DNA from: Mesonia oceanica
GTDB lineage: Bacteria > Bacteroidota > Bacteroidia > Flavobacteriales > Flavobacteriaceae
Reading direction: 5' to 3'
NCBI RefSeq assembly: GCF_902499555.1
Contig: NZ_CABVMM010000001.1
Location: forward strand, 62,001-126,000
Length of the DNA: 64,000 nucleotides
Shown: piece by piece, positions 1-64,000 of the stretch
How the letters are laid out: every line of letters begins with the position of its first letter
Position numbering within the stretch: position 1 is the first letter of the stretch
Position numbers and translations under genes: made by a program
The notes under the pieces: generated by a model
What the model saw: only the letters and a program-made list of their open reading frames with translations
Databases searched by the model: none
Told to the model about the DNA's origin: nothing

Positions 1-95
1 TCCCCTTTATCTGGAGCATATAGTAAACCTACTCCTGCTCCAATAGCAGCACCGGTTAATAAAGCTAAGATGGTAGTTCCTGTATTATTTGCCAT
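1..95 (-). CDS. YtxH-like small membrane protein (5' part only)
   Basis: Only the first 31 codons lie inside the window; the gene runs off the left edge. The ATG is at 95-93 and the readable protein begins MANNTGTTILALLTGAAIGA, followed by a Gly/Ala-rich hydrophobic helix and YAPDKG. A short N-terminal helix rich in Gly and Ala that ends in LLYAP-KG is the hallmark of YtxH/gas-vesicle-like general stress proteins, which are small single-pass membrane proteins. The family assignment rests on this N-terminus alone, so it is moderately secure. The function in this organism cannot be told from the fragment. Confidence 0.65.
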   Translation of the reverse strand, partial: MANNTGTTILALLTGAAIGAGVGLLYAPDKG

Positions 96-231
96 AACAT
101 TTGTTTTAAAGGTTAATTAATATTTCCTCCAAATTTAACATTTATACCGACCGCTTGTTGTTAATAACCGGTTAATATCCTGAAATCCAATGCTAAAATT
201 ATCTTAATGGATGAGTAGAAGTTTTATACAC

Positions 232-268
232 AAAAAAAGCGCATTCAACTTTATTTGCTGAATACGCT
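232..268 (-). terminator. Rho-independent terminator of glnS
   Basis: A 10-bp stem (238-247 with 259-268, one G-T wobble) has an 11-base loop and, read on the minus strand, is followed by a run of seven U (complement of 232-238). It lies 23 bases past the glnS stop codon. Confidence 0.75.
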
Positions 269-291
269 ATCACACTTAAATAATGATCATA

Positions 292-1968
292 TTATTTCTT
301 CTTTGCCCAAGAATCACGAAGGGTGACTGTTCTGTTGAAGACTAATTTCTCGGAAGAACTGGTCTTATCAATGCAGAAATAACCAATACGCTGAAACTGA
401 AAATGTTCCAACTCTTTAGCGTCTTTTAAACTTGGTTCTACGTAACCGGTAATTACTTCTAACGAGTTAGGGTTTACAAACTCTAGATAGTCTTTTTCTT
501 TATCGGCATCGGGAGCTTCCACCGTAAATAAACGATCGTATAAGCGTACTTCTGCAGCAACCGCATGTTTTGTAGAAACCCAGTGCAACGTTCCTTTTAC
601 TTTGCGTTGAGATTCTTCAGTACCGCTTCCACTTTTACTTAAAGGGTCATACGTACAATGAATTTCAGTAATATTTCCTTCTTCATCTTTTACAACATCT
701 TCTCCTTTGATGATATAAGCATTCTTCAATCGTACTTCTTTTCCTAAAGTTAACCTAAAGAATTTACGGTTGGCACTTTCTTTAAAATCTTCCCGTTCAA
801 TATATAATTCTTTCGAAAAGGGAACTTGCCTACTTCCTGCTGCTTCATCTTCCGGATTGTTTTCTGCCTCTAACCACTCCTCTTCTTTCTCGTAATTCGT
901 AATCACTAATTTAACCGGATCTAAAACGCCCATTACTCTTGGGGCAATTTTATTTAAATCTTCCCGGGCACAAAATTCCAAATGTGAAAGATCAATGATA
1001 TTTTCACGCTTTCCTACACCAATGGATTCTGCAAATTTTCTAATGGAATTTGGCGTATATCCTCTTCTGCGTAATCCGGAAATAGTAGGCATGCGTGGAT
1101 CGTCCCACGAATCTACCAATCCTTTTTCTACCAATTGCGCTAATTTACGTTTACTAACTACGGTATGACTTAAATTACGACGTGCAAACTCTCGCTGTTT
1201 AGGTTGAAAATCTTCAGGTTTGCTTACTTTATTCACAAACCAATTGTATAACTCTCTGTGCGGAAGAAACTCCAATGTACAAAAGGAATGCGAAATCGAT
1301 TCGATAAAATCACTCTCTCCATGAGCCCAATCGTACATCGGGTAAATTTTCCATTCTTGATTGGTTCTATGGTGAGCTTTATGTACACAACGATACATAA
1401 TTGGGTCACGCATTAACATATTGGAAGAAGTCATATCTATTTTAGCACGGAGTACATGAGCTCCTTCTGGCGTATCGCCGTTTTTCATTTCTTCAAAAAG
1501 AGCTAAGTTTTCTTCTACAGAACGCTCACGATACGGACTTTCTTTACCAGGCTCTGTGGGTGTTCCTTTTTGGTTGGCAATGGCTTCCGAAGTTTGGCTA
1601 TCTACATAGGCATCTCCATTTTTAATCATTTCTACCGCCCAATCATAGAGCTGCTGGAAGTAGTCTGAAGCATAACATTCTTTCGCCCATTTAAAGCCTA
1701 ACCATGCTACATCGCGTTTAATAGAATCTACAAACTCCCGCTCTTCTTTAATAGGATTGGTATCGTCAAAACGAAGATTTACAGGCGCATTGTAGCGTAA
1801 TCCTAAGCCAAAATTTAAGTTGATCGATGAGGCATGACCAATGTGTAAATAACCATTAGGCTCTGGGGGAAATCTAAATTTTAAATCTTCCTTTTTGTAG
1901 CCTCCGCTCGCTAAATCGTCTTCTATAATTTGTTCTATAAAATTGAGTGACTTATTTTCTTCTGCCAT
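292..1968 (-). CDS. glnS: Glutaminyl-tRNA synthetase
   Basis: Class I aminoacyl-tRNA synthetase that charges tRNA-Gln with glutamine in the cytoplasm. The 558-residue product matches the usual length of about 550. The signature PPEPNGYLHIGHA is at residues 34-46, including the HIGH motif at 42-45, and the KMSKS-like loop reads VVSKRKLA near residue 275. The C-terminal half forms the two beta-barrel anticodon-binding domains, recognisable from the closing segment that includes FQRIGYFCID. Two Bacteroidota-like -7 boxes, TATTTTTG (1997-2004) and TAACTTTG (1988-1995), lie on the minus strand just upstream of the ATG, so it probably has its own promoter. It is monocistronic, with a terminator on its 3' side. 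Presence of GlnRS implies direct glutamine charging. Confidence 0.97.
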   Translation of the reverse strand: MAEENKSLNFIEQIIEDDLASGGYKKEDLKFRFPPEPNGYLHIGHASSINLNFGLGLRYNAPVNLRFDDTNPIKEEREFVDSIKRDVAWLGFKWAKECYASDYFQQLYDWAVEMIKNGDAYVDSQTSEAIANQKGTPTEPGKESPYRERSVEENLALFEEMKNGDTPEGAHVLRAKIDMTSSNMLMRDPIMYRCVHKAHHRTNQEWKIYPMYDWAHGESDFIESISHSFCTLEFLPHRELYNWFVNKVSKPEDFQPKQREFARRNLSHTVVSKRKLAQLVEKGLVDSWDDPRMPTISGLRRRGYTPNSIRKFAESIGVGKRENIIDLSHLEFCAREDLNKIAPRVMGVLDPVKLVITNYEKEEEWLEAENNPEDEAAGSRQVPFSKELYIEREDFKESANRKFFRLTLGKEVRLKNAYIIKGEDVVKDEEGNITEIHCTYDPLSKSGSGTEESQRKVKGTLHWVSTKHAVAAEVRLYDRLFTVEAPDADKEKDYLEFVNPNSLEVITGYVEPSLKDAKELEHFQFQRIGYFCIDKTSSSEKLVFNRTVTLRDSWAKKK

Positions 1969-2150
1969 AATTTTTCATATAAAAACGCAAAGTTATCAAA
2001 AATAAAATCGCACGGCATAGGAAAGCAATTAGAAAGCAAATTATTTTTAAATCCTTACTGCTTAGGGTTAAAATAAAGCTAAACTAAAGTATATTACGAG
2101 GGAAAACTTCAGCATTTATTAATTTTAAATTGAATTAAATTCAGTTACTT

Positions 2151-2210
2151 ATGAAAAATTACAACTCCTCTCCTATTGTTGAATTTTTAGAAGTTCTGAG
2201 CCATGGCTAA
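2151..2210 (+). CDS. Possible 19-codon upstream ORF overlapping the permease start
   Basis: ATG at 2151 opens a 19-residue reading frame (MKNYNSSPIVEFLEVLSHG) whose stop codon TAA at 2208-2210 overlaps the first codons of the permease gene at 2203 in another frame. It has no recognisable domain. The overlap could couple translation or act as a leader, but a short ORF in AT-rich DNA can occur by chance. Low confidence. Confidence 0.25.
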   Translation: MKNYNSSPIVEFLEVLSHG

Positions 2211-3495
2211 AAATTCCTCTAAATTAAATCCGTTATCCGTTTGGGCACTTGCTGCCGGAGGAATGGTAGGTGGCGGTATTTATACAGTTCTTGGTGTCGT
2301 CATTGCTGTTTCTGCACAATGGACCTGGTTAGCTTTTGTTCTTACTGGACTTATCGCTATTCCATCAGCCTATAGTTATGTATTTCTCACCAATAAATTT
2401 CACGAAGAAGGGGGTGCCTTTGTATTTCTTGAAAAGGTAGATGATAAAAAAATGGCCGGTAACCTCAGCTGGTTATTAATTATTGGCTATGTCTTAACCA
2501 TATCGGTTTACGCTTATGCTTTTGGACATTACCTTTCCTTTGCTTTTCACGGTGATCCTTTATTAATGCGTTTGCTCGCTGCAGGCATTGTCATCGCTTT
2601 AATTTTATTGAATTTAGCAGGAGTAGGAAAACTGACCAATGTGGAGATTATTATCGTTTCCGTTAACCTTCTCGTATTATTGGCTTTAGGTATTTACGGA
2701 CTAGCCCATTGGGACACCTCTCAACTTACCGCGGGGATCAGTCCGCGGCCCATTTGGTCCAGTTTAATTGGAGGAGCTTCCATATTTATGGCTTATGAAG
2801 GCTTTCAGCTACTTACCTACGAATACGATAAAATTAAAAATCCCGAAAAAAGCTTTATGCCAACATTAATGAGCGCGGTCATTTTTGTGGTCATCCTTTA
2901 TGCGGTAGTAGCGCTTGGAGCAACCATGGTTGGTGGTGCCACTTCTATGATTAGTTTTAAAGAAATTGCTTTGTCCATTTCGGCTGAATCGGCTTTTGGG
3001 AAAACCGGACTTATCGTCATGACCGTTGCTGCAGGTTTTGCCACGGCAGCTGCCATTAATTCAACTTTATTTTCTACAGCCAATTTATCCAAACGTATTG
3101 CCTCTCAAAACGAACTTCCTTCTTGGTTTAATCACACCAATAAAAACGATGTTCCCGATCGATCGATTATTGTTCTAGGTACTTTAGCCGGGACCTTAGC
3201 TATTGTCGGCTCATTGAGTTCATTGGTGGAAGCAGCAAGTTTAGCCTTCTTATTTACCTTCGGAATTGTGAATTGGATTGCTTACCGCGAATCTGAAAAA
3301 CGAAAATGGATCCCCTTAATGGGAATTATTATTGGAATCTTAGTAGGCTTGGCATTGATTTTTAGGTTAGTGATTTCTAAACCCATTGCCCTAGGTGGAA
3401 TTTTAGCCTTGGTCTTACTCATCATTATGGGGAGACCCTACTTATTAAAGAAAAAAGAAAAAACACAACAAAAAGCCCAAGAAGATGAACACTAA
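2203..3495 (+). CDS. APC-family amino acid permease
   Basis: Integral inner-membrane transporter of the amino acid-polyamine-organocation superfamily, 430 residues, the standard size for about twelve transmembrane helices. The first helix carries the family's Gly-rich unwound substrate motif, AAGGMVGGGIYTVLG at residues 17-31, which corresponds to the G-S/G-I-F/Y-type motif of TM1. The sixth-helix region near residue 190 contains GGASIFMAYEGFQLLTYE, a typical TM6 signature. The C-terminus is a charged cytoplasmic tail rich in Lys, Gln and Glu. The substrate cannot be read from sequence; amino acid/proton symport is the family default. The start used is ATG 2203. The gene overlaps the next one by 11 bases, so the two are probably co-transcribed. 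Confidence 0.88.
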   Translation: MAKNSSKLNPLSVWALAAGGMVGGGIYTVLGVVIAVSAQWTWLAFVLTGLIAIPSAYSYVFLTNKFHEEGGAFVFLEKVDDKKMAGNLSWLLIIGYVLTISVYAYAFGHYLSFAFHGDPLLMRLLAAGIVIALILLNLAGVGKLTNVEIIIVSVNLLVLLALGIYGLAHWDTSQLTAGISPRPIWSSLIGGASIFMAYEGFQLLTYEYDKIKNPEKSFMPTLMSAVIFVVILYAVVALGATMVGGATSMISFKEIALSISAESAFGKTGLIVMTVAAGFATAAAINSTLFSTANLSKRIASQNELPSWFNHTNKNDVPDRSIIVLGTLAGTLAIVGSLSSLVEAASLAFLFTFGIVNWIAYRESEKRKWIPLMGIIIGILVGLALIFRLVISKPIALGGILALVLLIIMGRPYLLKKKEKTQQKAQEDEH

Positions 3496-4246
3496 ATTTA
3501 TAACGTTATTGATGGGAATGCTACTGCTTTTTAGTTGTCATTCATCCGAGGAAAAACCCTCAAAACTGCGTATAGGACAGTTTATGTTCACCGATCTTCC
3601 AGTGGAAATTACCTTTACGAAAAAAGGAAAACCTTCCCTTCAGCAACAAATGAAGTATACCGAATTATCAGATTATCAACCTATAAATTCAGGAACTTAT
3701 ACAGTAGAAGTAAAAGCTGAAAATCAATTACTACTAAAGAAAAAAATAGGCATTGGGACCAGTGGAGTTTATACCTTGATGCTTTATGGAATTTTACAGG
3801 AAAACCCCACTACCAATGAAAAAACCACCAAAACAAAATTACACGAAATTGTGGAAGGTGAAGAAGCAACCACGCCCAACGGAAATTTACCGCAACTAAA
3901 AGTGTTAAATGATGAATTTGAATGCGGTAAAGACGAAGCAAAAATAAGATGGGTTCATTTAGCAGCCGGAGTAGAAGAGATTTCAGCAGAAGTTTTTTCA
4001 AATCAAGAAACAATTACCAAAAAACTACCTTCACTTACCTATCCCAAGCTATCCCAAACTAAAGCACTTTCAACCTTTCAATATAGCGTAAATTGGAAAT
4101 TGAAAGGAAGTAAAGTAAATGTAGCCCAAGAACAACTAACTATTGAATCCCAAAAATTATATACTTGTTTTGTAGTAGGAATCGAAGGAAAATATATTGA
4201 TAGTTTAAAAGTTGTTACGGGAGAAACAGCTAAGAAAAAATTTTAA
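3485..4246 (+). CDS. Lipoprotein with two DUF4397-like modules
   Basis: The protein starts with a lipoprotein signal peptide; the lipobox LLFSC places the lipidated cysteine at residue 18. Two related modules follow. One, around residues 27-100, contains TDLPVEITF and INSGTYTVEVKAENQLLLKK. The second, around 150-240, contains AKIRWVHLAAGVEEISAEVF. The pattern of a small beta-sandwich with SGTYTVEV and a closing YTLMLYG matches what I know of DUF4397 domains, although the match is by eye and distant. It is 253 residues long, envelope-anchored, and overlaps the permease stop by 11 bases, so it may be a surface partner of that transporter. No specific function is proposed. Confidence 0.55.
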   Translation: MNTKFITLLMGMLLLFSCHSSEEKPSKLRIGQFMFTDLPVEITFTKKGKPSLQQQMKYTELSDYQPINSGTYTVEVKAENQLLLKKKIGIGTSGVYTLMLYGILQENPTTNEKTTKTKLHEIVEGEEATTPNGNLPQLKVLNDEFECGKDEAKIRWVHLAAGVEEISAEVFSNQETITKKLPSLTYPKLSQTKALSTFQYSVNWKLKGSKVNVAQEQLTIESQKLYTCFVVGIEGKYIDSLKVVTGETAKKKF

Positions 4247-4271
4247 ACCTTATTTTTACAAAAAATATTTT

Positions 4272-4628
4272 ATGGGAATTATTAAGCTGAATAACATACG
4301 GGTATTTGCACATCACGGTTGTTTAACCGAAGAAGGAAAAATAGGTAGCGATTACCGGGTAGATGTAGAGATTCATGCCGCTTTGGAAACTTCTTCCGTT
4401 TCAGATGAATTAAAAGATACCGTTGATTATGTGCACCTTAACCGCATTGTAAAAGAAGAAATGGCGCAGCGTTCGAAACTCTTGGAACATGTGGCTAAAC
4501 GCATCATTGACCGTATTTTTCATGACTTGGAAATGGTAGAACAAGCAGAAGTAACAGTTTCTAAAATCAATCCGCCCCTGGGAGGAGATGTAGAAAATGT
4601 ATCAATTATATTATCTAAAGCAAGATAA
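4272..4628 (+). CDS. folB: Dihydroneopterin aldolase
   Basis: Catalyses cleavage of dihydroneopterin to hydroxymethyl-dihydropterin in folate synthesis. The 118-residue product has the usual family length. Visible signatures are the N-terminal IRVFAHHGCLTEEGKIG, with a Gly-containing turn after HHG, the central DTVDYVHLNRIV with the Tyr used in catalysis, LLEHVAKRIIDRI with the conserved Glu, and the C-terminal VSKINPPLGGDVENVSI with the catalytic Lys. An in-frame extension to 4212 exists, but the ATG at 4272 gives the canonical start MGIIKLNNIRV and avoids overlapping the lipoprotein. It is a free-standing homo-oligomeric cytosolic enzyme; no other folate gene lies nearby. Confidence 0.93.
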   Translation: MGIIKLNNIRVFAHHGCLTEEGKIGSDYRVDVEIHAALETSSVSDELKDTVDYVHLNRIVKEEMAQRSKLLEHVAKRIIDRIFHDLEMVEQAEVTVSKINPPLGGDVENVSIILSKAR

Positions 4629-4631
4629 ATA

Positions 4632-4661
4632 TTTGCTTTTAGCTAAAATTTATTACATTTG
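4632..4661 (+). promoter_or_regulatory. Bacteroidota-type promoter of tRNA-Cys
   Basis: TTTG at 4632-4635 and TACATTTG at 4654-4661, 18 bases apart, fit the -33/-7 consensus TTTG...TAnnTTTG used by the Bacteroidota housekeeping sigma factor. The tRNA begins 19 bases downstream. The -33 element overlaps the region just after the folB stop codon. Confidence 0.75.
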
Positions 4662-4679
4662 CAGTCCTTAAATGTAAAG

Positions 4680-4750
4680 GGTGCCGTGGCCGAGTGGCTA
4701 GGCAGTGGTCTGCAAAACCATGTACAGCGGTTCGAATCCGCTCGGCACCT
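4680..4750 (+). tRNA. tRNA-Cys (GCA)
   Basis: Cloverleaf of 71 nucleotides without encoded CCA. The acceptor stem is GGTGCCG (4680-4686) with CGGCACC (4743-4749), discriminator T 4750. The anticodon stem GTGGT/ACCAT encloses loop CTGCAAA, giving anticodon GCA at 4712-4714. The T arm reads GCGG-TTCGAAT-CCGC. It has its own promoter upstream and a strong terminator just downstream. Confidence 0.97.
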
Positions 4751-4760
4751 CAAGAAAAAA

Positions 4761-4788
4761 GCCTTTCCAAATGGAAAGGCTTTTTTTA
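4761..4788. terminator. Bidirectional terminator between tRNA-Cys and LysE-type gene
   Basis: GCCTTTCC (4761-4768) and GGAAAGGC (4773-4780) form an 8-bp hairpin with a four-base loop, with an A-rich run on the left and seven T on the right, so it can end transcripts from both strands. It lies just past the stop codon of the convergent minus-strand gene. Confidence 0.85.
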
Positions 4789-5487
4789 TAAATCGTCGTT
4801 ATCGTTATTAGGAATCACGTTTTCTACTCTGTTTTCCAATTGTTCCATTTCTGAAGGAAAAATTCCGCGGGAAACCAATACCAGACCAAAGATAACAATC
4901 ACCACACTAATTCCCCTTTTTAAGCGGTAAATTCGAGTAGGGGTTAATTTATGATTTAAGCGTTTAGCCAATAATATCTTCAATAAGTCAATCACAAAAT
5001 AAGTGGCGATTACGGTGGTAAAAAACACTAATAAGCGTTCTGGATCCATTTCTAATTGCGGACCAAATATAATAATCAAGCCTAACCAAAAACCTAATAC
5101 ACCAATATTTACAAAATTGAGTAGAAACCCTTTAATGGCGAGTTGAAATAAAGCACTTTTCTTTAGTTTTCTAATCCCTTCTTCTTCATCTGGATGCGGA
5201 ATAGCTTTTTTCTCTTTTACAAACGTAATTACCCCGTAAGTAGCCATGATACAACCACCAAATATAAACAAGGCGGGATCGTCTTTGATGCTGTTCAATA
5301 ATTTGCTAGTCCCTAAATAAGCTATTGATAGAAAGAAAATATCGGCTATAATCACACCAATATCAAAAAAAACTGCTGCCCGAAATCCTTTGATGGCAGC
5401 AGTTTCCAATAAAACAAAAAATACAGGACCTAACAAGAAGGCCAAAAAAAAGCCTAACGGAATTCCTGCAAAAATGTCTTGTAGCAT
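4786..5487 (-). CDS. LysE-family transporter
   Basis: Polytopic inner-membrane protein of 233 residues with about six hydrophobic helices. The N-terminus MLQDIFAGIPLGFFLAFLLG followed by PVFFVLLETAAIKGFRAA is the LysE/RhtB signature (G-P-x-x-x-x-x-x-x-x-x-x-x-x-G). Members export amino acids or related small molecules. The middle contains a charged loop (FVKEKKAIPHPDEEEGIRKLKK) and the C-terminus is acidic. The substrate is not predictable. It is monocistronic, converging on the tRNA-Cys terminator. Confidence 0.85.
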   Translation of the reverse strand: MLQDIFAGIPLGFFLAFLLGPVFFVLLETAAIKGFRAAVFFDIGVIIADIFFLSIAYLGTSKLLNSIKDDPALFIFGGCIMATYGVITFVKEKKAIPHPDEEEGIRKLKKSALFQLAIKGFLLNFVNIGVLGFWLGLIIIFGPQLEMDPERLLVFFTTVIATYFVIDLLKILLAKRLNHKLTPTRIYRLKRGISVVIVIFGLVLVSRGIFPSEMEQLENRVENVIPNNDNDDL

Positions 5488-5539
5488 AAAATTGTTTTCT
5501 AAACTCGTTTACACAAAGGTAAGCAATAGCAATTTAATT

Positions 5540-6214
5540 TTACCTAAGCTTAATGGTTCCTCCCAAAGTGGTCTTTTTATCTACTTTTTCTGGTTGACCG
5601 TAAATATGAATGTCACCACCGGCTTGTACTTTTGCTTTACAGTATTTAGAAGCGTTTACATCTGCCTCTCCTCCAGCCTGTACTTTTACTTCGGTTGTAT
5701 CGGTTTTTAAATCTTCCCCATCATAATTACCTCCGGTTTTTACTTCAACCGTCTGATTAATAGCTTTCCCGGAAGTTTGGATTACTCCTCCCGTAACACT
5801 TTTTATTTCTAAATTGTCTATAGTTAAAGAACCGGCGATGATTTGAGCACCTTCTTGTACTTTTAAATTTAGGAAGCTTTGTTCGATACTTCCTTCAATT
5901 TCTATATAAGAACCTTCGTTGGCATCAATCACCTCTGCCGTTTTGTAATAGACTTTAATTTTGGTATCGGTTTCGCTCCAAATATTATCTAAACCGAGTT
6001 TTATTTTTAAAACACCGTTTTTTACTTTCGCTTCGATTTCATCGTTATCGAAACCGGTAGCGACAATTTTATTTTCGTTGGAGGGAATCAAAGTCGCCTG
6101 AATTTTACTATAAATCTTGATTTCTGAAAAATCTTCTGCAAGGTCTATTTCTGTTTTTTGTGCAAAGCCAGCACAACTAACACTTACTAAGAATAAAAAA
6201 AATAACTTTTTCAT
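5540..6214 (-). CDS. Head GIN domain protein (DUF2807), exported
   Basis: A secretory signal peptide (residues 1-19, ending AGFAQ) is followed by a single DUF2807 domain, which forms a right-handed parallel beta-helix-like or beta-sandwich fold. The repetitive GGEADVNAS, QAGGDIHIYG and TLGGTIKLR near the C-terminus are characteristic: such proteins usually end in G-x-x-x-Y/I-G-x-P followed by a short G-rich strand. The start fits the family: the first strand is FSEIKIYSKIQATLI. They are very common in Bacteroidota periplasm or outer membrane, with no assigned biochemical function. Length 224. Confidence 0.85.
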   Translation of the reverse strand: MKKLFFLFLVSVSCAGFAQKTEIDLAEDFSEIKIYSKIQATLIPSNENKIVATGFDNDEIEAKVKNGVLKIKLGLDNIWSETDTKIKVYYKTAEVIDANEGSYIEIEGSIEQSFLNLKVQEGAQIIAGSLTIDNLEIKSVTGGVIQTSGKAINQTVEVKTGGNYDGEDLKTDTTEVKVQAGGEADVNASKYCKAKVQAGGDIHIYGQPEKVDKKTTLGGTIKLR

Positions 6215-6407
6215 AAGGATTTGATTTAAATGAATGATACCTACAAATTTACAAAGGAATCTTACTTAATTTTCTGAAAATGATGTTAATTGAAGCTGAA
6301 AAGGAAACTTAGAACTAAAGTAACTCTATAAGCATTTTATAATTTAATAGGATAGCATCACTTTAAAATTTATTCTTCTTACTTAATAATTAGATACTGA
6401 GAATAAG

Positions 6408-6427
6408 ATTTCTGCCTTCGCAGGAAT
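6408..6427. repeat. Small palindromic repeat at rnr 3' end
   Basis: ATTTCTGC (6408-6415), loop CTTC, GCAGGAAT (6420-6427) form an 8-bp hairpin with one wobble, touching the rnr stop codon. The layout ATTCC-stem-loop-GGAAT resembles hairpins at 13330-13370 and 19985-20005 in this window, so it looks like a degenerate member of one dispersed family. It may also serve as an RNA 3' end. Confidence 0.5.
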
Positions 6428-8631
6428 TACACCTCTACTTCTTGCCTTGCCCCCACTAAATTAAAATCTAAATGACGTTTTACTAAATCGGCATTTTTTA
6501 CAGTAACATAAACCTCATCGCCTAATTGATACACCTTTTTGGTTTTTTTACCTACAATGGCAAAATTCTCCTGATCAAATTCAAAATGGTCTTCTTTAAT
6601 ATCACGTAAACGCACCATTCCTTCACATTTATTTTGCTCGATTTCTACATAAATTCCCCATTCTGTCACACCGGAAATAACCCCTAAAAACTGTTCGTTT
6701 TGATGGTCCTGCATAAACTTTACTTGCATGTATTTGATGGAATCCCGTTCTGCATTGGTAGCAAACATTTCCATATCACTACAATGGTTACAACGGCCTT
6801 CGTATTCTTCTTCGTTGGCCGAATTTTTTCCATCGATATAACGTTGCAATAAACGATGGGCCATCACATCGGGATAACGGCGAATAGGTGAGGTAAAATG
6901 TGAATAATAATCAAACGCCAAGCCATAATGACCAATATTGTTTGTACTGTAATAGGCTTTACTCATCGTACGAATGGTCAAGGTATCGACCATATTTTGT
7001 TCTTTTTTACCCTGAACATCTTTTAAAAGACCGTTTAAAGAACGGCTGACCGATTTTCTATCTTTCAGGTTAAGCTTATATCCAAATTTACCAACAACGT
7101 TCTCTAAAGCGGCTAATTTATCATCATTTGGTTCGTCATGGCAACGGTACACAAATGTTTTTTGTGGTTCTTGCTTTCCGATGAACTCAGATACTTTTTT
7201 ATTGGCCAAGAGCATAAACTCTTCAATGAGCTTATTGGCATCTTGGGAGGTTTTAAAATAAACGCCAATAGGATCGTTATGTTCATCTAAATTAAATTTC
7301 ACTTCCACCTTATCAAAAGAAATGGCACCGCTTGACATTCGTTTGGCACGCATTTTTTTAGCTAAACTATCCAAGGTCAAGACCGCTTCTACAATCTCCG
7401 GAGTGGTATCGTAAAGCTTTCCGGTAAGTGAAATTTCATTGGGAATACTTCCCTTTTTGGTTTCAATAATATGCTGAGCTTCTTCATAAGCAAAACGGGC
7501 ATCACTATAGGTGACCGTTCTTCCGAACCAATTCTTCACAACTTCCGCTTTTTTATTGATTTCAAAAACGGCAGAAAAGGTATATTTCTCTTCATGAGGT
7601 CGTAAGGAACAAGCATTATTCGATAACACTTCCGGTAACATCGGTACTACTCTATCTACTAAATAGATTGAAGTACCCCGTTCATAAGCTTCATCATCTA
7701 AGATGGTTCCCGGTTCTACATAATGCGAAACATCGGCAATGTGAATACCAATCTCATAATTTCCGTTTTCCAGGATTTTAAAACTCAGCGCATCGTCAAA
7801 ATCTTTCGCATCTTTCGGGTCGATAGTGAACGTAAGCGTATCCCGCATATCGCGACGCTTTTTAATTTCTTTTTCTTGAATCGAAGTATCTAATTGATTG
7901 GCAAATTCTTCCACTTCTTTCGGGAAATCATGCGGTAAACCATTTTCTATTAAAATAGTTTGCATTTCGGTTTCATGACTACCAGGTTCTCCCAAGACTT
8001 CCATCACACTTCCGGTTGGCGAATCTTTATCGTCCCATTTTTCAAATTTAACCGTCACCACCAATCCGTTTTTGGCTTCTTTGGGCAATTTGTCTTTGGG
8101 TACAAAAATATCGGTATACATCTTTGGATTTTGTATTTCTACAAATCCAAATTTATCGTTGAGGTGAAGTATTCCCACAAAATTCAATTTCTTGCGTTCG
8201 ATTACTTCCACGACTTCGCCTTCGTTCTTTTTATTGGTTCTTTTTCGGTACACATAAATTTTTACGCGGTCCCCATCAAAAGCTTTATTTATATTTTTCT
8301 GCGGAATGTATACATCTTCTTCCAGCTCTTCTACAATCACATAACCGTCCTTACGGGTAGTCATATCTAAAACGCCTTCGTAATAATTAACTTCTTCGTT
8401 AATTTTAAACTTCCCACGCTCTGCTTGTGCTATCTGTTTGCTTTTTACCAAGGTTGCCAGCTTTTTAATAATCTGGTTTCTACCATTGGCATTGGTAATA
8501 TCCAATACGTCAGCTAATTGCTTGTAATTAAAAGTTTGATTGGGATGATTGCGAAGTACCTTCAATATTTTTTTTGAAAGTCCGGGTATATTTTTTGATG
8601 TTCTTTTACGCTTACTTGATCTCTTTGCCAT
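6427..8631 (-). CDS. rnr: Ribonuclease R
   Basis: Processive 3'-5' exoribonuclease of the RNase II family that degrades structured RNA. Domain order in the 734-residue product: a Lys/Arg-rich N-terminus, winged helix (about 15-80), two cold-shock-like OB folds (about 85-145 and 150-215), the catalytic RNB domain (about 255-595) and a C-terminal S1 domain (about 640-725). The RNB metal-binding cluster reads DPKDAKDFDDAL at 271-282. The motif RRYPDVMAHRLLQRYI closes the RNB domain. It is transcribed away from the small genes at 8837. The intergenic 6215-6426 holds no gene. Confidence 0.96.
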   Translation of the reverse strand: MAKRSSKRKRTSKNIPGLSKKILKVLRNHPNQTFNYKQLADVLDITNANGRNQIIKKLATLVKSKQIAQAERGKFKINEEVNYYEGVLDMTTRKDGYVIVEELEEDVYIPQKNINKAFDGDRVKIYVYRKRTNKKNEGEVVEVIERKKLNFVGILHLNDKFGFVEIQNPKMYTDIFVPKDKLPKEAKNGLVVTVKFEKWDDKDSPTGSVMEVLGEPGSHETEMQTILIENGLPHDFPKEVEEFANQLDTSIQEKEIKKRRDMRDTLTFTIDPKDAKDFDDALSFKILENGNYEIGIHIADVSHYVEPGTILDDEAYERGTSIYLVDRVVPMLPEVLSNNACSLRPHEEKYTFSAVFEINKKAEVVKNWFGRTVTYSDARFAYEEAQHIIETKKGSIPNEISLTGKLYDTTPEIVEAVLTLDSLAKKMRAKRMSSGAISFDKVEVKFNLDEHNDPIGVYFKTSQDANKLIEEFMLLANKKVSEFIGKQEPQKTFVYRCHDEPNDDKLAALENVVGKFGYKLNLKDRKSVSRSLNGLLKDVQGKKEQNMVDTLTIRTMSKAYYSTNNIGHYGLAFDYYSHFTSPIRRYPDVMAHRLLQRYIDGKNSANEEEYEGRCNHCSDMEMFATNAERDSIKYMQVKFMQDHQNEQFLGVISGVTEWGIYVEIEQNKCEGMVRLRDIKEDHFEFDQENFAIVGKKTKKVYQLGDEVYVTVKNADLVKRHLDFNLVGARQEVEV

Positions 8632-8808
8632 CTACTATCTTCTTCTCTTCTTTATTTGTTAAAAATTAAAAATACATTTAAAAATTAAGAATGCGATTCT
8701 TTTAAATTAAAGTTTTGTTAAGTGACTACTCAATTGAAATATAGAGGACTAAATGAAAAAATTAAAGATAAAATAACTTTGAAATGTTAATCGTATCTTA
8801 AAATTTAT

Positions 8809-8816
8809 TAACTTTG
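8809..8816 (+). promoter_or_regulatory. -7 box upstream of the 52-residue ORF
   Basis: TAACTTTG matches TAnnTTTG and is 20 bases before the ATG at 8837. An identical word occurs at 8774-8781. No clear TTTG lies at the ideal distance for the -33 element, so this is a partial promoter match. Confidence 0.45.
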
Positions 8817-8836
8817 TAGTATATATATTAAAAATT

Positions 8837-8995
8837 ATGTACAAACAAAAGCGTTTATACTTACTTTTTTTTCTTATTTTTCTAATAGGCTTCACCTATT
8901 TATTGATAACCATCAATACTTACTTAAGTTCTAAAAATGAACCTGAAGTTATTCATAGAACTTCCACAACTTCAGTACATTTCAGAAAATATTAA
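8837..8995 (+). CDS. Small single-pass membrane protein, 52 residues
   Basis: ATG 8837 to TAA 8995 gives MYKQKRLYLLFFLIFLIGFT followed by more hydrophobic residues and a polar tail ending SVHFRKY. There is a positively charged start, one transmembrane helix at about residues 7-30 and a short exported or periplasmic tail. A TAnnTTTG box sits 20 bases upstream and the next gene begins 36 bases downstream in the same direction, so a real small gene is plausible. No family is recognised. Confidence 0.5.
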   Translation: MYKQKRLYLLFFLIFLIGFTYLLITINTYLSSKNEPEVIHRTSTTSVHFRKY

Positions 8996-9031
8996 GATAT
9001 AAAAGCTTATTTTAGTCTTTTATAAATTTTC

Positions 9032-9271
9032 ATGAGAGACTATTTGCATTTAGCTACTTTTAGCAATCCATTTCAATATGCCGTTTTAAAATCTATCTTA
9101 GAACGGGAAGAAATTCGATTTTTCTTTCAAAATGAAACCGTTCTAGGCATCATGCCTTTTCATTCTTCCCCCAACGGAGGCATTCATTTAAAAATTCATC
9201 CCGAAGACTTTCAAGAAGCAAAACTCCTTTTAGAAGAATTCAATTACACTTCTCATTTAAAAATAATCTAA
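9032..9271 (+). CDS. DUF2007 small protein
   Basis: A 79-residue protein with the DUF2007 pattern: a first strand (YLHLATFSNPFQYAVLKSIL), a helix that begins AVLKSILEREEI, then FFQNETVLGIMPF and a second beta-alpha unit, IHLKIHPEDFQEAKLLLEEF. The fold is a ferredoxin-like alpha/beta sandwich; in databases it is called a putative prokaryotic signal-transducing or PII-like protein, with no proven role. It follows the small membrane ORF by 36 bases, probably in one transcript. Confidence 0.75.
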   Translation: MRDYLHLATFSNPFQYAVLKSILEREEIRFFFQNETVLGIMPFHSSPNGGIHLKIHPEDFQEAKLLLEEFNYTSHLKII

Positions 9272-9801
9272 AGCTTAGTTGTTATTAACAGTACTAATAA
9301 TAATTATTTTTTTTTTTAAATTTTAAAATCTAAATGATGGTATATTATTGCTTGTGAATAGCGGTAAATTTTGTTGAAATTAAATTTTGATTTCTCACTA
9401 TTGAATAATACTCAACAACAATTTATGCGTATTGTTAATTTTAAGTACTTGGAAATGAAATAAGCTTCACACTTTATTAACAATTATTAAAGCTTGTGTT
9501 GATATTGAAAAAGTGAATTGTTTAGTATAAAAAATGATGTTGATAACCTGTTTTTGACTATGAATAACTTTTTGTTAGAAACTGAAAAACTTATTTGGTA
9601 AATCCGAAAAATTGTGCTGATTGATTTTTTTCTGGGATAATCAAAAAAACTTTGTCAGATTTCATTTATAGTTATTCACATTTGTTGTTAATTTTTAAAA
9701 TTGTGGAAACAAGCGCTTTAAAAAATTTAATTAACAAGCATAATTCTTCCTGTTAATAAGCGATTATTTACCTTTGTAGCCTAACTTTTAAACCTAATCT
9801 C
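9272..9801. other. AT-rich intergenic region with DnaA-box-like words
   Basis: No gene is supported in these 530 bases. The sequence is extremely AT-rich and repeats nine-base words close to a DnaA box: TTATTAACA at 9282-9290 and 9474-9482 and inverted at 9751-9759, TTATCAACA inverted at 9538-9546, and TTATTCACA at 9672-9680, which fits TTATNCACA. A near match to its inverse is at 9353-9361. TACCTTTG (9769-9776), 25 bases before the rpiB ATG, is probably the rpiB -7 box. Whether the region is a replication origin, a DnaA-controlled promoter region or simply AT-rich spacer is undecided. Confidence 0.35.
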
Positions 9802-10233
9802 ATGAAAATTGCCATCGGTAATGACCACGCTGGTACAGATTATAAAAACCAAATCGTAAAATACCTTGAAAGTAGGGATATTGAAGTAATAAATTACGGT
9901 ACTAATGAAGCCGATAGCGTAGATTATCCGGATTTTGTTCATCCGGTTGCCAATGATGTAGAAAATGAAAAAGTACATTTAGGAATTATTATCTGCGGAA
10001 GTGGTAACGGTGCCGCTATGACCGCTAATAAACATCAAGGTATTAGGGCTGCTTTATGTTGGACGAAAGAATTGGCACAATTGGCTCGTGAACATAACGA
10101 TGCCAATGTATTGAGTATTCCTGCAAGATTTACTTCCTTACCACAAGCGGTAGAAATGGTAAAAACCTTTTTAGATACGCCTTTTGAAGGAGGGAGACAT
10201 CAACGCCGTGTAGATAAAATTGCTTGCCAGTAA
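9802..10233 (+). CDS. rpiB: Ribose-5-phosphate isomerase B
   Basis: Interconverts ribose-5-phosphate and ribulose-5-phosphate in the pentose phosphate pathway. The 143-residue RpiB/LacA-type protein starts MKIAIGNDHAGTDYK, with the phosphate/ring-opening Asp8-His9, and has the active-site cysteine at residue 65 in IICGSGNGAAM. The downstream segment ends GRHQRRVDKIA, the phosphate-binding Arg region. Length and motifs are standard. It leads an apparent operon with the CDF transporter (4-base gap) and the acetyltransferase. Confidence 0.95.
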   Translation: MKIAIGNDHAGTDYKNQIVKYLESRDIEVINYGTNEADSVDYPDFVHPVANDVENEKVHLGIIICGSGNGAAMTANKHQGIRAALCWTKELAQLAREHNDANVLSIPARFTSLPQAVEMVKTFLDTPFEGGRHQRRVDKIACQ

Positions 10234-10237
10234 ACCT

Positions 10238-11140
10238 ATGCATCAACATTCGGGACATAGCCACCAAGCGGTAAAAGGCAAAAACCTTTGGTATTCCATT
10301 TTATTAAATATAGGGATTACCGTTGCCCAAGTAGTGGGTGGCTTGGTAAGTGGAAGTTTATCTTTACTATCTGATGCTTTACATAATTTTAGCGATGTAG
10401 TTTCGTTAATTATCAGCTACATCGCTAATAAAATTGCTGGTAAAGAGGCTTCTTATCAAAAGACTTTTGGTTATAAACGAGCTGAAATTATAGCCGCATT
10501 CGTCAATGCGCTTTCTTTAATTGTGATTGCGATTATTTTAATTAAAGAAGCAGTGATTCGTTTTTTTCATCCGGAACCTATTGAATCAACGATGGTGATT
10601 TGGTTAGCGATTCTAGCCATTGCCGGGAATGGTTTGAGTGTCTTATTAATGAAGAAAGACAGCAAAACCAATATGAACATGCGTTCGGCTTACTTGCATT
10701 TATTAACCGATATGCTTGCTTCTGTAGCTGTGCTTATAGGTGGATTGCTTATGAAATTCTATCAAATTTATTGGATAGATAGTTTACTAACCGCTGCCAT
10801 TGCTTTATACTTAATATTTGTAGGTTGGGATTTATTACGGGATAGTTTTAAGGTATTAATGCTATTTACTCCACAAGAAATTCCCTTGAAGACCATTGCT
10901 TCTAAAGTTGGTGAAATTAAAGAAATAAAAAACATGCACCATATTCATGTATGGCAACTAAACGAAAATGAAGTACACTTAGAAGCGCACGTAGATTTTA
11001 ACGAAAATATTACCCTTTCTGAATTTGATGAAATTCTGGTGAAAATTGAAAAACAAATTAACGAATTTGGGATCAATCATATTAATATTCAACCGGAATT
11101 TAATAAGCCTGATAATAAATCAATCATCGTTCAAGATTAA
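10238..11140 (+). CDS. Cation diffusion facilitator metal exporter
   Basis: CDF family proton-coupled antiporter for Zn(II) or similar divalent cations in the inner membrane. The N-terminus is His-rich (MHQHSGHSHQ), followed by six transmembrane helices and a cytoplasmic ferredoxin-like domain (about residues 205-290) with HHIHVWQLNENEVHLEAHV. The two metal-site motifs are visible: SDALHNFSDV in TM2 and HLLTDMLASV in TM5, both of H-x3-D type, as in ZnT/CzcD-like members. An upstream in-frame start at 10220 would overlap rpiB; the ATG at 10238 lies 4 bases after the rpiB stop and gives the typical His-rich start, so it is preferred. Length 300. Confidence 0.9.
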   Translation: MHQHSGHSHQAVKGKNLWYSILLNIGITVAQVVGGLVSGSLSLLSDALHNFSDVVSLIISYIANKIAGKEASYQKTFGYKRAEIIAAFVNALSLIVIAIILIKEAVIRFFHPEPIESTMVIWLAILAIAGNGLSVLLMKKDSKTNMNMRSAYLHLLTDMLASVAVLIGGLLMKFYQIYWIDSLLTAAIALYLIFVGWDLLRDSFKVLMLFTPQEIPLKTIASKVGEIKEIKNMHHIHVWQLNENEVHLEAHVDFNENITLSEFDEILVKIEKQINEFGINHINIQPEFNKPDNKSIIVQD

Positions 11141-11143
11141 AGT

Positions 11144-11587
11144 ATGTTTCAAGTAGCCACCAAGATTTTTGAAGAATTAACCACTACAGAATTATATGAG
11201 ATCCTTCAATTACGTTCTGAAGTTTTTGTGGTGGAACAAGATTGTGTATATCAGGATATTGATGGAAAAGACGATCAAGCCCTTCACGTTTTAGGAAAAA
11301 AAGAAGGAAAAGTAGTCGCCTATACCCGCTGTTTTGCTCCCCATATTTATTTTGAAGAAGCAGCTATTGGTCGGGTGGTCGTGAAAGACTCAGAACGAAA
11401 ATTTGGTTATGGCCATCAAATTTTAAAAGCTTCTATTGAAGAAATTCAACAGCGCTATCAAACCACCACGATTAAACTTTCTGCACAACAGTACCTTACC
11501 CATTTTTACGAGGCTCATAATTTTCATCAAATAGGCGAAGGATATTTAGAAGATGGTATTCCACACATTGCCATGATAAAAAATTAA
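11144..11587 (+). CDS. ElaA-family GNAT acetyltransferase
   Basis: GNAT fold protein of 147 residues. The segment LRSEVFVVEQDCVYQDIDGKD is the ElaA signature, and the acetyl-CoA pyrophosphate loop appears as VKDSERKFGYGHQIL with a divergent R/Q-x-x-G-x-G/A motif. The C-terminal part has AQQYLTHFYEAHNFHQIGE, the usual Tyr-containing strand and helix. The physiological substrate of ElaA proteins is not established. It starts 3 bases after the CDF stop codon, so it belongs to the rpiB transcript. Confidence 0.85.
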   Translation: MFQVATKIFEELTTTELYEILQLRSEVFVVEQDCVYQDIDGKDDQALHVLGKKEGKVVAYTRCFAPHIYFEEAAIGRVVVKDSERKFGYGHQILKASIEEIQQRYQTTTIKLSAQQYLTHFYEAHNFHQIGEGYLEDGIPHIAMIKN

Positions 11588-11612
11588 TTTACACAAAGTT
11601 AAAGACATAGCC

Positions 11613-11644
11613 TTTGGTAGAGAGGCCATTTATAATTACTTTTG
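11613..11644 (+). promoter_or_regulatory. Promoter of the SulP gene
   Basis: TTTG (11613-11616), 20 bases, then TACTTTTG (11637-11644): a full match to the Bacteroidota -33/-7 consensus. The ATG of the SulP gene is 23 bases beyond the -7 box. Confidence 0.75.
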
Positions 11645-11666
11645 CCCGCTTAAAATTTTAGCGGCT

Positions 11667-13202
11667 ATGAAGAAAGTGCTCAATCTTTTTGACTTTAAAC
11701 AAAAAGTAAATTATAAAACCGAAATATTAGCTGGTTTAACGGTAGCGATGACGATGATTCCTGAATCATTATCTTTTGCTATTTTAGCCGGTTTTCCTCC
11801 CTTGGTAGGGCTTTATGCCTCTTTTATTATGGGCTTAATTACGGCGGTTTTAGGAGGTCGTCCAGGACTAGTTTCCGGGGGAGCCGGAGCTACTACTGTG
11901 GTTCTTATCGCGCTTATGGTTTCTCACGGACTTGACTACGTCTTTGGTGCCGTGATTATTGCAGGGATTATCCAAATTATTGTGGGCTTGTTCAAGCTAG
12001 GGAAGTTTATTCGACTTGTTCCCCAACCGGTGATGTTTGGTTTTGTGAATGGTCTTGCCGTTATTATTTTCATGTCACAACTTGAACAGTTTAAGGTAAG
12101 AACAGGTGATGGGTTTGAATGGATGACGGGAACACCATTTTTAATTATGGCCGGTTTAGTGGCATTAACCATTGGGATTATTGTTATTTTACCCAGGTTT
12201 ACAAAGGCTATTCCTTCTTCATTAGTGGCCATTATTGTGGTTTTTGCTATTGTTTATTTTTTTGGGATAGATACCAAACAAGTGGTAGATATTGCTTCTG
12301 TTAGTGGAAGTTTGCCTCCGTTTCATATTCCAGATATTCCTTTTACCTATGAAGCTTTTAAAACCATACTTCCTTATGGATTAATTATGGCAGCGGTAGG
12401 TTTAACCGAAGGTTTATTAACCCTGAATTTGGTGGATGAAATTACAGGAACCAAAGGGCAAAGTAACCGTGAGTGTGTTGCTCAAGGAACCGCTAATATC
12501 GCTAATGGCTTTTTCTTTGGGATGGGTGGTTGCCCTATGATTGCACAAACCTTAGTGAATTTATCTTCCGGCTCTCGCGCTAGACTCTCTGGGATTATTG
12601 CTGCACTTACCATTCTAACTATTATTTTGGTAGGTGCTCCGGTTATTGAATTATTACCTATGGCAGCGTTAGTTGGGGTAATGATTATGGTAGCTTTTGG
12701 TACCTTTGAGTGGGCAAGTTTTAGGGTATTTACCAAAATGCCAAAACACGATATTTTTGTCATGCTATTGGTAACCCTAATTACGGTTTTCTTACATAAT
12801 TTAGCCTTAGCAGTATTAATTGGGGTTATTATTTCTGCCTTGGTTTTTGCTTGGGATAACGCCAAACGCATTCGTGCCAGAAAGCATATTGATGAAAACG
12901 GAATCAAGCATTACGAGATTTACGGTCCGCTATTCTTCGGTTCAACCACCACCTTTATGACCAAGTTTGATGCATTAAATGACCCTCAAGAAATTATCGT
13001 CGATTTTACCGAAAGTAGAATTGTAGATATGTCGGCTATCGAATCCCTTAATAAACTTACGGAACTTTATGCCAAGCAGGGAAAAAAGGTTCATTTAAAA
13101 CATTTAAGTGGCGACTGTAGAAAGTTATTGAGAAATGCCGAGGCAGTTATCGATGTGAATATTATCGAAGATCCTACTTATCGAGTAGTAACCGATAAAT
13201 AA
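11667..13202 (+). CDS. SulP-family anion transporter with STAS domain
   Basis: SLC26/SulP inner-membrane permease of 511 residues. The opening LAGLTVAMTMIPESLSFAIL is the family signature around TM1, followed by AGFPPLVGLYASFIMGLITA. About 10-14 membrane helices extend to residue 405, then a C-terminal cytoplasmic STAS domain (about 430-505) with the helix region IVDMSAIESLNKLTELY. Family members carry sulfate, bicarbonate or other anions. The sequence has GGCPMIAQTLVNLSSGSRARLSG, which is common in marine SulP proteins of unknown anion preference. It has its own promoter and no downstream partner. Confidence 0.92.
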   Translation: MKKVLNLFDFKQKVNYKTEILAGLTVAMTMIPESLSFAILAGFPPLVGLYASFIMGLITAVLGGRPGLVSGGAGATTVVLIALMVSHGLDYVFGAVIIAGIIQIIVGLFKLGKFIRLVPQPVMFGFVNGLAVIIFMSQLEQFKVRTGDGFEWMTGTPFLIMAGLVALTIGIIVILPRFTKAIPSSLVAIIVVFAIVYFFGIDTKQVVDIASVSGSLPPFHIPDIPFTYEAFKTILPYGLIMAAVGLTEGLLTLNLVDEITGTKGQSNRECVAQGTANIANGFFFGMGGCPMIAQTLVNLSSGSRARLSGIIAALTILTIILVGAPVIELLPMAALVGVMIMVAFGTFEWASFRVFTKMPKHDIFVMLLVTLITVFLHNLALAVLIGVIISALVFAWDNAKRIRARKHIDENGIKHYEIYGPLFFGSTTTFMTKFDALNDPQEIIVDFTESRIVDMSAIESLNKLTELYAKQGKKVHLKHLSGDCRKLLRNAEAVIDVNIIEDPTYRVVTDK

Positions 13203-13544
13203 TTAAAATAAAGGAAATTGTATATCATCCATTAAGTATCAATTGGTAAATTCTCGTCATCCTTTTGTCACATTGAGCGGAGTCGAAATGTTGATTCAGA
13301 ATCTCATCCTGCTTTTATTTAGTGATGAGATTCCAAAACAAGCCTGCCTGCCGAATGGCAGGTCTGGAATGATGTAAATTTCGATATTTTACCATAATAT
13401 ATTAAGAAATTAAAATTAGTCGGTTCGAGTGATTTTGCGCAGTGAAACGAAGCAAAATTGTATCAAGAACAAATTTTATATTCACTATTCTCGATACCAA
13501 AATCGTAAAAGATTTTCATTCGAATTGACGTTCCTGAAATTTAC
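13203..13544. repeat. Intergenic region with dispersed palindromic repeats
   Basis: No gene is supported here. Three elements are visible. (1) 13266-13293 begins TGTCACATTGAGCGGAGTCG; an inverted copy with 25 of 28 identical positions lies at 19784-19811. (2) GAATCTCATC (13299-13308) pairs perfectly with GATGAGATTC (13324-13333). (3) ATTCCA (13330-13335) pairs with TGGAAT (13365-13370) and encloses CCTGCC-GAAT-GGCAGG (13347-13362). The layout resembles the small mobile hairpins common between genes in Flavobacteriaceae. Confidence 0.6.
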
Positions 13545-14216
13545 CTACTTCAACCAAAACTTTGCAAATTTTAATAATTGGTCTTGGGGTATTCCTCTAA
13601 AAAAGCCAAACATTACAAGTGCATACACCAATTGTGTTTTAAAATTTCCGTGGTAGTCGTATGTTCGGGTACTCACCAACACATCTTGTTGGATCACTTG
13701 ATAATCTGAAACTTGAGAAGCACGTTTTATAAAATCGTATTCTTCCATTAGTTGGAGCGATTCATCGTAACCTTTTAAGCGGTTAAATAATTCCTTAGTA
13801 ATCCACAAGGTTTGTCCACCGCCACGAAACATCAATCCTTTAAAACGTGAAAAATAGCTATTGAAAAGCAGAAACTTATTTTTGGTATCGAATAACGAAC
13901 GAAAACAACCAAATTGAACAGTTTCATTTAAATGATTTAAAATAGCAGAAGAAAAGCTTTTGGGCGGTAAACTATCGGCGTGTACAAAATAGAGAAGATC
14001 ACCATTTGCAGCTTTAGCACCGGCATTCATTTGTTTTGCCCTCCCTTTGGCTGAAGAAATTAGGGTTACTTGAAATTTTTTAGCTACTTCCCTACTTTTA
14101 TCGGTACTTCCCCCATCCACAACAATAATTTCTTCAGCCTTATTTTCTTGCAAATACGGTAGCAATTTTTCAAGATTTTCTTCTTCATTAATTACCGGAA
14201 TTATAATACTAATCAT
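13545..14216 (-). CDS. Family 2 glycosyltransferase of the TIGR04283 type
   Basis: GT-A fold glycosyltransferase of 223 residues. The N-terminus MISIIIPVINEEENLEKLLP, then EEIIVVDGGSTDKSREVAKK, is the GT2 nucleotide-binding half; HADS near residue 79 stands for the DXD metal motif, and the acceptor part has GYDESLQLMEEYDFIKRA. The pattern GRAKQMNAGAKAANGDLLYFVHAD matches the TIGR04283 subfamily, often filed under arsenosugar biosynthesis because it clusters with arsM/arsS. None of those partners is visible here. The upstream DUF547 gene ends 134 bases away on the same strand, and this pair is often seen together. No membrane helix. Confidence 0.8.
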   Translation of the reverse strand: MISIIIPVINEEENLEKLLPYLQENKAEEIIVVDGGSTDKSREVAKKFQVTLISSAKGRAKQMNAGAKAANGDLLYFVHADSLPPKSFSSAILNHLNETVQFGCFRSLFDTKNKFLLFNSYFSRFKGLMFRGGGQTLWITKELFNRLKGYDESLQLMEEYDFIKRASQVSDYQVIQQDVLVSTRTYDYHGNFKTQLVYALVMFGFFRGIPQDQLLKFAKFWLK

Positions 14217-14350
14217 GGCTGAAGTTGCTATAAAAATTTTTGTTATTGGACATAGCGTGAATTTTCAGGGAAAATTTGTATCGAAATGTCTGTTAAATAG
14301 AAGTTTCAATATAAAATTCTTATCAAGATTTCAATTGGTCATGGAGTTTT

Positions 14351-15184
14351 TTAATTCGAATTATTACTATAATTATCTAAATCCAATTCCCAATTATAAT
14401 CTAAGAATTCAACCTCGGGATCAGATGATGTTGGAATAAGCTGATAGTTTTTCAAAATTTTGATGATGCCATCTTTCCCCTCGAAATCTGCCCGAAACCA
14501 ATCCATTAATCTTGGTACGTAAACCTTATTTTCTTTTTGATTGAATTTCACTTCCCGTTTTAAATAAGCTTGTGCCGATTTTTCCAATTGCTCATCTAAA
14601 GTCTCCACTTTATAAAAGCTTACTGGCGGACAACTTTTCGCTCCGCAATTCAAAGCAAAATGAATACGCCAATCCACTTCAGAGACACGGAATTTCTTTT
14701 CAAATTTAGAAGCAAAGGGATCTTTTAAATGCCCATACGAAAGTTTTACGCGAGAATCCCGAATCATTCCATGTTCCACATCATCTAAACTCATTTTTTC
14801 TCCGGCAATCGTGAAACGCTCGTCTTTAAAAAAGCTGGAACGGTCTTTATATAAATCAGGATTTTCCTTCAATAAATATTGCACATACGTGTTATAAATA
14901 TTCAACCAAAAAGCTTTCTTTTTCGTATTGTTGGTCAGTTGATTTTCTAAGCTTTCTTTAGAAATATGGTTGAGCTGTTCGATATATTTTCCTGCTGAAT
15001 TTCCCTTTTTTACAGCATTATAGAAATTTTTGGAAAGCTGAAATAGATCTACTTTTTCTGCTGAAGAAGTTACATGTGGTGGAGTTTTTTTCTTGTTTGC
15101 ACAAGCGGTAAAAGTCACTGAAACACTTAGCAAAAGCAAGAGAAATAATTTTCTAGAATCATGGATAAAAAACTTCATTTCCAT
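14351..15184 (-). CDS. DUF547 lipoprotein
   Basis: The N-terminus holds a signal peptide with a lipobox-like SVTFTAC, so lipidation near Cys28 is likely. The body is DUF547: KKKAFWLNIYNTYVQYLL, then HGMIRDS and the signature HFALNCGAKSCPPVSFY near residues 175-192. DUF547 proteins have a papain/transglutaminase-like fold with Cys and His that could be catalytic, but no substrate is known. Two starts are possible, ATG 15184 or ATG 15178. It lies upstream of a TIGR04283 glycosyltransferase on the same strand. The C-terminal 30 residues are acidic and Asn-rich. Confidence 0.82.
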   Translation of the reverse strand: MEMKFFIHDSRKLFLLLLLSVSVTFTACANKKKTPPHVTSSAEKVDLFQLSKNFYNAVKKGNSAGKYIEQLNHISKESLENQLTNNTKKKAFWLNIYNTYVQYLLKENPDLYKDRSSFFKDERFTIAGEKMSLDDVEHGMIRDSRVKLSYGHLKDPFASKFEKKFRVSEVDWRIHFALNCGAKSCPPVSFYKVETLDEQLEKSAQAYLKREVKFNQKENKVYVPRLMDWFRADFEGKDGIIKILKNYQLIPTSSDPEVEFLDYNWELDLDNYSNNSN

Positions 15185-15645
15185 TTTTTCTAAAATATAC
15201 GAAAAATTGTTGGCTTGGTTTTCTGAAGGATAACTTTAGCGAACTTATTGTTGGAAAGTTTTGGGGTAGTAAGGAGTTCTATTTTGATTTCGAAGTCTCC
15301 TACTCCTTTATCAATTTAAGATTTTGAAGTTCGTCGGGTGGAATAGGTAAATTTCTTTTCTTTAAATTGACTGATTTCTTCGCGAAGTGTTTTATTGATA
15401 TTTTGAATTGTAGTTTCATAATGGCCAATAAATCGCGCATGGCATTTAAGTTTTCTAACTATGTATAAACAATTTCTTCTAAATGGGCTTTGGTATATCA
15501 CTTTTCAAGGTACTTATTTTGTAGTATATATTATTTTAAAATACTTTTTAGTATTGTAATTTCACATACTATTAAAAAGTGATTAACATACGGTATGAAT
15601 TCATAGGGTTGAGCCGTATGTAAAACTTCAGAACAGCATACGCGA
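15185..15645. other. Gene-poor region with a palindromic operator candidate
   Basis: No convincing gene in 460 bases. A weak 61-codon frame on the minus strand (15316-15501) shows no domain. The part next to the first XRE gene holds ACATACGG (15586-15593) and its inverse CCGTATGT (15614-15621), a perfect 12-base palindrome TATGAATTCATA (15594-15605) between them, and a third CATACG at 15637-15642. Symmetric words this close to a small HTH gene suggest an operator, perhaps for autoregulation. This is an inference from symmetry only. Confidence 0.4.
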
Positions 15646-15849
15646 ATGGTTAAAATGAACCGAATTAAGGAAGTATTAAAAGAACAAGGAAGAACACAAA
15701 CCTGGTTAGCAGAACAAATTGAAAAGAGTTATGTGATTGTCACCAACTATTGTAATAACAACGCACAGCCAAGTATTGAGACCCTTCGAAAGATTGCAAA
15801 TATTCTAGATGTTGACGTTAGAGTTTTATTGGTACCTACAAAAGAGTAG
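15646..15849 (+). CDS. Mini XRE-family HTH regulator 1
   Basis: The 67-residue protein is almost only a Cro/C1-type helix-turn-helix: MNRIKEVLKEQGRTQTWLAE, then the recognition helix region VIVTNYCNNNAQPSIETLRK, then IANILDVDVRVLL. A start at ATG 15646 or 15655 is possible. No second domain. A paralogue of the same size lies 205 bases downstream. Single-domain XRE proteins bind DNA as dimers and often repress their own promoter; the palindromes at 15586-15621 would suit this. Confidence 0.82.
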   Translation: MVKMNRIKEVLKEQGRTQTWLAEQIEKSYVIVTNYCNNNAQPSIETLRKIANILDVDVRVLLVPTKE

Positions 15850-15895
15850 TTTCATCCCTAAACCTCTTATTTCTTAAAGTTTGCTTCCAGTCGTG

Positions 15896-15979
15896 CAGGC
15901 TTTTAGAAAGCTTGTAGGTTTTGTTACAATTGAAAAATACACCTACAAGGTCAGAAAAGAGACCTTGCAGGATTTTTTT
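15896..15979. repeat. Two adjacent hairpins, second terminator-like
   Basis: CAGGCTTT/AAAGCTTG (15896-15914, three-base loop, one wobble), then CCTACAAGGTC (15942-15952) paired with GACCTTGCAGG (15961-15971, one wobble), followed by seven T. The second stem resembles the CCTACAAGGT/ACCTTGTAGG hairpins that recur between genes in flavobacteria. It can act as an intrinsic terminator after the first XRE gene. Confidence 0.6.
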
Positions 15980-16054
15980 AATTTTAATCATTTATCAATC
16001 CATATTTAAAATGAATTATTTTATTGATTTATAGTTAATTATAAATTCAATGGC

Positions 16055-16267
16055 ATGAGGGAGAAAATAAATTATAATCGAATAAAAGCGGTTTTGGCTG
16101 AAAAGAGTGTCTCCTCCAAAGAACTTGCTAAACATCTTAGCAAAACAGAGTCAACTGTTTCAAGATGGTGTACCAATGATGTTCAACCTTCGGTAGAAGT
16201 ATTTTATCAGATTGCTAAATTTTTAGAAGTTGACATCCGAGAATTGTTTGTCTCAACGAAGGATTAA
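16055..16267 (+). CDS. Mini XRE-family HTH regulator 2
   Basis: A 70-residue single-domain Cro/C1 HTH protein (YNRIKAVLAEKSVSSKELAK, recognition region TESTVSRWCTNDVQPSVEVF, then IAKFLEVDIRELFVSTKD). It shares the layout NRIK-VL-E---ELA------V---C-N--QPS-E---IA--L-VD-R-L-V-TK with regulator 1, so the two are diverged duplicates. ATG at 16055 follows a very AT-rich stretch. Its stop lies just before the convergent DUF1853 gene. It may regulate itself or its paralogue. Confidence 0.82.
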   Translation: MREKINYNRIKAVLAEKSVSSKELAKHLSKTESTVSRWCTNDVQPSVEVFYQIAKFLEVDIRELFVSTKD

Positions 16268-16269
16268 TT

Positions 16270-17088
16270 TTACCACCAAACCACAAAAAAGCGTTCAAAC
16301 GTATGTTCGTCTTTTTTCATCCAGATCAGTGCTGCCTTTTGATGCTGAAGTAAGTAATTCACTTCCGCTAAAATTTCGGGAAACGATTTCCAGTCTTGGT
16401 GATGTTGAGGTTGGATGGGCCAATCGGGTTTTTTAGGCGAATAAAATTGAAATTCGCCATATTCAGTTTCTGTAAATTCATATCCGTGCAACCAATAGCC
16501 GGAAATACAATGCTTATTGACCAATTCAAATTGCTGATGGAATAAGGACTTAGGTACAAATAGATGGGCTAAAAAACAGACTCGTTGCTGAATTTTTTCC
16601 AATTCAATTGCTTGTTGTTGAAGTAATTCTTGACTTTCTTCCCGAAACAATAAGGGAAATTGGTGTGACTTTATATGTTCAATTTTTTTAAGTAAGCTGT
16701 CTTTTCGGTTAGGGCCAATCCATCGGTCGAGTTGCTGCTTAAAACTAGAATCGTACACATAAAACTTATAGACCAATTCCACATGAAGACTTTGTTGCGT
16801 ATTTTGTTCTTTTAGAAAAAAATCGAATTCTCCTAGCGTTTGTTTGTTGTGAATGAGCTGGAGGTTCTGAGCGATTAAATCATAATGAGAAGATTGCCGA
16901 ATGGCTTCAGCAAAAAAAATTTCTGCTCGTTTTCCCAATACCAAATTCGGCGGAATTTCTAATTCTTTTGCAAGTGAAGTGGAACTTTTAGGGATTTTAA
17001 ATTGTGGTAAATCAAATAATTCTTTGCCTTCCCAAAGCGGAAAAGTGGCTAAAAACCCTTGGTATTGAAGTTGGAGTCGATTTTTAAT
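16270..17088 (-). CDS. DUF1853 protein without a standard start codon
   Basis: Conserved cytosolic protein of unknown function with a likely nuclease-like core. DUF1853 features visible are TLGEFDFFL, HVELVYKFYVYD and WIGPNRKDSLLKKIEHIKSHQFPLL, in the usual order. The longest frame with a conventional alternative start begins at TTG 16944 and gives 224 residues, but the same frame stays open to 17100 and encodes the family's N-terminus (LQYQGFLATFPLWEGKELFD), so the true start must be near 17080-17095. No ATG, GTG or TTG exists there; ATT at 17088 (272 residues) or ATA at 17094 are the only near-cognate choices. The start given is therefore a guess. The 5' end overlaps the stop of the nucleotidyltransferase gene. 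Confidence 0.7.
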   Translation of the reverse strand: MKNRLQLQYQGFLATFPLWEGKELFDLPQFKIPKSSTSLAKELEIPPNLVLGKRAEIFFAEAIRQSSHYDLIAQNLQLIHNKQTLGEFDFFLKEQNTQQSLHVELVYKFYVYDSSFKQQLDRWIGPNRKDSLLKKIEHIKSHQFPLLFREESQELLQQQAIELEKIQQRVCFLAHLFVPKSLFHQQFELVNKHCISGYWLHGYEFTETEYGEFQFYSPKKPDWPIQPQHHQDWKSFPEILAEVNYLLQHQKAALIWMKKDEHTFERFFVVWW

Positions 17089-17566
17089 TTTTATTCTCTT
17101 TTATTTCTTTTAATTGTTGAATATCTAGCAAGTCTTTAGGTCGTTGTGACCTTAATTTAGAAGCAATAAGATCCTCATAAGAAAGGACCCGCCATTTTAA
17201 AACCTGAGATTTATTAATTTCAACTAATTCGCTATTTTGGTAGGCTTCATCAAAAGTTTTAAAACTAGAAAAATTGGTAATTAATTCTAGGTTTAAATCT
17301 TCAGGAGAAAATTTTACAGAAATGTTTTTTTTCTTGTTCTTAACTTCTTTTGGAAAACTATCTATTTCATATCCCATTTCATTGAAAACTTTACAGAGCT
17401 TATCAAAATTGTTTTCAGAAGTTTCAATCCAGAAATCTACATCGGCAGAATGACGCTGATAGCCGTGAAAGTTAACAGCCCCTCCTCCAACCATGAGCAT
17501 TTTAACTTCATATTTATAAGCTAAATAAATAAAATTATCTATCTGTTTTTTCCACAGACTATTCAT
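17084..17566 (-). CDS. Nucleotidyltransferase-fold protein, toxin/antitoxin-like
   Basis: A 160-residue protein of the DNA polymerase-beta nucleotidyltransferase superfamily. It has VGGGAVNFHGY at residues 26-36 (the Gly-rich turn of the fold) and the metal-binding D-x-D at 42-44 in SADVDFWI. A later helix, DLIASKLRSQRPKDLLDI (132-149), is the K/R...KD..D motif seen in AbiEii-, MNT- and DUF6036-like proteins. The start overlaps the stop of the upstream 61-residue gene by 8 bases, a coupling typical of two-gene modules. It sits in the rnpA-ctpA operon, which is unusual for such a gene. Whether it is a toxin, an antitoxin or a housekeeping enzyme is not decidable from sequence. Confidence 0.75.
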   Translation of the reverse strand: MNSLWKKQIDNFIYLAYKYEVKMLMVGGGAVNFHGYQRHSADVDFWIETSENNFDKLCKVFNEMGYEIDSFPKEVKNKKKNISVKFSPEDLNLELITNFSSFKTFDEAYQNSELVEINKSQVLKWRVLSYEDLIASKLRSQRPKDLLDIQQLKEIKENKN

Positions 17567-17744
17567 ACTTTATCTCAATTACAAAATTATCTGAAGGAGG
17601 TTTTTTGTTCTCTTGGTGAGGAAAATCTTTTAACCGGTAACTCAAGTCCAAAAAAGCATAAAAACGTTCTGCAGGGGAGAGTTTTAAAAATTCTTCCTGC
17701 TGTTGGCGATTGCTTTCTTCTTTGGTTAAAAATTCTATTTTCAC
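17559..17744 (-). CDS. Small acidic partner protein of the nucleotidyltransferase
   Basis: A 61-residue protein (MKIEFLTKEESNRQQQEEFL, then KLSPAERFYAFLDLSYRLKD and a tail ending FVIEIKYE). The central LSPAERFYAFLDLS helix is a pattern I associate with short genes placed directly before nucleotidyltransferases in Bacteroidota. It overlaps ctpA by 4 bases and the nucleotidyltransferase by 8, so all three are translated from one message. A role as cognate antitoxin or partner is inferred only from the context. Confidence 0.6.
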   Translation of the reverse strand: MKIEFLTKEESNRQQQEEFLKLSPAERFYAFLDLSYRLKDFPHQENKKPPSDNFVIEIKYE

Positions 17745-19369
17745 GACTTCCCTAAAATTTTGTTGTATTGGTTGGTATTGTTCAATACTTCTTTCGCTTT
17801 TATGATCTCTGGATTTTCTTCAATATAATAATCGTATAAACCTTCTTGATAGAAATAACGCTTGATAATTTCATCGGTCAATAAACTTACGATTTCCGGT
17901 TTTTTATCTTCTAGATCTTGAGCTTTTGCTTTTTCAATCTCTTTTAAAAGTTTTTGGTACTGATTTTTAATATCTTCATTAAAGCCTTCTTCTTTTGCGG
18001 TTTTAAAGGTTTCTTTTAATTCTTTTTCGGTTTTGGTGGTATAATCAAAATCGGTTGAACTCAAGAACTTTTTAAAATCTTCGTAATCGGCATCGGTAAA
18101 TTTAAACTGTTCCGGTTGCGCTAATTGGTGATTATAATAATAGTTGGTGGCATAATCGAAAATGGCATTTTTTTCCATTAAAGCTTGCGTCACACCGCTA
18201 TATTCAGAAGTTTCTAATAGAATATCGGGTAAAATTCCACCACCGTCGTACACTTTTCTTCCATTACGGGTGGTAAATTCATTGTAATCTTCTGCTTTAG
18301 TTCTTACCGCATTGCCTTCTTTATCCCTGTGCCAATAATCTAAGGCTTGAATACATCTTCCACTTGGCGTAAAATAGCGGGAGATAGTCACTTTCATCTG
18401 AGTATTGTAAGTGAGTTTTTTTGGACGTTGTACCAAACCTTTTCCAAAACTTCGGGCACCAATCACCACGGCCCGGTCTAAATCTTGTAAACCCCCCGAA
18501 ACAATTTCACTGGCAGAAGCACTTCTTCCGTTGATCAACACGGCTAACGGAATTTCTTTATCCATTGGGTCGCGTTGGGTTTTGTAAGTTTTGTTATATT
18601 TTTCAATCACCGATTTGGTGGTCGTGATGACTTCCTCTTTATCTACAAAAATATTGGTGGTGTTCACCGCTTCTGTTAATAAACCGCCGGGATTTCCACG
18701 CAAGTCTAAAATAATTTTCTTCGCTCCTTGCTCTTTTAATTCCTTTATAGCGGTAGCTACTTCAGAAGAAGCTTTTCTATTGAATTTGGAAAGCACGATA
18801 TAGCCAATATCGCCATCGATTAATTTAGAATAAGGCACGGCATGTAATTCTACCGCTTCCCGATTCAACTCGGTCGTTTTAATTTTCCCTTGACGTTTAA
18901 AGGTAAGTTGAACGGAAGTTCCCGGAGAGCCTTTCAGCAATTCTCCTGCATCATTTGCAAATTCAGATAAATCTACATCACCAATCTTTATAATCTCATC
19001 TCCGGCTTTTAAACCGGCTTTATCGGCGGGATAACCTTTATAAGGTTCTATAATGGTGATTTTATGATCCCTGGTTTGTACCGAAGCTCCAATCCCGGTA
19101 TATTCCCCGGAATTCTGAATTCTTGCCTGTTCTACTTCTTGTTCGTTCCAATACACGGTATAGGGATCTAACTCTTCCAACATTGCAGTAATGGCGGTAT
19201 CCATTAATTCTGCCGGATTGGTTTCATCCACATAATTCATATTGATTTCTTTGAAAAGCGTCGTGAAAATTTCAATTTGCTTGGCGATTTCAAAAAAATC
19301 TGATTTATAAGAAGTCGTCGTGAAAAAGATCAATAGGGCGACCATCGGTAAAATAATACGTTTCTTCAT
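17741..19369 (-). CDS. ctpA: S41-family C-terminal processing peptidase
   Basis: Periplasmic serine protease of the CtpA/Prc type, 542 residues. An N-terminal signal or anchor helix (residues 5-20) is followed by a helical cap, a PDZ domain (about 85-165; substrate loop YTGIGASV, and KAGLKAGDEIIKIGD) and the S41 core (about 180-380). The active site shows LDLRGNPGGLL, the Ser in GRSASASE (281-288) and Lys310 in SFGKG. A C-terminal helical extension of 130 residues is rich in Lys and Glu. It follows rnpA by 11 bases and overlaps the next small gene by 4, so the operon is rnpA-ctpA-small protein-nucleotidyltransferase-DUF1853. Confidence 0.95.
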   Translation of the reverse strand: MKKRIILPMVALLIFFTTTSYKSDFFEIAKQIEIFTTLFKEINMNYVDETNPAELMDTAITAMLEELDPYTVYWNEQEVEQARIQNSGEYTGIGASVQTRDHKITIIEPYKGYPADKAGLKAGDEIIKIGDVDLSEFANDAGELLKGSPGTSVQLTFKRQGKIKTTELNREAVELHAVPYSKLIDGDIGYIVLSKFNRKASSEVATAIKELKEQGAKKIILDLRGNPGGLLTEAVNTTNIFVDKEEVITTTKSVIEKYNKTYKTQRDPMDKEIPLAVLINGRSASASEIVSGGLQDLDRAVVIGARSFGKGLVQRPKKLTYNTQMKVTISRYFTPSGRCIQALDYWHRDKEGNAVRTKAEDYNEFTTRNGRKVYDGGGILPDILLETSEYSGVTQALMEKNAIFDYATNYYYNHQLAQPEQFKFTDADYEDFKKFLSSTDFDYTTKTEKELKETFKTAKEEGFNEDIKNQYQKLLKEIEKAKAQDLEDKKPEIVSLLTDEIIKRYFYQEGLYDYYIEENPEIIKAKEVLNNTNQYNKILGKS

Positions 19370-19380
19370 CTTCGTGCGGT

Positions 19381-19743
19381 TTATTCTTGCTCTCTAAATT
19401 TAGTCAATAATTTTTGAATAGATTTTTCTAGTTCCGGTAAACTGAATTTTTTTCTTCCTAAATAAATAAACATCAAGGCGTACGGCGTTTCTTCTTCTCC
19501 TAAAACAGGTTTATTTTTACGGTAAGCTTCCCGCAATAATCGTTTTAAATAATTGCGATCTACCGCCAGTTTAAAACTACGTTTAGGTACTGAAAATGCC
19601 ACTTGATGATCTTGGCTGTTGTTGGTTAACGGCAGATATACCAATTTGAGTGGAAAACTTTTTAGAATTCTCCCTTCTTCAAAAAGTTTTGAAATAACAA
19701 TTTTGCTCTTTAGTTTTTCGGCTTTTCCTAAGCTTTGCTTCAT
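19381..19743 (-). CDS. rnpA: Ribonuclease P protein component
   Basis: Protein subunit of RNase P, which matures the 5' ends of tRNAs. The 120-residue basic protein carries the family motif VDRNYLKRLLREAYRKNK (about 62-79), the RNR signature with only a small change (R-N-Y-x-K-R). The start is LGKAEKLKSKIVISKLFEEG, which matches the usual first helix. Here it heads the ctpA operon rather than lying next to rpmH and dnaA, as is common in Bacteroidota. Confidence 0.94.
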   Translation of the reverse strand: MKQSLGKAEKLKSKIVISKLFEEGRILKSFPLKLVYLPLTNNSQDHQVAFSVPKRSFKLAVDRNYLKRLLREAYRKNKPVLGEEETPYALMFIYLGRKKFSLPELEKSIQKLLTKFREQE

Positions 19744-19774
19744 TTATTGGCCTTTGATTTAGCAGCTTTATGAG

Positions 19775-19820
19775 ATGCTGAAACAACACTTCGACTCGGC
19801 TCAGTGTGACAGTTCAGCAT
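19775..19820. repeat. Palindromic dispersed repeat, inverted copy of 13266-13293
   Basis: ATGCTGAA (19775-19782) pairs with TTCAGCAT (19813-19820), and ACACT (19786-19790) with AGTGT (19803-19807). The segment 19784-19811, read on the minus strand, matches 25 of 28 positions of 13266-13293. It lies upstream of rnpA and is a non-coding interspersed repeat. Confidence 0.6.
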
Positions 19821-19856
19821 GACGTTCATAAAAAATATTCAGATTAATTATAATCA

Positions 19857-19891
19857 AAAAAAAACCTTTCAACTTGAAATTGAAAGGTTTT
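19857..19891 (-). terminator. Terminator of the M1 aminopeptidase gene
   Basis: Perfect 12-bp stem: AAAACCTTTCAA (19861-19872) with TTGAAAGGTTTT (19880-19891), seven-base loop, preceded on the plus strand by a run of A (a U-run for minus-strand transcripts). Confidence 0.8.
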
Positions 19892-19920
19892 TATGATGTT
19901 TTTCATGTATTCTAAAAGTT

Positions 19921-20010
19921 ACCGTCACCCTGAGTGTTGTTCAAGGTCTTATCCACAAAGCTTTATTTTTCCATTTTGTAGGAGATTCCGTGTCAGGCAC
20001 GGAATGACGA
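19921..20010. repeat. Composite intergenic repeat with hairpin and a DnaA-box match
   Basis: Begins with GTCACCCTGAG (19924-19934), a relative of the TGTCACA-TGAG start of the repeats at 13266 and 19784. It ends with ATTCCGTG/CACGGAAT (19985-20005, five-base loop) followed by GACG. A perfect TTATCCACA (19949-19957) lies inside. No gene is present between rnpA and the aminopeptidase. Confidence 0.55.
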
Positions 20011-20032
20011 AAACCTTAATCATTTAAAAAAT

Positions 20033-21886
20033 TTAATTTTCCCACACATTATTGTCGCGATCAATATCGGCCATTAATTGACCGGAGTCGACTTCTATTT
20101 TCTTGATTCCGGCTTTTGATTTTTCAATTTCAAAAGAATAGGTAGGATGTCCCCAACCCCAATCTTCTAATTGTTTGCCATTATCGGATTGCTCCCAACG
20201 CATCATCTCTAAAGGAATATAGTATTTTTGAGTGGAATTATCCTTGAAAGTAACTTCCACTTCAATAGGCATCGGCATTAAACCGATTCGTTTTAAGGTA
20301 ATTTCGGTATTTCTTCCTTTAGCTTCCACCTTTTCGATAGCGTAGTCAATGGTGTTAATGGTTCTGGTAAAATCATTTAAGTACCAACTTAGTTCAGCTC
20401 CACTTACTTTTTCGGCTACACGAATAAAATCGTTGGGTGTTGGATGTTTAAATTTCCATTCTTGGAAGTAACGTTTTAAGGTTTTTGCTAAGTTTTCTTC
20501 ACCAATAATATAGCCTAATTGTGCTAAGAAAACAGAGCCTTTACTGTAAGCGCCAATTCCGTAATTCATATTGGTGCGGTAACGGTCGGCGTGCGTAGTA
20601 AGCGGTTGTTCTTGTCCAGAATTTGCTATATAATTATAATTTCTATAAGAACTACTTAAAGGATGATCGCTGTTTTTATTGAGGATTTTATCTTCTGCAA
20701 GCACAGAGATATAAGTGGTAAAACCTTCATCCATCCATTCGTTTTGAGATTCGTTGGTAGCCAAAACAAACTGAAACCAAGAATGTGCAAATTCGTGAGC
20801 GGTGACGCCTACTAAACTTTCATAATTTCTTTCACCGGTAATTAAGGTACACATCGCGTATTCCATACCACCGTCGCCACCTTGAATTACAGAATATTGA
20901 TCGTAAGGATACGGACCAATATGCTCATTGTAATAGGCTAATAATTCAGCAGTCTTCGGTTGTAATTTTTTCCAAGCGTCTTTATATTCATCGTTGTCTT
21001 TGTATAAAAAATGAAGCATTGTTCCGTCTTCAGCTTTTAATTTGTCGTGAATAAAGTTTGGATCGGCAGCCCACGTAAAATCATGTACATTAGGGGCTTT
21101 AAAATGCCAAGTTAATTTTCGGCCTTTTTGTTTTACTTTTTGTCCTTCTTCTTCGTACCCATGCCCGATTTCTTCAGGGTTCTGTAAGTAACCGGTACCG
21201 CCTAAAGTGTAATCTTTATCAATGGTGATTTTAACATCAAAATCTCCCCAAACACCGTGAAATTCACGAGCAATGTAAGGATCGGCATGCCAACCTTCAA
21301 AATCGTATTCCGCTAATTTTGGATACCATTGTGTCATGGAAAGTGCCACTCCTTCTGCATTATTTCTACCGGAACGTCTAATTTGAACAGGAACTTGTCC
21401 TTCAAAATCCATACTGAATTGAGTAGATTTTCCCGGAAGTAAAGGTTTGTTGAGTTGAACTTCTAAAACCGTTCCTATGGTTTGATAGTTTAGTTTTTTT
21501 CCGTTTTGTTTTAAAGATGTTACTTTTAGGTATCCAATTTCATCTTCCTTAAGCTTGCTAATTCTACTTTCGTAGTTAGGATTTTCACGAGTTCCTAAGT
21601 TGTTTACCATTCTGCCATCCGGATCTTGAATGTCTTGTAAGCGGGCATCCATTTGGCTTCCGGGTTGAAAAGCATTAAAGTATAAATGATAAAAAACCTT
21701 GGTTAGGGTATCGGGTGAATTATTGGTATAGGTAAGTTCTTGCGCTCCATCGTATTGATAGTTTTTAACATTCATCTCTACCTCCATTTGGTAGTCTACT
21801 TTTTGTTGCCAATAACAGGATTGTTGAGCACTTACCCATCCTGTAGTGAAGAGGGAAAACAATAAAATTTGAAAATTAAATTTCAT
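20033..21886 (-). CDS. M1-family metallopeptidase, secreted
   Basis: Zinc aminopeptidase-like enzyme of 617 residues with a signal peptide (1-20, ending GWVSAQ). An N-terminal beta-sandwich saddle domain (about 35-270) precedes the thermolysin-like catalytic domain. The motif GGMEYAM, the zinc site HEFAH and the distal Glu in NEWMDEGFTTYIS appear in order, and a catalytic Tyr is likely in MNYGIGAYSKGSVFLAQL. The usual C-terminal ERAP-like domain is missing and is replaced by a short beta domain (from about 510), as in other Bacteroidota periplasmic M1 enzymes. It probably degrades imported or extracellular peptides. It is preceded by the S8 protease on the same strand but separated from it by a terminator. 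Confidence 0.92.
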   Translation of the reverse strand: MKFNFQILLFSLFTTGWVSAQQSCYWQQKVDYQMEVEMNVKNYQYDGAQELTYTNNSPDTLTKVFYHLYFNAFQPGSQMDARLQDIQDPDGRMVNNLGTRENPNYESRISKLKEDEIGYLKVTSLKQNGKKLNYQTIGTVLEVQLNKPLLPGKSTQFSMDFEGQVPVQIRRSGRNNAEGVALSMTQWYPKLAEYDFEGWHADPYIAREFHGVWGDFDVKITIDKDYTLGGTGYLQNPEEIGHGYEEEGQKVKQKGRKLTWHFKAPNVHDFTWAADPNFIHDKLKAEDGTMLHFLYKDNDEYKDAWKKLQPKTAELLAYYNEHIGPYPYDQYSVIQGGDGGMEYAMCTLITGERNYESLVGVTAHEFAHSWFQFVLATNESQNEWMDEGFTTYISVLAEDKILNKNSDHPLSSSYRNYNYIANSGQEQPLTTHADRYRTNMNYGIGAYSKGSVFLAQLGYIIGEENLAKTLKRYFQEWKFKHPTPNDFIRVAEKVSGAELSWYLNDFTRTINTIDYAIEKVEAKGRNTEITLKRIGLMPMPIEVEVTFKDNSTQKYYIPLEMMRWEQSDNGKQLEDWGWGHPTYSFEIEKSKAGIKKIEVDSGQLMADIDRDNNVWEN

Positions 21887-21905
21887 AGGTTTTAAAAATT
21901 TAAAT

Positions 21906-21954
21906 TAAAAAACAAAGGGCGTTACTTTGCTAAGATAAGCTAGTTGACGCCCTT
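21906..21954 (-). terminator. Probable terminator of the S8 protease gene
   Basis: AAGGGCGT (21915-21922) pairs with ACGCCCTT (21947-21954); the 24-base loop can pair internally. The A-rich run at 21906-21916 gives a U-rich end for minus-strand RNA. It lies 26 bases past the S8 stop codon. Confidence 0.6.
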
Positions 21955-21979
21955 ATTAAAATACTTCTAAAAAAGAAGA

Positions 21980-23653
21980 TTACATTTTGCTTGCCATAAT
22001 TAAGGCGTTGTATAGGTTCACCATTTTTCCTGAAACAGATAATTCAGCAAAAGGTCTGATGTCTTTTGAGTTACCCCCTACCATTACTTTTTGAGGAGAA
22101 GCTAAACCGCTTTTCATAATCACTTCTTTTACTTGAGCGGCACTTAGTTTTGGATATAAAGAACGAATCATTGCTGCTACTCCTGCTACTGCCGGAGAAG
22201 CCATAGAAGTTCCTTGTAAAAACTCATATTCGTTATTAGGGGTGGTTGACCAAATTTTAGTTCCAGGCGCAAAAACGTCTACGTTGGTTTGTCCGTAATT
22301 AGAGAATCTTGCCACTAAATCTGAACCATAATCGAAGTTAGAAGCTCCTACGGTGAGGAAGTTGTCGGCAATTTCTTCTTCATTTTCTGGTGTTTGGTCG
22401 TTAGGATAAATACGGGTTACATCCATATCTAAGGCGTCGTTTCCTGCTGCATTTACAATTAATACATCGTTTTTAGCCGCGTATTTAATGGCGTCCATGA
22501 CCCATTCTGGATGAGTAGAGTAATATTTACCGAAACTTGTGTTAATTACTTTTGCACCATTATCTACGGCATATCTAATTCCTAACGCGATATCTTTATC
22601 GTATTCATCACCATCGGGAACTGCACGTACTGCCATAATTTTTACATTATCGGCAACTCCATTAATTCCAATACCGTTATTGCGTTCTGCAGCAATAATT
22701 CCGGCTACGTGTGTACCGTGTTTGGCATCTTCTTTTTTAGGATCGGGTCCATCTACATCATTATTTCCATAGTTGATATCGGTAAGATCATCAGGATCAT
22801 CACCGGTTTTTCTACCGTCTAATTCCATATTTAGATGAGACTCTAATCTTCCTTGGTAATAATCTACCGCTCCTTGAATTTCTTTTTCTACTGCAGCTAT
22901 ATCATCACCCGCACTACTCATAATATTCACTAGCAATGCTTTGTGTTGCTGAAGTTCAGGGGTATCTGCCTCCATGGCTTCTAATTCTTCTAAAGAGAAT
23001 TTTTCTTTCCCTATTTTTTCTGCGGCAGCTGCTTGTGCTGAAGTTATCTGTTGAAGAATTTGCTGGTAACGGTTAATATTTCTAGTTACTTCTGCATATT
23101 CTTCGTCATATTCTTTCTTAGCTCTTTCGTAAAGCGCAAATTCTTCTTTATCAGCAGCACTGATGTCTGAAGCAGATTTTCCTTCATATTTTGGTTTAAG
23201 CTTTCTTAGGATTCTTACAAACTCCATGTTTTCTTCTACCGTGTCTCCTAAGAAGTTCCAACCGTGGATATCATCGATGTAACCGTTGTTGTCGTCGTCA
23301 ATGCCGTTACCCGGAATTTCATCTTCATTGGTCCAGATAACGTTTTTAAGGTCTTCGTGATCAATATCTACCCCACTATCAACTACTCCTACAATTACGG
23401 TTTTGCCTTTGTAGTCTTTGATAATTTCCTCATAAGCTTTTCGAACACTCATTCCGGGAATAGTATCAGAAACTAAGTCTGATCCTCCCCAACCTTTCAA
23501 TTCAATTTCACTTAATTCTGAATTTTTAAGGGGTTGCTGATCTATACTCTCAATGGGAGTTGAAATAATTTTTGGTCCAGTAGTACCACAACTAACGGCA
23601 AAAAATGCAGCCATCGCAACTGCTAAAGTAGGTTTAATATATGCTCTTTTCAT
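21980..23653 (-). CDS. S8 subtilisin-like serine protease, lipoprotein
   Basis: Secreted subtilase of 557 residues with a lipobox (AVSC, Cys22). The catalytic triad is complete: Asp92 in GVVDSGVDIDHEDL, His312 in KHGTHVAGI, Ser483 in LQGTSMASP, and the oxyanion Asn405 in NAAGN. An insertion of about 170 residues lies between the Asp and His motifs, rich in Lys, Glu and Ala and partly coiled-coil. It starts with Asp-rich DDDNNGYIDDIHGWNF, a Ca-binding-like loop typical of flavobacterial S8 enzymes. No pro-domain or T9SS tail is visible. It follows the MBL hydrolase by 8 bases, so the two form an operon. Confidence 0.93.
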   Translation of the reverse strand: MKRAYIKPTLAVAMAAFFAVSCGTTGPKIISTPIESIDQQPLKNSELSEIELKGWGGSDLVSDTIPGMSVRKAYEEIIKDYKGKTVIVGVVDSGVDIDHEDLKNVIWTNEDEIPGNGIDDDNNGYIDDIHGWNFLGDTVEENMEFVRILRKLKPKYEGKSASDISAADKEEFALYERAKKEYDEEYAEVTRNINRYQQILQQITSAQAAAAEKIGKEKFSLEELEAMEADTPELQQHKALLVNIMSSAGDDIAAVEKEIQGAVDYYQGRLESHLNMELDGRKTGDDPDDLTDINYGNNDVDGPDPKKEDAKHGTHVAGIIAAERNNGIGINGVADNVKIMAVRAVPDGDEYDKDIALGIRYAVDNGAKVINTSFGKYYSTHPEWVMDAIKYAAKNDVLIVNAAGNDALDMDVTRIYPNDQTPENEEEIADNFLTVGASNFDYGSDLVARFSNYGQTNVDVFAPGTKIWSTTPNNEYEFLQGTSMASPAVAGVAAMIRSLYPKLSAAQVKEVIMKSGLASPQKVMVGGNSKDIRPFAELSVSGKMVNLYNALIMASKM

Positions 23654-23661
23654 TTGAAATA

Positions 23662-24522
23662 TTATGAATTAAAAAGTTCGTTAAAGGTATAAGTTTTATC
23701 TAAACGAACGCCTTTTTCGGTTCGTTTAAGGGTAATTATTTCGTTATGTGCGTCGTGTTCCATAAATAAGTAAAAGCCTTCATCGGCAGCTTTTTCCAGA
23801 AAAGCTTCTTTTTCACTTAAGGTAAGTAAAGGTCTGGTATCGTAGCCCATGACATAAGGTAATGGAATATGACCAGCTGTAGGCAATAAATCTGCCATAA
23901 AAACCAATGTTTTACCTTGATATTGAATATGTGGAATCATTTGTTTATCGGTATGACCATCTACAAATAAGACGCCAAAGTTTAACTGATCGTAAAAATG
24001 AGAGCCTTGGGTACGTTCTAGAAAGTGAAGTTGGCCGCTTTCTTCCATGGGTAGTAAGTTTTCTTTTAAGAAGGAAGCTTTTTCCCTTGGGTTGGGGTTA
24101 ATAGCCCAGTCCCAGTGTTCTTTGTTGGTCCAGAATTTGGCATTTTTAAAGGCAGGTTCGTAACCTGTTCGCTCTTTATTCCATTGAACACTTCCACCAC
24201 AATGGTCAAAATGGAGATGAGTTAAAAAAACATCGGTAATATCATCCCGATGAAATCCGTGTTTTTTTAAGGAAGAATCTAAATCGAATTCTCCCCAAGG
24301 ATAATAATAGCTAAAAAACTTTTCACTTTGTTTATCACCAAGTCCGTTGTCGATGAGCGTAAGCTGATTTCCTTCTTCAATTAATAAACAACGAGCACCA
24401 ATATCGATCATATTATTACTATCGGCCGGATTGGTTCTAGACCATAATGATTTGGGAACTACGCCAAACATAGCTCCACCATCAAGTTTAAAATTTCCGG
24501 CTTCAATGGGATATAATTTCAT
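23662..24522 (-). CDS. MBL-fold metallo-hydrolase
   Basis: Metallo-beta-lactamase fold hydrolase. The zinc motif HLHFDHCG (H-x-H-x-D-H) sits near residue 110, with further ligands in VDGHTDKQMIPH, an Asp in FMADLLPTAGH and a last His in FMEHDAHNE. An upstream in-frame TTG at 24555 would extend it by eleven residues, but the ATG at 24522 gives MKLYPIEAGNFKLDGGAMFG, the natural start for this group (related to quorum-quenching lactonases and similar hydrolases). The substrate is unknown. Cytosolic, 286 residues, co-transcribed with the S8 protease. Confidence 0.9.
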   Translation of the reverse strand: MKLYPIEAGNFKLDGGAMFGVVPKSLWSRTNPADSNNMIDIGARCLLIEEGNQLTLIDNGLGDKQSEKFFSYYYPWGEFDLDSSLKKHGFHRDDITDVFLTHLHFDHCGGSVQWNKERTGYEPAFKNAKFWTNKEHWDWAINPNPREKASFLKENLLPMEESGQLHFLERTQGSHFYDQLNFGVLFVDGHTDKQMIPHIQYQGKTLVFMADLLPTAGHIPLPYVMGYDTRPLLTLSEKEAFLEKAADEGFYLFMEHDAHNEIITLKRTEKGVRLDKTYTFNELFNS

Positions 24523-24702
24523 AAAAAGGATTTTTGAGCTAAAAAGGAGTCGCAAAATAATAAAATAGAAAATTTTAAGCTAATATTTTACAAATGAATT
24601 AACGCAAGGGGCTTCTAAACAGAAAATTTACAACTTTTAAAAAGAGGGTGTTTTTTCTTTATAAAAATCTTATTTTGCAGGAAAATTATTTTAAAATAAG
24701 CG

Positions 24703-26595
24703 ATGTTAGAATTAGCAGGTTTAATCATATTCGGAATTTTAGCACAGTGGGTTGCCTGGAAATTTAAAATTCCTGCAATTCTTCCGTTAATATTAATTGG
24801 TTTAGCTGTAGGACCAATTGCCACACTTTATACAGAAGATGGTACAAAATTAATAGAACCTATTTGGAATGGGGAGTATGGTTTATTTCCCGGGGAGAGT
24901 TTGTTCTATTTCGTATCCTTGGCCATTAGTATTATCCTGTTTGAAGGAGGCTTAACCCTACGACGGGGGGAAGTTTTAAATGTAGGCCCAGTGATTGTCA
25001 AATTGATTACCGTAGCGGTAATTATCACCTTTTTTGGAGCAGGCATTGCGGCACATTTTATTTTTGGTTTATCTTGGCAAATCTCCTTTTTATTTGCGGC
25101 ATTGATTATCGTCACCGGGCCAACCGTTATTACTCCCATTCTTAGAAATATTCCTTTAAAAAAAGATGTTTCAGCGATTTTAAAGTGGGAGGGGATTCTT
25201 ATTGACCCTATTGGAGCTTTGGTGGCCGTATTGGTTTTTGAATTTATAAGTGCGGGTGAAGGGCATGAGTTTACCCAAGTAGCCTTGGCTGAATTTGGTA
25301 AAATTGTACTTTTTGGTTTTACTTTTGGATTTACTTTTGCCCATGCTTTAGGTTTTTGTATCAAGAAAAATATTATACCACATTACTTATTGAATGTGTT
25401 TACATTAGCTACCGTATTAGGGGTTTTTGTATTGGCCGATTTATTTGCACACGAAAGCGGTTTATTGGCTGTGGTAGTGATGGGAATGGTACTTGGAAAT
25501 ATAAATTTACCGAACATTAAAGAGTTGCTCTACTTCAAAGAATCTTTAAGTGTTTTATTGATTTCGATTTTATTTATTCTTCTTTCTGCAAATATAAATA
25601 TTGATGATTTATTATTGATTTACAATTGGGATGCACTATTTCTTTTTGTAGCGGTAGTGTTCTTGGTAAGACCTATGGGAGTTTTCTTGAGTAGTTTTAG
25701 GTCTTCCTTAAAATTCAATGAAAAACTGTTTATTAGTTGGGTGGGACCACGTGGTATTGTTGCTGCGGGTATTGCTTCTTTATTTGGGTTAAAATTGGCC
25801 AGTCAAGGAATAGAAGGTGCTCAGTATATCACTCCGCTGGTGTTTATGATTGTGTTGGGAACAGTACTTTTAAATGCTACTACGGCGAGAGGATTTGCAA
25901 AATTGGTAGGGGTATTTTTAACTAGTTCTGAAGGAATTTTAATTATTGGCGCTTCCTCGATTTCAAGGTTGATTGGTGCTTATTTGAAGAAAAATAATCG
26001 CCATGTGGTGTTAGTAGATAATAACCGCATTAACGTAAGAAAAGCGAAAGAATTGGGATTGGAAGCCATCGAAGGAAGTGTGTATGCCGATGATTTAGGA
26101 AATAATATAGAATTAAATGATGTGGGTTATTTGATGGCTTTAACAGGCAACACCGATATTAATAAAACAGCTATTTCTAAATTTCAGAAGCATTTTGGAG
26201 AAAATGGTTCGTTTAGAGTGGTTTCTTCTGATGAAATGTCAGATCCTGAAAACAACCCACAGGAAGGATTATTCTCACATACCGATGATTACATCAAGTT
26301 AACTGAAGTTGCTAGAAAATTCCCTCAAATTCAAGAAATTGAACTGAATTCTCAAGAACATTATAGTGGTTTAATTGAAATTACAAAAGCAGATGATGAT
26401 ATCATTCCGCTATTCGTAAAAGACAATGAAGGAGATTTAAGTATTATTCCATCAAATAGTCAAGAAGTACAAATTGAAGCAGGGAATATGCTTGTTTATT
26501 TAGGAAAGACCATTGAAACTGAAATACTAAAAGAAAGTACAGATTTAGGAGAAATAGTTTCTAAAGATGACAAAGATGAAGAAGATAAAAATTAA
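24703..26595 (+). CDS. CPA1-type cation/proton antiporter with TrkA regulatory domain
   Basis: Sodium or potassium/proton antiporter of 630 residues. About 12 membrane helices occupy residues 1-395; the core helix has LKWEGILIDPIGALVAVLVF, with the ID-P pattern near the expected ND/DD site, and SWVGPRGIVAAGIASLFGL in TM11 is a strong CPA1/NhaP signature. After that comes a TrkA-N Rossmann domain (about 405-520; ILIIGASSISRLIGAYLKKN with a Gly motif) and a TrkA-C-like part (about 540-610), so nucleotide or ligand gating is likely. The 3' end overlaps the yebC stop codon on the other strand by 4 bases. Confidence 0.9.
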   Translation: MLELAGLIIFGILAQWVAWKFKIPAILPLILIGLAVGPIATLYTEDGTKLIEPIWNGEYGLFPGESLFYFVSLAISIILFEGGLTLRRGEVLNVGPVIVKLITVAVIITFFGAGIAAHFIFGLSWQISFLFAALIIVTGPTVITPILRNIPLKKDVSAILKWEGILIDPIGALVAVLVFEFISAGEGHEFTQVALAEFGKIVLFGFTFGFTFAHALGFCIKKNIIPHYLLNVFTLATVLGVFVLADLFAHESGLLAVVVMGMVLGNINLPNIKELLYFKESLSVLLISILFILLSANINIDDLLLIYNWDALFLFVAVVFLVRPMGVFLSSFRSSLKFNEKLFISWVGPRGIVAAGIASLFGLKLASQGIEGAQYITPLVFMIVLGTVLLNATTARGFAKLVGVFLTSSEGILIIGASSISRLIGAYLKKNNRHVVLVDNNRINVRKAKELGLEAIEGSVYADDLGNNIELNDVGYLMALTGNTDINKTAISKFQKHFGENGSFRVVSSDEMSDPENNPQEGLFSHTDDYIKLTEVARKFPQIQEIELNSQEHYSGLIEITKADDDIIPLFVKDNEGDLSIIPSNSQEVQIEAGNMLVYLGKTIETEILKESTDLGEIVSKDDKDEEDKN

Positions 26596-27353
26596 TCTTC
26601 TTCATCTAAGGCCTCTGCAAGTTCATCGGTTATTTCCAGCGTGTGAAAAACGTTTTGTACATCATCGTCTTCTTCAAACTTATCTACTAAACTCATTATC
26701 TTTTTTCCGTCCTCAATATTTAATTCATTGGTATTGGTAGGGATTCGTTGTAATTCTGAATTTTTCACTTCAATATTTAATTTCTCCAACGTCTCCGACA
26801 TTTTTCCGAAGTCAACAAAATCAGTGTAAATTGTGATAAAATCGTCACTTTCTTCAAAATCTTCAGCGCCACCTTCGATAAGCTCAAGTTCTAATTCTTC
26901 TAAAGTCATTTCAATTTTACCTCGTTCAATGGTAAAAACGCCTTTTCTATCGAAAAGAAATTCTAGTGAACCATTAGTGCCTAAACTTCCCCCATTTTTG
27001 GTAAAAATAGAACGTACGGAAGCAACAGTGCGGTTAGTATTATCGGTAGTACATTCAATAAAAAATGCGATTCCGTTAGGGCCATAGCCTTCAAAAGTTA
27101 CTGTTTCATAATTATCGGCATCCGTACCACTTGCTTTTTTTATAGCTCGTTCGATGGTATCTTTGGGCATATTTACCCCTTTGGCATTAGCAATTGCATT
27201 TCTTAAAGTGGGATTCGCTTCTGGATCTGGGCCGCCACCTTCTTTTACCGCTACGGTTATTTCTTTTATTGCACGGGTAAATTGCTTAGCTCTTTTTTTA
27301 TCTTGAGCGCCTTTACGATGTTTTATATTCGCCCATTTACTATGTCCTGCCAT
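26592..27353 (-). CDS. yebC: YebC/PmpR-family protein
   Basis: Member of the YebC/TACO1 family, which acts as DNA-binding regulator in some bacteria and as a ribosome-associated factor for difficult peptide motifs in others. The protein is 253 residues, slightly longer than the usual 240 because of an acidic C-terminal tail ending AEALDEED. The N-terminus MAGHSKWANIKHRKGAQDKK is diagnostic, as are FEGYGPNGIAFFIE and FTKNGGSLGTNGSL. The convergent CPA1 gene overlaps it by 4 bases; no terminator separates them. Confidence 0.95.
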   Translation of the reverse strand: MAGHSKWANIKHRKGAQDKKRAKQFTRAIKEITVAVKEGGGPDPEANPTLRNAIANAKGVNMPKDTIERAIKKASGTDADNYETVTFEGYGPNGIAFFIECTTDNTNRTVASVRSIFTKNGGSLGTNGSLEFLFDRKGVFTIERGKIEMTLEELELELIEGGAEDFEESDDFITIYTDFVDFGKMSETLEKLNIEVKNSELQRIPTNTNELNIEDGKKIMSLVDKFEEDDDVQNVFHTLEITDELAEALDEED

Positions 27354-27581
27354 AATTCTCTTTCATTTAATTTTCAATAGGTATAACATACTAAAATTCT
27401 TGAATTTTCAAAATATTTATAAAACGGGCAGTTAGTAGAAGTAAAAATGTTAAAAATTATATCCGAAAAATGGAAGTTTAATTATTTCATCTATTTAGAT
27501 ATAGTATTTGTTAATAAAATTTTAATTTTAATATATAATTAGATATATTGCGTCGATAACTATCAAAAATTATATATAATT

Positions 27582-28160
27582 ATGAGAAAAATTACATTTT
27601 TTTGCTTTTTACTTACTTCGTTTTTATTGGTTTCTTGTGATGAGGAGGAAGATGATACAAATGAAGTTAACAATCCTGGTTTAGAAGAAAATGTTAGTAT
27701 TGTTGATGCTTGGGAGCCCACCAATTTGTATTACGAAGGAACAGTAACTATGGATTTACAGGGACAGTCTTTTAGCATGAACCACAGTGCACAATCTGTA
27801 TCTTTTGATGACTTTGTAATTAATATTAATGAAGATAACACTTATAACAGCTCTGGTTCTTATACTGTTAATATAACTATCGAAGCGATGGGACAAGAAA
27901 TTACTCAGCAACAAACGTTAGAAAATTTCTTTGGTACAGGAACTTGGTCTCAGGATGGTTCTACTTTTACATCTACAGATGATGAATCTGGTATTTCAAG
28001 TGAAGCTACGATAGAGGTTCTAAATGAAACTACCTTAAAGCTAGTGATACCAAATTACGAGATGGATCTTTCTAATGCTGAAACTCCAGTAGGATTTCCT
28101 CCAATGGAAGGAACTTCTTCTGTTATGGATGTAGAGATGACATTAGTTAGAATTCAATAA
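27582..28160 (+). CDS. Lipocalin-like lipoprotein
   Basis: A 192-residue lipoprotein: lipobox LLVSC with Cys19, followed by an acidic linker (DEEEDDTNEV), as is typical for outer-membrane-surface lipoproteins of Bacteroidota. The remainder is a predicted single beta-barrel: alternating strands such as INEDNTYNSSGSYTVNITIE, GTGTWSQDGSTFTST and EVLNETTLKLVIP resemble lipocalin/DUF5004-like domains, in which W near GTGTW is conserved. The ligand is unknown. It stands alone and ends at a strong bidirectional terminator. Confidence 0.65.
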   Translation: MRKITFFCFLLTSFLLVSCDEEEDDTNEVNNPGLEENVSIVDAWEPTNLYYEGTVTMDLQGQSFSMNHSAQSVSFDDFVININEDNTYNSSGSYTVNITIEAMGQEITQQQTLENFFGTGTWSQDGSTFTSTDDESGISSEATIEVLNETTLKLVIPNYEMDLSNAETPVGFPPMEGTSSVMDVEMTLVRIQ

Positions 28161-28180
28161 AATAAAGTTAAAGAATAAAC

Positions 28181-28215
28181 AAAAAACCCTCTGAAATTTT
28201 CAGAGGGTTTTTTGT
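28181..28215. terminator. Bidirectional terminator between lipoprotein gene and lepA
   Basis: ACCCTCTG pairs with CAGAGGGT around a seven-base loop, flanked by A6 on the left (28181-28186) and T6 on the right (28208-28213), so it serves both convergent genes. Confidence 0.9.
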
Positions 28216-28217
28216 TT

Positions 28218-30014
28218 CTAATCATTAAGTTTTAAAACGGCCATAAAGGCTTCTTGTGGGATTTCTACGTTCCCTACGGCACGCATTCTTTTCTTTCCTT
28301 TTTTCTGTTTTTCCAAGAGTTTACGTTTACGGGAGATATCACCTCCATAACATTTAGCGGTTACATCTTTACGTAATGCTTTTACCGTTTCACGGGCAAT
28401 AATTTTAGCACCGATAGCAGCTTGTATAGGAATATCAAACTGTTGTCTTGGGATTAATTCTTTTAATTTCTCACACATTTTTTTCCCAATATCATAAGCA
28501 TTATCTACGTGTAATAATGCAGAAAGGGCATCGACTGTGTTTCCATTGAGCAGCACATCTACTTTTACCAATTTAGAAGGTTTTAATCCAATTGGAGCAT
28601 AATCAAATGAAGCATAACCTTTAGAAACAGTTTTTAACCGATCATAAAAATCGAAAACAATTTCAGCTAAAGGCATGTTGAAGCTTAGCTCTACCCGTTC
28701 AGGGGTTAAGTAAGTTTGGTTGACTATTTCTCCGCGTTTTTCAATACACAGAGACATCACCGGTCCTACGAAATCTGCTTTGGTGATAATGGTTGCTTTG
28801 ATAAAAGGTTCTTCTACCCGATCTAATTTGGAAGGTTCGGGTAAATCTGAAGGATTATTCACCAAAATAATTTCGTCAGGCTCTTTATTGGTAAAGGCAT
28901 GATAGGATACGTTAGGAACGGTAGTAATGACCGTCATATCAAATTCACGTTCTAAGCGTTCCTGTATAATTTCTAGATGAAGCATTCCTAAAAATCCGCA
29001 ACGGAAACCAAATCCTAATGCGGCAGAACTTTCCGGTTGAAAAACTAAAGAAGCATCATTTAATTGAAGTTTTTCCATGCACGAACGAAGCTCTTCATAA
29101 TCTTCGGTATCAACGGGATAAATCCCTGCAAAAACCATAGGTTTTACATCTTCAAAACCCGCAACAGCTTCTGTAGTCGGGTTTTCGGCATCGGTAATGG
29201 TATCTCCTACTTTTACTTCTCGGGCGTCTTTAATCCCGGTAATTAGATAACCTACATCTCCGGTTTTTATTTCTTTCTGAGGAAATTGTTTTAGCTTTAA
29301 GGTACCCACTTCGTCAGCACCATATTTTTTATTGGTATTCACAAACTTAATTTGTTGTCCCTTTTTTATAGATCCGTTAATTACTCTAAAAAAAGTTTCT
29401 ACTCCACGGAATGGATTGTAAACGGAATCGAAAATTAAAGCTCTTAATGGAGCATCTGGTTTTCCTGTTGGAGCAGGAATACGCTCAATAATAGCTTTTA
29501 GAATTTCTTCAATTCCTAGTCCGGTCTTGGCACTGGCAGGGATTACTTCAGAACGATCACAACCTAAAAGATCAACGATATCGTCGGTTACTTCTTCTGG
29601 ATTAGCACTAGGTAAATCGACTTTATTTAAAACCGGAATAATTTCTAAGTCGTTTTCTAAGGCTAGGTATAAATTAGAAATAGTTTGTGCTTGAATGCTT
29701 TGGGCAGCATCTACTACCAATAATGCTCCTTCACAAGCGGCAATAGATCGTGATACTTCGTAAGAGAAATCTACGTGACCGGGAGTATCAATTAAATTAA
29801 GTACATATTCTTCTCCGTTGTAAGGAAAATTCATTTGTATGGCATGACTTTTAATAGTGATTCCACGTTCCCGTTCTAAATCCATACTATCCAAAAGTTG
29901 CTCTTGTTTTTCTCTTTCGGTTACAGAGCCGGTAAAGTCTAAAAGCCTGTCTGCCAATGTACTTTTACCGTGATCTATATGTGCAATAATGCAAAAGTTT
30001 CTAAAGTTCTTCAT
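28218..30014 (-). CDS. lepA: Translation elongation factor 4
   Basis: LepA/EF4, a translational GTPase that acts on stalled or back-tracked ribosomes and in ribosome assembly. 598 residues, the normal length. G1 motif [13 protein letters not shown] (10-22), G2/G3 in [10 protein letters not shown] and [16 protein letters not shown]4 NKVDLP, and the LepA-specific C-terminal domain with [22 protein letters not shown] -7-like box TATATTTG lies on the minus strand at 30104-30111, 90 bases upstream of the ATG. It ends just before a bidirectional terminator. Confidence 0.97.
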
Positions 30015-30177
30015 AAATCATTATCAAATTGAAAATCGAGAATTATAAAATTTTAATACATTTCTAAAAAAAAATATTAGATTTGATTCTCAATAACATG
30101 TTGCAAATATAGTTTTTTAAAAATCGAAAAAAGAAAGTTATAACTTTTCAGCAAAGAATAATCTAATTTTCCACCTA

Positions 30178-32580
30178 TTGAAGTTTATTAACCCCATTAT
30201 TTTCAGTTTTCTGATAGGAATTAACGTTTGTGCCCAACATACAATTGATGGAAAGGTTACTCATGCTAATGGTGAAGCTCTTGCGTATGTAAATGTAGTA
30301 TTATATCAACAAGCGGATTCTAGTTTTGTAGAAGGTACTATTTCTGAAGAAGATGGTCATTTTCATTTTGAAAATATTGAAAAGGGAAAATATTTTATTG
30401 AAGCAAGTTATGTGGGATATCTAAATTCTAAATTAAGTTTTCTATTAGAAGAGGATAAAAATCTGCCAGCATTGGTTTTAAAAGAAGGAGAGGAGTATTT
30501 AGATGAAGTCAATATAAGAATTAAAAACCCTGAAATAAGAAAGGAAAGTGATCGGATTATTTTTGATATTGAAAACACCAGTCTTTCTAGTGGAGACACA
30601 TGGGAAGCTTTAAAGAAAACTCCCGGTGTAATTAACATCCAGAATGATTTGAAAGTTAGAAATACTTCAGCAACGATTTATATTAATGATAGAAAAGTAG
30701 ATATTACCAAGGATGAACTTCAGCAATTATTGCAAAGTTATTCAGCAGAAAATGTAAAACAAATAGAGGTATTAAGAAATCCCCCTGCAAAATATGATGC
30801 CGGTGATGGTCCTATTATTAATATAGTAACCACAAAAATTTTGGTTCCCGGTTATAAAGGGAGTCTTCATGGGAGTTATACGCAGGCTATTTATGCTAAA
30901 TATAATTTAGGAACGAGTCACTATTACAAAAAAGGGAATCTTAATATTTTTGGTAATTATAGCTTCTCTCCTTCCAAGAGCATAAAACAAGACCAAAGTT
31001 ATATTAATTATATCAACGAAGACAATGAGGTTTTTCAGTCTTGGAGAACAGATTTTGATAGAACAACCAAAGAAGAAAACCATAATGCCAATTTGATGGT
31101 AGACTATGAATTGAATGAAGAAAATACCCTGAGTTTTAGGGCAACAAGCTTATATACTCCAAATAAAACTTATGATAATCAAGGAATAACCAATATTTAT
31201 AATCAAGCGTTTGAGTTAGATTCACTTTTTACCACAAAAAGTCATTTAAACAACGATTTATTAAATGTTGCTTACGACCTTTCCTATCAACATACTTTTA
31301 ATTCTTCTACTAATCTAAGTGCAAATTTCCACTCCACTTATTATAATGAAGAAAAAGATCAGATCATATTTACTGATTATATTAATGCTGAAAACGAACT
31401 GCTCAATCAAAATAGTTTTGCGACCGATGCAGATCAGAAAATAAATATTTATTCAGGTCAATTGGATTTTGAGACTAAATTTGGTGAGTTTGATTTTTTA
31501 AGCGGAATTAAATATGCTGATATTAACTCCAGTAGTTTAATTAATTTTTATAGCGTAGAAAGTAATTCCCGTCTTCTGGATAACGCTTATTTATCAGATA
31601 GATACCAATACGATGAATCTGTCTATGCTGGGTACTCCAGTATTTCTAAAAACTGGAAAAAATTTAAAACTAAGTTAGGTTTACGAGTAGAACATACCGA
31701 TAGAGAAGGCTATTCTATTACTTTAAAAGAATTTAATCAACGATCATATACAAGATTTTTTCCTTCTCTTTATGTAAGTTACGAAGCTTCAGAAGAACAT
31801 AATTTTTCCTTTGATTACGGTAGAAAAATTAACCGCCCTAAATACGGAAGCCTCAACCCTTTCTTTTATTTTATCACCGAAAAAAGTTTCCGTTTCGGGA
31901 ACCCTACGCTAAGAGCTTCCATTAGTAACGAATTCAATTTAAATTATACCTTTAAGAGCAAGTATTCATTTGATTTTTATTACCGAGATAACGGTGAAAA
32001 TGTTAATCAATTGGCTTTTCAGAACAATACTAATTTATTTCTAAGTTTTGTTCAAGTAAACGTTTTGAGAAGTAAATCTTATGGCATCGATTTTCTGCAT
32101 GGACGATCTATAAAGAATTGGTGGTATGCACAGGCCTATCTTTCAGCTTATCATGAAGAAGAAACTTTTGTAGCTTTAGAAAGTAATAATGCCGAAGTAA
32201 CTAATGATGTGAATGGTTTGTATGCGTCAATTTATAATAGCTTGACATTCTCTAAAGATGGAACTTTTACGGGTGATATTACTTTGTTTTATATGTCTTC
32301 TTTTATCTCGGGATCTTATCAAGTAGGAGGTAGATCAAACTTATCGTTTGGACTAACAAAGAAAATTTGGAAGAACCGTGCTGAAGTCTCGCTTCATGTG
32401 GCCGATATTTTTAATGATTTTGCTCCTCAGTTTAATTCTACTTACTTAAACCAAGATAACGGTTATTATGCATTGCCCGAAAATAGATATGTACGAATAG
32501 GTTTTAAGTATAATTTTGGGAATTTCGGTTTGAAGGATAATAGTCGATCTATAAATGCTGAAGAAAGAGATCGGTTATAA
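30178..32580 (+). CDS. Outer-membrane beta-barrel receptor with carboxypeptidase-like domain
   Basis: TonB-receptor-like outer-membrane protein of 800 residues. A signal peptide (about 1-19, NVCAQ) is followed by a carboxypeptidase D regulatory-like domain (about 22-105, DGKVTHANGEALAYVNVVLY), a plug-like region (about 110-215; RIIFDIENTSLSSGDTWEAL and NPPAKYDAGDGPIINIVT), and a barrel of the OMP_b-brl_3 family to the C-terminus. No TonB box is clear. The only usable start is TTG at 30178; no ATG precedes the signal peptide. It is monocistronic and stands near no SusD partner, so it may take part in something other than glycan uptake. Confidence 0.85.
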   Translation: MKFINPIIFSFLIGINVCAQHTIDGKVTHANGEALAYVNVVLYQQADSSFVEGTISEEDGHFHFENIEKGKYFIEASYVGYLNSKLSFLLEEDKNLPALVLKEGEEYLDEVNIRIKNPEIRKESDRIIFDIENTSLSSGDTWEALKKTPGVINIQNDLKVRNTSATIYINDRKVDITKDELQQLLQSYSAENVKQIEVLRNPPAKYDAGDGPIINIVTTKILVPGYKGSLHGSYTQAIYAKYNLGTSHYYKKGNLNIFGNYSFSPSKSIKQDQSYINYINEDNEVFQSWRTDFDRTTKEENHNANLMVDYELNEENTLSFRATSLYTPNKTYDNQGITNIYNQAFELDSLFTTKSHLNNDLLNVAYDLSYQHTFNSSTNLSANFHSTYYNEEKDQIIFTDYINAENELLNQNSFATDADQKINIYSGQLDFETKFGEFDFLSGIKYADINSSSLINFYSVESNSRLLDNAYLSDRYQYDESVYAGYSSISKNWKKFKTKLGLRVEHTDREGYSITLKEFNQRSYTRFFPSLYVSYEASEEHNFSFDYGRKINRPKYGSLNPFFYFITEKSFRFGNPTLRASISNEFNLNYTFKSKYSFDFYYRDNGENVNQLAFQNNTNLFLSFVQVNVLRSKSYGIDFLHGRSIKNWWYAQAYLSAYHEEETFVALESNNAEVTNDVNGLYASIYNSLTFSKDGTFTGDITLFYMSSFISGSYQVGGRSNLSFGLTKKIWKNRAEVSLHVADIFNDFAPQFNSTYLNQDNGYYALPENRYVRIGFKYNFGNFGLKDNSRSINAEERDRL

Positions 32581-32734
32581 CTTTAATTTTCTGTATTTTC
32601 ATTTCTAACATAAAAAATAGCAGTTCAATCTTATTTATTATTTTTGCGTGAAAATTCAACTTCGCTAGTATTTGTATTTAACGAATAATGGAATAAAAGT
32701 TGAAAATCATAAAACAACTAAATAAAATTCAGTT

Positions 32735-33727
32735 TTGGCAAAGATAGGCGACATAGATGTAGGAGAATTTCCGTTGTTATTAGCACCCATGGAAGATGTG
32801 AGCGACCCTCCATTTAGGGCTTTGTGTAAAGAACAAGGTGCAGATGTGGTATATACTGAATTTATTTCTTCAGAAGGCTTGATTCGTGACGCGGCAAAAA
32901 GCGTGATGAAACTGGATATTTATGAAAAAGAACGTCCCGTTGGTATTCAAATTTTTGGGTCTAACTTAGACTCCATGCTCGAATCAGTAGAGATTGTAGA
33001 AAAATCAGGGCCTGATATTATCGACATCAATTTTGGATGCCCGGTAAAAAAAGTAGTTTCTAAAGGAGCTGGTGCCGGTATTTTAAAAGATATAGACTTA
33101 ATGGTTTCGCTTACCGAAGCGATGGTGAAGCATACTCAATTGCCTATTACCGTAAAAACCCGTTTGGGTTGGGATCACGATTCCATTAAAATTGTAGAAG
33201 TTGCCGAGCGCTTACAGGATGTTGGCTGTAAAGCTATTTCTATTCACGGAAGAACGCGAGCACAGATGTATAAAGGAGATGCCGATTGGAAACCGATTGC
33301 TGAAGTAAAAAACAATCCTCGAATGCATATTCCTGTTTTTGGAAATGGTGACGTAAATACTCCTGAACGTGCCGTTGAAATGCGAGATCAATATGGATTG
33401 GATGGAGCGATGATTGGTCGTGCCTGTATTGGTTATCCTTGGTTTTACAGAGAAGTAAAGCATTACATAAAAACCGGCGAACATTTACCGCCACCTACGA
33501 TGAAAGAGCGTATTGAAGCTGCCAGAAGGCATTTACAAATGGCCATTGATTGGAAAGGTGAAAAATTAGGTGTTTTTGAAACCCGTCGTCATTATACCAA
33601 CTACTTTAGAGGCATACCGCATTTTAAAGACTACCGAATGAAAATGGTCACCAGTGATGCCGCTGAAGATGTATTTGCTGCTTTTGATGAGGTAGAACGC
33701 GATTTTGGTGATTATCAGTTTGCTTAA
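32735..33727 (+). CDS. dusB: tRNA-dihydrouridine synthase
   Basis: FMN-dependent enzyme that reduces uridine to dihydrouridine in tRNA D-loops, 330 residues. Recognisable pieces are LLLAPMEDVSDPPFRALCKE, DINFGCPVKKVVSKGAGAGI with the catalytic Cys, TVKTRLGWD, ISIHGRTRAQMYKG and GNGDVNTPERAVEM, in the usual TIM-barrel order, then a C-terminal helical domain (RRHYTNYFRGIPHFK). It fits the DusB branch. The start codon is TTG at 32735 (MAKIGDIDVGEFP). A -7-like TATTTTTG at 32639-32646 lies 88 bases upstream. It converges on the FtsX-type gene with a 4-base overlap. Confidence 0.94.
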   Translation: MAKIGDIDVGEFPLLLAPMEDVSDPPFRALCKEQGADVVYTEFISSEGLIRDAAKSVMKLDIYEKERPVGIQIFGSNLDSMLESVEIVEKSGPDIIDINFGCPVKKVVSKGAGAGILKDIDLMVSLTEAMVKHTQLPITVKTRLGWDHDSIKIVEVAERLQDVGCKAISIHGRTRAQMYKGDADWKPIAEVKNNPRMHIPVFGNGDVNTPERAVEMRDQYGLDGAMIGRACIGYPWFYREVKHYIKTGEHLPPPTMKERIEAARRHLQMAIDWKGEKLGVFETRRHYTNYFRGIPHFKDYRMKMVTSDAAEDVFAAFDEVERDFGDYQFA

Positions 33728-34926
33728 GCTTCAAGTAGCTTTTTAATTCTTGTCGAGCCAATGTAAGAAGCGGTGATGCCTAAAATCGTAATCGTTAAGA
33801 ATACAATAAGTATATTTTTCAATTCAAATAAAACAGGGTAAGGTAAGCTTGGGGTGATCATCACTAAATTAAATTGCTGTTGAAGATAAATAATCATAAA
33901 TCCAACCAATAGGCCAAAAACCCCGCCTATTACAGTGAGCAAAGCTCCTTGCAAAAAGAAAACCCTACGTATTTGATGAATATTTGCACCTAAACTATAA
34001 AAGGTTTTAATGTTGGTTTGTTTATCGAGTATGGCCATGACAATCGCTCCACCTACATTAAAAAGAGCGATAATGATAATTAAAGTGAAAATAAGGTAAA
34101 CTGCCAAGTTTTCCGTATTCAGCATTTTGTATAATTTATCGTTTAGTTGAATACGATCTTTAATGACCACGTCATCATTGAATAACTGTTGAATTTTATC
34201 GCGTACCTCTGCGTCATCTGCATTTTTAGTTAAATCAATTTCAATAGCAGAAATTTCATTTTCCTTTAGTTCAAGTAATTTTTTGGCCAACGAAAAAGGA
34301 GCATAAACGTATTTATTATCCAGTTCTTCATTAATACTATAAATACCAATAACCACGGAAGAAACCGAATTAAAAGCTTCAGCAGGATTGGAAACCTGTC
34401 CTTTTCCAGGCTTGGGAACGAAAATCTTTAAAATATCACCATATCCCGCTACTCCCAACGAAAGTTTACGGGAGATACTATTGCCAATAACTACTTGGTT
34501 TTCATTTTGATGAAGCCAAGTTCCTGCAATAATCGCACTATCTACCGCATTTACCTGTAAATAGTTTTCATCAACACCTTTTATGTAAGAAGAAGGAACA
34601 TTTTTATCTCGAAAATTGAGCAACACCCGTTCTTCAATCACTTTAGAAGAAACTTTAATCCCTTCAATTTTATTTAATTTTTCTTGTTGCTCGTCTTGAT
34701 AGAGGAAATATTTTCCGGTTTTAGGAAGAACTTTTAAATCGGGATCAAACTTATTGGAAAAAGATAAACTGAATTCTTTTAGTCCCGAAAAACCTGAAAG
34801 TACAATAAATAAAGCCATCGCCCCGGCAAAAACACCAATAGCAGCAATAAGCGTAATAATATTTATCGCATTATTCTTGCTTTTGGTAAATAAGTAGCGT
34901 TTGGCAATGTAGTAGGAAAAATTCAA
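33724..34926 (-). CDS. FtsX-type ABC transporter permease (LolC/LolE-like)
   Basis: Four-helix permease of the MacB/FtsX/LolCE class, 400 residues. Helix 1 (about 20-45, ITLIAAIGVFAGAMALFIVL), a large periplasmic MacB_PCD domain (about 46-270), then three C-terminal helices (about 278-395; FTLIIIIALFNVGGAIVMAI and QGALLTVIGGVFGLLVGF). The N-terminus MNFSYYIAKRYLFTKSKNNA is the usual start of Bacteroidota LolCE-like proteins. These normally work with a separate LolD-type ATPase, which is not next to it here. It follows rbfA by 1 base in the same transcript. A role in lipoprotein release is inferred by family. Confidence 0.85.
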   Translation of the reverse strand: MNFSYYIAKRYLFTKSKNNAINIITLIAAIGVFAGAMALFIVLSGFSGLKEFSLSFSNKFDPDLKVLPKTGKYFLYQDEQQEKLNKIEGIKVSSKVIEERVLLNFRDKNVPSSYIKGVDENYLQVNAVDSAIIAGTWLHQNENQVVIGNSISRKLSLGVAGYGDILKIFVPKPGKGQVSNPAEAFNSVSSVVIGIYSINEELDNKYVYAPFSLAKKLLELKENEISAIEIDLTKNADDAEVRDKIQQLFNDDVVIKDRIQLNDKLYKMLNTENLAVYLIFTLIIIIALFNVGGAIVMAILDKQTNIKTFYSLGANIHQIRRVFFLQGALLTVIGGVFGLLVGFMIIYLQQQFNLVMITPSLPYPVLFELKNILIVFLTITILGITASYIGSTRIKKLLEA

Positions 34927-34927
34927 C

Positions 34928-35323
34928 TTAAGATTTTTTACGCTTGTCTAATAGGTCTGGATTTTCAATTGGATTTTCTTCCCCTTTTACGGCCTCTTCA
35001 ATTTTTTCAATATATTCTAATGAATCGTCTAAATACAAGTTTAGATCAGGCATTTTTCGCAACTGGTTTTTGGTTCGTTGCGCTAGTTGATGCTTTAACT
35101 GGGGAGCAATACTTTTTAATTCTTCGAGTAAGCCTTTGGCATCTTTAGCAGGAAAGATGCTAATGTAGGCTTTTGCAATCGATAAATCTGTAGTCACTTT
35201 TACCTTAGAAACCGAAACAATAATCCCGGTTAGATTATTTCTTTTTAATTCTTGCTGAATAACATCGGCAAGATCACGTTGTAAAACGCCGCCAATTTTT
35301 TTCTGTCTATTTGTCTCTTCCAT
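34928..35323 (-). CDS. rbfA: Ribosome-binding factor A
   Basis: Small KH-type 30S assembly factor that promotes 16S rRNA 5' end maturation, 131 residues. The N-terminus RQKKIGGVLQRDLADVIQQE, the central VSVSKVKVTTDLSIAKAYIS and the late LRKMPDLNLYLDDSLEYIEK match the family in order. The C-terminus has a Lys-rich tail. It leads a two-gene transcript with the FtsX-type permease, a pairing common in Bacteroidota. Confidence 0.94.
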   Translation of the reverse strand: MEETNRQKKIGGVLQRDLADVIQQELKRNNLTGIIVSVSKVKVTTDLSIAKAYISIFPAKDAKGLLEELKSIAPQLKHQLAQRTKNQLRKMPDLNLYLDDSLEYIEKIEEAVKGEENPIENPDLLDKRKKS

Positions 35324-35383
35324 AGCACAAAAATAGATTATTTAAAAGGATTTATTATTTTGCTGCTATAAAATTTACTAAAA

Positions 35384-35788
35384 ATGAAGAAAATAGAACA
35401 TATAGGGATTGCGGTAAAAGATTTGGAACAAGCCAATCAATTGTATTCAACTTTATTAAACACACAACCTTATAAAGAAGAAAAGGTAGAAAGTGAAGGA
35501 GTAGTCACCTCTTTTTTTAAAACCGGTGAAAGTAAAATAGAATTATTAGCGGCTACTAATGAAAACAGTCCGATTGCCAAATACATAAATAAAAGGGGAG
35601 AAGGAATCCATCACATTGCTTTTTACGTAGATCATATAGAAGAGGAAATAGAACGACTTCAAAAAGAAGGTTTCGTGCTTTTAAATGAACAACCCAAGAA
35701 AGGAGCAGATCATAAAAAAGTGGCTTTTTTGCATCCAAAATCTGCAAATGGCGTATTGGTAGAGCTTTGCGAAGAAATTAAGAATTAG
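35384..35788 (+). CDS. mce: Methylmalonyl-CoA epimerase
   Basis: Vicinal-oxygen-chelate fold enzyme that interconverts (R)- and (S)-methylmalonyl-CoA in propionate metabolism, 134 residues, the usual length. Two beta-alpha-beta-beta-beta modules are visible, each with a metal ligand: EHIGIAVKDLEQA (His5) and EGIHHIAFYVDHIEEE, and the last metal ligand in GVLVELCEE. It stands alone, with its 3' end next to the promoter of the CAT tRNA. Confidence 0.9.
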   Translation: MKKIEHIGIAVKDLEQANQLYSTLLNTQPYKEEKVESEGVVTSFFKTGESKIELLAATNENSPIAKYINKRGEGIHHIAFYVDHIEEEIERLQKEGFVLLNEQPKKGADHKKVAFLHPKSANGVLVELCEEIKN

Positions 35789-35798
35789 ATAAAATAAA

Positions 35799-35830
35799 TT
35801 TGTTTGGTTTAATTCTATTACATATTTTTG
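35799..35830 (+). promoter_or_regulatory. Promoter of the CAT-anticodon tRNA
   Basis: TTTG (35799-35802), 20 bases, TATTTTTG (35823-35830): full Bacteroidota -33/-7 match, ending 11 bases before the tRNA. Confidence 0.75.
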
Positions 35831-35841
35831 CGCTCTGTTCG

Positions 35842-35915
35842 GGACCCATAGCTCAGCTGGTTAGAGCACCTGACTCATAATCAGGGGGTCGATGGTTCGA
35901 GCCCATCTGGGTCCA
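35842..35915 (+). tRNA. tRNA with CAT anticodon (elongator Met or Ile2)
   Basis: A 74-nucleotide cloverleaf. Acceptor GGACCCA (35842-35848) with TGGGTCC (35908-35914), discriminator A 35915, CCA not encoded. D arm GCTC-AGCTGGTTA-GAGC, anticodon stem CCTGA/TCAGG with loop CTCATAA, anticodon CAT at 35876-35878, T arm GATGG-TTCGAGC-CCATC. The anticodon stem lacks the three G-C pairs of initiators, so it is elongator Met or the lysidine-modified Ile2; sequence alone does not separate these securely. Confidence 0.93.
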
Positions 35916-36035
35916 CATTTTTATGAGGAGTTCTTTTTTAAATTATTGATGAATTTTTGTTTAAAAACTTTGTTTGAGTTTTTTTAATAATAAATTAACC
36001 TGTACACAAAGAAAAACTTATAATTTAGCATTCCT

Positions 36036-36215
36036 ATGAGAAATAAGAATTTACAACTATTTTTAACGGTACTACTTTTACTTTTAGTAGTACATCCTGC
36101 TCTAGCATTTCAACCTGCTCCAGGTTTACAAATGCCTATTGATGGCTTTATTTCTTTTTTTATAGCCATTGGCGCACTATTAGGCTTTAGATTTTTTAAT
36201 AGAAAAGAAAAATAA
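36036..36215 (+). CDS. PID-CTERM-like mini-protein, 59 residues
   Basis: ATG 36036 to TAA 36215. The product has a signal peptide (MRNKNLQLFLTVLLLLLVVH, ending PALAF), then QPAPGLQMPIDGFISFFIAI, a second hydrophobic stretch, and a basic tail FFNRKEK. Pro-rich linker + PIDG + hydrophobic helix + basic end is the layout of the PID-CTERM sorting domain found in small Bacteroidota proteins. Mature sequence between signal and sorting domain is nearly absent. It follows the CAT tRNA and converges on ribE, 2 bases apart. The function is unknown; the match is by eye. Confidence 0.65.
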   Translation: MRNKNLQLFLTVLLLLLVVHPALAFQPAPGLQMPIDGFISFFIAIGALLGFRFFNRKEK

Positions 36216-36217
36216 GC

Positions 36218-36805
36218 TTACTTTACTTCAGTAAGTCTTTTTACATATTTTCCAATTACATCAAATTCTAAATTTACTTTATCATTAACCTGTAGGTTTC
36301 TAAAAGTAGTATGTTCTAAAGTATAAGGGATAATGGCTACGCTAAATTTATTTATTTGGCTGTTCACCACCGTTAGACTTACGCCATTTACCGTAATAGA
36401 ACCTTTTTCAATAGTTACATTTTTGAGTTTAGACTCGTATTCAAACGTAAAAAGATGGCTTCCATTTTGTTCTTCAATCCCAATACAAATAGCAGTTTGA
36501 TCTACGTGGCCTTGCACCAAATGTCCGTCCAATCTTTCCCCTAAAATCATTCCGCGTTCTAAATTAATTGGGTTGCCTACTTTTAATTCACCTAAATTGG
36601 TTTTCGCTAAGGTTTCTTTAATAGCAGTTACCGTAAATAAATTCTCCTTTAAATCTACCACTGTTAAACAAACCCCATTATGCGCAACACTTTGATCTAT
36701 TTTTAATTCTGAAGAAAAATTTGCTTCTACCGTGATATGTAAATTTTCATCTTCTCTTTTTAAATCGATTACCTTTCCTACTTCTTCTATAATTCCCGTA
36801 AACAT
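36218..36805 (-). CDS. ribE: Riboflavin synthase, alpha chain
   Basis: Converts two 6,7-dimethyl-8-ribityllumazines into riboflavin and a pyrimidine. 195 residues from ATG 36805 (MFTGIIEEVGKVIDLKRED), the invariant start of the family; a longer in-frame start would run toward pdxA. Two lumazine-binding barrels are visible: first with SVAHNGVCLTVVDL and GERLDGHLVQGHVDQ, second with GSITVNGVSLTVVNS. The C-terminus NLEFDVIGKYVKRL is the trimerisation helix. It is divergent from pdxA, with 53 bases between starts. Confidence 0.95.
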   Translation of the reverse strand: MFTGIIEEVGKVIDLKREDENLHITVEANFSSELKIDQSVAHNGVCLTVVDLKENLFTVTAIKETLAKTNLGELKVGNPINLERGMILGERLDGHLVQGHVDQTAICIGIEEQNGSHLFTFEYESKLKNVTIEKGSITVNGVSLTVVNSQINKFSVAIIPYTLEHTTFRNLQVNDKVNLEFDVIGKYVKRLTEVK

Positions 36806-36858
36806 AGTTGCCAATAATTTAATTACCTTTGTATGGAGCAAAAATAGGCATTAATTAT

Positions 36859-37908
36859 ATGAAAAAAGCAGAAAAAGTAAGAGTAGGAATAAGCATTGGA
36901 GATTTAAATGGGATAGGAAGCGAAATCATTCTTAAAACGTTTGAAGATCCTAGAATGTTAGAATTCTGTACCCCTGTAGTTTTTGCCAACACCAAGATTT
37001 TATCGTTTTTTAAAAAGCACTACAAAATGTCCGGTATTAGCTTTCAAGGAGTAGATGATGCTTCTAAGGCAATCGAGGGTAAATTTAATGTAGTGAATAT
37101 TTGGAAGGAAAACCCACGCATAAATTTTGGCAAAGAAGATAAAGATTTAGCAAAATATACCCTCAAATCTTTAGCGGCAGCTACCGAAGCTTTATTAGAA
37201 AATAAAATAGATACGTTGGTGACCGCACCAATTAATAAGAATGTAATACAATCTGATGAGTTTAAATTCCCAGGCCATACCGATTATTTAGCTCAGCAAA
37301 TGAAAGGTGATAGTCTTATGCTTATGTTGTGCAAAAACTTAAGGATAGGCTTGCTTACCGATCATGTAGCGGTAAAAGATGTAGCTGAAAAAATTACTCC
37401 GGAATTAATTCAGAAAAAAGTATCTATCATTCACGATACGTTAAAGAAAGATTTTCGCATACAAAAACCAAAAATTGCTATTTTAGGAATTAATCCGCAT
37501 AGTGGTGATAATGGGGTTATTGGTAAGGAAGATGAAGAAATTTTGAAACCTACCATTCAAAAAATAAATGATAAAGGAACATTAGTATATGGACCCTATT
37601 CGGCCGATAGTTTCTTCGGAACAAAAAACTATAAAAATTTCGATGCGATAATTGCTGCTTATCACGACCAAGGTTTAATTCCTTTTAAAACATTATCTTT
37701 TGGAAGAGGGGTAAACTTTACCGCAGGGCTTTCCGGGATCAGAACTTCACCCGATCATGGAACTGCTTATGAGATTGCCGGAAAAGGTGAAGCAGATTTT
37801 ACTTCCTTTAAAGAAGCTGTATTTACCTCCATAGAAATTTATAAATGCAGAAAAGAGTATTTGAAACTTACCAAAAACCAGCTTCAGAAGCAGTCTAAAA
37901 AATTGTAA
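36859..37908 (+). CDS. pdxA: 4-hydroxythreonine-4-phosphate dehydrogenase
   Basis: NAD-dependent enzyme of the DXP-dependent pyridoxal phosphate pathway, 349 residues. Visible are VGISIGDLNGIGSEIILKTF at the start, the metal ligands in FPGHTDYLAQ, TDHVAVKDV and AYHDQGLIPFK, and GLSGIRTSPDHGTAYEIAGK near the C-terminus. The ATG at 36859 is preferred over an upstream TTG. TACCTTTG (36824-36831) is a good -7 box 28 bases upstream. Downstream lies the yceD gene with its own possible promoter. Confidence 0.95.
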   Translation: MKKAEKVRVGISIGDLNGIGSEIILKTFEDPRMLEFCTPVVFANTKILSFFKKHYKMSGISFQGVDDASKAIEGKFNVVNIWKENPRINFGKEDKDLAKYTLKSLAAATEALLENKIDTLVTAPINKNVIQSDEFKFPGHTDYLAQQMKGDSLMLMLCKNLRIGLLTDHVAVKDVAEKITPELIQKKVSIIHDTLKKDFRIQKPKIAILGINPHSGDNGVIGKEDEEILKPTIQKINDKGTLVYGPYSADSFFGTKNYKNFDAIIAAYHDQGLIPFKTLSFGRGVNFTAGLSGIRTSPDHGTAYEIAGKGEADFTSFKEAVFTSIEIYKCRKEYLKLTKNQLQKQSKKL

Positions 37909-37967
37909 ACATTTTTTGTTAATAAATATAGCTAATTAATTATATTTTATATATTTGCACGCTCGAA

Positions 37968-38522
37968 ATGGATGATGGAATGAAGAAGTTAAAAGAGTAT
38001 ACAATCCAATTCGTTGGGTTAAAGACCGGGATACATCATTATGACTATCAGATTAATGATGAGTTCTTTGAATTTTTTGAGTACGACGATTTTAATCACG
38101 TAGATGTAAAGGCAAATCTAGAATTAGAGAAAAAGCCTAATATGTTAGATCTGCGTTTTGATATTAAGGGAAGCATCAATATCAATTGTGATGTTACCAA
38201 CGAACCTTTTGATCAACCTATTGAAAATTCATTGGAGTTGGTGGTAAAGTTTGGTGAAGAATACAATGATGAATATGAAGATCTTTTAATATTACCTCAC
38301 GGAGAATATGAATTGGAATTACAACAATACATTTACGAAGCTATTGTATTGGCAATTCCTTACAAAAGAGTTCATCCTGGAGTAGAAGACGGAAGTTTAA
38401 AATCTGAAATGCTCGATAAATTAGAAGAGCTTCAACCCAAACAAAAAGAAACAAAAGAAGAGGAAGAAGAAATAGATCCTCGTTGGAATAAACTAAAAAA
38501 ATTACTGAACGATAATAAATAA
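37968..38522 (+). CDS. yceD: DUF177/YceD-family protein
   Basis: A 184-residue protein of the YceD/Nucleoid-associated DUF177 family, linked to 23S rRNA accumulation or L32 synthesis; in almost all bacteria it stands before rpmF, as it does here (11 bases apart). It contains [20 protein letters not shown] (the family CD-V/L-T/C-L core), then acidic segments and the end [13 protein letters not shown], typical for Bacteroidota. TATATTTG at 37950-37957, 10 bases before the start codon, looks like a -7 box. Either of the two ATGs (37968, 37980) could be used. Confidence 0.9.
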
Positions 38523-38533
38523 TTAGTAGAGCT

Positions 38534-38731
38534 ATGGCACATCCTAAGAGAAAAATATCTAAAACAAGAAGAGATAAAAGAAGAACTCACTATAAAGCTA
38601 CAGCACCTCAAATTGCTAAAGATCCAACTACAGGAGAAGCTCATTTATACCACAGAGCTCACTGGCACGAAGGAAAACTTTACTACAGAGGTCAAGTTTT
38701 AATAGATAATACAGAAGAAGTAGAAGCTTAA
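38534..38731 (+). CDS. rpmF: 50S ribosomal protein L32
   Basis: Small basic large-subunit protein, 65 residues. The N-terminus [20 protein letters not shown] is diagnostic, and the C-terminal part holds [20 protein letters not shown]. The four-cysteine zinc ribbon of zinc-binding L32 forms is absent, so this is the Cys-less type. It is followed by a hairpin that can end the yceD-rpmF transcript. Confidence 0.97.
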
Positions 38732-38753
38732 TAAAGCATTTGCTAAACACATA

Positions 38754-38795
38754 AAAACCCCACACCGGTAATGCGGATGTGGGTTTTGTTTTTTA
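38754..38795 (+). terminator. Terminator after rpmF
   Basis: AAAACCCCACA pairs with TGTGGGTTTT (one bulged C) around a 13-base loop, followed by GTTTTTT. It lies 22 bases after rpmF. Confidence 0.75.
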
Positions 38796-38942
38796 CAATA
38801 ATTTATGATAATTGTAAGCTTAAAATAACCTGATATTCAATACATTTTTATCAAACAAAAAAGCCAATTAAGATAAAAATTTATGATATTTCGAACGTAA
38901 TTTGTAGGTTTACATTTATTTTGGTGATATAAACCCTATTAT

Positions 38943-39947
38943 ATGAACAAAATTAGCGCAGCAATAACTGCTGTAGGATCTTATGTGCCTGACCATATTC
39001 TAACCAACAAGATGTTAGAAAATATGGTTGAAACCAATGATGAGTGGATAACTACCAGAACAGGAATCAAAGAAAGGCGTATTTTAAACGATCCCGATAA
39101 AGGTTCTTCTTACTTAGGAATACAAGCAGCGAAAAACCTTATTGAAAAAAATAATATTGATCCCGCAGAAATCGATTTATTAATTTTTGCAACCGCAACT
39201 CCCGATATGCCGGTAGCCTCTACAGGAGCGTATACTGCTTCTGAAATTGGTGCCGTAAATGCTTTCTCTTACGATTTGCAAGCAGCATGTTCCAGTTTCT
39301 TATATGGAATGTCTACTGCAGCAAGTTATATTGAATCAGGACGCTATAAAAAAGTATTGGTCATTGGGGCAGATAAAATGTCCTCAATTATAGATTACAC
39401 AGACAGGGCAACCTGCATTATCTTTGGAGATGGTGCAGGTGCCGTTCTTTTTGAGCCTAATGAAGAAGGCTTTGGTTTACAAGATGAGTTTTTAAGAAGT
39501 GATGGTGTAGGCAGAAATTTCTTAAAGATTGATGCCGGAGGTTCCTTATTACCTGCTTCAGAAGAGACCGTGGCAAATCGTCAGCATTACGTTCATCAAG
39601 ATGGGAAAACGGTATTTAAATTTGCTGTTTCCAATATGGCTGAAGTTAGTGCTAAAATTATGGAAAGAAATAATTTAATGGAAACCGACGTAGATTGGTT
39701 AATAGCGCATCAAGCCAATAAACGCATCATCGATGCGACAGCAAAAAGAATGGGGTTACCAGACCATAAAGTACTTATGAATATTCATAGATACGGGAAC
39801 ACCACTTCAGCCACGCTACCTTTACTATTAAGCGATTACGAAGAGAAATTAAAAAAAGGAGATAATATAGTGTTCGCTTCTTTCGGAGGCGGGTTCACTT
39901 GGGGCTCTATCTATTTAAAATGGGCTTACGACACAAATAAGTCATAA
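38943..39947 (+). CDS. fabH: 3-oxoacyl-ACP synthase III
   Basis: Initiating condensing enzyme of type II fatty acid synthesis, joining acyl-CoA to malonyl-ACP. 334 residues. The active-site Cys116 lies in LQAACSSFLYG, His in LIAHQANKRI and Asn in RYGNTTSATLP, in order. The closing FASFGGGFTWGSIYLKW is characteristic. It lies between rpmF and accB as in other flavobacteria and probably starts a transcript (a 211-base gap with no clear consensus promoter). Confidence 0.96.
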   Translation: MNKISAAITAVGSYVPDHILTNKMLENMVETNDEWITTRTGIKERRILNDPDKGSSYLGIQAAKNLIEKNNIDPAEIDLLIFATATPDMPVASTGAYTASEIGAVNAFSYDLQAACSSFLYGMSTAASYIESGRYKKVLVIGADKMSSIIDYTDRATCIIFGDGAGAVLFEPNEEGFGLQDEFLRSDGVGRNFLKIDAGGSLLPASEETVANRQHYVHQDGKTVFKFAVSNMAEVSAKIMERNNLMETDVDWLIAHQANKRIIDATAKRMGLPDHKVLMNIHRYGNTTSATLPLLLSDYEEKLKKGDNIVFASFGGGFTWGSIYLKWAYDTNKS

Positions 39948-39966
39948 AGATTTTAAAACTATCATT

Positions 39967-40476
39967 ATGGAATTAAAAGAAATTCAAAATTTAATAAAGT
40001 TTGTAGCTAAATCTGGAGCTAGTGAAGTAAAACTAGAAATGGAAGATGTAAAAATCACCATTAAAACTTCCTCTTCAGAAGAAAAAGAAACTACAACAGT
40101 AGTTCAACATGTGCCTATGGGTAATATGCAACAGCAAATGCCTATGCAACAAATGCCTCCACAACAGGCAGCACCACAAGAGCAACAAGCTTCAGGAGGA
40201 TCGGAAACTACTTCAAAAGAAGAAGACGATTCTAAATATATTACTGTAAAATCACCAATCATTGGTACTTTTTACCGTAAACCATCTCCAGATAAACCTG
40301 TATTTATTGAGGTAGGAGATGCTGTAAAAGAAGGAGACGTGGTTTGTGTGATTGAAGCGATGAAGCTTTTCAACGAAATTGAAAGTGAAGTAAGCGGTAA
40401 AGTCGTTAAAGTATTGGTAGACGATGCTTCACCGGTAGAATTCGATCAGCCACTATTCTTAATAGATCCATCATAA
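39967..40476 (+). CDS. accB: Biotin carboxyl carrier protein
   Basis: Carries the biotin of acetyl-CoA carboxylase. 169 residues: an N-terminal dimerisation part, a Gln/Met/Pro-rich flexible linker (about 52-78, with PMQQMPPQQAAPQEQQ) and the biotinyl domain. The biotinylated residue is Lys133 in VIEAMKLFNE. It is followed by accC and preceded by fabH by 19 bases. Confidence 0.97.
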   Translation: MELKEIQNLIKFVAKSGASEVKLEMEDVKITIKTSSSEEKETTTVVQHVPMGNMQQQMPMQQMPPQQAAPQEQQASGGSETTSKEEDDSKYITVKSPIIGTFYRKPSPDKPVFIEVGDAVKEGDVVCVIEAMKLFNEIESEVSGKVVKVLVDDASPVEFDQPLFLIDPS

Positions 40477-40563
40477 GAAATTTTAAATCGTAAATTTTGA
40501 ATGTTGCCCCGCTTCATTTGAAACAATTTAAAATTCAGATTTAAAAATTTAAAATTTCAAGAG

Positions 40564-41922
40564 ATGTTTAAAAAAATATTAATTGCCAATAGGGGAGAGA
40601 TTGCCTTACGCGTAATTAGAACATGTAAAGAAATGGGCATCAAAACCGTTGCTGTGTACTCTAAAGCAGATGCAGAGAGTTTACACGTACGTTTTGCAGA
40701 CGAAGCGGTTTGTATTGGTCCTGCCCCAAGTAGTGAATCTTATTTAAAGATCCCGAACATCATATCGGCTGCAGAAATTACCAATGCAGACGCCATCCAT
40801 CCCGGTTACGGATTTCTATCAGAAAATGCTAAATTTTCTAAAATCTGCGAAGAGCACGAAATAAAATTTATTGGTGCCAGTGCAGAAATGATTGAAAAAA
40901 TGGGCGATAAAGCCACTGCAAAAGCAACGATGAAAGCTGCGGGTGTGCCTTGTGTTCCCGGTTCTGAAGGAATCATTGAAGATTACGATGAATGCTTGAA
41001 GCTAGCTAAAGATATGGGCTTTCCCGTCATGTTGAAAGCTACTGCCGGAGGTGGTGGTAAAGGAATGCGTGCCGTTTGGAAAGAAGAAGACCTTGAAGCT
41101 GCTTGGAGTTCTGCTCGACATGAAGCTGGAGCTGCTTTTGGTAACGATGGCATGTATATGGAAAAACTTATTGAAGAGCCTCGTCATATCGAAATTCAAA
41201 TTGTAGGAGATAGCCGAGGAAAAGCGTGCCATTTATCTGAGAGAGATTGTTCCGTACAGCGTCGTCATCAAAAACTAACAGAAGAAACCCCTTCTCCTTT
41301 TATGACTGACGATCTTCGTAAGAAAATGGGAGAAGCAGCCGTAAAAGCTGCGGAATACATAAAATATGAAGGAGCTGGAACCGTTGAATTTCTAGTAGAT
41401 AAACATCGTAATTTCTACTTTATGGAGATGAATACCCGTATCCAAGTAGAACATCCCATAACGGAACAGGTAATCGATTATGATTTAATTAGAGAACAAA
41501 TTTTAGTGGCTGCAGGAGTTCCTATTTCAGGAAAAAATTACTTTCCTAAATTACACTCTATCGAATGCCGTATCAACGCAGAAGATCCATACAATGCGTT
41601 TAGACCATCACCGGGAGTAATTACCAATTTACACGCACCGGGAGGTCATGGAGTTAGAATAGATACCCACGTTTACAGTGGTTATGCAATTCCGCCTAAC
41701 TACGATTCGATGATTGCTAAACTGATCACCACGGCACAAACCCGTGAAGAAGCCATCAACAAAATGAAACGTGCCTTGGATGAATTTGTTATTGAAGGAG
41801 TAAAAACGACCATTCCGTTTCACCGTCAATTAATGGAAGACCAACGCTATACTTCCGGTAACTATACTACTAAATTGATGGAAGACTTTGTGATGGATGA
41901 AAAATATAAAGACGAAGAATAA
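40564..41922 (+). CDS. accC: Biotin carboxylase
   Basis: ATP-grasp subunit of acetyl-CoA carboxylase that carboxylates biotin on AccB. 452 residues. The start [20 protein letters not shown] is canonical; the ATP-binding Gly loop is [13 protein letters not shown] (about 157-169); catalytic and metal motifs occur in [16 protein letters not shown]-terminal [15 protein letters not shown]. It ends before an accessory island. Between accB and accC lie 87 bases without visible genes. Confidence 0.97.
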
Positions 41923-41946
41923 ACTTTATTTTTAAATAAAAATAAA

Positions 41947-41972
41947 CCCTCGATTTTTATCGGGGGTTTTTT
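41947..41972 (+). terminator. Terminator of the fabH-accB-accC transcript
   Basis: CCCTCGAT pairs with ATCGGGGG (one wobble) around TTTT, followed by six T. It marks the boundary between core genes and the accessory pair that follows. Confidence 0.8.
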
Positions 41973-42037
41973 GTTAAATATTATATCATAACAGTTGTAT
42001 TTTTAAAAGAAATAATTTTTTGAAGAAATATTTTTAG

Positions 42038-43012
42038 ATGAGTGAAAATTTCTTAGAAGTCAGGTTTAATTTTTTTGATTTTTGGTTTAAACCTTATAAA
42101 GGTTCTAAATCTTTAAATTCATCAGAAAAAATTTTAAAAGCATGTATAGAAGAGATTAACCATCAAAAATTACATGAAGGAAAGGCTATTGTAATTGATA
42201 AATATGAAGGTAGAAAAGGAAAGGAAAGAAGAAATCTTTTTATCAGTAGTGCAGCATATAGTCACACAGAGAAAAGATATAAGTGTAGAATAAATCTAAT
42301 AAGAGATAGTAAATTACCTCACGTATTAAATAAAAGTAATTTTAGCTTAACACCATTACAAAATTTAGGTCATAATGCTATTGCTGAAACAACAAATTTT
42401 TACATTGATATTTCTCAAAAGATGCCAATTGTATGTTGTGAATTTAATTACGATGGACCACGAATAACAGACATTGAGTATTATTTTCGGCAGATAGCTA
42501 GTAAAAACCTTAAAATAGCTACCGCTTGTCGTGCAAGAGTACATATGAAAATGCCTGTTAATGATGTATTGGAATCTATATCAGATGTTTTGAAGTTTGA
42601 GATTAAAGTAAAACCGAATAGGTTGGCATTTTTAAATCATCAAGTAAATGATGCATTTGTAGGTAATATGAGTGCTTTAGCAAATTCGGTTGATCCTCAA
42701 TCAATAAAAGTAGATGCTTTTTTCAGAGAAAGAGGGAATAGTAGCACGAGTAAACGAAATCTGAAAGCCTTATCTTTTATAAAAAGAGCATTGAAAGCTA
42801 TTAAAGCTGATAATAATATAATAGAGGACTTTGATGATTTTACTTTAGAATTTGAAAAAACTGATGGAACTGAAGATACATTCAATTTAATAAAGGGAAA
42901 AGAGGAGATAGTAATAGAATGCCCAACAAAAAAATCAGGAGCATTAGATACAAAAAAATTATATGAATTGATATCTCTAAAATTTGATGAATACCTCGAG
43001 CTTAACAAGTGA
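42038..43012 (+). CDS. RexA-like sensor protein (candidate anti-phage system, soluble part)
   Basis: Soluble protein of 324 residues with no signal peptide or membrane helix. By eye it resembles lambda RexA (279 residues) and the wider DUF4747/DUF6731-like group in several ordered places: EFNYDGPRITDIEYYF (135-150) against the RexA F-G-P-T-T-S-D-L-x-x-F region, RVHMKMPVNDVLE (167-179) against its V-K-V-E-A-K-L-P-V segment, and FEIKVKPN (187-194) against I-V-I-K-P-K. The rest is Lys-rich. It overlaps the membrane partner gene by one base, the rexA-rexB arrangement. It is more AT-rich than neighbours and lies between accC and mtgA, as expected for an acquired gene. The match has not been tested by alignment software. 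Confidence 0.5.
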   Translation: MSENFLEVRFNFFDFWFKPYKGSKSLNSSEKILKACIEEINHQKLHEGKAIVIDKYEGRKGKERRNLFISSAAYSHTEKRYKCRINLIRDSKLPHVLNKSNFSLTPLQNLGHNAIAETTNFYIDISQKMPIVCCEFNYDGPRITDIEYYFRQIASKNLKIATACRARVHMKMPVNDVLESISDVLKFEIKVKPNRLAFLNHQVNDAFVGNMSALANSVDPQSIKVDAFFRERGNSSTSKRNLKALSFIKRALKAIKADNNIIEDFDDFTLEFEKTDGTEDTFNLIKGKEEIVIECPTKKSGALDTKKLYELISLKFDEYLELNK

Positions 43013-43506
43013 TGATTGAATCATATTTCAAAAGACCAATCCTATACGATTATATAGTTGCATTTATAATAATAGCAATAATATTGACTATTGACTATAC
43101 TAATGTAATTATTAATAATTCTATTATTATTAAGTCCTATGACTTTTCTTCAGATATTGGTGCTATTGGTTTGACTATATCAGGTTTTATTTTAACACTA
43201 GTTACAATTCTAATTACATTGAAATCTGGTCAAATTATTTCTGACGAAGAGTTGAAAAATGATAGTTCGCTATTTAAAATATTTTTAGCTTCAAATCTTT
43301 ATTTTAAAAGTCTTAGAATTTTGAAGAATGGTGTGCTATCTCTAATAGCAATTTGTTTTTTAATATATGTATTGAAGCTTATTCTTACTCGGTCATACTA
43401 TATAATTTTATTTTATACCAATTTAGTTGCGTTATTGATAATAATCACAACTTTTCTTAGGTGCTTTTATGTATTAAATTTAATAATGAAAATGCAGAAA
43501 AAATAA
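43012..43506 (+). CDS. RexB-like four-helix membrane protein (candidate effector)
   Basis: Integral membrane protein of 164 residues with four predicted helices: about 12-34, 49-70, 104-125 and 129-158, with a polar loop (71-103) between helices 2 and 3 and a short basic tail. RexB of lambda has 144 residues with four helices and the same spacing, including a small-residue second helix (here GAIGLTISGFILTLVTILI) and an end of type F-x-x-x-L-x-L. The ATG at 43012 shares its A with the stop TGA of the upstream gene; GTG at 43009 is possible. In RexAB, RexB is thought to form an ion channel that depolarises the infected cell. Here that role is inferred only. Confidence 0.5.
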   Translation: MIESYFKRPILYDYIVAFIIIAIILTIDYTNVIINNSIIIKSYDFSSDIGAIGLTISGFILTLVTILITLKSGQIISDEELKNDSSLFKIFLASNLYFKSLRILKNGVLSLIAICFLIYVLKLILTRSYYIILFYTNLVALLIIITTFLRCFYVLNLIMKMQKK

Positions 43507-43582
43507 ATTACTAATTTTATTTGGTTACTATACAAATTTGCGTTTCATTTTATCTGAAATTATAGAAGCATAAGTATTTTAA

Positions 43583-44278
43583 ATGAAAAAACTTTTCAGA
43601 TTTATAGTTAAAACCATCGGCTGGTTATTTATTATTTCTATTCTGTTAGTGCTTATTTTTAAATGGGTTCCTGTTCCTGTTACTCCGTTAATGGTGATTC
43701 GTTATTTTGAAACTCCTTCAGAAAAAAGAGAATTCTGGAAACACGATTGGGAAGCTTTAGAGGATATTTCAACCAACCTTCAAAAAGCAGTGATTTGTAG
43801 TGAAGATCAAAACTTTGTAAAGCATCATGGTTTTGATATTGAAGCCATAAAAAAAGCGATGGAAAGCAATCAAAAAGGAAAACGCATTCGGGGAGCAAGT
43901 ACCATAAGCCAACAAACCGCTAAAAACGTTTTTCTATGGCCTAATAGAAGCTGGCTAAGGAAAGGCCTAGAAACTTATTTTACCTTTCTTATAGAGCTTA
44001 TTTGGAGCAAAGAACGAATTCTTGAAGTATATTTAAATAGTATAGAAATGGGCAATGGCGTATATGGTGCTCAAGCGGCTTCAGCCTATTGGTTTCAAAA
44101 ACCGGCCAGTCAATTAACCGCTTATGAAGCAGCAGCGATTGCCGCTATTTTACCAAATCCACAACATTTTCGAGCAAATCCTGCGAGTAGTTATATACAA
44201 GGAAGAAAAGCCTGGATTGTAAAACAAATGGGTTATTACGGTAAATTAAACCTTGCTAAAGAAGAACAAAAGAAATGA
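43583..44278 (+). CDS. mtgA: Monofunctional peptidoglycan transglycosylase
   Basis: GT51 glycosyltransferase that polymerises lipid II into glycan strands; 231 residues with one N-terminal membrane helix (about 7-28). The catalytic Glu and substrate motifs appear in ICSEDQNFVKHHGFD and IRGASTISQQTAKNVFLWP, then EVYLNSIEMGNGVYGA. No transpeptidase domain. It overlaps the next gene by four bases (ATGA), implying translational coupling with the GreAB-like protein. Confidence 0.95.
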   Translation: MKKLFRFIVKTIGWLFIISILLVLIFKWVPVPVTPLMVIRYFETPSEKREFWKHDWEALEDISTNLQKAVICSEDQNFVKHHGFDIEAIKKAMESNQKGKRIRGASTISQQTAKNVFLWPNRSWLRKGLETYFTFLIELIWSKERILEVYLNSIEMGNGVYGAQAASAYWFQKPASQLTAYEAAAIAAILPNPQHFRANPASSYIQGRKAWIVKQMGYYGKLNLAKEEQKK

Positions 44279-44724
44279 GCATACGAGCAGCATTAACCCA
44301 ACAGTGCAAAGATTACCTTCAGCATAGAATTCAACGTTTAAAAAAATCAATTCAAGAACTTGAAAGTGATTTAGAGGGAGAAACCAAAAGCAGTGCCGGT
44401 GATAAATATGAAACTTCCCGTGAAATGATGAATGCTGAAATCAATAAACTTCAACAACAACTACAGGAGTTTAGGAAGCTGGAAGAAGTGTTGGCAGTTG
44501 CAAGTCAGCGAAAAGTTTCAGAAAATATACAATTGGGAAGCATTGTAACAACCAATCTAGCTAATTATTTTTTAGCCATTCCTGTAGGAGAACTAAAATT
44601 CCAAACCGAAAGTTATTACGGAATAGGTATCAATTCACCTATAGGAAAATTAATGTTAGGAAAAACAAAAGGAGATACGGTATTTTTTCAGCAACAGGAA
44701 ATAAAAATTGAGTCGGTTAATTAG
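44275..44724 (+). CDS. GreA/GreB-like protein (often misnamed 3-oxoacyl-ACP synthase)
   Basis: 149 residues: an N-terminal antiparallel coiled coil (about 10-75; LTQQCKDYLQHRIQRLKKSI and NAEINKLQQQLQEFRKLEE) and a small C-terminal FKBP-like GreAB domain (about 85-145; IPVGELKFQTESYYGIGINS, then PIGKLMLGKTKGDTVFFQ). The end of the coiled coil has acidic residues (ELESDLEGET), as in Gre factors, where acidic tips reach into RNA polymerase. Databases sometimes carry the wrong label for this Bacteroidota family. Its role may be transcript cleavage or RNA polymerase modulation. It overlaps mtgA by four bases and converges on the next gene by eight. Confidence 0.7.
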   Translation: MSIRAALTQQCKDYLQHRIQRLKKSIQELESDLEGETKSSAGDKYETSREMMNAEINKLQQQLQEFRKLEEVLAVASQRKVSENIQLGSIVTTNLANYFLAIPVGELKFQTESYYGIGINSPIGKLMLGKTKGDTVFFQQQEIKIESVN

Positions 44725-45055
44725 ATGAGAGTTCTATATAGCTTAACAACTCCAATTTAAATATAGTAGCCCCTAATAATTCATTAATTTGTTCCAATTC
44801 ATCAGCACTAACCGCCAAGTCAATTTTTTCTGATGGAGTTGGCAATAACAAGTTTTTACAAGCTCTAGCATGTGTACAGTTTTCACAACATGTTTCAGTT
44901 TCTAAAGCAAGTACATTGCGCTGAAAAAGTTTTACTTCTTGTAGATTTAATAGAAAGCCGGTATCTCTAAATACTACTTGTACCCTATCTTTTTTCTCTT
45001 TCCAGTGAAAAGAAATTCCGTAGTCGTTTTTAAAAATAATTTCAATATCTTCCAT
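44717..45055 (-). CDS. Conserved small protein with cysteine cluster
   Basis: 112 residues from ATG 45055. The middle has a Cys-rich motif CCENCTHARACKNLLLPTPS with five cysteines in twelve positions, which may bind a metal or Fe-S cluster; the C-terminus is helical and acidic (SADELEQINELLGATIFKLE). I do not recognise a named domain, though the layout (a short beta-rich start, a Cys cluster, and a helix) is shared by a small family typical of Bacteroidota. It overlaps the GreAB-like gene at its 3' end by eight bases. Confidence 0.6.
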   Translation of the reverse strand: MEDIEIIFKNDYGISFHWKEKKDRVQVVFRDTGFLLNLQEVKLFQRNVLALETETCCENCTHARACKNLLLPTPSEKIDLAVSADELEQINELLGATIFKLELLSYIELSSN

Positions 45056-45117
45056 AAGCAAACATTCTTATTCAAAGATATTAATTATTTAGAATAATTC
45101 TAAACTAAAATCAAAAA

Positions 45118-46809
45118 TTATCTAATATCCCTGAGCTTCAGCTGAAGCGATACATTCCCGTTCCATTCATTTTCATCTATAGAATAAACTGCATCAAAAG
45201 GTTTTTTATGCTGAATGAGGGAGAATTTTTCTCCTAAATTAAATCCAATGGCTCCTATAAATTTAGGTTCCGGCAATTGTTGAACGCTGCATTTTAGATG
45301 ATCTCCGGTTTGTCCGACAGGTTTTCCGTAACCGGTATCAGTTAAGTTTTTGGTTAAGAAGACAGGACTCATATTTCCTGGGCCAAAGGGAGCGAATTGT
45401 TTGAGGATTCGGTAAAACTTGGGCGTAATTTCATTTAAATTTAATTCTAAATCAGCATTGATTTCCGGGGTTAACAAATGTTTATCTATGCTTTGACTCA
45501 CGACTTCTTCAAACTTATTTTTGAACGCTTCGTAACAGCTTTCATTTAAAGTTAATCCCGCTGCATATTTATGTCCACCAAACTGTTCAATATGCTCCGT
45601 ACAAGCTTCTAATGCATTATAAACATCAAAACCTTTTACCGATCGTGCAGAAGCCGCCAATTTATCTCCGCTCTTGGTAAAAACCAAGGTAGGTCGGTAG
45701 TAAGTTTCGGTAAGACGGGAAGCTACAATCCCAATCACGCCTTTATGCCAATGTTCACCATAAACGACGGTGGTGAATCGTTCTTGTTCTTTTAATTCTT
45801 CAATTAATTGTAGCGCTTCTTCCGTAATGGTTTTATCGGCATCTTTACGTTCGGCGTTATAAGCTTCAATTTCTGCAGCATATTTTTCCGCTAACTTTTC
45901 ATCTTCTTCCACTAACAATTGTACCGCGTGTAAGCCGTGTTTCATTCTTCCTGCAGCGTTGATTCGTGGAGCGATGATAAAAACCACATCGGTAATGGTA
46001 AGGGTTTCTTTTTTTAGATGATTTAAAATAGCTTTAAACCCGTTTCTTGGTAAGGTATTAATCACATGTAAGCCGTGATAAGCCAATACCCTGTTTTCTC
46101 CTGTAATAGGGACGATATCAGCACCTATGGCGGTGGCTACCAAATCTAAATAGGGTAATAAAGTTTCAATGGTATTTCCTTGTTTTTCTTCTAAAGCTTG
46201 AACGAGCTTAAAACCAACTCCGCAACCACATAATTCTTTATAAGGATATTTGCAATCTTCCCTTTTAGGATCTAATACTGCTACCGCTTTTGGAATTTCA
46301 CTACCCGGACGGTGGTGATCACAAATAATAAAATCGACTCCTTTTTCTTTAGCATAAGCTACTTTATCGATAGCTTTAATCCCACAGTCTAAAGCGACTA
46401 TTAAGCTAATATCGTTATCTGCGGCAAAATCGATACCTTGATAAGAAACGCCATAACCTTCGGCATAACGATCGGGAATGTAAGTGGCAATTTGCGAAGT
46501 TCTAGTTTTTAAGTAAGAACTCATCAGAGCAACACTGGTGGTACCATCAACATCATAATCGCCATAAACCATGATATTCTCACCTTCTGCTAAAGCTTGT
46601 TCAATTCTAATGACCGCCTTTTCCATATCTTTCATCAGAAACGGATCGTGTAAGTCGGTTAAACTTGGTCGAAAGAATTTTTTAGCAGCTTCAAAAGTTT
46701 CAATTCCTCGCTGAACCAATAAATGAGCAATCGCTTTTTCTACTCCTAAAGCTTTTTGAAGTTGTTGTACTTTTTCAGGATTAGGTAATGGTTTTAAGGT
46801 CCAGCGCAT
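45118..46809 (-). CDS. recJ: Single-stranded-DNA-specific exonuclease RecJ
   Basis: 5'-3' ssDNA exonuclease of the DHH family used in recombination and mismatch repair. 563 residues from ATG 46809. DHH motifs: YGDYDVDGTTS, VALDCGIK, CDHHRPG with the diagnostic DHH, then the DHHA1 part (FGGHKYAAGLTL). A C-terminal OB domain closes it. An upstream TTG would lengthen it by six residues. A promoter matching the Bacteroidota consensus lies directly in front. Confidence 0.96.
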   Translation of the reverse strand: MRWTLKPLPNPEKVQQLQKALGVEKAIAHLLVQRGIETFEAAKKFFRPSLTDLHDPFLMKDMEKAVIRIEQALAEGENIMVYGDYDVDGTTSVALMSSYLKTRTSQIATYIPDRYAEGYGVSYQGIDFAADNDISLIVALDCGIKAIDKVAYAKEKGVDFIICDHHRPGSEIPKAVAVLDPKREDCKYPYKELCGCGVGFKLVQALEEKQGNTIETLLPYLDLVATAIGADIVPITGENRVLAYHGLHVINTLPRNGFKAILNHLKKETLTITDVVFIIAPRINAAGRMKHGLHAVQLLVEEDEKLAEKYAAEIEAYNAERKDADKTITEEALQLIEELKEQERFTTVVYGEHWHKGVIGIVASRLTETYYRPTLVFTKSGDKLAASARSVKGFDVYNALEACTEHIEQFGGHKYAAGLTLNESCYEAFKNKFEEVVSQSIDKHLLTPEINADLELNLNEITPKFYRILKQFAPFGPGNMSPVFLTKNLTDTGYGKPVGQTGDHLKCSVQQLPEPKFIGAIGFNLGEKFSLIQHKKPFDAVYSIDENEWNGNVSLQLKLRDIR

Positions 46810-46824
46810 CGTTTTATTTTTGTG

Positions 46825-46856
46825 CAAATATAATTGGGATTGGTGAGGCGAATCAA
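46825..46856 (-). promoter_or_regulatory. Promoter of recJ
   Basis: On the minus strand, TTG (46856-46854) and TATATTTG (46832-46825) are 21 bases apart; the -7 box ends 15 bases before the recJ ATG. The upstream element overlaps the last codons of the UDG-family gene. Confidence 0.6.
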
Positions 46857-47425
46857 GATTTTTCTAAAATCTCTTTTACCTTTTTCTGTAATTGTGGTAC
46901 GACCTCATCTTCAAACCACGGATTCTTAATTCGCCAAAATCGATTCACGGGTGAAGGATGTGGTAACGGGAAATACTTAGGTAAAAATTCTTGATAGTTT
47001 TCTACCAAAGTCGTTAACTTTTCATTTTTAGAAAGGTAATATTTATTCGCATAAGCACCGATTAAAACAAATAATTCAGCTTTTTTAAAGTGATCGATAA
47101 TGGTTTTATGCCATAAAGGAGCGCATTCTTTTCTGGGAGGCAAATCGCCGGTTTTGGCTTTTCCGGGATAACAAAAACCCATGGGTAACACCGCAAAGTT
47201 ATCTTCGTTGTAAAACACAGAAGTAGTTACACCCAACCATTTTCGCAATTGTTTTCCGCTTTGATCTTGCCATGCAATTCCCGATTCGTGAACGACTCGC
47301 CCCGGCGCTTGACTTATTAAAATAATTTTTGAATGCTCATTTCCGCTTACAATAGGCCTAGCTCCCAAAGGTAAATGGGGTTCACAAAAACGACACTGTC
47401 TAACTTCTTGCAATAAATCTTTCAA
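46853..47425 (-). CDS. Uracil-DNA glycosylase-family protein
   Basis: 190-residue member of the UDG superfamily, in the group with a short N-terminal motif rather than the 4-cysteine Fe-S type. Motif 1 is LISQAPGRVVHESGIAWQD and motif 2 is LPHPSPVNRFWRI (H-P-S-P). The segment LPMGFCYPGKAKTGDLPPR is shared by the family's DUF4743-like Bacteroidota members. It has only two N-terminal cysteines (CRFC), so a complete Fe-S cluster is unlikely. A base-excision-repair role is inferred from family. Confidence 0.85.
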   Translation of the reverse strand: MKDLLQEVRQCRFCEPHLPLGARPIVSGNEHSKIILISQAPGRVVHESGIAWQDQSGKQLRKWLGVTTSVFYNEDNFAVLPMGFCYPGKAKTGDLPPRKECAPLWHKTIIDHFKKAELFVLIGAYANKYYLSKNEKLTTLVENYQEFLPKYFPLPHPSPVNRFWRIKNPWFEDEVVPQLQKKVKEILEKS

Positions 47426-47437
47426 GAATACTTCGGT

Positions 47438-47710
47438 TTAAAAGAATAAAAAATAAACGGCAGCAGAAATCATTATTACCAACAGCACGGTGAATATAAC
47501 CATCACTTTTTGCTCATCGCGTTTGTTTTCAGCAATGAGTTGGTCTCGCATTGCTTTGCGTTTTTCTTCAGAAATTTTAATCACAGGAATACCTGTACTT
47601 TTTCCTGAAGTTTTATGGTGACCTTTTTCAAAATAATTAGTTCGATGACCACGTCTTGAATTATTTTTCAAAGAGGTAATCATGGCTTGTACCACTCCGC
47701 CGAATGACAT
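47438..47710 (-). CDS. Small tail-anchored membrane protein
   Basis: 90 residues. The first 60 residues are basic and polar (SLKNNSRRGHRTNYFEKGHH, KISEEKRKAMRDQLIAENKR) and the last 20 form one hydrophobic helix (VMVIFTVLLVIMISAAVYFL). Such a C-tail-anchored topology is common for Bacteroidota proteins of unknown function encoded near DNA-repair genes. It lies 12 bases upstream of the UDG-family gene in the same direction, so the two probably share a transcript. Confidence 0.6.
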   Translation of the reverse strand: MSFGGVVQAMITSLKNNSRRGHRTNYFEKGHHKTSGKSTGIPVIKISEEKRKAMRDQLIAENKRDEQKVMVIFTVLLVIMISAAVYFLFF

Positions 47711-47818
47711 TTTAGTAAAAATTTGATTAAACTATTAATTTACGAAATTTTCCTGAATTTTGCCAATTTGTATCACGAGCAATAGAAGCTTTTCTGTACT
47801 TTCGTGTCGGCAAAACGA

Positions 47819-48253
47819 ATGAAAATGGAACAAAAACTCAACATTAAATACAAAAACACCTTACAGAACCTTATTATTCTATTGGTAGGTATTCTTTTAC
47901 TCATTATAGGTTTTGTGGCTTATTTCTGGACGGAAGAGTTTTCCTATTTCTATCTTATCGTTTTGGCCAATATGTTAGTGTTATACGTGTTAATTACCAG
48001 TCAGGTAAGGAAAAATCATGTGGTTTACGATGCTGTTTTTGTAAAATACAGGTTGAACTCTGGTCCCGTGAAACGATTAAAAGTAGATGAAATTAACGGA
48101 GTAGAAGAGGAGAACCCTCATTTAAAAATTCAACTTAAAGAAGAGCGACAAGCTGAAATTGATTTAGAAGGTTACGCAGAACCTTCTGTTGAAGAATTTA
48201 AAGACTTACTCCAAAGAATGGCCGATTTTAATTCTGAAAAATCTGCTGACTAA
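47819..48253 (+). CDS. Conserved membrane protein with cytosolic PH-like domain
   Basis: 144 residues from ATG 47819 (an upstream in-frame GTG at 47804 is unlikely). Two helices form a hairpin (about 13-34, LIILLVGILLLIIGFVAYFW; about 43-61, LIVLANMLVLYVLITSQVRK), followed by a cytosolic domain (about 65-140) with a predicted beta-rich part, VKRLKVDEINGVEEENPHLK, as in bPH2-like membrane proteins. No function known. It is transcribed alone, away from the recJ/UDG cluster. Confidence 0.6.
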   Translation: MKMEQKLNIKYKNTLQNLIILLVGILLLIIGFVAYFWTEEFSYFYLIVLANMLVLYVLITSQVRKNHVVYDAVFVKYRLNSGPVKRLKVDEINGVEEENPHLKIQLKEERQAEIDLEGYAEPSVEEFKDLLQRMADFNSEKSAD

Positions 48254-48338
48254 ACTTTTAAGCATCATTTAAATACTAGGTTCTTGCTGTTTTTTTTAAA
48301 TTTTGAATGTTTTGTGTAACAAAAATACTTTTGATTAG

Positions 48339-48352
48339 TCTATTATAATAGA
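48339..48352. promoter_or_regulatory. 14-base palindrome in front of the ankyrin gene
   Basis: TCTATTATAATAGA is a perfect palindrome 43 bases before the ATG at 48396. Its AT-rich core resembles Fur/PerR-type boxes (TTATAATnATTATAA). It may be an operator, but symmetry is the only evidence. Confidence 0.35.
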
Positions 48353-48395
48353 GCAAGTTGCTTAAAACTAATTCATTAATCAAAAATCATTCATC

Positions 48396-48791
48396 ATGAA
48401 AAAAACAATCATTACCGTAGCATTAGCGTTCATCAGCTGTGTTACATTTGCCAACAACAGTTATGAAACAACCCCAGAAAATTTATCTTCTGAAGTACAT
48501 TGGGAAACCAGTGCAGACTTAAATTCTTTCTGCAAAGCCATTATGAAAGGAAATCTTGAAATGGTAAAACAGTTAATCGACTTTGGAGAAGATGTAAATG
48601 AAAAATCTCTAGGAAAAACTCCGGCCATGTATGCAGCGCGTTACAATAAAGTAGAAGTTTTAAAACTTCTTGTACAAAAAGGTGCTGACTTATCTGTTAA
48701 ATCTGATGTTGAAAAATACACCGCCAAAAAGTTTGCTGAACTTTCTAATGCAAAAGAAACTTTAGCTTACTTAAACTCTTTAGAGAAGTAA
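48396..48791 (+). CDS. Secreted ankyrin-repeat protein
   Basis: 131 residues. A signal peptide (1-19, ending CVTFANN) is followed by an N-terminal extension and at least three ankyrin repeats (from about 45). SFCKAIMKGNLEMVKQLIDF, GEDVNEKSLGKTPAMYAARY, and NKVEVLKLLVQKGADLSVKS show the G-x-T-x-x-x-x-A and LL-x-x-G-A-D/N signatures. The first repeat lacks the TPLH turn. Periplasmic ankyrin proteins in Proteobacteria and Bacteroidota often work with a catalase or other partner; none is next to it here. Confidence 0.85.
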   Translation: MKKTIITVALAFISCVTFANNSYETTPENLSSEVHWETSADLNSFCKAIMKGNLEMVKQLIDFGEDVNEKSLGKTPAMYAARYNKVEVLKLLVQKGADLSVKSDVEKYTAKKFAELSNAKETLAYLNSLEK

Positions 48792-48812
48792 ATTTTCTGA
48801 ACAATATGTTGA

Positions 48813-48855
48813 AAATAAGTGGTTTGTCTATTCAAGATAAACCACTTATTTTTTT
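48813..48855. terminator. Bidirectional terminator between ankyrin gene and rsmI
   Basis: AAATAAGTGGTTT (48813-48825) and AAACCACTTATTT (48839-48851) form a perfect 13-bp stem with a 13-base loop and a T-run on the right; it serves both convergent genes. Confidence 0.85.
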
Positions 48856-49517
48856 CCTTCTACAATCACCACGATTTCCCCTTTGGGAGCTTTCTTTTGA
48901 AAATGCGCTAAAACTTCTTCCGTTGTCCCTCGTACTGTTTCTTCGTGAAGTTTACTTATTTCCCGAGAAACCGAAACTTTTCTATCTGTCCCAAAATATT
49001 CAATAAAATGTCCCAGTGTTTTGATGAGTTTATGTGGCGATTCATAAAAAATCATCGTTCGGTTTTCTTCCGCTAATAAATTCAATCGGGTTTGCCTTCC
49101 TTTTTTTACTGGTAAAAAACCTTCAAATATAAATTTATCATTAGGCAAACCACTGTTTACCAAAGCGGGTACAAAGGCAGTTGCTCCCGGTAAACAATCT
49201 ACCTCAATATGATGATCTACGCAAGCTCTAGTGAGTAAAAACCCTGGATCGGAAATCGCCGGTGTCCCAGCATCGCTAATTAACGCGGCAGTTTCTCCAT
49301 TTTGAATGCGCTTAATAATTAAATCGACCGTTTTGTGTTCGTTATGCATATGGTGACTATGCATTGGCGTATTAATTTCAAAATGTTTAAGCAGTTTTCC
49401 GCTAGTTCGGGTGTCTTCAGCCAAAATAAAATCTACTTCGTTTAGCACTTTTACCGCTCTAAAAGTCATATCTTCTAAATTACCAATAGGTGTTGGAACT
49501 AAAAATAGCTTTGCCAT
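48846..49517 (-). CDS. rsmI: 16S rRNA (cytidine-1402-2'-O) methyltransferase
   Basis: Tetrapyrrole-methylase-fold enzyme that methylates C1402 of 16S rRNA, 223 residues. MAKLFLVPTPIGNLEDMTFR is canonical; then AALISDAGTPAISDPGFLL (SAM-binding loop with the conserved D-A-G-T-P), EGFLPVKKGRQTRL and FYESPHKL. The C-terminal YceI-like extension is missing, as in many Bacteroidota. It overlaps the stop of the upstream gene by 1 base. Confidence 0.95.
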   Translation of the reverse strand: MAKLFLVPTPIGNLEDMTFRAVKVLNEVDFILAEDTRTSGKLLKHFEINTPMHSHHMHNEHKTVDLIIKRIQNGETAALISDAGTPAISDPGFLLTRACVDHHIEVDCLPGATAFVPALVNSGLPNDKFIFEGFLPVKKGRQTRLNLLAEENRTMIFYESPHKLIKTLGHFIEYFGTDRKVSVSREISKLHEETVRGTTEEVLAHFQKKAPKGEIVVIVEGKK

Positions 49518-50611
49518 TAGTCGTATTTATTTTTGATGGCATGTAAAAACCTGGCTTCGTAAACATCTTTATTTTCCCAGTTGTTATAATCAGGTTTTAT
49601 TTGTTGCTGAATAAATTGATGTGCTTCCATAAAGCTTTCAAGGGTGTTTAATTGGGAAAGCACGCGGTTGTAATCGGCAGCATTGCCATCAAAAAGATGC
49701 TTGATATATGCCAATCTATCGTTTAAACCAATATTAATTCCTTTTTTAAGTCGGTCATTTAATGATTTTCGTTCACCACCCAAATCATTTTTTGTTGCCG
49801 ATGGTTCTTTGGGTTCAAATTCTGGAGTTTCGTAATTCTGAAATAAATCGTTTGCCGTAGGAATTTCTTTTTCCTGAGGAAGTTCTTCCTTCGTTTTCGC
49901 TTTCGGTTCTTCAGGTGTTTCCGGTGGCACTTGCGAAATTTCAGGTTCAGGTTTTACTTCTTCCTGTTTCGGTTCTTCTTTTGGTGGTTGTGGAGCTTCC
50001 TTTTTTTGCACAGGCTCAAATTGTGGTAAATCGTCATAACTTACCCCAAAATTCTGTTCCGGCCTTTCCTCTTTTGGTGTTTCCTGCTGTTCTTCTTTTT
50101 TGTGTTGCGGAATAATTTCTTCTAATACTTGATCTATCTCTTCATCTTCCGGAAACATATGAGCGACCATATCTTTAATCTTTTCTGTATTGGGTACTGT
50201 AATCGCTTCCTTATTATAGGCTAAGCCATCGGGACGTGCTTTTTCTTTAATGGCCTGTATTTTTTCCATCGGCATTTCAGCTAAAATACTTTTCAGGATA
50301 TTGGTATTCAGTTCGATAATTTCTTCTGTATTGTGTTCTAATCCTGAAGGGACACTTGCTTCTTCTTGTTCGATACTTTTTTCAACAACTTCTTCTTTCT
50401 TTTCTGATGTCTCTGCCATTTTTTCTTTTACATCCTTTAATCCAATGGTAGGTTGTGCACCGGCAAAGTGTTTTTCTGCAAAAGACAACACGCTTAATTT
50501 TTCGTATAAAACCCCGGTTATGGTTTTTAGTTCGTGTATATCTTCTTTGTTTTTTAGCTGTAATATTCTGTGTGCTATGCTAATTAGTTCGGCTTCCAGG
50601 GACTTCTTCAT
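49517..50611 (-). CDS. Conserved protein with disordered acidic/proline-rich middle
   Basis: 364 residues. The N-terminus (1-65) is helical (LISIAHRILQLKNKEDIHEL); the middle (about 70-270) is low-complexity, dominated by Glu, Pro, Lys and Gln; the C-terminal 85 residues are helical (SLNDRLKKGINIGLNDRLAY, then NTLESFMEAHQFIQQQIKPD). The C-terminal part is conserved in Bacteroidota, where the protein lies next to rsmI and may link division or signalling proteins. No catalytic motif is visible. It shares a transcript with rsmI (1-base overlap). Confidence 0.7.
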   Translation of the reverse strand: MKKSLEAELISIAHRILQLKNKEDIHELKTITGVLYEKLSVLSFAEKHFAGAQPTIGLKDVKEKMAETSEKKEEVVEKSIEQEEASVPSGLEHNTEEIIELNTNILKSILAEMPMEKIQAIKEKARPDGLAYNKEAITVPNTEKIKDMVAHMFPEDEEIDQVLEEIIPQHKKEEQQETPKEERPEQNFGVSYDDLPQFEPVQKKEAPQPPKEEPKQEEVKPEPEISQVPPETPEEPKAKTKEELPQEKEIPTANDLFQNYETPEFEPKEPSATKNDLGGERKSLNDRLKKGINIGLNDRLAYIKHLFDGNAADYNRVLSQLNTLESFMEAHQFIQQQIKPDYNNWENKDVYEARFLHAIKNKYD

Positions 50612-50712
50612 AACTTTATGATTAACTTTTTTTGTGAGGATGTATTTTTAGTAATTTTACCTTGCTTAAATTTAAACAAGAATATTCTTGTTTTAGTGCT
50701 GAAAATTACAAA

Positions 50713-51306
50713 ATGTTTCTCGAAAATACCGTAAATCACGAAGAGCAATTTGGATGGATTGAAGTAATTTGTGGAAGTATGTTCTCCGGCAAAACCGAAG
50801 AGCTTATCCGCCGCTTAAAACGTGCCCAATTTGCCAAACAAAAAGTAGAAATTTTTAAACCTGCGCTCGATAAACGCTACGATGAAGAAATGGTGGTTTC
50901 TCACGATGCCAATGAGATTAGGTCTACTCCTGTTCCTGCCGCAGCTAATATTAGATTGTTGGCAGACGATTGTGATGTGGTGGGAGTTGATGAAGCGCAA
51001 TTTTTTGATGAAGAAATTGTAAGTGTTTGTAACGATTTGGCCAATAAAGGTATTCGTGTAATTGTTGCCGGGTTGGATATGGATTTTAAAGGAAACCCGT
51101 TTGGGCCAATGCCTAACCTGATGGCGACCGCAGAATATGTGACCAAAGTTCATGCGGTGTGTACGCGCACCGGTAATTTAGCACAATTCAGTTTTAGAAA
51201 ATCGGCTAACCGGGATTTGGTTTTACTGGGAGAAACGGAAGAATATGAACCTTTAAGCAGAGGTGCGTATTACAAAGCAATGTTGAATGAAAAAGTAAAA
51301 AAATAG
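50713..51306 (+). CDS. tdk: Thymidine kinase
   Basis: Type II thymidine kinase for pyrimidine salvage, 197 residues from ATG 50713. An upstream TTG (50662) would add 17 unlikely residues. The P-loop is [12 protein letters not shown], the Mg-binding and catalytic Asp-Glu appear in [12 protein letters not shown], and the lasso loop is [20 protein letters not shown]. The pair of zinc-binding Cys sites usual for the C-terminal domain is reduced, with only one Cys left at CTRTG. Followed closely by alr, 43 bases apart. Confidence 0.92.
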
Positions 51307-51349
51307 ATGTTGAGGAGATGAAAGAAATTTCCCCCAACAAGAAATAGTT

Positions 51350-52456
51350 ATGTCACAAACTTCAGAAACGGTACTAGAAATAGATTTATCGGCCTTAGAA
51401 CACAATTATAATTATTTGCGATCCAAGTTATCGCCCGAGACCAAAATGTTAGGTGTGGTAAAAGCTTTTGCCTATGGAAATGATTCTGTTGAAATTGCTA
51501 AACGATTATCTAAAATAGGAATCGATTATTTTGCCGTGGCTTACACCCGGGAAGGTATTTCATTAAGAGAAGGCGGAATTCAAAAACCTATTTTGGTGCT
51601 TCATCCGCAATCTACCAATTTTGAAGAAGTTATAGAAAACGATTTAATCCCGAATATTTACAGTAAATTTACGTTGGAGGCTTTTGTGAAAACGGCGGAA
51701 AAACTTCAACTGAAAAATTATCCCATTCATTTAAAAATTAATACCGGTTTAAACCGATTGGGTTTTGATCCTGAAGATGCAGCCTGGCTTAACCATAAAT
51801 TAGCAGAAACGAAAGCGATAAAAGTAGAAGGGATTTTCTCTCATTTAGCCGCTAGTGAAGATGAAGCAGAACGGGAATTTACTTTGTATCAAATAGAAAA
51901 CTATCAAAAAACCCTTGATAAAATTCTGCCGAAATTAGATGATCAACCTATTCGGCACCTTTGTAATACTTCTGGGATCATCAATTATCCAGAAGCCCAT
52001 TACGATATGGTAAGAACGGGAATTGGATTGTACGGTTTTGGAAACTCGGCGGCAGAAGACAAAAAACTAAAACCTGTAGGAACGCTAAAAACCATCATTT
52101 CTCAAATTCATCACATTAAAGAAGGAGAAAGTGTAGGTTATAATCGAGTATTTAAAGCTCCTTTAGCAACCAAAACGGCCACGCTTCCTCTAGGTCATGC
52201 CGATGGGATTAACCGAATTTACGGAAAACAAAAAACCGGAGTTTTGGTAAACGGTCAAATTGCACCCATCATTGGGAATGTTTGTATGGATATGTTGATG
52301 ATTGATATTAGCGGAATTGATTGTCAAGAAGGCGATGAGGTAATCCTCTTCGGAAAAGATAAAAGTGCTGAAGAATTTGCGCATAATGCCGGCACGATTT
52401 CTTATGAATTAATTACTTCCATTTCACAGCGCGTAAAAAGAAAAATCATTAATTAA
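51350..52456 (+). CDS. alr: Alanine racemase
   Basis: PLP-dependent enzyme converting L- to D-alanine for peptidoglycan, 368 residues. The PLP-lysine is in MLGVVKAFAYGND (about Lys38), the other catalytic base Tyr in ESVGYNRVFKAP, and ATLPLGHADGINRIYG replaces the more common PVGYADG. The N-terminal TIM barrel (to about 240) and C-terminal beta domain (GNVCMDMLMIDISG) are complete. Housekeeping gene, probably co-transcribed with tdk. Confidence 0.95.
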   Translation: MSQTSETVLEIDLSALEHNYNYLRSKLSPETKMLGVVKAFAYGNDSVEIAKRLSKIGIDYFAVAYTREGISLREGGIQKPILVLHPQSTNFEEVIENDLIPNIYSKFTLEAFVKTAEKLQLKNYPIHLKINTGLNRLGFDPEDAAWLNHKLAETKAIKVEGIFSHLAASEDEAEREFTLYQIENYQKTLDKILPKLDDQPIRHLCNTSGIINYPEAHYDMVRTGIGLYGFGNSAAEDKKLKPVGTLKTIISQIHHIKEGESVGYNRVFKAPLATKTATLPLGHADGINRIYGKQKTGVLVNGQIAPIIGNVCMDMLMIDISGIDCQEGDEVILFGKDKSAEEFAHNAGTISYELITSISQRVKRKIIN

Positions 52457-52494
52457 CTATCGCGATAAACTTTTCTTATACCATCAAACTCTTT

Positions 52495-54363
52495 GTGAGC
52501 TTTTGCATTTTTGTTTTCTTCACTAAAACGATTAATGCACAGTTAGGTTTTTGTAGCGGAAGTAAGGGCGACCCTATTTTTCATGAAGATTTTGGGAGTG
52601 GTTCTGGAACGGGAAATCCTTTAGCTGCGGGAATCACCAATTATACGTATGTGGTGGGTGACCCTCAAGACGGGCAATACACAATTTCTGACCAGATTTC
52701 ACAGCAAATAGGCTCTTGGCATAATTCTTTACCCAGCACCACAGTATCTAATGGTCGGGCTTTAATCGTGAATGCCGACTATACTGCCGGCTTGTTCTAC
52801 CAAACTCCAATTTCAGGTTTGTGTGAAAATGCTTCCTATGAATTTTCTGCCTACTTAATGAATATTTTTAATGCTGCCAGTGGAGTTTGTGAGGGAAGTG
52901 GAATCCCCATTAACGTTCGGTTTGAAATCTGGAATGCCAACGATACACAACTTTTAAAACAAGGAAGCACGGGAGATATAGCAGGAAGTTCTACCGCTTT
53001 TTGGGAACAATACGCCATGACCTTTCAGTCGCAACCGGGACAAAATTCAATTATCTTAAAAATGTTTAATAATTCGGAAGGTGGCTGCGGAAATGACTTA
53101 GCCATTGATGATATTATTTTTAGTTCTTGTGGCGATTTAACTACGATTTCACCTTCCAATTCAACTGAAAACGAGATCAGCCTTTGTGAAGAGAGTTTGC
53201 CGCAAACCATAAGCTTAGAAGCCAATCCCGATTTTTCTGTTTACTCCGACCATTATTACCAATGGCAACGAAGCCCGGACGGACAAACTTGGAATGATAT
53301 TCCTGGTGCGACACAAGAACAGTTTTCAACCACTAGTATTGCTACTGATACTTATTTTCGAGTGCAAGTAGCCGAAGATCCCGTTAACTTAGCCGATAAT
53401 TTATGCAGTACTTTTTCTGAAGTTTTTTATGTAGAAGTAATTCCAATTCCGCCAATACCAACGAGTAATGGAGATGTATTTAGTTGCGATGATGGAACAC
53501 CTCCACAACTTTCGGTTAGCGTTTCTTCACCTTATGAAGTCAATTGGTTTGACTCAGCAACTTCAATCACACCAATAGCTACCAATACTGAAACGTTTAC
53601 CCCTTCAGAAAACGGCACTTATTTCGCAGAGGCCTATTTACCAAATTCAGCATGTAATCCCGGAGCTAAAATTCAACTGAATTATAACTTATATGAAAGT
53701 CCGCAGCTTTCTGCAGATGAACTAATTGAAATCTGTGCAGGAGATAGTCTAGAGCTTTCAACAGCTATTAGTGATGTGATGTACGATTGGTCTACCGGAG
53801 CAACAACTCCCAGCATTACGGTTTTTGAAGAAGGAAGTTACAGCTTGACGGTAACCAATAGCGATGGTTGTACGGCTACAAAAACGTTTACCGTAAATTT
53901 TATTCAAGAACCGGAGATTACTGAAATCTTAGTTGATAATGGATTCATTAAAATCCTGACGCTACAAGAAGGAAATTTTCTATATTCTTTAGACGGAAAT
54001 ACCTTTCAAACTTCCAATAAATTTCAAGTGAAGGAAGGTGGCGTTTATACCGCTTACGTAAAAGATTCAGAAGCTTGTGGAGTTTCAGCAAGAGAATTTC
54101 CGGTATTACTTTACCCTAAATTTATTACTCCCAATCAAGATGGTGCTAACGATATTTTTCAACTAAAAGGAACCGAGTATTTTTCATCTTCAGAATTATT
54201 AATTTTTGATCGTTTCGGAAAGTTATTATTTCGACAAAACGGAAAACGTTTCTTATGGGATGGCTCTTATAACGGTAAATATTTACCTTCTAATGAATAT
54301 TGGTTTATGGTAACAATTGAAGGGATGCCAAGTGTAAAAGGTCATTTTTCCTTAATTAAATAA
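52495..54363 (+). CDS. T9SS type-B sorting domain surface protein
   Basis: A 622-residue secreted protein. After a signal peptide ending TINAQ comes a lectin/jelly-roll-like part (about 20-210; IPINVRFEIWNA, GGCGNDLAIDDIIFSSCG), Ig/PKD-like repeats (220-400; YQWQRSPDGQTWNDIPGATQ) and a C-terminal type-B sorting domain (about 540-622; PKFITPNQDGANDIFQLKGT and LIFDRFGKLLF, ending MPSVKGHFSLIK). This domain directs secretion and surface retention through the gliding-associated T9SS. The start GTG 52495 leaves a short signal without basic residues; the frame is open upstream to 52453 with ATA/ATC codons only, so the start is uncertain. Likely adhesin. Confidence 0.85.
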   Translation: MSFCIFVFFTKTINAQLGFCSGSKGDPIFHEDFGSGSGTGNPLAAGITNYTYVVGDPQDGQYTISDQISQQIGSWHNSLPSTTVSNGRALIVNADYTAGLFYQTPISGLCENASYEFSAYLMNIFNAASGVCEGSGIPINVRFEIWNANDTQLLKQGSTGDIAGSSTAFWEQYAMTFQSQPGQNSIILKMFNNSEGGCGNDLAIDDIIFSSCGDLTTISPSNSTENEISLCEESLPQTISLEANPDFSVYSDHYYQWQRSPDGQTWNDIPGATQEQFSTTSIATDTYFRVQVAEDPVNLADNLCSTFSEVFYVEVIPIPPIPTSNGDVFSCDDGTPPQLSVSVSSPYEVNWFDSATSITPIATNTETFTPSENGTYFAEAYLPNSACNPGAKIQLNYNLYESPQLSADELIEICAGDSLELSTAISDVMYDWSTGATTPSITVFEEGSYSLTVTNSDGCTATKTFTVNFIQEPEITEILVDNGFIKILTLQEGNFLYSLDGNTFQTSNKFQVKEGGVYTAYVKDSEACGVSAREFPVLLYPKFITPNQDGANDIFQLKGTEYFSSSELLIFDRFGKLLFRQNGKRFLWDGSYNGKYLPSNEYWFMVTIEGMPSVKGHFSLIK

Positions 54364-54438
54364 ATCAAAAAATAATATCCTTTTCAAAAAGAACAATTTA
54401 TTACCTTTAGAAGCTATTAATCAACCTATTTATAGATT

Positions 54439-54873
54439 ATGAGTTTCTTTTCAGATTTTAAAAAGTTTTTAATGAAGGGTGATATTGTTGCCCTCGCTAC
54501 TGCAGTTGTTATTGGGGCCGCTTTTAAAAGCATAGTGGATTCTGTTGTGAAAGATGTGATTACACCCATTATTGGTTTATTAACCGGCGGAGTAGATTTT
54601 ACCAAGAAGTTTATTGCTTTAGACGGACATACTTACGCAAGTTTAGATGCCGCTAGAGAAGCAAAAGCCGCTGTGATTACCTACGGAAATTTAATTCAAG
54701 CACTTATTAATTTTGTAATTGTGGGCTTATTTATATTTTTGTTTTTACGGGCTTACGAAAAAACGAAGCAAAAAGAAGATCCCAAACCAGTTGCTGCTCC
54801 AAAAGGTCCTACGCAAGAAGAATTGCTTGCTGAAATTAGAGATGAACTAAAGAAGCAAAATACCGCTTCATAA
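54439..54873 (+). CDS. mscL: Large-conductance mechanosensitive channel
   Basis: Homopentameric channel that relieves osmotic downshock. 144 residues, two helices. The start [20 protein letters not shown] and then [20 protein letters not shown] give the classic S1/TM1 pore region. Helix 2 follows at about 82-106 ([20 protein letters not shown]). The cytoplasmic helix ends EIRDELKKQ. Slightly expanded periplasmic loop (about 50-75). Confidence 0.95.
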
Positions 54874-54913
54874 AATACGTAGTAACCGCTACACTATTCA
54901 ATTTAATAATTCA

Positions 54914-54942
54914 ACCCTGCTCTAAAGGCAGGGTATTTTTTT
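54914..54942 (+). terminator. Terminator of mscL
   Basis: ACCCTGC (54914-54920) pairs with GCAGGGT (54928-54934) around a seven-base loop, then A and seven T. Confidence 0.85.
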
Positions 54943-55062
54943 CTGTGTACTTTACTTTCTGAAGCTAAACGGCCCACCGTTTAAAATTCTCTACCTATCT
55001 TTGCCGTTAGCCAAAAATAAGGCTGTAAAGTAGTAATATTAAATTTTTAGATCTCAGTAAAA

Positions 55063-56049
55063 ATGAAAGTAGCTGTTGTTGGAGCCACCGGGATGGTTGG
55101 CCAAGTAATGCTAAAGGTATTAGCAGAAAGAAATTTTCCTATCACCGAATTAATTCCTGTCGCCTCAGAAAAATCTGTTGGAAAAAAAATTGAATTCAAC
55201 GGAGTGAAATATGAAGTAGTAAATCTAGATACAGCAGTAAAACGAAAACCTGAGATCGCTTTGTTTTCTGCCGGAGGAAATACTTCTTTAGAATGGGCAC
55301 CAAAATTTGCTGAAGCAGGAACAACTGTTATCGATAATTCTTCTGCTTGGCGAATGGATCCCTCCAAAAAACTTGTAGTACCTGAAATTAACGCCGATAG
55401 TTTAACAGAAGAAGACAAAATTATAGCGAACCCCAATTGTTCCACCATTCAGTTAGTGATGGCTTTAAAACCGCTTCACGATAAATTTGGAATTAAACGA
55501 GTTGTTGTTTCTACTTACCAATCTATTACCGGAACGGGAGTAAAAGCAGTACAACAACTAGAAAATGAATACAAAGGGGAAAAAGGGGAAATGGCGTATC
55601 CTTACCCTATTCATAAAAACGCCATTCCGCATTGCGATGTTTTCTTAGAGAATGATTATACCAAAGAAGAAATGAAATTAACGCACGAAACCAAGAAGAT
55701 TTTGAATGATGATTCTGTGTTGGTTTCTGCAACTGCAGTAAGAATTCCAGTGGTTGGCGGGCATAGTGAGTCGGTAAATATTGAGTTTGAAAAAGATTTT
55801 GAAATTGATGAGGTGAAAAAGATTTTAAATGATTTTCCGGGAATCACTTTACAGGATAATCCTGATGTAAATACCTACCCGATGCCCATTTATGCAGAAG
55901 GAAAAAATGATGTATTTGTAGGAAGAATCCGGAAAGACCATTCACATCCACGAGCTTTAAACATGTGGATTGTTGCCGATAACCTAAGAAAAGGAGCGGC
56001 AACTAATGCGGTACAAATTGCTGAACATTTAATAAAAGTAAACGATTAA
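55063..56049 (+). CDS. asd: Aspartate-semialdehyde dehydrogenase
   Basis: NADP-dependent enzyme giving aspartate-semialdehyde for lysine, threonine and methionine. 328 residues. Rossmann motif VVGATGMVGQVML (5-18), active-site Cys126 in NPNCSTIQLV, His in the VVGGHSESVNIEF segment, and RKDHSHPRALNMWIVADNLR at the end. All essential residues are present. It has its own terminator downstream. Confidence 0.96.
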   Translation: MKVAVVGATGMVGQVMLKVLAERNFPITELIPVASEKSVGKKIEFNGVKYEVVNLDTAVKRKPEIALFSAGGNTSLEWAPKFAEAGTTVIDNSSAWRMDPSKKLVVPEINADSLTEEDKIIANPNCSTIQLVMALKPLHDKFGIKRVVVSTYQSITGTGVKAVQQLENEYKGEKGEMAYPYPIHKNAIPHCDVFLENDYTKEEMKLTHETKKILNDDSVLVSATAVRIPVVGGHSESVNIEFEKDFEIDEVKKILNDFPGITLQDNPDVNTYPMPIYAEGKNDVFVGRIRKDHSHPRALNMWIVADNLRKGAATNAVQIAEHLIKVND

Positions 56050-56134
56050 TCACCATCTCTTGCAAGGTACTTAATGCCTTGAAGGTTTGGATATATATTA
56101 AAAGGTTTCAGAAAACTTCCAAAGAAATAAGATG

Positions 56135-56182
56135 AACCTCAACCATGTTTTAGAAATTTTAACATGGGGTTGAGGTTTTCTT
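56135..56182 (+). terminator. Terminator of asd
   Basis: A long imperfect stem, AACCTCAAC...ATGTT (from 56135) with AACAT...GGTTGAGGTT (56161-56178), followed by TTTTC; a small asymmetric bulge of C/G lies in the middle. Confidence 0.75.
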
Positions 56183-56200
56183 TCTTAGTTTTGCAGATTA

Positions 56201-56512
56201 ATGATGTTGTCTAATCGAGTAAAATATAGTTTGTCGTGGTTTTTTCTCGTTGCTTTTATGCTGATAAAAGTTTCGGGACTTCATGATATTACTCATAAAG
56301 ATGATGTTAACGATGACAAGGATTGTGTTTGGTGTCATCTATCTGGAACAGATAAGAATATCCCGTTAATTGCAGCGGAAGAAGCTTTCGAGTTGCAGGA
56401 AATCCCTTCTCAGGAATCTAGTATAGTTATTAATAACTATACCTCGTTGGCAACAGAGAAAACACCTGTTTGCCTTATCTTCAATAAACCTCCCCCTTTT
56501 TATACAGTTTAA
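56201..56512 (+). CDS. Small secreted His/Cys protein of the metal island
   Basis: 103 residues: an N-terminal signal or anchor helix (about 7-25, SLSWFFLVAFMLIKVSGL), then HDITHKDD and DKDCVWCHLS (a His cluster with a C-x-x-C motif), and the end NKPPPFYTV. Proteins with a short signal, His/Cys motif and terminal R/K-P-P-P pattern often precede TonB receptors in flavobacteria. The DUF2946-like layout suggests metal handling in the periplasm. No strict family match. A -7 box TAGTTTTG is at 56186-56193, just before the ATG, so the transcript may be nearly leaderless. Confidence 0.55.
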   Translation: MMLSNRVKYSLSWFFLVAFMLIKVSGLHDITHKDDVNDDKDCVWCHLSGTDKNIPLIAAEEAFELQEIPSQESSIVINNYTSLATEKTPVCLIFNKPPPFYTV

Positions 56513-56727
56513 TTAGTAGTGTTGAATGTAGTCTTCTATTGGAAGTCTTCTATTCAGTATCATATCATTTCGTAATTAAGCATTCTAAACGTTTGGTTGA
56601 AAACATCAATCAAGCTTAGAGTGATTTATTTTTAAACGATTACTTCTTTCTACTTTCAAGGATAAAGATTCTTTAAAAGAGTTGAAGAAAATCGATTGAA
56701 AATCTTAACTGTATAAAATTATATTTA
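56513..56727. other. Intergenic region before the TonB receptor, with tandem word
   Basis: No gene in these 215 bases. A direct repeat of GTCTTCTATT occurs twice close to 56530-56560, which could be a regulator site. The rest is AT-rich with no clear promoter consensus. Confidence 0.3.
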
Positions 56728-59115
56728 ATGAAAACTCTTTCATTGGTCTTTATATTCATTTTGGCTAACCTCTCTTTGTCTGCACAAAATTGTGATCATA
56801 CCTTAAAAGGAAAAATAGTAGATGATCATACGGGTGAACCACTTATCAATGCTGTAATTGAGATTATTGATAGTGATATTGAAGTGTATTCAGATTTTTA
56901 CGGAAATTTCGAAATCCCTAACTTATGTGATGGGAAAATCGAATTGAAAATCACACATCCTGAATGCCAAGACTTGATTTATCCTGTGTTAATAGAAGGA
57001 GATACGTTTGAAGAAATTAAACTAGAGCACCATTGGAAAGAACTTCAACAGGTTTTATTACATGGGAAAACTGTTGAAACTTCAGTACTCAACCGGGAAA
57101 TCGTAAATAAAAACTATATAGAAAAAGAATATACAGGCTCACTCTCTACGAGTTTAGAAAAGCTTCCAGGAGTAAATGCTATGGAAGTAGGTTCTGGAAT
57201 CTCTAAACCTATTATTCGTGGTTTAGGATTAAACAGAGTGGTAGTAAGCGAAAATGGAATTAATCAAGCCGGACAACAATGGGGGGCAGATCATGGCTTA
57301 GAGTTAGATGCTCTTTCTGTAGAGAAGTTAGAGGTGATTAAAGGAGTTTCTGCTATTGAATATGGAAGTGATGCGATTGGAGGGGTTTTAAAAATTGATA
57401 ACGATCAAGCGCCTATGGATGAAGGTATTTCAGGTAGCGCGATGACCATTGCTAAATCTGTAAATAATACACTTGGCGGATCTTTTAATTTAAATTATAA
57501 ATCGAATAAATTTTTTGCAAAAGCCAGACTTACCGGTTTATCTTATGCCGATTATAAGCTTCCGGCAGATACAATTAATTACCTTAACTTTAATCTTCCT
57601 GTATATGATGAAGAGTTAAAAAATACGGCAGGGAAGGAATTAGATTGGTATTTTCAGGCAGGGTACTTAGGTGATAATTTTAAGAGTACTGTTAGTGTAA
57701 GTAATGTTTATCAAAAATCCGGATTTTTCCCAGGAGCTCACGGGATTCCTTCTGTAGGTCGAGTTCAACCTGATGGTGATCGAAGGAATATTGATTTCCC
57801 TTATCAACGAGTAAATCATTTCAAATTAATTAATAACAATACATTTTTCGTTAATGATAATGCTAAGCTGATAGTTAATTTAGGGTATCAGAAAAACCAT
57901 CGTCAAGAATGGAGTTTATTTCATACGCATTATGGAAACCAAGCCCCTCCCGAAAAAAACCCTAATCTAGAACTGGATTTTAATTTAGAAACTTATGATG
58001 TTAAAGTAAAATGGGAGCAAAAATTTTCTGCACAGCACACTACTAACCTCGGCTTGGAAGGAAGATGGCAAGAAAATGATATTGCAGGTTTCAACTTTTT
58101 ACTTCCTCAGTATGATGCGCAAAATTATGCTGCTTTTTTAACACATGAATACAAAGTTTCAAATACTACGTTATGGAGTTTAGGCATTCGTTACGATTTT
58201 GGGAAAGTTCATTTAAATCAATTTAATGATAATTACTTGTATGATTACCTTATTCAAAATGGTGAAAGTGAAGAAACGGCTAATAACTATGCAGAAAGAA
58301 GCCCTAACTTAAATCGGGATTTTGGAAATTTGAATGTAATGTTTGGGGGGCTATTTAATTGGAATAAATGGACTTTGAATGCCAATATAGGGACAAACTT
58401 TAGATTACCAACCCCGATTGAATTAGGAGCTAATGGAATACATCATGGTTCATTTAGGCATGAACAAGGTGATCCTGATTTAGATCCAGAAAAAGGTTAT
58501 GTAGGAGATGTTGAATTAACCTATGAAGAAAACAGTTTTATAGCGAGCGTAAACCCCTACATTTATTACTTCGACAATTATATTTTTCTGCAACCCACTA
58601 AAACTTTTTCATTATTACCACATTCGGGACAATTGTATCGATATAGCCAATCAAGAGCATTACTAAGCGGTGTGGAGGTGAGTTTACAAAAAACATTTTT
58701 TGATCAGTTAAAAACACAGGTGGTTGCTGAGTATTTATACAATCAACAACTTACTTCGGATAGTTCTAGGGATTACCCTTTACCTTTTACTCCGGCAAAT
58801 AATCTCTTCGCTGAAGTAGGTTACACTTTTAACACACAACACCTTATTCTTAAAGAAACAGAAATATATGCCAATACTAGAATGACCATGGAACAAGACC
58901 GAATTGCACAAGGAGAAATGATTACTCCGGGGTATGCATTATTTGGTTTAGGCGTAAAAAAAGGCTTTAACTTATTTAAAAAGCAAAGTACAGTTCATTT
59001 ACAGGTCTCTAATCTTTTTAATAAAAAGTACTTTAAACATACCAGTTTTTATAGAAGATTAGAAATTCCTGAACTTTCGAGAAATATTCAGTTAACCCTT
59101 CAAGTCCCTTTTTAA
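56728..59115 (+). CDS. TonB-dependent receptor, probably for metal
   Basis: Outer-membrane receptor of 795 residues with a signal peptide (1-19), a carboxypeptidase-like N-terminal domain (about 25-100, KGKIVDDHTGEPLINAVIEI), a plug (about 115-230; TSLEKLPGVNAMEVGSGISK, AIEYGSDAIGGVLKI) and a 22-strand barrel that ends with LTLQVPF, a C-terminal aromatic signal for BAM. The C-x-H pair in NCDHTLKGKI and several His-rich loops (HFRHEQGDPDL-type region GSFRHEQGD) suggest metal or metal-chelate binding. It lies between two small His/Cys proteins and a His-rich lipoprotein, which supports zinc or copper uptake. No SusD partner. Confidence 0.85.
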   Translation: MKTLSLVFIFILANLSLSAQNCDHTLKGKIVDDHTGEPLINAVIEIIDSDIEVYSDFYGNFEIPNLCDGKIELKITHPECQDLIYPVLIEGDTFEEIKLEHHWKELQQVLLHGKTVETSVLNREIVNKNYIEKEYTGSLSTSLEKLPGVNAMEVGSGISKPIIRGLGLNRVVVSENGINQAGQQWGADHGLELDALSVEKLEVIKGVSAIEYGSDAIGGVLKIDNDQAPMDEGISGSAMTIAKSVNNTLGGSFNLNYKSNKFFAKARLTGLSYADYKLPADTINYLNFNLPVYDEELKNTAGKELDWYFQAGYLGDNFKSTVSVSNVYQKSGFFPGAHGIPSVGRVQPDGDRRNIDFPYQRVNHFKLINNNTFFVNDNAKLIVNLGYQKNHRQEWSLFHTHYGNQAPPEKNPNLELDFNLETYDVKVKWEQKFSAQHTTNLGLEGRWQENDIAGFNFLLPQYDAQNYAAFLTHEYKVSNTTLWSLGIRYDFGKVHLNQFNDNYLYDYLIQNGESEETANNYAERSPNLNRDFGNLNVMFGGLFNWNKWTLNANIGTNFRLPTPIELGANGIHHGSFRHEQGDPDLDPEKGYVGDVELTYEENSFIASVNPYIYYFDNYIFLQPTKTFSLLPHSGQLYRYSQSRALLSGVEVSLQKTFFDQLKTQVVAEYLYNQQLTSDSSRDYPLPFTPANNLFAEVGYTFNTQHLILKETEIYANTRMTMEQDRIAQGEMITPGYALFGLGVKKGFNLFKKQSTVHLQVSNLFNKKYFKHTSFYRRLEIPELSRNIQLTLQVPF

Positions 59116-59499
59116 TTGAGAGGTTTCCGCTTACATATTAGCATTTTATTAATAGCTGTTTTCATAAGCTCTCAGCTTTATGTGCCTTTTCATTTCTTGT
59201 TGATTAAGCATGAATATGACGTATCTATTACTACCCAAGAAACCTATCAATATCAGTTAAAAAAGACAAATTTAAAAAATCATGAATGCAGCATTTTTCA
59301 TTTGTGGAAGGATAATTGGTTTCTATTAAATAGAGAAATTAACTATCAACAACATTTTACTTTACAAAAAGGACTTTTATCACTTATTGAAAGTAACCCC
59401 ACAGAAAGTCTATTTGTATATTATTATTTAAGAGGACCTCCGGAAAAGGTAGAATTATCTCAAAAATATTTATACAAAAAAGCAATCAAAACAATTTAA
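59116..59499 (+). CDS. Second small membrane-anchored protein of the metal island
   Basis: 127 residues with no internal Met; the start must be TTG 59116, directly after the receptor stop codon. Residues 5-28 form a signal or anchor helix (LHISILLIAVFISSQLYVPF), followed by a polar periplasmic part with HECSIFHLWKDNW and the end YYLRGPPEKVELSQ. The R-G-P-P near the C-terminus echoes K-P-P-P at the end of the 56201 protein, so the two may be diverged relatives. Its role is unknown; context suggests accessory metal handling. Confidence 0.6.
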   Translation: MRGFRLHISILLIAVFISSQLYVPFHFLLIKHEYDVSITTQETYQYQLKKTNLKNHECSIFHLWKDNWFLLNREINYQQHFTLQKGLLSLIESNPTESLFVYYYLRGPPEKVELSQKYLYKKAIKTI

Positions 59500-59509
59500 T
59501 TTTAGAATT

Positions 59510-60628
59510 ATGAAAATTTATAATAAAAATATATTTTATTTATTAACCCTAATTAGTATTTTAGGATTAACCTCTTGTAGTGACGACGATGACTCAAGCA
59601 ATGGTCTTGATAATCAAGCTCCGGTAATTACCATTAATGAACCAACCCTAGATGAAGTTTTTGCAGTAGGAGGAGAGGTTCATTTAGATGTAGATTTAGA
59701 AGATGATGTAGAATTAGCTTCTTATAAAATTGAAGTTCATAACAACTTTGATGGTCATACCCACGGGAGACCTTCAGGAATTGTAGAAACCATCCCTTGG
59801 TCTTTCAACCATACCGAAGAATTAGAACCTGGTCAAACCAACCATCATCTTCATGAGCATTTAGAAGTGCCTGAAAATGCTGCAGAAGGAGCTTATCACT
59901 TAGGTATAATTGCATTAGACCAAGCCGGAAACCAAACAGAAGCTTACGTAGAAATAATCATAGGAGAAGATCATAGTGGAGAGGAACACGGCATCACGAT
60001 CACAAATATTAATGTGGAAGATGCAAATAAAGGAGGTGAAGTACACGCTGAGGCAGCTATTACTGCTGAACACGGAATTGAAAGTGTTTCTGTAAATATT
60101 CATGGTCATGATCTTACTCCAGAAGGTAATGAGGAAGATTGGACTTTTGATGAGACCTTCTCTAACTATTCTGGAAATTCAGCAGAATTTCACGAGCATA
60201 TTGATGTTCCAGCAAATGCAACTCCTGGTGAATATCATATGACTATTATCGTGATCGATACAGAAGGGCATACCCATGCAGAAGGAGTACATTTTCACGT
60301 AACTAATGCAGATAACAATGCAGATGCAATTGTTATCTCAGCACTAGATATTCCTGCTAACGTAAACGCAGGTTCAGAAATGCATGCGGAAACCACCATC
60401 AATGCAGAACACGGTGTGCAACATGTTCATGTTCATATTCACGCCGAAGGCTTTGAAGGTTGGAGTTTTGAAGAAGAATATGAGTATAATGGAGAAACTA
60501 CTGTGAATTTTCACAAGCATATTGATGTACCTTCTAGCGCAGCCGCTGGAGAGTATCACTTTGAGTTAGAAGTGGAAGATACAGAAGGAAATGTAAATTC
60601 AGATTCAGGACATTTCGATATCAATTAA
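59510..60628 (+). CDS. His-rich lipoprotein with three DUF4625-like repeats
   Basis: 372 residues. Lipobox LTSC with Cys23, followed by an Asp/Ser linker (SDDDDSSNGLD). Three related modules of about 105 residues follow (about 36-145, 155-265, 270-372). Each has an initial strand I-x-I-x-x, G-G/S-E-V/M-H, a central strand with His (VHNNFDGHTHGRPSG, VNIHGHDLTPE, VHVHIHAEGFEGWSF) and HEHL/HEHI/HKHI-D-V-P followed by G-E/A-Y-H. The DUF4625 match is by this pattern. More than 30 His residues make it a strong candidate periplasmic or surface metal-binding protein that feeds the adjacent receptor. Confidence 0.8.
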   Translation: MKIYNKNIFYLLTLISILGLTSCSDDDDSSNGLDNQAPVITINEPTLDEVFAVGGEVHLDVDLEDDVELASYKIEVHNNFDGHTHGRPSGIVETIPWSFNHTEELEPGQTNHHLHEHLEVPENAAEGAYHLGIIALDQAGNQTEAYVEIIIGEDHSGEEHGITITNINVEDANKGGEVHAEAAITAEHGIESVSVNIHGHDLTPEGNEEDWTFDETFSNYSGNSAEFHEHIDVPANATPGEYHMTIIVIDTEGHTHAEGVHFHVTNADNNADAIVISALDIPANVNAGSEMHAETTINAEHGVQHVHVHIHAEGFEGWSFEEEYEYNGETTVNFHKHIDVPSSAAAGEYHFELEVEDTEGNVNSDSGHFDIN

Positions 60629-60650
60629 TCAATAACACATAATAAGTTTT

Positions 60651-60690
60651 AAAACCAAGGTTGGTTCACTAACCTTGGTTTTAATTTTTT
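60651..60690 (+). terminator. Terminator of the metal island transcript
   Basis: AAAACCAAGGTT (60651-60662) with AACCTTGGTTTT (60671-60682), a perfect 12-bp stem, eight-base loop, then AA and TTTTTT. Confidence 0.85.
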
Positions 60691-60696
60691 ATAGCT

Positions 60697-61734
60697 ATGA
60701 AAAAGTTTGTATTTACAGTATTTATATTAGTAAGTTTTTCTGCATTTTCCCAAAAGAGTTTTGAATTTGAAGGGAAATATATAGATCCGGGGAGTAAAGA
60801 GAGGTTTAATATTCAAGTTCCCTATGAAAATGATCAAACGACCTCTATTCCCGTAACAGTAATCCACGGTAAAGAAGATGGTCCTGTTTTAGGAATTACA
60901 GCCGGTGTCCATGGTTCTGAATACGTACCGATTGTTGCCGCACAAGAGTTTGCTAATAAAATAGACCCCAATCAAATTTCAGGAACTATTATCGTAGTTA
61001 ATATTACCAATTTAGCTTCATTTTTAGAACGTAGTGTAAGGGTAAATCCTATTGATAGAAAAAATATAAATAGGATTTTTCCAGGGAACATGGAAGGTTC
61101 TGTTGCAGAAAAAATAGCTGCAATCATTTCTTCAAAAATTATAGCAAGGTCTGATTACTTTTTAGATTTACATGCCGGTGATACCAATAATGATTTAATC
61201 GCTTATGCAGGTTATTATAATTATGGATACCAAAAAGAAGTTTCTAAAAAATCTTTCGAACTTGCTAAAGCATTGGGCTTTGATATTATTGTGCAATTCG
61301 GAAATAAATATAAAATAGAAGATAAATCAACTTACTGTTCTAGGGAAGCTTATATGAGAGGTATTCCTGCTGCAGATATTGAATGTGGCAGAAGAGGAAT
61401 AATAGAACCACGAGAAGTAGAAAGGGTGAAATTTGCACTGTTTAATGTTCTAAAACATTTAAAAATGGCTACAGGTGAACCTTTTTATCCAAAAGAAAAT
61501 CTCATTGTAAATGAGCGAAAAAGTGTAAATAGCCAAAATGATGGTTTTTTCCATAGTCATATAAAACCTGGTCAATACATTAAAAAAGGAATGAAAATAG
61601 GATATGTTACTGATTTTTTTGGGGAAACCTTAGAAGAAATTTATTCACCTTGCGACGGATTTGTACTTTATAAAAGTTACAACCCTCCCATAAAAAAAGA
61701 TCAAATTTTATTTAGTATAGCAGTAATTAAATAA
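60697..61734 (+). CDS. Exported AstE/AspA-family zinc amidohydrolase
   Basis: 345 residues with a signal peptide (1-18, FSAFSQ). The body has the succinylglutamate desuccinylase/aspartoacylase fold of M14-like enzymes: GITAGVHGSEYVPIVAAQEF (zinc H-x-x-E motif), NRIFPGNMEGSVAEKIA, YFLDLHAGDTNND (second zinc His) and DIECGRRGIIEPREVERV. The C-terminus adds a small beta domain, FFHSHIKPGQYIKKGMKIGY, like the biotinyl-like end of this family. Periplasmic members probably cleave an amide of an imported small molecule. It lies just downstream of the metal island but after a terminator. Confidence 0.85.
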   Translation: MKKFVFTVFILVSFSAFSQKSFEFEGKYIDPGSKERFNIQVPYENDQTTSIPVTVIHGKEDGPVLGITAGVHGSEYVPIVAAQEFANKIDPNQISGTIIVVNITNLASFLERSVRVNPIDRKNINRIFPGNMEGSVAEKIAAIISSKIIARSDYFLDLHAGDTNNDLIAYAGYYNYGYQKEVSKKSFELAKALGFDIIVQFGNKYKIEDKSTYCSREAYMRGIPAADIECGRRGIIEPREVERVKFALFNVLKHLKMATGEPFYPKENLIVNERKSVNSQNDGFFHSHIKPGQYIKKGMKIGYVTDFFGETLEEIYSPCDGFVLYKSYNPPIKKDQILFSIAVIK

Positions 61735-61738
61735 ACAG

Positions 61739-61770
61739 AAAAAGCTCTTTCGATGGAAAGAGCTTTTTTT
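61739..61770. terminator. Bidirectional terminator
   Basis: AAGCTCTTTC (61742-61751) and GAAAGAGCTT (61756-61765), a perfect 10-bp stem with a four-base loop; A-run left and T-run right. It separates the amidohydrolase from the convergent AAA ATPase gene. Confidence 0.88.
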
Positions 61771-61790
61771 ATTAATTTGAAACGATGAGT

Positions 61791-63254
61791 TTACAGGTTA
61801 TTAATGTAATTCCCATAGAGATCTTGAAACTGAATTCCTTTAGAGAATCGGTGTTTACTTAATTTGTTATAAGCGGTTAATCCCCACAACAAAAACTCGG
61901 TTAAGAAATAACGATCTTCCTCGCTGGTTTCCGGTTGATATTTATCGATGAGGTTTTGTAGAGGTTTGATGTCTTTTAGTGTTTCTTGGTATTCCTTTTC
62001 ATTTAAATCGTCGGGTAACTCAACTCCGCTCGATTCAAAAAACCATTGTGTAACTTCATCATAAGGATTGTCTTCGTTCTGTTTTTCGAGTTTTTCAATC
62101 TTTGGAAATAATGTTGGAAAAATGCTTTTAATTGAATTTTCAATTAAATGTTGAGCAACAAACGCTGCACCTTCTTGTTCTCCTTCGTAAACCAATTCAA
62201 CTTTCCCGGTAATCGATGGAATGACCCCCATAAAATCACCTAAACGAAGGGTTGTTTCAGTATCCCCATTTTTTAGAGTACGACGTTCTGCTGTACTCAA
62301 TAAATTCTGAAATGCGGTAATACTCATCCGAGCACTAATTCCGCTTTTTTCATCTACATATTCGCTTTCCCGTGCTTCAAAACTAATTTGCTCTAAGATT
62401 TCCCGAGCTAAACCGGGTACTTTCACGTGATCTTTTTGATTAGCTTCCAAATTCGCTTCTTGCTCTGTAATGGTTTTTGCAATTTCTACGGTTTTCGGAT
62501 AGTGCGTTAAAATTTGCGAACCAATTCTATCTTTTAACGGCGTGACAATACTACCACGATTGGTATAATCTTCGGGATTGGCAGTAAATATAAATTGAAG
62601 GTCTAACGGCATTCTTAATTTAAAGCCTCGAATTTGAATATCGCCTTCTTGCAAAATATTGAACAATGCCACCTGAATTCTTGCCTGTAAATCGGGTAAT
62701 TCGTTGATCACAAAAATCCCACGATTTGCCCGTGGAATCATCCCAAAATGAATTACACGATCATCGGCATAACTCAGTTTTAAATTGGCAGCTTTAATGG
62801 GATCTACATCACCAATTAAATCGGCTACCGTTACATCGGGAGTCGCCAGTTTTTCTGAAAAACGCTCTTCGCGATGTAACCAAGAAATAGGTGTGTTATC
62901 TCCTTTTTCTTTTAAAGTTTCTTGGGCATATCTTGAAATGGGATGAAAAGGGTCATCGTTTATTTCTGAGCCTTCTACTACCGGAATATATTCATCCAAT
63001 AATTTAACCATCAGTCGAGCTAAACGGGTTTTTGCCTGTCCTCGTAAACCTAGTAAGTTGATATTATGTTTGGAAAGAATAGCACGTTCTAATTCAGGAA
63101 TTACGGTATCTTCATATCCATGAACACCTTCAAAAACTGTTTCGTTATTCTTTATTTTTTCAATTAAATTTTCACGAAGCTCTTCTTTGATGCTCTTACT
63201 TTGGTAACCTGCTTCTTTAAGTTCGCCAAAGGTTTTTATTTCTGTTAAATTCAT
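61791..63254 (-). CDS. MoxR/magnesium-chelatase-like AAA ATPase
   Basis: A AAA+ ATPase of 487 residues from ATG 63254; a longer frame starting at 63311 would translate the palindromic repeat as protein and is rejected. Walker A: LLGLRGQAKTRLARL; Walker B: GIFVINELPDLQARI; sensor and arginine-finger region: IFTANPEDYTNRGSI, TPLKDRIGSQI. The C-terminal helical domain is present. It resembles magnesium-chelatase subunit I/YehL-like ATPases, which act with a VWA-domain partner; the gene for such a partner is encoded upstream (63735-64000), with a DUF559 gene lying between the two. Confidence 0.88.
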   Translation of the reverse strand: MNLTEIKTFGELKEAGYQSKSIKEELRENLIEKIKNNETVFEGVHGYEDTVIPELERAILSKHNINLLGLRGQAKTRLARLMVKLLDEYIPVVEGSEINDDPFHPISRYAQETLKEKGDNTPISWLHREERFSEKLATPDVTVADLIGDVDPIKAANLKLSYADDRVIHFGMIPRANRGIFVINELPDLQARIQVALFNILQEGDIQIRGFKLRMPLDLQFIFTANPEDYTNRGSIVTPLKDRIGSQILTHYPKTVEIAKTITEQEANLEANQKDHVKVPGLAREILEQISFEARESEYVDEKSGISARMSITAFQNLLSTAERRTLKNGDTETTLRLGDFMGVIPSITGKVELVYEGEQEGAAFVAQHLIENSIKSIFPTLFPKIEKLEKQNEDNPYDEVTQWFFESSGVELPDDLNEKEYQETLKDIKPLQNLIDKYQPETSEEDRYFLTEFLLWGLTAYNKLSKHRFSKGIQFQDLYGNYINNL

Positions 63255-63283
63255 AGTATTTTTTATTTTACATCCCTCCCCGG

Positions 63284-63303
63284 CCCTCCCTTCGAAGGGA
63301 GGG
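63284..63303. repeat. Perfect 20-base GC-rich palindrome, left border of DUF559 cassette
   Basis: CCCTCCCTTCGAAGGGAGGG is a perfect palindrome with TTCGAA at the centre, preceded by CATCCCTCCCCGG (from 63272). A related palindrome lies in opposite orientation at the other end of the DUF559 gene. Confidence 0.8.
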
Positions 63304-63312
63304 AGGAACATT

Positions 63313-63684
63313 TTATGTGTTTTGATTTAATTCTTCTATGTAGTTAAGTATTCTTTGTTTTACAGAAGTTATCTTACTAAAAACTTCTTCATTAGTGAAT
63401 CTTAAAAAAGAAACTCCATGTTTTTCAATTTCTCCTTGTCTTTTAGCGTCTTCTATAAAATTATATTTATGAATTTTTCCATCTATTTCTATAGCTAGCC
63501 CGATTTCATGGCAATAAAAATCAACAATATAATTTAGCAGAGGAACTTGTCGGTGAAATTCTACTCCCAAAGATTTTTTACGAATATGTTGCCATACTAA
63601 ATCTTCAGCAGGAGTCATATTTTTTCTCAGCTCTCTAGCTCTAATTTTAAGATTTTTATTATATGGTATTATTTTATTCGCCAT
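63313..63684 (-). CDS. DUF559 endonuclease-like protein (Vsr/PD-(D/E)XK fold)
   Basis: 123 residues from ATG 63684. The fold is PD-(D/E)XK: a helix with LRKNMTPAEDLVWQHIRKKS, then LGVEFHRQVPLLNYIVDFYC (D as first catalytic residue), then GLAIEIDGKIHKY (E-x-D/K core), and a late strand GVSFLRFTNEEV. Such DUF559 proteins are very frequent in Bacteroidota, usually single genes set between unrelated genes and flanked by GC-rich palindromes. Their biological role is not known; homing-like or repeat-spreading activity has been considered. It interrupts the AAA ATPase/VWA pair. Confidence 0.85.
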   Translation of the reverse strand: MANKIIPYNKNLKIRARELRKNMTPAEDLVWQHIRKKSLGVEFHRQVPLLNYIVDFYCHEIGLAIEIDGKIHKYNFIEDAKRQGEIEKHGVSFLRFTNEEVFSKITSVKQRILNYIEELNQNT

Positions 63685-63698
63685 CAAAATTTAATTTA

Positions 63699-63730
63699 GC
63701 CCCTCTTTTGAAGAGGGGTTGGGGAGATGT
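63699..63730. repeat. GC-rich palindrome, right border of DUF559 cassette
   Basis: CCCCTCTTTTGAAGAGGGG (near-perfect palindrome, 63700-63718) followed by TTGGGGAGATGTT. Read on the minus strand it begins AACATCTCCCCAACCCCTC, parallel to ACATCCCTCCCCGGCCCTC of the left border, so the two borders are inverted copies of one family. Confidence 0.75.
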
Positions 63731-63734
63731 TAAT

Positions 63735-64000
63735 TTATCGTATTCTCTTTTTCCTATTCGATTCATAATCTTCAAAAATCATTTCTCCTAAACCACCTAA
63801 GCCCGTATAGTAGGCTTTTCCTTGATTAGACTCGGTAAACTCATCTACAAATTGCTGTAAATACGGGTCGGAAGTAATCATAAACGTGGTGATGGGAATA
63901 TTCAGTTTTCGAGCTTGTGCCGCCATATTGTAACATTTGTTCGTGATGTACGGGTCAAGTCCCATCGAGTTTTTATAATAAGTTCCATCAGGCATTCTTA
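63735..64000 (-). CDS. VWA-domain protein, C-terminal part
   Basis: The gene runs off the right edge; 88 codons are visible, ending KKRIR-stop at 63735. DGTYYKNSMGLDPYITNKCY, AAQARKLNIPITTFMITSDP and FVDEFTESNQGKAYYTGLGG match the end of von Willebrand factor A domains that pair with MoxR/magnesium chelatase-like ATPases (chelatase subunit D-like). The nucleotide-binding partner gene lies 480 bases downstream. The N-terminus and MIDAS site are outside the window. Confidence 0.75.
   Translation of the reverse strand, partial: RMPDGTYYKNSMGLDPYITNKCYNMAAQARKLNIPITTFMITSDPYLQQFVDEFTESNQGKAYYTGLGGLGEMIFEDYESNRKKRIR

Follow-up and report, generated by a model that had tools for sequence, protein, structure and literature searches.

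The DUF559 gene that lies between an AAA ATPase gene and its probable VWA partner in Mesonia oceanica probably belongs to a minimal mobile element of a class found in the Flavobacteriaceae, in which a homing-type nuclease of ~120 amino acids (DUF559) is combined with REP-like hairpins that carry heads on their outer sides. The hosts of this class appear to be mostly marine bacteria, and we read its members as REPIN-like elements that have a homing-type nuclease instead of a RAYT transposase. Mobility of the element class is well supported by the genome comparisons presented here. Recent movement of the copy in the window (the whole stretch of 64,000 nucleotides that was analysed) is not supported, and this copy may go back to an old insertion that was passed on vertically.

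The element at the AAA/VWA locus

The window closes with an operon-like run of minus-strand genes, VWA, DUF559 and AAA, in which the following features were recognised:

61791..63254, minus strand: AAA ATPase gene (AAA_5/Mg-chelatase-like), ATG start at 63254; neighbour downstream of the insertion
63270..63283, plus strand: head of the 3' border, ACATCCCTCCCCGG, directed away from the nuclease gene, from the sequence
63284..63303, no strand: 3' border hairpin, perfect 20-nt palindrome CCCTCCCTTCGAAGGGAGGG
63313..63684, minus strand: DUF559 gene, 123 aa, predicted nuclease with EDxHD/Vsr fold (PD-(D/E)XK superfamily), from PF04480, an AlphaFold2 (AF2) model, and profile and fold matches
63700..63718, no strand: 5' border hairpin, 19-nt near-palindrome CCCCTCTTTTGAAGAGGGG
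63719..63730, minus strand: head of the 5' border, ACATCTCCCCAA as read on the minus strand
63735..64000, minus strand: probable VWA partner gene, 3' end only, the rest lying past the window edge; neighbour upstream of the insertion

The DUF559 protein matches PF04480 at E 1e-28 (99.8 bits, against a Pfam gathering cut-off of 20.6), and the 87-aa VWA end contained in the window has no Pfam match, so that the label "VWA" rests on context and on the name used in a preliminary description of this DNA. That description had placed a perfect palindrome at 63284-63303 and a near-palindrome at 63700-63718, both of which are confirmed on the sequence, and had called them inverted copies of one family; they are indeed related and bear outward ACATC heads, but they are not identical copies. 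Both heads are C-rich, start with ACATC and sit on the outer side of their hairpins, and, as they are directed outward from the gene, we take 63270-63730 as the best limits of the element. Heads identical or similar to that of the 3' border were found at three other loci (L021, L023 and L028).

Strong hairpins in the window were defined by a perfect stem of 8 or more pairs, with 6 or more GC pairs among them, and a loop no longer than 7; the 64 kb contain two, as compared to an average of 0.05 when a first-order Markov model was simulated 20 times. The palindrome at 63284 is one of these two, and the hairpin at 63700 (8 pairs, 5 GC) falls just under the threshold. When folded as single-stranded DNA, the hairpin at 63690-63740 has a z of -4.2, with none of 200 shuffles as low, whereas the other border hairpin (z -1.6, 18/200 shuffles as low) is not clearly significant because of its C-rich surroundings. 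The only other hairpin in the window above the threshold, a 41-nt structure with a 17-bp perfect stem at 28177-28217, is possibly a transcription terminator.

Border palindromes were counted genome-wide, as had been proposed. GC hairpins of the form CCCCTCNNNNGAGGGG (at most 2 mismatches) are not enriched in the genome (21 vs 36 in the reversed control), and the 5'-border pattern ACATCYCYCN{1,5}CCCYCN{2,9}GRGGG occurs there once, so that multiplication of the window's own palindrome across its genome was not found with these two patterns. In 16 Mesonia genomes, the latter pattern has three copies (0 in the reversed-pattern control), all of which stand beside the DUF559 gene of the AAA/VWA locus. 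The pattern is narrow, having been modelled on the 5' border, and does not recognise the 3' border, the hairpin pair described below for genome G011 or the palindromes of the other Mesonia DUF559 copies. Several Mesonia genomes have a second DUF559 copy with several hairpins around it (L002, L088-L091, L106), and at L002 this copy lies, by our reading of the open reading frames, between DNA-ligase-like and helicase-like genes.

Occupied and unoccupied spacers in relatives

Matches to the AAA protein were obtained in 36 of 60 genomes, counting its own, 32 of these matches being strong and 4 weak or broken. We read 30 of the 32 strong loci, namely the window's own and 29 others, and excluded L043, in which VWA was not found, from the spacer comparison. 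The gap in this comparison is the distance between the last position of the VWA protein match and the start of AAA. Both occupied and unoccupied sites were observed among the 28 relatives with both genes located: two have a DUF559 gene in the spacer (G009 and G004), three have a GIY-YIG gene (G011, G003 and G015, by place, PF01541) surrounded by palindromes of another family, and the remaining 23 contain no nuclease of either kind. In these 23 relatives AAA starts 2-233 nt past the end of the VWA match, the cleanest empty site in a near relative measuring 39 nt (G007, L026). The search for empty sites that had been suggested was therefore successful, and since DUF559-free spacers are common among relatives, AAA and VWA were probably adjacent before the insertion, as had been inferred beforehand and as they are in most of the relatives read.

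No clear target-site duplication was seen when L020 was compared by eye with the near empty site L026, the flanks being AT-rich. In one relative, G011 (L023), the DUF559 gene is absent but a pair of DUF559-type hairpins with outward heads is retained, the appearance expected of a deletion derivative or of a REPIN.

Other observations were made at this spacer. In G034, which belongs to another genus, the VWA-AAA spacer has no DUF559 gene but contains two hairpins like the DUF559 borders (L036). A third repeat family, GCGC..GGGATTGAGC .. GCGACT.GCGAAAGCCCG .. GCGCC, is present in the VWA-AAA spacers of L027, L029, L030, L034 and L037, and in one Mesonia relative the AAA gene itself seems to be broken, with several stops in fragments (G012:C17:100252-101444).

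Inheritance and movement

The window copy and most of the site-specific groups considered below could be old insertions that were inherited vertically and lost in some lineages, with negligible mobility at present. We regard this explanation as unlikely, though a good part of the evidence agrees with it. The DUF559 protein of the window copy is 90% identical to that of G009 and 77% to that of G004, and the corresponding AAA identities are 96% and 76%; the divergence is thus roughly parallel among G000, G009 and G004, and vertical inheritance with losses fits the window copy. Among 95 close pairs of elements (at least 80% DNA identity; L122, L123 and 8 loci with less than 2 kb on a side excluded), flank similarity is present in 72, which again is in keeping with old insertions, but it is absent in the other 23. 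Between L152 and L160, homology begins exactly at the head, ACACCCC. The same element has, accordingly, been at different places, with shared places predominating. A search of plasmids gave 39 records, all with less than 60% identity.

In-frame and fused copies

DUF559 domains are also found inserted in frame within enzymes. Of the 30 leuS loci read, 6 (L050-L055) have the insert, in a loop where the editing domain begins, and 24 lack it; as judged by junction and Pfam, ileS, metH and recG are further in-frame hosts, and fusions occur with hemD, hisD, cutC and the gene of a PLP-dependent enzyme. We assembled 154 DUF559 domains, with exact duplicates and one domain of less than 70 aa excluded, in a sample that is biased because long frames were fetched deliberately. 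Ninety-two of these are labelled free and 62 are in-frame or fused (leuS 22, PLP enzyme 10, metH 9, hemD 9, recG 8, ileS 2, hisD 1, cutC 1). The catalytic-type D is retained in all 62 non-free domains and the E in 61. Scored hairpins lie on both sides of 29 and on at least one side of 45 of the 51 in-frame or fused domains tested, 22 lacking one on one or both sides, and the control gave both sides in 15 of 1504. Eight fusion proteins contained only DUF559 and host domains in a Pfam search at E <= 1e-10.

On the DUF559 tree, clades tend to be specific for a site (hemD 9/9, PLP enzyme 10/10, metH 8/9, and recG 8 plus one ileS), which means either inheritance or site-specific homing and, on the former reading, is a further point in favour of old insertions. 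The leuS inserts, however, do not fit it so simply: 16 of the 22 fall in one pure split (FastTree, support 0.75) and 6 fall outside, so that the leuS loop, to the extent that a protein tree can tell, was probably entered more than once.

Identities of insert and flank can be compared within the same groups, from which duplicate loci and the two-domain metH locus L234 were excluded; the PLP-enzyme group retained L213 beside L197, which is the same DNA over 3 kb. The outcome is mixed. Mean identity is lower in the insert than in the flank for leuS (0.60/0.78), metH (0.63/0.71) and recG (0.74/0.88), and higher for the PLP enzyme (0.83/0.81) and hemD (0.55/0.47), and in three groups the two are correlated with each other (rho 0.27 for leuS, 0.64 for recG and 0.30 for the PLP enzyme), as old insertions would have it. 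One pair stands against that explanation: between the leuS genes of G000 and G014, identity is 93-95% in the three 150-nt bins of the insert and 74-89% in the flank bins, apart from the one immediately to the left of the insert, which reaches 95%. When the empty leuS allele of G009 is compared instead, the flank bins of G000 are 80-95% identical to it, with only 88% in the bin left of the insert, and in most bins the G000 flanks are as close or closer to G009 than to G014. This pattern, seen in one pair only, is the expected trace of a movement that would have carried along a short co-converted tract. Horizontal transfer as a general rule for the in-frame copies is neither shown nor excluded.

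Several peculiarities of these genes may be recorded. One metH open frame of 1159 aa (L234) has two separate DUF559 domains at two sites. The leuS gene of G017 (L054) has a degenerate DUF559-like segment in frame and no palindromes, possibly a decayed or domesticated copy. An unrelated palindrome, read as HSELDSES or similar and resembling the ATTCCGAACTTG palindrome type, lies in frame in the same leuS loop in 3 of the 24 insert-less loci (L058, L061, L070) and also in the leuS gene of L001, farther downstream.

Palindrome types and the nuclease phylogeny

The association between the nuclease and its borders was examined at 79 DUF559 loci, nearly all from Flavobacteriaceae, that represent the best 80 of 483 confirmed places and for that reason lean towards the clade of the query. 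Within 180 nt of the gene, strong hairpins were scored upstream at 53 of these best-matching loci and downstream at 67; 45 loci have them on both sides and 75 on one side at least, with random segments of the same loci giving 5.4%, 7.5% and, for both sides, 0.6% (17/3037). One or both sides lack a scored hairpin at 34 of the 79.

Two palindrome types recur, type 1 being ACATC-C-rich with variable stems and type 2 having the form CACCCCTAAAGTCCCCTCAAGGGGAC. On a tree of the 79 proteins, still drawn from the best of the 483 places, 70 rows have exactly one type (44 type 2, 26 type 1), 8 have neither and one has both. Types 1 and 2 change into one another only 3 times among the 70 typed rows, and the type-2 label requires 6 changes as compared to a mean of 26.1 when shuffled (0/500 as low). 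Palindrome type follows the phylogeny of the nuclease, and host relatedness contributes to this. NORP82, a metagenome-assembled Flavobacterium, has copies of both types, each in the matching nuclease clade (L129, L183), and Pontibacter, from a different family, has type 2 with its own divergent nuclease.

Type-2 palindromes were found in 27 of 299 genomes of the family (own included; the reversed-pattern control gave 0 among the entries listed), with up to 23 copies in G114 and 24 in G171, and DUF559 at E <= 1e-12 in 109 of the 299. DUF559 is present in 22 of the 27 type-2 genomes, 5 being without it at this cut-off, and in 87 of the other 272 (odds ratio 9.4, p 7e-7, uncorrected for relatedness). 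For 82 of the 103 type-2 places, proximity could be judged among the DUF559 places listed, and 21 places in 10 genomes lie near a DUF559 gene; omitted from this comparison were 21 places in G171 (contig C1, for which no DUF559 is listed) and in G194 and G239 (no DUF559 at E <= 1e-12). The association of the DUF559 family with co-varying, head-bearing hairpins is solid.

The order of type-2-like copies (at most 5 substitutions) around DUF559 varies among 49 loci, R-DUF-F (12), R-DUF-FR (7), -DUF-FR (7) and FR-DUF-F (6) being the common arrangements. The full order FR-DUF-FR is found in 2, and the window copy has the simpler F-DUF-R. We read the type-2 layout as a gene between two REPIN-like pairs or their remains.

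It is this REPIN-like topology that raises the question of a RAYT-type Y1 transposase as the moving enzyme, the hairpins then being ordinary REP/REPIN sequences with DUF559 as a passenger sitting among them. Y1 transposases (PF01797, Y1_Tnp, the superfamily of the RAYTs) are common enough for this, in 104 of the 299 family genomes and 14 of the 27 type-2 genomes, and G194 has Y1_Tnp and 9 type-2 copies without a DUF559 gene at E <= 1e-12. We nevertheless judge this explanation quite unlikely: the statistical link between type 2 and Y1 is weak (odds ratio 2.2, p 0.058) next to that with DUF559, the palindrome type tracks the DUF559 phylogeny, and the genome from which the window comes has no PF01797 match at E <= 1e-5.

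The predicted nuclease

The window's DUF559 protein was modelled with AlphaFold2 (pLDDT 90.4), and the model has only two Foldseek matches at E <= 0.001, namely 3hrl (E 1e-7) and 3r3p (E 9e-4), the latter being the catalytic domain of I-Bth0305I (TM 0.80 on the target). Weaker matches, with E values of 0.01 to 0.2, are to PvuRts1I and Vsr (1cw0, 1vsr). A profile search likewise has 3hrl (E 2e-30) and I-Bth0305I (E 5e-7) as its first two matches. E27, D55, E66, G69, H72 and D79 are invariant in A3, D68 being nearly so, and all of these plus D68 are invariant in A1; we presume that these conserved residues are the ones of the named EDxHD motif. On the strength of model and profile, the protein is a predicted nuclease with a homing-endonuclease-type fold, and cleavage by it is an inference. 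In PADLOC the window protein is similar to mREase_II (E 2e-5) and DpdF (E 5e-4), as is the L002 copy (E 2e-6 and E 7e-7, respectively); the leuS copy has no match there.

A scan of six loci with Rfam at gathering cut-offs, one of them leuS, gave no match, and a known RNA family is rejected for these loci.

A role of DUF559 in host defence or in Vsr-like repair, with hairpins serving as terminators or mRNA stabilisers of the operon, is highly improbable, for although Vsr structures match the model weakly (E 0.1-0.2) and the PADLOC similarities of the window and L002 copies are likewise weak, neither window hairpin is followed by a T-run and both bear heads, such hairpins flank many genes on both sides and are translated in frame inside enzymes, the six Rfam-scanned loci are blank and the gene is patchy among close relatives.

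A proposed mode of movement and expression

Most likely it is DUF559 itself that moves the unit, in a homing-like manner. This is an inference, without data on cleavage, excision or transposition. The nuclease, as the inferred mobilising enzyme, would recognise and cut either the DNA of the head-hairpins, its putative recognition sites, or the empty target, and host recombination or repair might then fill the break with a copy of the element. If the gene were deleted, REPIN-like hairpin pairs would remain, and these could be spread in trans.

The orientation of neighbouring genes bears on expression. In 59 of 72 loci (from the best 80 of 483 places) the upstream neighbour has the same orientation as DUF559 (p 4e-8), and the downstream neighbour has it in 37 of the 72, which is random; these figures rest on simple ORF calls, with 7 of 79 loci at contig edges excluded. 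Co-orientation on the upstream side only suggests that DUF559 is expressed by read-through from the upstream gene, itself an inferred step. Such expression would favour insertion just after genes or, as the other route, in frame in tolerant loops of essential enzymes, where the nuclease would be made as part of the host protein.

The preliminary description had proposed that nuclease and borders form a small mobile unit, comparable in logic to REP/RAYT elements or homing nucleases. The proposal is largely borne out by the DUF559-free sites, which are common, and by the palindromes, which are not distributed independently of DUF559 genes, with neither cleavage nor transposition demonstrated. 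The comparison was apt as well, in that type-2 palindromes occur in inverted pairs and the protein matches the catalytic domain of a homing endonuclease.

Relation to known systems

For REP and REPIN sequences we follow the definitions given in PMC3116915, PMC6006769 and PMC3733652. In the available text of PMC3733652, the RAYT transposase is the proposed mobilising partner of GTAG-type REP palindromes and none is named for the CGTC class. Like the REPIN/RAYT systems, DUF559 elements have short, one-headed palindromes in inverted pairs beside a co-varying nuclease-type gene, and inverted doublets with outward heads are present as FR pairs at many of the 49 type-2 loci, as F-DUF-R in the window and as the gene-less pair of L023. 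They differ in that the enzyme is a nuclease of the EDxHD/Vsr fold (PF04480) rather than an HUH Y1 tyrosine transposase, the heads read ACATC or ACACC followed by C-rich sequence (ACAYCCCC-like) in place of the GTAG tag, the elements also sit in frame within essential genes, and the 5'-border pattern of the window, in contrast to the high copy number of REPINs, is single in its genome. Since tests for the RAYT and GTAG features were negative, we do not class the DUF559 element as a member of REPIN/RAYT; by analogy, it may work like a REPIN system with a different enzyme.

The EDxHD homing family is described, with I-Bth0305I as its example, in PMC3943268. The DUF559 catalytic domain is related to I-Bth0305I by profile and fold and has conserved catalytic residues; unlike it, DUF559 is without an intron or intein in the proteins scanned, has hairpin borders, occurs at many different sites and, at ~120 aa, leaves no room for an extra DNA-binding domain. 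The endonuclease-like protein NGO0050 (PDB 3hrl) belongs to the same family as DUF559, as judged from sequence (E 2e-30) and from fold (E 1e-7). In having palindromes within coding genes, DUF559 elements are like the Rickettsia palindromic elements (RPE) and the CGTC-tagged REPs, from which they differ in that the inserted DUF559 unit contains a nuclease gene. A literature search, in which subscription journals were thinly covered and many sources were accessible only in part, found no recognised account of DUF559 mobility or of DUF559 with palindromes, and an existing description is not excluded; within the same coverage, neither DUF559 and tRNA synthetases nor GIY-YIG and extragenic palindromes were found together.

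A GIY-YIG counterpart and implications

The Mesonia GIY-YIG nucleases, which have palindromes of their own, resemble the DUF559 element in layout and in occupying the AAA/VWA spacer of three relatives, and differ from it in nuclease fold and in palindromes, both of which are unrelated. The palindromes around GIY-YIG in this spacer (L023, L025, L029) are of the CTCGAGCGGAGTCGAG type, and scored hairpins lie on both sides at 11 of 27 small GIY-YIG loci (30 loci minus 3 with long proteins). An apparent solo copy of a CTCGAGCGGAGTCGAG-type palindrome was noted in L022 and L024.

It is an attractive but still tentative possibility that DUF559 elements form a distinct minimal class of selfish elements, consisting of a single-domain EDxHD-type nuclease and REPIN-like hairpins without transposase, intron or intein and able to persist, translated in frame, within essential enzymes, and that this design has evolved in these genomes also with GIY-YIG nucleases, whose palindromes are unrelated. 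With a second, unrelated enzyme that has co-varying palindromes, the question of what moves palindromic repeats becomes directly testable, and PF04480, a widespread and little-studied family, gains a concrete hypothesis. LeuRS, IleRS, MetH and RecG proteins with an in-frame nuclease domain whose catalytic residues are kept would represent a striking selfish gene, apparently unspliced, hiding in essential enzymes.
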